This document shows, piece after piece, positions 1 through 64,000 of a stretch of DNA of 64,000 nt. The position numbers and the translations under genes were made by a program. The DNA is from Lepidurus packardi (lineage: Eukaryota > Arthropoda > Branchiopoda > Notostraca > Triopsidae), in NCBI GenBank assembly GCA_023053545.1, contig JAKZAN010000005.1:6944001-7008000 (forward strand). The letters are read 5' to 3'. The notes beneath the pieces were generated by a model. It made no database searches and was not told the DNA's origin. It worked only from the letters and a program-made list of their open reading frames with translations. Position 1 is the first letter of the stretch, and every line of letters starts with the position of its first letter.

Positions 1-34647
<34,647 letters not shown>

Positions 34648-35588
34648 CCATGCATCCTTGCACAAGTAAACTTGATTATATACTCCCTCGTTATTTACCT
34701 AACGTATTCACCTTAGGTTTAATTAAGTGGAGTTATTTATTTTTGCTGCAAAGTGTCGCTTAACCGTGCTAGCCAAAAAAAAGAAAAAATAAGTGAGATT
34801 TACGAACGGTTAGGAAGGGATCCTTGTGATGTTTCTTTTGGGGAAAAAAACTTGTAACATCTAGTTTTTTGCACCGACTCCGTAAGAAACATTTGGGACG
34901 TTCCTTCCTATTTATTAAAAAAAAATGCACCGTAATATTGTTGCTGGGTTCTGTAATTTTAATTTAAAGGTATTAAATTAGAAAAAAAAGGTTAGCACGG
35001 TTGGTATGGGAACTGCGGAATGGAAAAAGAAGAAAAACGAAGAGTTTTAACCCAACGTGGCTTGACTAATACGTGCGCAATAGAAACCCACTGTCTTGTG
35101 CTCTTTGAGTCCCTGCCGAATTGTATGTTTTCAAAGAAGAAAACCCCAGGGATTTTTTCTTTACTAGTCATGTACTTCCCGTGTAAAGCTTTAGTCAATG
35201 CAAAATCCATTTTAGTTCGACACCATTGGTCCCTCTTAGCTCCGCTTTTACCGACTGAACTTTTTATTTTGCCAAGTCTTGCATTCGAAACTGTCCGTAT
35301 ATAAACGAAACAACTACAAGAGAAGAAAGGCTTGGTATTGTGTAAATACATGTGGAATTCAAACTCGGGATCGTCTTATTCTTGTTAGAGGATGCAACGA
35401 TAATTCTGAACTAAATTTAAAATTTAGCGCCGTAACTGATAAGCTGTTCGCTATTTTGGATCATTTTCGGACTGCGATTCAGTTCCCATTTGCGCCCACG
35501 TGTGGTGGTTGTGTTCACGTGTTGATGCGTTAAGTGTATTTAAAAGTTGTGTATAATTAGGTTAATTAGCTTCGGTAACATTTTCGAA
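34648..35588. other. Intergenic region between projectin and UTP21
   Basis: This 941-bp stretch follows the projectin stop and should contain its 3' UTR and the UTP21 promoter with 5' UTR. I see no convincing polyadenylation signal, RNA gene or repeat. The ORFs on both strands have no recognisable content. Confidence 0.6.
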
Positions 35589-38500
35589 ATGGATTTAGAT
35601 GGAGAAGATTCAATTCAGAGTGCAAATGAAGACAAAAAGACTATTCAGACTGTTGGGACGAGTCATATTTACACTGGGTACAGAGCGCTAGGCTACATTG
35701 CGAATCAGGTGCCTTTAATTGTGAGATTTATCACGAGGAGGAAGGAAAACTTGATAGTCACTGTCATTGGAAAGTCTTTCCATACCTATTCGGTAAGTTT
35801 GTCAAAAAATGCATGTAATTTGCTGGCTTGAAGCCGATATTGGATTAACTTGCCGTTATGAATACTATAATACTAACGAGAAAAATTTTCTGATTCATAT
35901 AGAGCAGTCATTTGAATCTGTTGAGCGTGGGAACACCTCATGAAGGAGATATTTCATGTCTAGCTGCGGATACGTTCCATGTTTACACTGGATGTGGCAA
36001 AGTTATCAGAGCTTGGAGACGAGGCACTGAGGTATGTTTAAAGTTCATCGTCACATTCAACGTGGTTTTCATAAGCTCTTAATGTTGGTGTATGCTTTAG
36101 TTAAATCACACATACATTGGACATGACCATCCAGTCCATCTCATGCTGCCGTTTGGTCCCCATCTAATTGCAATAGACGAAAACAACTCCCTAAAAATCT
36201 GGAACATAAAAAATGAGGACTTATTCTTGGAACTTTCTTTTGGCGAGAGCTTCACCATTAGTGCGATTTGCCACCCCAGCACGTATGTTAATAAGATTCT
36301 CTTGGGTTCCCAACAAGGAACGTTACAGCTTTGGAACTTGCGTACCAATCAGCAAATTTATACGTTTGAAGGCTGGGGATCTCCAGTTTTAGTTCTTGAG
36401 CAGGTAAAAACGTTCAGTACTTTTTTCAGAAAAAATTCTAATATTTCTTGCTATATTTAGAGTCCTGCATTGGATGTAATTGGCATAGGCTTAGCTTCAG
36501 GCTCGATTTATTTATACAACATCAAGTTTGACGAAGTGGTAATGCACTTGCATCAAGACTGGGGACCGGTACTTGGTTTATCTTTCCGTACCGATGGAGT
36601 TCCAGTCCTTCTTTCTGGTTCTCCACAAGGCCATATTGCGGTGTGGGATTTGGAGAATCGCAGACTTGGCTCTCAAATCAGAGACGCACACGTAGGAGCT
36701 GTCGCTGGCTTAAAATGCCTCACAGATGAACCTGTAGCTGTCACTTCTGGCCCAGATAACACTTTAAAGGTAAAATAAGACTTTTATCCTATTTCAACTA
36801 ATGTTTTTATTGTTTAGATGTGGATATTTGACCAGAGTGATGGCAGTGGACGTTTATTACGGCTTAGGGAAGGCCATCATGCTCCACCTATTTGTATTCG
36901 CTTCCATGGTCCCTCAGGCGATACATTACTGAGTGCAGGCCAAGATGCAACATTAAGATCCTTCTCTACTGTTACAGACCGTTTAAACCACAGTTTGGGC
37001 AGAGCTAAAGCTAAACCAAAGCAGAAAAAGAAGAAGGATCCTACTCTCTTGCCTTCCATTACCACTTTTAGCTCAGGTAACACTTAACTTTTTTGAACTA
37101 TCGTAGCTCTCCTAATTGAATAATTTAACGTTTTTGTTATCAATATGTAGAATGGGTGCGAGAAAAGGACTGGACTGGAGTCGTTTCCTGTCACCGAGGA
37201 CTCTCCAGGGCGTATACGTGGAACACGCAAGGCGGAATGGGTGAACATAGTTTACAGCATCCAAGGTTTTCAAGCCATCCCAACTTCAATCGAGCAACAG
37301 CGACTGTATGATTTTTCAGTCAATTTTTCAAATCAGTTTTAATGTGTATACTTCTGTTTAGAGCGTTTGTGTATCGGTTTGTGGTCATTTTGTGACACTG
37401 GGCTACTCAACTGGGCACGTGGATCGTTATAACTTGCAATCTGGCTTATTGCGTGCCACGTATAGCCAAGCTGTCTTGGCTGAGCCCGACTTGCAAGTCT
37501 TGGGAATGGCTGGAGCAGTAACTGGAGCAGAAGGAAGAGCCCACCCCCAAGCTGTTCGAGGCGTAGCATCTGATGGTCTCAACCAGGTTTTGGTCACCGC
37601 GGGCAACGAAGGTCAGCTTCGATTCTGGAGGTTCAAAACGGCCGAAGAACTAGGTTTTACTGACTTGCCAGCGGCTCCAACACATTTAAGCCTTCATAGG
37701 GAAAGGTATTTTTCCTAAACTTATACCTAAGTCATTGGGAACATTTTTATTTATTTTTTTAGTGGTTTGATAGCGGTAGCTTTAAGCGACTGGAGTATTG
37801 TCCTCGTGGAGCTTTTCAACCGCAATATTGTACGTCGCTTAAGCGGTCATAAAGGATCGATTACCGATGTGGCTTTTAGTCCTGATGCCCGTTGGTTAGC
37901 CACAGCAGCCCTGGATGGCACTTTGACGACATGGGACCTTCCAACCGGAACGTGTGTGGATAAAATCCGTCTGCCGTCAGCCATAACATCACTCAGCTTC
38001 TCTCCAGTGGGCAATTTCCTAGCAACTTCCCATGTTGATGATTTGGGTGTTTACTTGTGGGTTAATCGCGGGGTATACCAGCCCTTGATGCTGCGGCCGT
38101 TGGAAGAAGAAGCAGAAGCTGTTACTGTTTCTTTACCGGGGACAGCCGCATCACGTACCCAGGACGAAGGAGAAGAAACAGTGAAGAGCGAAGAGGTGGA
38201 CCTTGAAAATGAAGAGTTTGCTTCGCCTGAGCAAATAGACAACGATCTTGTAACCTTATCGAACTTGCCCGCGTCCAGGTGGAAGAACTTGCTCAACTTG
38301 GACCTCATTAGGGTAAATATTTTCTCATTTTAACTATTGGCCTTTCGAAGCCGAGAATGTTATTCGTATATCGTCGTTCTCGGTCAAAAAACAGCCAAGA
38401 ATAAACCAACAAGTCTGTCATGGTCGCCGCTTGTACGTAATCTCATCGTCATGACGGCATTACCCAGATAGCCTACAGCGTGAATCTATAAAAAGGAAAC

Positions 38501-39372
38501 GTGTGGGAAAGTGTAAAAAAGAAGACGGTGCTTTGCTTCTCTGGGTTAAACAAGTCAATAACCGATTTTCGGTTATTAGAATCTTCACGTAATATAATCC
38601 GTATTCACTTGACTAACGTGATCACAATACGGGGCATCTACTTTATATTCTAAAAGCAAGGGCTTACATTTATTTGATGCTATAGTTACATTTTCGTTAA
38701 TTTTTTGCTTTTTTGTATAGCGCCGTAACAAGCCAATCCAACCTCCTAAAGCTCCTCCTCCAGCTCCGTTCTTTATGGGCAATTTGGCACATTTCAACCT
38801 CGGGTTAAATCAACCAGCGCCAAACGAGGGTAGTAAACAACCGGGATCGAAGCTAATATCCCTGGGAGCCTTACAGCCTCTTACGCCATTTGCTGCAGCG
38901 TTAGACAAGGCAGAAAATACCAAAGAAGGTAAGATTAAAATTGGTTAATTATTACACTTATATCATTTTCGTTAGGCGTTGACTGTTTTTCGCTTTTGAA
39001 ACACTTGGGTCCTTCGGGTATTGATACTGAATTGCGTGGCTTGTCACCTCTGAATGGCGGCTCGGTGACCTTAATGACTGATTTTTTGACAGCCATGCAA
39101 GAATCTTTAAAACTGAAGAAGGATTTCGAGTTCCTGCAATCGGTACTGGCTCTGTTCCTCAAAGTAATTTTTTTTTGTTTTTTTTTCTGTTCATGGTAAT
39201 ATGTGTGTTTTATTCTTGGTAGATCCATGGGAGTGAGCTAATTGTCCACGGTTCATGCGTTGAGTCAATGCAAGCGTTAAGTGAAGTAGAAGATAGCACA
39301 TGGTGTCCTTTACAGGAGCATTTGGATTCGAATTTAGCTCTTTTAAGTTTCTTAAGGCATCCTATCCTTTGA
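35589..39372 (+). CDS. WDR36: WDR36/UTP21, U3 snoRNP small-subunit processome protein
   Basis: Eleven exons encode 932 aa: 35589-35792, 35903-36031, 36101-36403, 36461-36769, 36818-37076, 37151-37305, 37362-37705, 37763-38312, 38721-38928, 38976-39163, 39223-39372. Utp21/WDR36 is a tandem beta-propeller scaffold of the nucleolar UTP-B complex, needed for 18S rRNA processing. The N-terminus has the family pattern YRALGYIANQVPLIVRFITR followed by NLIVTVIGKSFHTYS. Classic WD repeats are visible, for example GHKGSITDVAFSPDARWLAT with LDGTLTTWD near residue 600. The Utp21 C-terminal domain begins around residue 700 with SNLPASRWKNLLNLDLIRRR followed by NKPIQPPKAPPPAPFF, preceded by an acidic Glu-rich stretch. 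Length fits human WDR36 (about 950 aa, from memory). The start ATG has a good context (CGAAATGG). The introns are short except 38313-38720, which holds a pogo-like fragment. Confidence 0.92.
38480..38644 (+). mobile_element. Right-end fragment of the pogo-like element in a UTP21 intron
   Basis: The stretch from AAAAAGGAAACGTGTGGGAA to ACGGGGCATCTACT matches the right third of pogo-like copy 2, including CCGATTTTCGGTTATTAGAAT and TTCACTTGACTAACGTGATC. The left part is missing. It shows that the family also entered the neighbouring gene. Confidence 0.6.
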
Positions 39373-39628
39373 ATTGGGTTTTCTTGCTTTATTTTATACA
39401 AAGGTGAGCCCTAAATTTAACCTGACTAAATCAAGACTTATTAGTGTTGGAACTGTATTCGTAAGCTACAACATGAAAAGAAAAAATTTTTAGCACCCAC
39501 ACACTCATATAACTGCAGACAGGACAGCATAAACTGGAAGTAAGGGAAGGAAGACAAACAGGAAATTGGTCAGTCGTGTTGGAAACGTTCGAAGGCAACT
39601 TTCATGGACAGATGGAAGACGGAAACAT

Positions 39629-41552
39629 TTAGGCAGTCAGGGCCAGGAGAGCTTTCTGGTAGTCGCCACTTAAATCGCCCTGAATTTGTGAAAAACACAT
39701 TGGGGTTCAAAAAACGTCTTGGAATAGGCGTTAGAAATGTTCAGTTGCTTAAAGCTATCAGGATTTTTTCCAAATCCCCTGTCGTTTCTCCCTAATGGAC
39801 ACCTATGGTTTTTCTCTGCGTTTCTTTTTCAAATGTGTTTTCCAAATTACCTTAATCCAGGAATCGAGGGTTTTCCCGTATTTGCGTTGAAATTCATCCT
39901 TGATGTTACCCAAGTCGATCTCACTCCGCGAGACGATCAAACGAATCAGTTGGCGATCGTGAGTCCCCGCACCAGCCATTGATGCGTGCAAACGTTCCGC
40001 AAAGTACTCGCGTCTGTTTTGGGCACATTTCACTATGAACGATTTAGGAAAATTTGACGTAAATTGTTTAGCTTTATCTAATCAAACTTACGAACAGCCA
40101 CTAAACCGTCCTCTACATTGTAAGAGAATTCTCGACGCACAGCATCAATTAGGGGATGTCCCGTTATCTTTTGATACTCTTGCATGATTTGGCGCAGCTG
40201 CGTAAAACTGCGCGTCGCCAAGATGCTATTGAACGTAGCTTCGTCCGTTCCCATCTTATTTTCACCTTAAAACAAATGTTTTTTAATTTTTTTAAATATT
40301 TTTTCCATGGTTCTTTACCCGCAGAATAAAGACGCTGGGCATCGGATTGTGCGCCTGCAATGTCCGCGATTTCGTGCTCGTCACGTTGGCCTTGTGCTAA
40401 AGATATTAGCAAGTGCTTGAAATCCCCACTAGTGTCCCCAGACAGATCCTTTTCCAAGGAACGTCCGAATTCTAAAAAAAAAAAAAAAAGAAAAAATAAG
40501 TTACATAACTTAGCCATTAACGAGGTGCGGTTACGTCGATGATAAGAAGCACTGATATTTCGAATCTCGTGATTGGTGCGGCTACACAAAATTTCAATTA
40601 GGACGCCGTCCTTGGTTCCCATGCCAGCCATGCTCTTCTGCAATTCTGTAGCCAAAAAGTCTGGTAAGGGCAGCATCAACGCCAGTATAACATTCTCGAA
40701 ATTGCCGGATAGTTCGCTCTTCAGATCTTTGATGAGATCCTAGAACAAGGCTTCGTTAAAACTTGTACTTCAAAATTTAAAAAAAGTACTCTTCCAAAAG
40801 ATGCTTTATAGGCCATGGAAATTTGTTGACGTTGTTCAGAGGTACGGTGGCAGAGAACGTTAATTATGGCCTTTTCGTCAGTTCCCATACCCTTCATTGC
40901 TTTACGAAGCACTTCTCCATCCTGGCGGGCGTCGAACGGATGAAAAGGGCGAACTGTGGGGCGATCCTAAACAGATGTATATGTCAGATTTCTTCTAAAT
41001 TTGTGTCTATTTTTGTTCATTTTTTGGCTTTTTACTGGATCCATTGGGCGACTTGGCTGCGAAGGATGCTGCTGCACGGCAGGCACTGTTGGATAGGCGT
41101 AACCTGGAGCGTACTGCGGTGTAGGCTGTGGGTAGCCTGTTGGTGCTATAGGAGTTTGTGGATATCCTGCTAGTGCTGTAGGAGTTGGTGGGTATCCTGC
41201 TGGTGCTTGGGGAGCAGGATAGCTTGGATACGGTGAAGGTGCGGGCACCTGCAGGGAATTAACAATAATTCATTAGAGTTTGTAGGATGTAGCTTGACTG
41301 CATTATTTTAAGGGCATCTATTGGCTTATGGGAAGGAAACGGGTTTGTTGATTTTACCTGATGTGGTTGTTGATAAGGATAAGGCATTGGAGCAGGCGCT
41401 ACTGCAAAACCATGTCCGGATGCAGGTGGATACATGGGATAACCTCCACCCGAAGCTACAGGGGCGTGGTTCGGTTGAGGGGGATATGCGGGATAGGGAT
41501 TGTTTTGCTGGGGTTGCTGTGTAGGATAACTGGGGTAGTTAGGGTAGCTCAT
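39629..41552 (-). CDS. Annexin with a long Pro/Tyr-rich N-terminal head
   Basis: Eight exons on the minus strand encode 449 aa: 41552-41358, 41248-41036, 40966-40790, 40739-40535, 40471-40319, 40265-40092, 40032-39851, 39679-39629. Annexins bind acidic phospholipids in a Ca2+-dependent way. Residues 1-136 are a low-complexity head of PxY/PxP motifs ([16 protein letters not shown], then repeated AGYPQTP-like units), as in annexins A7 and A11. Four annexin repeats follow, with type II Ca2+ loops GMGTDE, GMGTKD, KMGTDE and GAGTHD. Repeat 2 continues [18 protein letters not shown]. The last exon encodes the typical terminus [16 protein letters not shown] and stop. The sequence is complete in frame with canonical splice sites. 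It ends 256 bp from the convergent UTP21 gene. The vertebrate class cannot be assigned by eye, so no symbol is given. Confidence 0.92.
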
Positions 41553-41834
41553 GGTTGTAATGGATTAACAATACGAGGCCAAAACTAACAGTAAAACGGA
41601 ATTGGGGTCAAGTGAGATTTGTGGTGAGTGCGAAGACGGGCAGAGCGCAAAGAAAGCTAGAAAACCATTTTTTTTATAATTGTGAATTAAGGATTAATTA
41701 TTACTACCTTTGGTTTAACAAAATCTGGATTTAAGAAGCTCTGGGGAATTGACACTTTTGGAAAGGAGTTTTAGCAACGAGAACTGTGCGAGTTGTTTAT
41801 ATGCTGCCTGTTGGGAGCTGACGCGAGCAGTGTG

Positions 41835-42225
41835 AGAACTGGGTGCGCTACAAAGGCAATGGGAGCCTTGAACTTTTGCTGGAGCTTTAGGGTAGCGAGG
41901 GGTGTGATAACGGGAAACTGCTTGGCATCGTTCGTCCTTCCATGACGTAAATCGACGTACAAGAGTGACGCACAAAGTAAAGGTATATCAGTAAAACGAC
42001 TGGAGTAGACAGTGTTAACTAAGGCGTATGACTAAGACATTGTAGACGGAAGTTGCTGTGACGTTCAGAGTACATTCACGAAGTTATAAAGCTAGTTCGA
42101 GAAGTGTGTCCTAATTTGAATACGTCATGCAGGCTATGGGATTGTTTAAGTGGCGCAACATTCGAAGGCTTAAAAAATCGTTGGCTGTTTACGCCATATC
42201 GATAGTGCGTGCACAGTAAAGGGGG
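41835..42225 (-). repeat. Duplicated segment, copy 1 (partner at 44885-45235)
   Basis: About 390 bp here resembles 44885-45235 in the same orientation. Shared blocks include CTACAAAGGCAATGGGAG, GGGAAACTGCTTGGCATCG, AAGCTAGTTCGAGAAGTGTG and CTAATTTGAATACGT. On the minus strand both copies keep an open frame, DAKQFPV..(A)TLK..QK.K.PIAFVA.P, of about 30 residues. I do not recognise this peptide. It may be an exon of an unknown gene or chance. Copy 1 lies upstream of the annexin gene. Confidence 0.5.
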
Positions 42226-42582
42226 GCGCCAGTAGTAGATTTTCCCTCAGCAATGGCGGCTTTTGTTTACATTCATTGGCGTTTCTATGGTTTGGCGACT
42301 GTAGCGCTTGATTCGCACATGTATATTGTATGTATTTGCGGTATACATATAACTTCAAGCAAACACATGGCCTTGTAGCAATTTTGAATTGTGAACTAGG
42401 TAAGGATTTTGTACTAAGTTTTAAAATACATGCGAAGGAATATGTTATAGCAATGCGAGCTTCTAGAGAATACAAGGTATGGCTATATGGGCGAAGCGCC
42501 ACTTTTGTATAAATCGGAAAAAGATACCAGCCTTGTTTATAAGTTGTCTATATAGAAGTTCAACGCATTGCAGATACAAGCG

Positions 42583-42655
42583 TGTGACGGAGTGGATAAG
42601 ACGCAAGCCTTGTGAAAGGGAGATCGTGGGTTCGAAACCCAGTCGAGGCAATTTA
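42583..42655 (+). pseudogene. tRNA-derived remnant with an internal pol III promoter
   Basis: The sequence has an A-box-like GACGGAGTGGATAAGACG and a good B box / T-loop GGGTTCGAAACCC, spaced as in a tRNA, and ends GTCGAGGCA. The acceptor stem does not pair (no GCCTCGA partner at the 5' side) and the anticodon stem is poor. A T-rich run and a small TTTCGTT/AACGAAA hairpin follow. It is either a decayed tRNA gene or the head of a tRNA-derived SINE. A functional tRNA is unlikely. Confidence 0.45.
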
Positions 42656-42659
42656 TTTC

Positions 42660-44880
42660 GTTAAAAAAACGAAATATTAAAAGGCTATCTTTCTCTATAC
42701 CTTATGCCTTCCCGGCAATGTTCCTATTCCTATATTCGAAATTGTGTTGCTTCGGCATCACGAGCTCGAATATCAGGGATAGGAAACCTAGCAGGGGAGT
42801 TGGGATCAGGGAAAGGGGCGAGGCCCTCATTTTTTCACGATTTTTGAAGGGGACCCTCTTGATAAAGCATTATTCCTTATGGAGAAAAGCCCTGAAAACG
42901 CTTTTCCAGCTCGAAAAGATGCCACGCCCCCTTTTTGGCCCAATCCACTAATAGAGTCGTTGTTTTTGTATAAGACACACCCCTTTTAGCGGATTTTTTA
43001 AAAATCACGCAAAAATTTAAAAATTTTTCGCTTGTATTAAAAAAATTAGAAATCGTACAGCAACGAAATTTTTAAAAACTAGATTTTACGAGGAACGTTT
43101 TGGGTAACAGATTCACGAAGGTTATTCTGAGGTCAATTCCGTAACCTTTTTTCCAATGTAGCCTTCTTCGCTTCACGGGCAATATATCACCGGTTGATTT
43201 AAAATCTTTGAATACTTAATTTCCAATCAAAAGAATAGATCTTCCAAGGTAGCTTCGTGAGGCTTGAGTGATCTTGAACAAGACAAGAATCCATCTTATG
43301 TAGATGTATCGCATTAGGTGACCAAATCCCCCTTCCTCGGCCCTAACGGGTAGCAATTGTGATTAACCTTCGTTTTGCACGCCATGTGAGCGAATACACT
43401 TGAAAATGTTCGAAATGTACTGACGCGTATACCCTCGGGAGTTATGTCGAAACTTATCAATATTGCTACTTCTAATTAATAAAATTTGATAACATGCAAG
43501 CTACTTGCATACTAATTAAGTTTTGATTGCTTTCAGTTTGATAAATGCTGGATGGGAGTCATAAAAATGTAAATAAAACGAGCAAATTACCTGGAACGTA
43601 CTAGGCTTGGATTCTGTTCACAAAATGGCTGGCGTGATCTAATTCGTCGTCTACGCAAAGTGGCGGCGAATGCCTACAGAGGGCTGTATCTCCCTGCCAA
43701 AGACGAATAAGGTGATTGGGCACTGCGTTGGGCATTATTTTTATTTATTCCGTATTCTGGCATTTTGCGTTTTAACAATACCGTTCCCCTGAAATTTGTT
43801 GAAGAAAATTAACAGTGATTTTTTAAAATGACGTAACCAAAAATCACTAAAAATTAGCAACAACTACAGTGTCGGTAATAACTGGGCACAAGGAAGGGGT
43901 AAGAACGAAAATTAAGAGTCTGAATCTATTCCAAAATTGTAACAATTTACACCAATTGAGCTCTTAGATAAGAGCGCTTTTTTACTTCAAGCAGTTATTC
44001 AAGCAGTTAAGAATGGAGGCATCAACATGAACATGAACAAATTCAGAATATAGAACCAAGGATGAGCTACAAACGTGCAGTACTCACAAAGGCATACTCC
44101 GGAGGATTTAGTGAATAAATTTTCTGGTGAATAAATCAGGTCTGAAATTCATATAAACACAAAGCCGATTATTTACTGCCAAGATATCAGTGCAGTTACG
44201 GATTTGGTACAAATCCTTCCAGCGTTAAAACTACACAATCCAATCAATATAGTCTTGACCGTAGACACAAGGTAATTAGACAGACATGTGTCTAATCCTC
44301 TCAGAAGCCAATGGGATATCGAGTTGAAGAAGTCTCTGCTCATTTACTAACCAAACAGATTTAAATATTTTTAGCCGAATTCATAATTGCGTCGTAAGGG
44401 CGACGAACCGCAACGTTAGGAGAACGGATCTATTTTATTTCCTTTTATTATTACGAATTTATTCTATTAAACTATTAAATACATTTTAAACAATCTTTCT
44501 TCAATCCATGTCAACTCTGACAGGTGGCGCGCATGTTTTCCCTTAGCTTCGTTTGCATAACAGGCGAAGAATTATGAATGTCTAAAAAATTAAAATAATA
44601 GTTGCAAACTCGAGTAGGCAAAAGGTGACAAAGAATAACCCAAGTGACATCTTGTTTGAACTTGTTAAGCCTAAATTTAACAAAATTGTCTCGTTATAAA
44701 ATGTCTACACGCCCCCAAACGTTTGAATTGAAACATCACACTGAAAACACGCCCAAACCCCACAACCGAAGCTAAATTAATGCCTATAAATAAACAGGAA
44801 TGTTGTTTGCAAGTACAAATAGACTAAATTACTCACATTTAGCTAAAAACTATCTTAAAAGTTAATTATAACTCCAGGGT
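42660..44880. other. Intergenic region without recognised genes
   Basis: I see no ORF with known similarity on either strand, no clear terminal repeats and no RNA gene. Parts such as 42960-43080 are A/T-rich. Confidence 0.5.
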
Positions 44881-44884
44881 CTCG

Positions 44885-45235
44885 TTGTCAGAGCTGGGGT
44901 AAGCTACAAAGGCAATGGGAGGCTTGTATTTTTGGTGGATCTTTAGGGTAGCGCCGGGTGGGACAACGGGAAACTGCTTGGCATCGATTCGTCGTTTCGT
45001 GACGTAGATGATTTAGCGCTACGTAGATCGAAGCAATGGTTTAGCTTTAGATATATGGCTAAGATTTTGTTCTTGTATTCTGAAGTGTCTAGGACCTTCC
45101 TAGTACATTGACGAAGTTGTAAAGCTGGTTCGAGAAGTGTGGCCTAATTTGAATACGTTATACTATGGGAGTGTTGTTTTAATTGTGCAACATTCGCCCA
45201 CTTATAAATCGTTGGTTCGTGCCATATTGATGGCA
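44885..45235 (-). repeat. Duplicated segment, copy 2 (partner at 41835-42225)
   Basis: It matches copy 1 with many substitutions and few indels. The minus-strand frame here reads IYVTKRRIDAKQFPVVPPGA followed by TLKIHQKYKPPIAFVAYP and ends at a stop after about 15 more residues. An in-frame stop lies just upstream, so if coding it would be an internal or terminal exon. From 45236 to 45883 nothing is recognised. Confidence 0.5.
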
Positions 45236-45883
45236 AATTTTCTCTTTTTCTTTCAACTCATTCTCGTCGTGATGTGTGAATTTCTATCAAAACTGGAGCC
45301 TTCTTGTTGTATTGTATAACATAACACAGTGTGCAAGTTTCGAGGAGATGTGCCCTTTTACAATTTTACCAGCTATTTGATGGAACGCAGTTTCTTGTAA
45401 GAACGTTTTTCTTTTGAAAGAACGGTTTACGTACTATAAATGAAACTAAGAATTGTAATTAATCTTCTTAGAGCATTCGTCTTTTTAGGACACGGCATAA
45501 TCTTTCTAATGAGCTGTCGATCCTTCAGACAATGAATTTAATTTCTCTTGTGACTTTCATTTTCAATATCCTTTGAAACTTTAATATTTGATTCGGCGTA
45601 GGCAAAGCATTCTATGTACAGTAGTAGTTCTATTCGGATTTAATCAGTTTATTAACCGTATTTATAAATAATTAGTGTAACTTTTAGAAAGTATGATGCA
45701 CATTTTTTAGTCGTTAGACTTTAGTTTTTTACGTAAAGCTTTTATTAGTATGATTTACAGGGCCAAACTCTGAAAAAGATTATCATATAATACATCCCCA
45801 AAGCGAAAAGGACACAAAATCAATAACTGCAACTAGAAAGGGGTAGTAAGTTGAAAGTACGAGCTGACAAGTCACACACATAA

Positions 45884-47009
45884 CTAATACATGAAAATGT
45901 TAATCCCAATAAACTTTACATCAGGCAACGCAGCCCAAGAAATACCACCGAACGACTCATTCTTGGTTCCGTTAAATTGAAAAAAAAAATCGTTTGGGGT
46001 GCCAAACCAAGCAGTTCCACGTCCCGGACAAGAACTTAAATCATAAGACGTATCGCTGGGGAAGGGAGCATACTGCTGGTCAAATTCCAAAACGATCCAC
46101 ACAATTCCCCAAAAGTCGAGTTGTCATACGGAACTGAATACAATGGGGCACTTAGTCCGTCTCCAGCGGTGTCCCCAATGTACGCTCTTACGCTCAGTTG
46201 CGAGTATGGATCGCAGAATAAGTTGGAGTAATTAGCTGTGTACGTGGTCATGTTCTTGTCAAATAGCTGAATATAAAGGGTAGCATTTCGGTCATTAAGT
46301 ATTAATGAACACCCTCCCCATGGGAAATTATTCCAAGCTGATTTCTCCATAACTGTACCATTTCGAAACACGAAACGCTGGTAAATAAGTAGCATTTGCT
46401 AAAACACGTGGCAGGGAATTGGTAAGAACTATACCTAAAGGACCAAAGGGTACATGCCTCTTCCCCTAATATTCGATCTTATGTAAGCTTAGTAGTAATA
46501 TATTTTTAGGAATCATACATTGCACAGACGAACGTGAATAAAACGCCCGGTGACAACTCCTGCAATCCAGGCTGCAGGAAACACAGTTGTTACCCCAGTA
46601 GCCTGGTCGTTGACATAACGAGCAGCTTCCACCAGAGTAGATGCATATTTCTTGGCAAGTCATTGGCTTTCCAGTATCAGGAACTTTATCGAAATGTAAA
46701 GCCAAGCCTTTGTGTGGAAAAGTATATTTTGAGGATTATCGCACATACTCTGGTTCCGCAAGATAAATTGCAGCCATGTGGTGCCCATTGGAGATAACAC
46801 GGTGCTGGAGTGACAGTCGGGGTTATGGGCACACCTTCTCGTACACATAGTACGAGCCAGATTTAGGGATCCAGAGCAACGGAACCCCATAAAAGTGTTT
46901 CCAATACCATACCATCGGAATACTTCCCACGATAATTAGAATGCGTGACGCTGAAAAACGATGCCTCTACTGTCAAAACTCCTAGACACAAAAATATCAG
47001 GAGGCGCAT
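45884..47009 (-). pseudogene. PAN/fibrinogen-like secreted protein, degraded copy A
   Basis: The first codons are intact: MRLLIFLCLGVLTVEASFFS (signal peptide) then VTHSNYRGKYSDG, the family's N-terminal motif. PAN-like (ARTMCTRRCAHNPDCHS), Cys-rich (DKVPDTGKPMTCQEIC, CSLCQRPGYWGNNCVSCSLDC) and fibrinogen-like parts (YIGDTAGDGL, LCGSFWN, CPGRGTAWFGTP, GISWAALPDVKFIGINIFMY) are all present in order. They lie in different frames. At least three shifts are needed, near 46880, 46690 and 46080, and a stop lies in frame at the start of the third exon near 46400. The copy most downstream on the minus strand is therefore probably dead, unless the assembly has indel errors. Confidence 0.75.
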
Positions 47010-47750
47010 TCTGCGTTCTTAAAAACAGATTTCTTTTTGTTTCTTGCTGTCTGGTCAGAACAAGCAAGAACGAGGGACTAAGGTGTTCTAATGGCAAAGG
47101 AATTACTTGCCTCTGTCCATAACTTCACCAAACCACTGTCTTCCTGAATTGATTTATTTAGATGATTATACCCACAAAGCGAAGCGTGTTAAGATTTATA
47201 AAGGTAAATTGTGTCCGTGTTTCATGACCATTTAGGAGACTTTAGCAAAACCTTTCTCGAACCTTCTCCTTCGTTTCCCTGGATCAATAGTGAAGGAAGC
47301 GAGTGCTCGTAAGGTCCCTCGAATCTGTTGGATTTCAACTATGTATATAGTTAATGCGTTCCTTTCCATAGCTTTTGCTGTGCAGCTTATGTGTACCGTG
47401 CCGCACACAACAGTTGTATTAGAGCGCATTATATAAAAGCAGTTAAACGGTCCAATAACATCCAGACAATATTCCTGCAACATTAATTGAATGCAAAGGA
47501 AATTTAGTATCTACATAAAAAGGAACTACGGAACCGCTAAAAGGGTTTCCCCTTTTGCTCATACGCGTATATTTATCACGGAGGCGAAGTAATGTATACC
47601 TGTTTTATTTATTCATCAAACCCATAAATTAAGCTTACAGTCTTAAAGCGAGTTTAGCACAAGTAAAACACGTTATAAAGCAAAAGTTATAAGTTTCATT
47701 GGTATATGCAGGCTGTTTAATGCGAAAAGTTTCCAAAAAGCAAAAGGGTG

Positions 47751-48640
47751 CTAATACATACAGACTTTCACCCCAATTAAATTGATGTTGGGCAATCCAG
47801 AACAAGTAATTCCGCTTCTAAAGGTGCTTACTGTACTGGGAGTGCCGAAAAAGGCTGTCGAGAGTCAAGGACCAGGGCCCAATCCATACGGGGTACCATT
47901 AGTTACGACTCCAAAATTACTCGCATTGGGAAGCCAGAAAGGTCCACAAGAAATATTATGAGTTTGCACCTTCTACAAACGGAACCAATGGCGAAATGGG
48001 AGCTCTTAAACCATCAGTGCCATTGAGAAGACTTTCCAAAGCTGTTCACTTGTTCGCCAAGCAGTTCAATCCCGCAAATGTTGTGGTATACGACGGCCAA
48101 GTGAAACTGTCCGAGAATAATTCAAATGTAGAAAAAATTTTGCGTAGTACTGACGAGGTCTGTACAATTGTCGAATGCAAACGTATCCCAACCAACCGAA
48201 GTACCGTTGGGGAAAGCGAAGCGTTGAAAAAGCAATGTTTTGCTGCCCAAACAATTAACAGTTTTCTTATAGAGATTTCCTGCTCCTAACCACAACGTGC
48301 AGTCGACTTTTTCTGAAATATATACTGATAGTCTATAACTTTAGCTGTACAATTCTATATCGAGATATCTACCTTGCAAAGATAAGCCAGGATACAGGTA
48401 CTTATAACACTGTAAAAAAGTTGTACTGCAAGTTTCGCATTGTAAGCCGGTACAGCTTGGTTGTTGACAAACCGAGCATTTTTCAGGGTTGTTAGCATGC
48501 AGTTTTCATTAAATCGGGAGCATACAAATAGTTCCCATGGTGGCTTGTTCTAAAACAAAACCGTTGTACGTAGGATAAGTAAATCCAAAAAAAGCCAAGG
48601 GCTGCTGTAAGCCAAATACGAGCTCTAGTAATATCAAATC
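47751..48640 (-). pseudogene. PAN/fibrinogen-like secreted protein, degraded copy B
   Basis: Recognisable pieces in order are the N-terminal motif LAFFGFTYPTYNGF at about 48600, the Cys-rich module NNPEKCSVCQQPSCTGLQCE followed by TCSTTFLQC at 48380-48500, and the fibrinogen-like exon from VDCTLWLGAGNLYKKTVNCL to GITCSGLPNINLIGVKVCMY and a stop at 47751. The PAN exon is missing. In-frame stops interrupt the fibrinogen-like part. The second intron, about 48303-48376, keeps usable GT and AG sites, so this arose by DNA duplication, not retrocopying. A CT-rich low-complexity tract sits just upstream at 48650-48735. Confidence 0.75.
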
Positions 48641-48649
48641 TATAATATT

Positions 48650-48735
48650 TTTTTTCTCCCTCCTCCCTCCTCCCTCCTTCTCCCTCTCCCTCCTTCCTCC
48701 TTCCTCCTTCCTCCTTTATTTTTTTTCTCTCTCCT
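48650..48735. repeat. Polypyrimidine CTCC/CTT low-complexity tract
   Basis: Runs of CCTCCCT and CCTTCCT on the plus strand (polypurine on the minus strand) extend over about 85 bp. Confidence 0.8.
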
Positions 48736-49073
48736 TCCTAACCCAAGTCTTAACTAGAACTGAAATCCTGCAGTGCATGAATTCAAACTAATCGTCCATT
48801 AGGCCAGAAAGCTGCGCGAGTAAACAACTGTCGGGCTTTCACTATATTCAATTTTACGTACTTTCAGTTTGAAACAGGGTCACATACTCAAATAAGCAAT
48901 TTTCGGATTAATTAGTTACTTTTATTATATGTATTAGTTTTAAAAATAATCTTTTTTTGCTAAGCGGCACTATCAAATAATAGATAGCCGTCTGAGAACG
49001 GGCCAGCTTTAAAGAATTGTACTTTTTATATTAAAAATAAAAAAATAGATACATTATTTAAAACTCAAAATAA

Positions 49074-49345
49074 GACATTAAGGTTAATTGCACATTAAAA
49101 CCAGGTCAGTACGAATACTTAGGGGATGTAGGTGCAGGGTGTATATGTTTTTCAATATTAAAAAATACTGAAAAAGGTAAAGTATATAAAGCTCAACGTA
49201 GAAGATTTTTGAAACTATTAAAAATATTAAATACATGCTAAAATTATCTGAAGCCCATCAGAAAACATTAAAATTAATTGCACACTAAAATTAGGTCTGT
49301 ATGAATACTTAGGGGGATGGAGGTGCATGGTGTTCATGTGCTTCG
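49074..49345. repeat. Spaced direct duplication in intergenic DNA
   Basis: A unit of about 75 bp containing TTAATTGCACAYTAAAA and GAATACTTAGGGG, then GGTGCA, occurs at about 49074-49150 and again at about 49265-49340. A degenerate spacer full of ATTAAAAATA lies between them. The rest of 48736-49716 shows nothing recognisable. Confidence 0.6.
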
Positions 49346-49716
49346 AAGTGCTTATATAACGTTCGTAGGATAGTTATTGCCGGAGTCTTGGCATGGTAGT
49401 TCGTTTTGAATAGCAGGGCAATAGGAATAACCCACGAAAAACAATCAAACGGAGTATGGTGGAAACGTACATCGAAAGCTCATGTTGGCAAGTTAATGCC
49501 CAGGAATGAACAGAAATTCCTGGTATACCTGTATCCAGGGTGTTTTTTATTGGTTGGGTTTTTTATTGCTCGTGTAATTGATTCACGTACGGATTACAAC
49601 AACTCTTCCTGTGTAGCTGTAGATTTAATTCACCGCAAATAGAACTGTACATGTATAGTTAAAGCTAGCAATACGCAAGCAAAACTTGTGAGCAATGTCA
49701 AATCTGATCGGCAGAA

Positions 49717-51027
49717 TCAATACATGTAAACCTTAACCCCGACTAATTTTATCCCAGGCAAAGAAGCCCAAGCTATTCCGCTGTTAAAAATACCGTTTAC
49801 GTCAGTAGCAGGTGTCCCGAACCATGCAGTAAGGCCTCCAGGACATGGGCCTTGACCGAAAGGCGTGTTAGGTACTGGAGATGCAGTGGTGCTACCCGTC
49901 ACTGAAGTACTGGTCGTACTGGCCACAGATGTAGTTGCGGGGGTAGATATTGTATCGTTACTAGAGCTAATATTCCAGAAAGGTCCACAGGATGGGGAGT
50001 ACGAAACATCATTAAATGAGACCCAATTCAATGGAGCCCCAAAGCCATCTCCAGCAGTACCACCAACGAAGGCTCCGATGGTCAAATTACGTTTATCATA
50101 ACAATAAAAGCCCGAGTAGGTTGCATTATATATTGGCAAGCTAGAATCTTCTGGATATAGTTCAATATATAGATTATGTCCAGTCGTGTTTACGAAGTTG
50201 TAACAGGGGGAAAAGGAAAATGATTTGTCATTCCTTACTGTGTCAATGTTGGTTCCATTCGGAAAATGGAATTGACGGTACAACAGCATACGATTTGCTT
50301 TACAGCCAACAAGTGGCATTTGATACGCAGGAGGGTTTCCAGTCCACAAAGTGCAGTGGTTATCTTCTGAAAAATTAAATATGGTTATATATAAACGTTA
50401 TAAAAGTGTTAAGAGTCTACCAGAAGTAGCATTGGGGAAATAATTAGTGTTGCAAGCCGCACAAGACTGGCTACAATTTTTGCAGTCTGGTCCAAAGCAG
50501 CCAGGTCGATTACAAGCAGAGCAATTGCCTGGATTCTGCAAATAACAGTTCTGCTGGCAACTCCTCGGAGTTTGAGAATCTGGAACCTTATCATACGACC
50601 GAAAATCACCAGCAGTAAAACCAGGCACGGCGGTTGAAAAGGGTGTGTTCGGATTTATACACAAATTTTGGCGTAGCAAATGGCAAATTATGCCCTTGGA
50701 AACCCACCGCATTTGACTTGAAACACAATTAGGATTATGCATACATCTCCTGATACAATTTTGAGTAAACCGGAGTTCGTCATCTGAAAAAAGACCAAGC
50801 ATTAAAGCAAAACAATGGTTTCTACCTCAAGTATGAAGAAATGTACATATTTGCGGTCCTCCATAAAGAAAACTATCTCCGTTATCGCCAGTCATGTAGT
50901 GGGCAATGGCTGATCCACTATCACCTCTCCATAAGGTATCATAGATTTGATCTGTTATGCTAAACATGTTAGCCGATACTCGGCTAACTAAAAAATATCC
51001 AAGAAATACAACTACTTTCAGTGTCAT
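49717..51027 (-). CDS. Secreted PAN, Cys-rich, fibrinogen-like protein, copy C (Thr/Ser-rich insert)
   Basis: Three exons (51027-50847, 50783-50421, 50366-49717) encode 397 aa with phase 1 introns and canonical splice sites. The N-terminus is a signal peptide (MTLKVVVFLGYFLVSRVSAN) followed by the family motif MFSITDQIYD. Exon 2 carries a PAN/apple-like domain (CIRRCMHNPNCVSS...CHLLRQNLC) and a Cys-rich module (SCQQNCYL, CSACNRPGCFGPDCKNC, SQSCAAC). Exon 3 is fibrinogen-like: YIELYP, ATYSGF, FVGGTAGDGF, SCGPFWN, GQGPCPGGLTAWFGTP, GIAWASLPGIKLVGVKVYMY. Only this copy has an insert of about 30 Ser/Thr/Val residues (TSVASTTSTSVTGSTTAS) after CGPFWNIS, suited to O-glycosylation. It is probably extracellular. 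Function is unknown; lectin-like recognition is inferred from the domains. Confidence 0.82.
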
Positions 51028-51499
51028 TTTCTGTGAATATAAGGTTACTCTGAGTATAAAACTTCGAAAAGGACTGGCAATACTGTCAAGAAACCCTTCT
51101 GTTATATAGCACGTACTTTTTCTCGTAAGAGCATCATGGGGGTGGAGTCCCATACGTGCCTAGCAAAAACATAAATAATCAATTTGTTCAACCCAATATC
51201 CGCCATACAGCCATAAGGTACTCACCTTCAGAAGCATTTTCCAATATTATTGCGTACCGAGTCGGAATTCAGGGCTTCGTAGAACATCGATTTGTACTGA
51301 CACTCATACTCGCTTCGATTCCTTGCGCCAAGGGCCCATTCTGACCGGATGCCGTTGAGTTTATTCACCTTATTCCTCATGTTATGGCTGCCGATAAAAA
51401 GTACTTTAAGGTATTTAATGACCTAAAGCACAAATCAGACACAAGCAGACTAAGATCCGAGACTTCCTTGGAAATTAAGCAAAGAAATTAAGCAATGAG
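51028..51499. other. Upstream region of copy C
   Basis: This should hold the promoter of copy C. No other gene, repeat or motif is recognised. Confidence 0.4.
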
Positions 51500-51968
51500 C
51501 TTTTCCGTTAACATGGAGAATTTCGGAACAACCTTTTGTAAGAACTAGTACTTTAGATACAAAAATGCACTAACAGTAAAGTTAAGCACATTAATCATTA
51601 ATGCACAATTCATACTCATTTTTCGGTGCATAATAAATTAGTAGTATGAAAATTACGTTTACAGTAACGTGAAATACATGGGCTAAAATAATTTCTATTA
51701 ATTGTGCAGGTGGTAATGAAACAGATAATTTTATGGGACTAATAGTTTTCAAATGTGACAATGGGTTTTCGAGACGACTTGATTTAGGAATTTTGCTGCT
51801 ACAGCAAATTGGAGTGACAAATTGTATTTTTCAGAAGAAAAACGTAGAAAATTTATGGGCAATAACTATCTATGTTTTTATTGTCTCACGCAAGGTTTTC
51901 CCAAAAGAATAGCAAACTTCAGTGCCACCTGTGAATGTTTCTCATCAATAAGCTAAGGTAAAGACTAC
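51500..51968. mobile_element. TTAA-type MITE, left end lost
   Basis: The body matches the family: CCGTTAACATGGAGAATTTCGGAACAAC at the left, then GCTGCTACAGCAAATTGGAG and AAACGTAGAAAATTTATGGGC, with the right end CATCAATAAGCTAAGGTA. The left inverted repeat is not found, and the right end is degraded and abuts the fibrinogen-like gene fragment at 51967. The insertion, or a deletion that started there, probably removed part of that gene copy. Confidence 0.5.
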
Positions 51969-52320
51969 CGACAATACACCAAAATGGACCACACGAGGGA
52001 TGATACATGCTTGATTTAATTGAAAGAGTGCCATCAATAAGAAGAGACCCACACACCATCACCCGCTATATTATTTACAAAAGCTACCAGTGTTAAAAGT
52101 CTGGTTCACAAGTGAAAATCCTGGATAGGTAGCTGTAAGCGTTTGAAGACTCGACTTTGACTTTAAAGAGGGCAATTCGATGTAAATGTTGCCTTTCGTT
52201 GGGCAACCAAATACCATAGTTACTGAATTTAAAAATGCTGACGTCTGCGTCAGCTTTACTGGGATTTTTCAGGCAATTAACGGTATTTTTATACAGATTT
52301 TCGAGTACTAGGCAGAGTGT
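51967..52320 (-). pseudogene. Fibrinogen-like exon fragment of the PAN/fibrinogen family
   Basis: Minus-strand pieces match exon 3 of copy D: ENLYKNTVNCLKNP, GNIYIELPSLKSKSS, TATYPGFSLVNQTFNTGSF, IAGDGV and YHPSCGPFW. Frame shifts and stops separate them, and the segment after CGPFW is gone where the MITE begins. It lies immediately downstream of intact copy D and is closest to it in wording, so a local tandem duplication followed by decay is likely. Confidence 0.7.
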
Positions 52321-52409
52321 GTATTCGGCTTCGTCTAAAATACTACAGCTATCAAAAGGGAACTTTAGCACAAAGTGCAACACACTGTAATCATTGGGAG
52401 CTATCTGAT

Positions 52410-53623
52410 TTAAAACATATAAAGGCTTATTGTGATAATGGTATGATTCGGCAAAGTGGACCACGTAATACCGCTTTGGAATATATCAGCAGACATACTG
52501 GGTACACCCCAAAACGCTGTACCCAGACCGGGACATGGACCTACGCCGTAAGGTGTGGGTTCGGTGAGATTTAGGCTACCAGAAATATTCCAGAATGGAC
52601 CACACGAAGGGTGATATAAACTTGAGTTAGTTATAAGATTGAGCTTAGTCAAAGGAACGAGCATTCCATCTCCGGCTGTGCCATTAATAAATTTTCCTAA
52701 CGATAGCGATTTAGCAGGGCCTAGTTGAAACCCCGAATAGGTTGCGGTAAATTTGGTAAGAAATGAATCTTGCAATTCGATATACATGTTGCCTAAAGTA
52801 CGAGGAGCGAAAAGACTATAGACAGGCAAGCCAAAGTTATCAACATCTGGTACTGTGCTGGTGTTCTGAATAAGGTCATTAGACGTACTGGAGCGTCGAA
52901 ACAAAAGAAACTTTTCTGCAGAGCATGTTACGCTGGTTTGATATAGATTTTTTACTCCTGCCCATAAATTGCATTTCACTTCCTCTAGAAATGGAACAAA
53001 TCAAAAAGTGAAACTTTTTTCTTCTTTTCTTAAAAGGCAACTTACCTGAAAGAGGTATGTTGGGATAGGTATTGTTGTAGCATTCTAGACAATCATTGTC
53101 GCAAACTGTGCAATCACTGGATTTACAGCCATCTCGATGACAAATTGTGCAACTTTGGTTGTTTAGCTGAAGGCAATCAATTTGACAGGATTGAGGAACC
53201 CCCGTATCTTTGATCTTGTCGTAATTGATGCCTTCAGTTTCCTCACCATTTACTTCAGCTGACTGATTTTGACACAAATTAAGATTCTTGAGAACGCAGT
53301 ACATTTGCCGAAACCGGAGGAAAACGTAGTTAGACAAGCAGTCTTCGTGATGACTGCACCTTCGATTGCACATCATCCTGGCTTGTAGCACTGCAATAGA
53401 ATAAAAAACAAACGTCATTCAAACCAATAAATGTGACCTGGAAGCTCCTATCTACAATACCTTGAGAAACTTCCAAATAGGGGCCCATTTTAATTACTTC
53501 CAGCAGGTTCCTACCATCACCGATGTAATAACCAACATACGACGGATGGGTAATGCCAAAGAAATTCGCCAAAGCAGTGGCGGATAGTAATGCAAATCCA
53601 TATACCAGTAAGTTTTGTAACAT
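52410..53623 (-). CDS. Secreted PAN, Cys-rich, fibrinogen-like protein, copy D
   Basis: Three exons (53623-53461, 53390-53046, 52984-52410) encode 360 aa. I chose the ATG at 53623 because paralogue F starts at the same place (MLQ...); an in-frame ATG 78 bases upstream would spoil the signal peptide. Residues 1-20 form the signal (MLQNLLVYGFALLSATALAN), followed by FFGITHPSYVGYYIGDG. Exon 2, residues 55-169, holds the PAN-like domain (ARMMCNRRCSHHEDC...YCVLKNLNLC) and the Cys module (DTGVPQSCQIDC, CTICHRDGCKSSDCTVC, DNDCLEC). Exon 3 holds the fibrinogen-like part (YIELQD, ATYSGF, FINGTAGDGM, SCGPFWN, GVGPCPGLGTAFWG, GITWSTLPNHTIITISLYMF). It is very close to copy F. Extracellular location is predicted; the biological role is unknown. 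Confidence 0.85.
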
Positions 53624-54276
53624 TATTTGCTTTTCAAGTAGGATTCCACGGTTGTTACTTTCGTAACGTACCCTGGCAACGGTCAAGATAGGACTGTCCA
53701 TGAATATAATAGGAAACCTTCCTCCAAACCACGCATATAACGAAAAGACGTCTATGCATGTACGCTTCTACTCATTCCTCCGGTCTTTTGGTAAAAATGC
53801 CTATATGGAAGTAGAATAAGCCTACGTTTTTTTCATTGCTGCAAAGAAGGAACAAAGAACATCTTTATAGTATTAATAAATCCGGGAGGGTGTCTTATAT
53901 AAGCCTATGACACGAGCTTTGTCCGGTTGTGGCCAGAAATGTTGATTACCGTAGCCTCATACCGTACTCTCCCAGAAAGGAAGGGGTACTTACTTCTGCG
54001 TTTATAGTATTCTATGGGGTACGTCCGTTCACCTAATTATAGTCCTTTTCGCATTTCGATGCGGCTGGTCCTATTGTTGTTATCACATAAAGCGTTGGTT
54101 ACCATCTGTTAGCTTATTAAGTACAGATTTCTGTATTTATTTCCAGCTGATTAACTAGTACCTTCAATGCAAGGAATTCAGCTAAAGTGTTACTCACGTT
54201 TAAAAAGCAAGAAGGAATTCTAAGCTTCTACTAAACAAGCGAAAACGATACGCAAAGTATTCAAGAAAATAGGCGC
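53624..54276. other. Spacer between copies D and E
   Basis: This likely holds the promoter of copy D and the 3' end of copy E. No gene or repeat is recognised. Confidence 0.45.
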
Positions 54277-55511
54277 TTAATACATGTAAATCTTGATGCC
54301 AGTTAGTTTGACATTAGGCAACGCAGCCCAAGCAATCCCGCTTGTGAACTCCCCAGTTTGGGTTGCATTGCTAGGAATGCCAAAAAAAGCAGTTGCTAGT
54401 CCAGGACAAGGGCCCGATCCGTACGGGGTACTGGCGATTGAAAAGTTGAAATTTGTAGCATTCAGAAGCCAAAAAGCTCCACATGAAGGATGGTATAGTG
54501 TTGCAGTATCCACAAATGGTATAGGTGCTAAAATAGGTGCACCTAAACCGTCAAGACCGCTGACGAGTGCTTGCACACTTATAGATTTGTCGCCCGAGCA
54601 GGTAAATCCCGAGTATGTTGTAGTATACAATGTACTATTGTTAGAATATAATTCAATGTCGAGAAAATGGTTCCCCTTGGCAGACATAAAGTTACACGCC
54701 ATCCAAGGAAAAGGGCCAGTATCATTCGAAATCCCATCGGGGAAAACAAACCGGCTGTATAGCAGCATTTTGCTACCCAAACACGTAGCATGCGTTTTGT
54801 AGATATTTTTGGGTCCCAGCCAGAGCACACATTGGACTTCAGCTAAGAGTATCAATCATCAAATAAAAAAATTAAATAACAAACTAAACTGACGCCATAG
54901 TTCAAACTACACCAAGTCACTTACCTGTTAGAGAGGAGTTTTGATATGTAAAGTCTTGGCATTGTGAACAACTTGTGCTGCAAATTTCGCATAGTACACC
55001 AATACAGCCTGGACGTTGACAAGCTGAGCAATTTCCGGTGTTTTTTATCATGCAGTCTTCGTTACAGCTTTGAACCTGCGTGTCTGGAATCTTGTCAAAA
55101 AGTTGAACCCCACAATAGGTTACTGGTATTAAATTCAGTTGGGGATTCAGACATAAGTTTTCTGCCAGAAGATAGCAGGTTACCACATTTCGAAACTCCC
55201 AGGCAACACTTGAAGCGCATTTTCCGTTAAGAGCACAAAGCCGATTACATTTTAAAGAATGCCGCTTAAAGAGAGCTACGTTTGCAAGACAAAATGCTCA
55301 GAAAATATAAGTAATAAAAAGTTATATAATACGTACCTTTTTGAAGATCGGTAGAGCAGGTGCCTGCAGCAGGCAGCATGCGAATTGTGCTCACTAGTTT
55401 TACTGTATCAAGTGAAGCAAGCTCATAAGTGTGATACGTGATACTGAAAAACCCAGCCACGACCAAGGAAAGAACTGAGTTCAGTACGATTGAACCTAAC
55501 AAGATATTCAT
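54277..55511 (-). CDS. Secreted PAN-like, Cys-rich, fibrinogen-like protein, copy E
   Basis: Three exons (55511-55337, 55275-54925, 54842-54277) encode 363 aa with the same phase 1 intron positions as the paralogues. The signal peptide is MNILLGSIVLNSVLSLVVAG, then FFSITYHTYELAS. The PAN-like part is more diverged (KCNRLCALNGKCASSVAWEF then CYLLAENLC). The Cys module reads SCNEDCMIKNTGNCSACQRP then GCIGVLCEICSTSCSQC. The C-terminal part reads ELYSNNSTLYTTTYSGFTCS, LVSGLDGLGAP (the AGDG loop is altered to GLDG here), SCGAFWLLN, GSGPCPGLATAFFGIP and FTSGIAWAALPNVKLTGIKI. Loss of the AGDG motif could alter ligand or ion binding. A 169-codon ORF on the opposite strand of exon 3 is a shadow. Confidence 0.84.
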
Positions 55512-56120
55512 GTTTTCCCTTTGCCGACTACGTTACAAGTGACCACGAAAGGTAAGATTTTAGCCTTGATACCAAACTAGCTGAGCACTTAGTCACAAAG
55601 TTCCGCGAACAAAGCGCTGATCGTAGAAGTAAATGTACGTCAAATGGACGTTAATCTATAAACGACAAATGAAAAGAATATGTTTGGTACGTCAGTCGAT
55701 TAGCAAAGTAGCGCAGCGAAAAATTGCTAATAATGACTACAAGCTTTTCCGCTGCTCACTTATTGCCCACTTAGTTTACCCACAAAGTCGAACAAAGTCA
55801 TTGGTTAGTGTACTTAATCCTAGGCGTAAATCAAATTGGAAACGTCTCAAAATCCTACAATACTTTTTTACGGGCCCTTTTCTCATTGTTCACTTAACAA
55901 TAAAGCATTCAAACAGCTCAAAATAAAATTCCATAATAAGTACTTTTAAACGATTGAGGGTTACAAAGCACTTTCAGTATTTGTATGCGCTGATAAATTT
56001 TGCCAAAAAATTGCTTTCTTTCCAATAGACGTTACATATATTTTATTGTATTCTTCTAAGTGATATTATAATGGTAATTTAACACGTAGAGTACATTGCA
56101 TGTTGCAGTTACCATCAGTT
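55512..56120. other. Upstream region of copy E
   Basis: No supported gene is seen. A plus-strand ORF at 55633-55926 (97 aa, MYVKWTLIYKRQMKRICLVR...) is basic and lacks recognisable motifs; I do not call it a gene. Confidence 0.4.
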
Positions 56121-56637
56121 AAGGCCACGGTGTACTGGAACCCCTTATGACGTCACAGCATGGCAAATTTCGATTTGAAAGTTCTAATTGTCTGTGAAAT
56201 ATAATGAGAAAATATTGTGACAATAATGCAGGGGATGTAGAAATCTTTTAAAATACGTGCATTTTTCTAATATCTTTTTCCGTATATTTGTATATAGTCT
56301 TCCAAGTTATGAATATTTTAAATAAACAAATATAGAAAGGGTAAAAAATATAGCTGAGTAGGTTTTATTATTAAAGTATTTGAAAAAAAGTATGTTCAAT
56401 TATCTCTTTCTCTTTTTTTTTGTTAAAAAAAAGTTTGGGAAATTAGGATCATAAAATGTGCTTACCACTCAGAAATAACGATCAGACAGGGAACTACATA
56501 GCTTGTGTCAATCATTTGGCGTACATGTTCGTATACATTTGGTGTACTTTTTGACGCATTATTACGATAAAGAGATCTGTTATCACTAATATCTTTTGAC
56601 AAAAAATGGCCAACTACTTGCAGTTCATCGTGGCCTT
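56121..56637. mobile_element. AAGGCC-ended inverted-repeat element, second copy
   Basis: The left end AAGGCCACGGTGTACTGGAA and the right end, reverse complement AAGGCCACGATGAACTGCAA, match the ends of the element at 4841-5392, and both are followed inward by AGTAGTTGGCC-type sequence at one end. It is 517 bp long with an A/T-rich middle and no coding content. Confidence 0.6.
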
Positions 56638-57168
56638 GCACACCCTCGACAACTTTCGATACACCAGATCAGGAAGAATATAAAAACGAAGAAAACTGAT
56701 GTCTGTTTTTTATGCCTTCCTCCCTCTTGCTATTATACGAAGGCCTTCCAATGACAATAAAGTTGTGCTTAGAAGAAGACTATCAATCGCTATCAAGACT
56801 ATCAAGAAGTAGGCAGAAGCAGGCATAAGAAGTAGGCATCAAGAACTAAGGCTATCAAGAAGTAGGCATGGAAGAGGACTATGAATCAATAATTTGGAAT
56901 CACCGTATTCGTTCGCCTATTTATGGAAAAATCAATGGCTAGGAAAGAAAAGACACGGACATGACTGCCCCTTCGTTCCGGTTGTGCGGGAAAAAGAACA
57001 ATGCACAACTCCGGCCCAGGCAATTTCACTGTGAAATACCCCATTTACAATAGTAAGCGTGCGAAAAACAATGCGGTAAGGCCGCCAGAAAATGAGCCCC
57101 CTTCAAGAGTCACTTTCTGGAAAACTATTTAAAAATTACAAGTCATATTGGTTTAAGTGGTTTAAGTT
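56638..57168. other. Spacer with a short degenerate repeat
   Basis: About 56780-56870 repeats ATCAAGAAGTAGGCA-like words four to five times. Nothing else is recognised. Confidence 0.4.
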
Positions 57169-57342
57169 CAGTGTCGTAACCAGGGGTGGGGCAGCCATGG
57201 CACGTGCCCTGGTCACCAACTTAATGGGAGAACCATTTTTATAAAAGTTAATATGATCCTTGCGTTCCGATTTCTCTTTCGTTATAGGGGGGGGGGGCTT
57301 TTTCCTTTGTCCTGGGCATCATTTAGCCTCGTTACGACGCTG
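57169..57342. mobile_element. Short MITE-like element with CAGTGTCGTAACCAGG ends
   Basis: The left end CAGTGTCGTAACCAGGGG and the right end, reverse complement CAGCGTCGTAACGAGGCT, form inverted repeats over about 174 bp. The interior has a G run (GGGGGGGGGG) and no coding capacity. The superfamily is unknown. Confidence 0.5.
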
Positions 57343-57385
57343 GTTGCGTTTTCCAGGAAATTAGTGGCATTGGTTAAATTAGAAA

Positions 57386-57830
57386 TTACGATCTAAGACA
57401 TTGATTAAATCTATCGAAAACAACTGCAGTCGTATTCAGTCCAGTTGAGTCTACAATAGTTGTCGAATCAGTTACATTAGAGAGGGTTGAACTTTCAATA
57501 GTCGTTATGTCGGTTAAACTGGGCAGAGTTAAATCTGGAGTTATCATAACTTGGGTTTTGAGAATCGACATGCTGGCAAGAAAACATGATTGCTAACAAG
57601 TATTGAAAAAGGTTATGAGCTATGTCGTCTCGTATCTGGATTTTTCGGCAGCAACCATGGTTTTCGACATTCCCGTGTTTATGGTCCGATTTCTGGGTAA
57701 ACACCCGGACATCCAGCAGTTCGTATCCGGTGCAATAAGCTTTGTTCAAATGACAATAATTCCAGGTTGGCAGGAGTGCTTTTTCCCCCCTTGCCGCCTT
57801 CTCCACGTGTCAAGCTAGGACACCTTCGAC
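57386..57830 (-). other. Possible decayed coding remnant, unrecognised
   Basis: Two overlapping minus-strand frames are open here. One (57806-57495) contains YCHLNKAYCTGYELLDVRV and CCRKIQIRDD. The other (57571-57386) is Thr/Ser-rich (TDITTIESSTLSNVTDSTTI). I recognise neither and find no splice structure. It could be a remnant of a secreted Cys-rich or mucin-like gene, or chance. From 57831 to 58139 nothing is recognised. Confidence 0.2.
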
Positions 57831-58139
57831 TGAGAATTATACTCATACAGGTCAGTTGCTATACATGCCGTTAATCAATGAAAGCGACCCAGTAATAAAG
57901 AAATTCATACGATCGCATAGCAGGTAAAATAAAAAGATTTCGAAACTTCCTTTTACTTCTTTCCTTTCATTTTTTCTATATTTTTCAAAATGTATATAAG
58001 ATTACAGGCCCAGATTAGATATCATGACGTTGCTTTCCAAGATTAAAAGTTATCTTGTCAAGCTGTGTGAGTCGTGTAACATCTTAATAGATTAAAAGTA
58101 AAGCAAATGTGTAATAGAAAGGTGAGCAGAAACGGCAAA

Positions 58140-59382
58140 TTATGTTAACCAGATGCTAATTTCTACAATGGTATAATTAGGCAAAGCTGACCATGTAATG
58201 CCACTTTGGAACGCGTTTTCTCGAGACATGTTGGGCTGACCCCAAAACGCTGTACCCAACCCGGGACATGGACTTACGCCGTACGGTGTAGGTTCGGTGA
58301 GATTGAGAGTACCGGAAATATTCCAAAAATTTCCACACGAAGTATCAAATAGGGTAGTATTAGTAATAAAAGAGACATTAGACAAGGGAGAGTACAACCC
58401 GTCTCCTGCCGTACCGTTAACAAATGGTCCCAAGGACAATTTGTAGGATAGGTCAATAGAAAAATCGGAATACGTAGCGGTAAAAATTGTGGTAGAAGAG
58501 TTCGACTCGGAAGGTATGTCCAAAGCACGCAACTCAATGTACAAGTTTCCCACTGTGCGATGAAACTTACGACGAAGATCAAAACTAAAATTTTCATCAA
58601 ATGGCAGTTGACTGAAATTTTGATTAGGCCAACTGGAGCGTCGAAACACTAGAAACTTTTCTCCGAGGCAAGTGACATCAAATTGATGGAGATCGTTTGT
58701 TCCTCCCCATAAGTGGCAAGTGATTTCACCTAAATATTTTATTTAGAAAGGATGTATTACTTCTGTGCCATATAATATAAAACTTACTAGATAGGGACAG
58801 GTTCGGATGGATGTTGGTAAAACAATCGAGACAGGTATGATCGCAAATGGTACAGTCACTCGTTCTGCATGTTGGTCGATCACAAGCATCGCAGGATCCG
58901 TTTGTTTTACGAAGACAATCAGATTGGCAAGATGTTGGCGGACTCATGCCCTGGATTTTATCATAATTTACACTACTCGCTTTGACATTTACTTGACTTC
59001 GTGGAATTTTGCAAGAATTGACGTTCACCAAAATGCAATATATGTATACCCCTTGGTAATAAACATAATTTGACCAGCAATCTTCAAGATGAGCACACCT
59101 CCGATTGCACATCATCCTGGCTTGACGTACGGCAGTTGCTATCGAAGGATTAGCAGAATACAAGATGTATTTAATATTTCAAAACACGAGATGTATTTCT
59201 TTCCCACATATAAGTATACCTGCAGAGTTTCCAAAGTAATGACCCATTTTAACTTGTTCCAATCTATTGGACCCGTTACCAATAAAGTATCCAAAGTAGG
59301 ATGGGTGGGTTACACCAAAGATACTTGCCAATACAGTACTTGACAGTAGGGCTACTCCATGAAGAAAGATGCTCTGTAACAT
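58140..59382 (-). CDS. Secreted PAN, Cys-rich, fibrinogen-like protein, copy F
   Basis: Three exons (59382-59220, 59138-58788, 58729-58140) encode 367 aa. The signal peptide MLQSIFLHGVALLSSTVLAS is followed by IFGVTHPSYFGYFIGNG. Exon 2 carries the PAN-like domain (ARMMCNRRCAHLEDCWSNYV...YCILVNVNSC) and the Cys module (SCQSDCLRKTNGSCDACDRP then TCRTSDCTICDHTCLDC). Exon 3 carries LYIELRALD, ATYSDF, FVNGTAGDGL, SCGNFWN, GVSPCPGLGTAFWG and GITWSALPNYTIVEISIWLT. Exon 1 has exactly the length of exon 1 in copy D (163 nt), marking a recent duplication pair. Several N-x-S/T sites fit a glycosylated extracellular protein. It is the most upstream member of the cluster. Confidence 0.85.
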
Positions 59383-59876
59383 TCCTTGACGTTTCCCTCC
59401 TTCGCTGATTTTACTTGACTCCTTATCCAGGCAAGTTCCAGCTGGGAATGCCTATGTGTGCAGAAAGGCTATCAGAATACTTAATGTAACGAACGACTGA
59501 TGTCCGTGACTGAACAGTGGACTTAGGTCAAAGGGCGTGAATACGGGTGTGAGTAACCTTTGTTCTCTTGCTATTTACTACAGAAGCTGAGTGAGAGCAT
59601 CGACCACCGCAGCTACATCGTTAATGCGGAATGTGTAGGTGGCATAGTATTTCTGATGATATTTTGCTTTACGGCTAACAGTTCCCCCATATTCTGAGCT
59701 CGGTTGCTTCTGCTTAGTTAGCTCCTATTCGTATAGGAAACAATGAGACACATATTCATTATTGATATTCCAAGCTTACTATAGGCACTAAAACATTCGC
59801 TCATTCGCTCATGGCAAATAGGATGCAGATGTGATGCTATAGGTTTACATTGACCTACAATTGCAAACGTTCTTGC
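59383..59876. other. Upstream region of copy F
   Basis: This likely contains the promoter of copy F. No other gene or repeat is recognised. Confidence 0.4.
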
Positions 59877-60827
59877 TTAAGGCTCCCTTGCATAAGTTTT
59901 CAAATCTGACAAGCCGTTTTCAAGAAATCTTGTTCCGAAAGTTTGACGACTTGACCTTAGCTCGGTACAGGTGATTAGCATGGGGAATTTAGGGACACTT
60001 TTTGGAGAAATCCCAGTTCATTTCATTAAAAAATTATTTAATAGGACTCCCGAGCTTGCTGTCAGGTAGTGCACAAAGAATGCAAATTTTTTCCAGAGAG
60101 TAATAAATTAGCAATATACAATTGAAGTTTACAACTGTGAGAAATACGTTACCTAAAAATCTGTCATCCGATTGTGCACCAGCTGCTAACAAAAAAACTT
60201 TTATTTTTGATAGTTTTCAAATCTGACAAGCCGTTTTTAAGAAATCTTGTTCCGAAAGTTTGACGACTTGATTTAGGATATTGTGCTGCTACAGCAAACT
60301 GTGGTGAAAACTCATACTTTTCAGAAGCAAAACGAGCGTAGAAAATTTGCCGGAAATTAGCTATATTTTTCTTTTTTTTATTTCTTACCCAAAGCTTTCG
60401 AAAAACGAACACGTTCCCCGGATTTAGTTACACACGTATGTAATGTTTCTCGGAGTAAAAAAAAAAAAAAAAAGACACTTGTGTCACTGTCTAACAATGA
60501 ATTTTTCTTTTTTCACCTAAGGGAGTGAAAGAAAGGAGTGAAAGAAAGGGCAAGTTTTAAAGATCTTCGTCAATTAAAGTTGATGAGAATCGTTAATCTA
60601 ATCTAACCTATCCTAATGCATTTTCAATCCAACTACCAATTTTAACTCTAAATGACACCCTTTTGTCATTATTTTTTAGGAGAACGTTTTCCAACAATAA
60701 TACACATTAGTGTCACTTTTATCTCCGAGTTCCTGAACTGGAGAATTTATTGCGCTAAACACTAACAAACGTCAGTGCCATCTGTGACTATTTCCCATCA
60801 ATAAGCTATGGTATACGGGAGCCTTAA
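59877..60827. mobile_element. TTAA-flanked MITE, enlarged composite copy
   Basis: TTAA plus GGCTCCCTTGCATAAG opens at 59877, and AAGCTATGGTATACGGGAGCC plus TTAA closes at 60827. The internal block AAATCTGACAAGCCGTTTT with AAGAAATCTTGTTCCGAAAG occurs twice, at about 59905 and 60215, which suggests rearrangement between two copies. A poly-A run at 60455-60472 and unrelated sequence at 60480-60720 are further additions. It has no coding capacity. Confidence 0.6.
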
Positions 60828-61998
60828 AAGTAAAAACTTTCACAAAATGAAACCTATAACAAATCACAATTTACTACACATTTGACTTAAAGTATTCTGC
60901 AAGTGAAGATACTGAAAAACAGCCCAATTTACCTCGTCCCCGATATGTACAGCTGGTAAGTACAGTCACTTCAAAATTAGCATGTAAAATCTTGAGAACC
61001 ATAATTAATCTTATAGTAATTTAATCCCTTAAGAAGCGAATTGCCGTGACCAACTTAATCCGTGTAATTTCTCAAATGGTATTCATGTCTTGCATGCGAC
61101 AATTTAAACAAAACAATCAATTTGGTGACGACTACAACCATGAAGTACTTTCTTCCTGTTTCACCCACCCTGGGTTTTTTTCCGACACGAAGGGATGGAT
61201 CGCTTTTGTGTAGTAACCCGTCCAGTAATTACCTAGTGACTGGCACAAACTCATTTCTTTAGTGGGTTTAGCATAATGACGAGTGTAACTATACTTGCAC
61301 TAGTTTAACCAAAACTTGAAAAAGTAATATATACAACTAGTGAAATTGTGAACTAGTTGTATATACCACTCGATAATTAATTTCTAAAGAAATATATTTT
61401 ATTCACCTAGTGTAATAAGTTTCCACCACAAGTAGTTAATGTTTTGGTTAATTAGAAAAAATATTTTAACTAACTAGTTAACTGGGGTCTGATTAGCAAG
61501 TTCCCATCATTGTAACTGTTGCCATTTACTTTCCTTTCCTTCGATTCGTAAGTCAAACAAGTAACACCAAGGTGTAATACCAGATCTTGTGTCGAGTACA
61601 GGTAAGAGGACAGGTGAAAGGAGGGGCTTGGCGATTTTTAACCAAGGCCGAACTTCAGTCTGAGGACAAGTCGAGTAGAGATATCTCTCCGCTTCTCTCT
61701 CTCCCTCGCTTCTAAACTTTCCAAAACTCTACTTCATTGGCTTTTCAGAGTCGCTCGAGTATACTGACTGGTTTCTGTGTGCGTTGGAATAAGCCCTTTG
61801 CTTCTTTGAACTGAGCAGATTAATCAAGTTTCGTTGATAACTTTCCACTTGTTTTGTTACAGTCTTGTTTTAGTCAAAGTTTTCCATGATAGTGACGTAG
61901 TATACGTCGTAAAGAGGTGCCTTTACGTACTGACTACTCTCTGCCCGCTCATCACATCCGTGTATACCTCCGGAACACGTCCTTAGACAAGTTCACTA
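60828..61998. other. Intergenic region and 5' flank of the SEC14-like gene
   Basis: No gene is recognised in this 1.2 kb. Around 61300-61400 short palindrome-like words (ACTAGTTGTATAT / ATATACAACTAGT) occur. From about 61690 the sequence is CT-rich (CTCTCCGCTTCTCTCTCTCC) and probably includes the promoter and 5' UTR of the gene starting at 61999. Confidence 0.45.
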
Positions 61999-63822
61999 AT
62001 GGCTCTCATCGATGAAAAACAGCAACAAACTCTCGTTAAAGTAATCGTACGTATTATACAGCAAAACAATTCTAATTTTGGCATCTGCAGTTTAAAAAGG
62101 CCGTAGAGGATTGCGTTTTGCCCTGTAAAACCGACAGTTACCTGCTCCAATGGCTAAAAGGCAAGTCTTTCGGTATTTCTAAGAAAGTTTTGCAAACAAT
62201 TCACAAGTTTTTCTCCTGACTAGCTCGCGATTTGGACATCAAGAAGGCAGAACTTATGCTCCGCAATGTAATCTCAGAATTCTTCCGGTTTAAATATCTA
62301 AGATTTGGAGGAATTTAATAATTATTTTCCCCATGATAGTCATTAATATGGCGGGAAAGTTTTGGTGCAGATTTACTAAATGACGACTGGAAAGCACCTG
62401 AAGTTTACTGTCAGTATTATCCTGGTGGATTTTCCGGCTACGATAAAGAACATCTACCCGGTAAAAACTTTAAAATCCATATGTTCTAAAGGCTTTCTTT
62501 TAGAAGTCAAATGAAGGCTTCGTTGTTATTTTGCATTTAGAGCTCCACTGGACTTCTAAAAAAAAAAAAGAAAGTTCTTAATTTTTCGTTACAGTTTGGA
62601 TTATTCCAGTTGGGCGGGTAGATATGCAAGGCTTGTTTCGTTGTGCCAAAAAAGATATGTATGTCAAGTATACGGTTTGGATCTTGGAGAGAAGCTTGCG
62701 TACAATGTGGAAGCGATCAGTAAATCAACACGTTATTATTTTTGATATGGAAGGCTTTACGCTTCGTAAATTCACTTGGGCTCCAGGTAAGCCAGATTAT
62801 GCAATTCTATTGTTTAGCTAAGATTCCTTTCCTGTGTGCCAACCACTGGATCGTACCGGCTTTAATCATAGCTATGGAGGTCCTTATGCAGCTGGTTAAA
62901 ATTCATGAAGCTAATTACCCGGAAACACTCAAGAAAGCCATTGTTGTAAACGGTGAATAGCAGCAATAAGACTAATATTTTTTTCGTAATAACGGAATTT
63001 CGTTCGTTTTTTAGCACCTAGGTACTTTTCAGTGGCCTACGCTATGCTTAAACCATTTATTCATGAACGGACAGCCCAGAAAATAGTTATTTTTGATTCC
63101 AATCGAGAAGTCTGGACTTCTGCTTTACTGGAAACGATCGATCCTGATCAACTGCCAGTCCACTGGGGAGGAACTCGTACTGATTCTGATGGAAACCCTT
63201 ACTGTTCATCCAGGGTACTTTTTTTTCTAACACGCATTAGTTCGTTAAGAAAGAAGCTAAATGAGCACACATACTACTACTATGTTGACCCTTTCGCCCC
63301 TTTAGATTTGCATGGCAGGAGAGGTTCCTAAGGAGTTCTTTGAAAAGCACCAAATCGATTCCGAAAATTGTGACAATTTCACGGCTATCAGTTTGTACGC
63401 AGGAGAAACTAAACAATTGGAATACCAAATTCAAAATCAAGGAGCAACGTTAAAGTACAAACCTCTTTTCTGAAAACGGAGTAATCAAAATTCTGTCTTT
63501 TTTTAAGGTGGGAGTATAAGAGCGACGGTGGAGATGTCGGCTTTGCTGTCTATCGCAAAGACGTGAATTCGAACAACCTGCAGATTATTATCCCTAAAGA
63601 GCGCGTTGAGAGTCATGTCTATCTAGAAGAGGGAGAAATGGTCTGCTCTGAACCTGGCACGTGTAAGTCTAGCTTTCTAATCTCTTACAGACAAGATTAA
63701 CCTAACAATGCTGATCGACAGATGTCTTGGAGTTTGATAACTCGTTCAGCTACATGAAAAGCAAAAAACTCTTGTATAATATTACACTTGTCGATGAAGA
63801 AGACGAATTTACATCGTTATAG
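61999..63822 (+). CDS. SEC14-like protein: CRAL-TRIO lipid-binding domain plus GOLD domain
   Basis: Ten exons encode 384 aa: 61999-62040, 62091-62160, 62224-62267, 62340-62460, 62595-62786, 62872-62952, 63015-63214, 63306-63454, 63508-63662, 63722-63822. The family binds and transfers hydrophobic ligands (phosphoinositides, tocopherol, squalene) in the cytosol. The CRAL-TRIO N part reads LLQWLKARDLDIKKAELMLR. The lipid-binding domain includes GGFSGYDKE, VIIFDMEGFT, HEANYPETLKKAIVVNAPRY, VAYAMLKPFIHERTAQKI, and the ending LPVHWGGTRTDSDGNPYC. The GOLD domain (about residues 270-384) reads LEYQIQNQGATLKWEYKSDG, GDVGFAVYR, and VLEFDNSFSYMKSKKLLYNI. Length and order fit human SEC14L2-4 (about 400 aa, from memory). 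The intron at 62161-62223 uses a GC donor (AG|GCAAGT). All other introns are GT-AG. The exact paralogue cannot be told by eye. Confidence 0.92.
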
Positions 63823-64000
63823 AAAAGAACATACATTCGATCTCTATTTTTTCGTTCGGTTTTGTTATGTGTTCTAAAATTTCATTCTGTGTTGGAAAAT
63901 GCTTTGCCGCGAGAACGCTAAGAATGACATTCATCAAATGTAATGGTGTTCCAATATATTCAAATCTATTCGCCCAAATTGTGTAGACTTTATATCCTGG
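63823..64000. other. 3' flank of the SEC14-like gene
   Basis: Probably the 3' UTR. No canonical AATAAA is seen before the window ends. Confidence 0.4.

Follow-up and report, generated by a model that had tools for sequence, protein, structure and literature searches.

Seven related stretches, four intact genes and three broken copies, were found by six-frame reading and tblastn on the minus strand between positions 45884 and 59382 of the window (the whole 64,000-nt stretch of DNA that was analysed). We lean towards the view that the intact copies encode a locally duplicated family of secreted, glycosylated and disulfide-rich recognition or adhesion proteins, which combine a PAN/apple-like module, a nine-cysteine module and a diverged fibrinogen-related domain (FReD). 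The intact copies are, in the direction of transcription on the minus strand, G1 (59382-58140; exons 59382-59220, 59138-58788 and 58729-58140; 367 aa), G4 (55511-54277; exons 55511-55337, 55275-54925 and 54842-54277; 363 aa), G3 (53623-52410; exons 53623-53461, 53390-53046 and 52984-52410; 360 aa) and G5, copy D of the first-pass annotation (51027-49717; exons 51027-50847, 50783-50421 and 50366-49717; 397 aa). Each has three exons, and the frame is open through both introns. The splice sites of the four gene models were picked from the sequence alone, by eye and so that the reading frame stayed open. All eight introns, 54-82 nt long, have GT-AG borders and lie in phase 1, the phase that the first-pass annotation had described as common to the intact copies.

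Two of the broken copies are larger. One, at 47009-45887 on the minus strand, contains fragments of all parts in several frames (46973-45887 in the tblastn search; the start codon was placed by eye). The other lies on the same strand at about 48630-47754, with an approximate start, and consists of fragments of the cysteine module and of exon 3 in several frames (48490-47754 by tblastn). The six-frame reading of this copy revealed, by eye, an exon-1-like fragment; most of the PAN-like stretch is missing, and the copy is interrupted. The third is an exon-3 remnant of a further copy at 52199-51952, also on the minus strand and just downstream of G3. Its fragments are in three frames, it was detected by tblastn with G1 (three pieces, E 5e-6) and with G3 (two pieces, E 2e-6), and by eye it perhaps begins at about 52330. 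The tblastn E values ranged from 2e-13 to 1e-105 among the intact copies, the two larger broken copies had values between 2e-8 and 2e-34, and with the four intact proteins as queries there was no match in the window outside 45887-59382 at E<=1e-2. The genes arose by tandem duplication and three of the copies have decayed. The minus-strand tandem cluster of related units proposed in the first-pass annotation is therefore real, but the statement that all seven units share every part holds only for the four intact copies, the other three being broken or partial.

Other genes in the window mark it as animal DNA. A large twitchin/titin-like gene on the plus strand extends over 1-34650; two of its exons were confirmed, one by its fn3 and I-set domains and the other by its kinase domain, and the rest was assigned by eye. 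In a comparison with PDB the kinase exon scored higher with twitchin 1kob (159.8 bits) than with twitchin 1koa (141.6 bits). We take 1kob to be from Aplysia and 1koa from C. elegans, and the kinase in the window presumably resembles arthropod projectin. Between two of the twitchin-like exons, at 18332-18732, a 208-base unit is present in two tandem copies with 78% matches. Near 37.7 kb the window contains WDR36/Utp21 and near 63 kb a CRAL-TRIO gene. An annexin gene on the minus strand (39803-41564) has a Pro/Tyr-rich tail region in which a 30-base tandem repeat is located at 41127-41207. No RNA families or tRNAs were found in the 64,000 nt. Upstream of G1, the 60-mers at 59895-59954 and 60212-60271 are 98% alike and have a 65% match inside the cluster at 51744-51803; a second pair of repeats, 51897-51960 and 60750-60813, is 81% alike. 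These repeats are possibly remnants of a mobile element.

The intact copies have diverged considerably. G1 and G3 are 56% identical (dN 0.33, dS 1.86, NG86), the other five of the six pairs 34-39%. The values for G1 and G3, one pair of the six, are consistent with purifying selection, though dS is high. All four proteins start with a hydrophobic stretch, and none of them has a comparably hydrophobic stretch at the C-terminus. They contain 18-22 cysteines, of which 18 are invariant (14 encoded by exon 2 and four by exon 3), and 8-13 N-glycosylation sequons each. Judged from the hydrophobic start and these sequence features, the proteins are probably secreted, and the number of sequons suggests that they are probably glycosylated. 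We infer that the cysteines form disulfide pairs. If the animal were parasitic or predatory, the proteins could be products of a gland or of the body surface directed against a host or prey; probable secretion, richness in cysteine, tandem arrangement and divergence would all fit, but no pointer to such a life style was noticed in the window, and we regard this explanation as improbable.

Assignment of exon 3 to the FReDs could not be made by family models. The Pfam search of the four intact proteins that the first-pass annotation had proposed returned neither PAN nor fibrinogen_C (PF00147) for any of the four at E<=10. Three more sensitive approaches, none of them decisive alone, pointed to a FReD. 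In the first, all nine PDB matches (E<=10) of an exon-3 profile built from the four intact copies were ficolins, with the alignment centred on GTAGDG. Their E values (0.3-0.69) were not significant and, because the nine ficolins are close kin of each other, they amount to nearly one observation. The whole-protein profile had two PDB matches, an unrelated GTPase (E 0.78) ahead of ficolin-3 (E 1.1). In the second approach, exon 3 was compared by hhalign with five human FReDs, whose membership was checked with PF00147 (235-324 bits). The local alignment had a score of 36.6 and a probability of 62.8 over 53 of 194 columns. This score exceeded those of all 300 column shuffles (mean 13.4, sd 2.5, maximum 22.9) and that of the reversed-column control (17.5), whereas in global mode the local match was not recovered (score 5.9). 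The score of exon 3 with PAN was 9.3, equalled or beaten by 231 of 300 shuffles.

The third approach was structure prediction, a check that the first-pass annotation had also suggested. The AlphaFold2 model of exon 3, made from the four-sequence alignment, was poor (pLDDT 48.2, pTM 0.52). When this low-confidence model was used in a Foldseek search, 46 of the best 50 of 758 matches (E<=10) had fibrinogen-type titles, the exceptions being at ranks 20, 25, 28 and 34; 2xnx (three rows), 4zfg_A and 8vgp_A were counted as fibrinogen-like on the basis of title and length, from which the identity of the chain was deduced. The best E value was 0.039, thus no match reached E<=0.001, and the TM-scores among the best 50 of the 758 were between 0.16 and 0.36. 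The outcome of this check was thus mixed: the matches are of the expected type, but the model confidence, E values and TM-scores are low.

The alignments show both what exon 3 shares with ficolins and PF00147 and what it lacks. Exon 3 aligns with them at the GTAGD region, and the MAFFT alignments extend the agreement to SC-GxFW and to GIxW near the C-terminus. One global alignment, made with the five human FReDs, placed three of the four invariant exon-3 cysteines in FReD cysteine columns and GIxW at the corresponding position. The agreement varied with the alignment: the number of common cysteine columns (at least seven of the nine sequences) was three with one of the three MAFFT settings and one and two with the others, and the N-terminal cysteine pair was recovered with one setting of the three. 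The spacing of the two late cysteines is 23-24 residues in G1, G3 and G4 and 48 residues in G5, in contrast to about 13 in ficolin-2. Exon 3 of G5 carries a Thr/Ser-rich insert. Unlike ficolins and PF00147, exon 3 of the cluster genes is below Pfam detection and, in the alignments, has neither the DxDxD motif nor the CxxxNLNG-type region (0/4 copies for each, as opposed to 5/5 human references). The former is responsible for calcium binding and the latter for acetyl binding; both are common in FReDs without being required.

One could also suppose that the likeness to FReD and PAN is due to chance or convergence, and that these proteins adopt a fold specific to the family. The missing Pfam match, the insignificance of the PDB matches, the low model confidence and the failure of the profile alignment in global mode would all be compatible with this explanation, which we nevertheless consider very unlikely, as three methods converge on FReD for exon 3 and its hhalign score surpassed every shuffle. 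Thus the fibrinogen-like end described in the first-pass annotation, though invisible to Pfam, found backing in the PDB profile search, the hhalign shuffles and the Foldseek search. The statistics support, short of proof, the interpretation of exon 3 as a putative, highly diverged FReD.

The PAN-like domain that was claimed for the N-terminal part had a more uneven outcome. The Pfam PAN models did not match any of the four intact proteins at E<=10, whereas three human reference proteins matched PAN_1, and the exon-2 profile had no match in PDB. Exons 1-2 were also compared by hhalign with six PAN sequences drawn from three human proteins; 12 of 300 shuffles attained the score of 16.6. With the FReDs the score was higher (19.1, reached by two of 300 shuffles), therefore hhalign does not single out PAN. 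What speaks for PAN is the outcome of a fold search. PAN domains have a core of helix and strands fastened by cysteines. The exon-2 model was poor (pLDDT 43.2, pTM 0.34), with a helix at 2-15 and strands at 21-27 and 30-36. With this model the top five of the 76 Foldseek matches were chains of SML-2, a PAN/apple protein that to our knowledge has no fibrinogen domain; this likeness in fold is weak (E 0.55-1.6), and the sequence similarity to PAN is not significant. The SML-2 structure is called PAN-modular in a title cited by PMC4653623. A PAN fold in exons 1-2 is suggested by these results and appears likely rather than proven.

The middle part of the proteins contains a nine-cysteine module (C136 to C171 in G5), which does not match any Pfam family. 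Pfam listed a single row across the four proteins, LPD30 in G4 (E 0.13), far under the cut-off of that family; we attribute this match to chance. No description of the module was found in the open-licence literature, in searches that were not aimed at the module itself.

It is interesting to compare the architecture of the cluster proteins with those of known FReD proteins. According to parts of PMC7588048, the Biomphalaria FREP Bg179 has PAN/Apple together with a fibrinogen domain, and PAN/Apple is also known from some Lottia FReDs, thus the domain combination is of a known kind. The likeness of the mollusc proteins to ours is one of description. Bg179 has in addition an IgSF domain, and no Cys-rich module comparable to ours is mentioned for the mollusc proteins in those parts of PMC7588048. 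The parts of PMC5117596 and PMC9835746 that we could consult do not mention PAN domains. Consequently, the arrangement that appeared unfamiliar in the first-pass annotation has a precedent in its PAN/Apple and fibrinogen components, and none was found for the intervening cysteine module; the new part is this nine-cysteine middle module and the degree of divergence. Viral contigs were scanned with the exon-3 alignment and prokaryote genomes with the whole-protein alignment, each by two short peptide patterns; the scans gave 42 and 43 pattern matches and no confirmed relative. As both collections are of non-animal DNA, this result has no bearing on the range of the family.

Secreted invertebrate FReD proteins mostly serve recognition and defence. 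Defence is also named as their main role in parts of PMC5117596. On the evidence of sequence features, a role in recognition or adhesion that does not involve the usual calcium and acetyl-binding motifs of FReDs seems most likely for the cluster proteins. They would be released outside the cell, where glycans or proteins borne by microbes or tissue would be ligands of the FReD and PAN modules, and divergence among the tandem copies would broaden the range of targets. With the DxDxD motif and the CxxxNLNG-type region missing from the alignment, the binding surface would differ from that of ficolins, and it is unlikely that the proteins simply copy ficolin binding. The same missing motifs, together with the 18-22 cysteines and 8-13 sequons per protein, fit the main rival explanation, according to which these are secreted structural or adhesive proteins of a matrix, cuticle, egg coat or glue, with a FReD-like fold serving as scaffold and not in recognition. 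This possibility deserves to be taken seriously, although we think that it is rather unlikely. Tandem turnover with paralogues 34-56% identical suits recognition genes well, but reproductive and matrix proteins can presumably show the same pattern.

Within the recognition or adhesion reading, which we prefer, a more specific version can be formulated: the cluster could represent a recognition family restricted to one lineage. Its FReD would have lost the features for binding calcium and acetyl groups and would be combined with PAN and with an undescribed nine-cysteine module, and the family would diversify by tandem duplication. We put this forward tentatively, as a possibility with somewhat less than even chances. 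If it is true, FReDs can drift below the detection level of Pfam, and counts of recognition genes in invertebrates may miss whole families. The array would then also be a compact site for studying the duplication, divergence and death of recognition genes.
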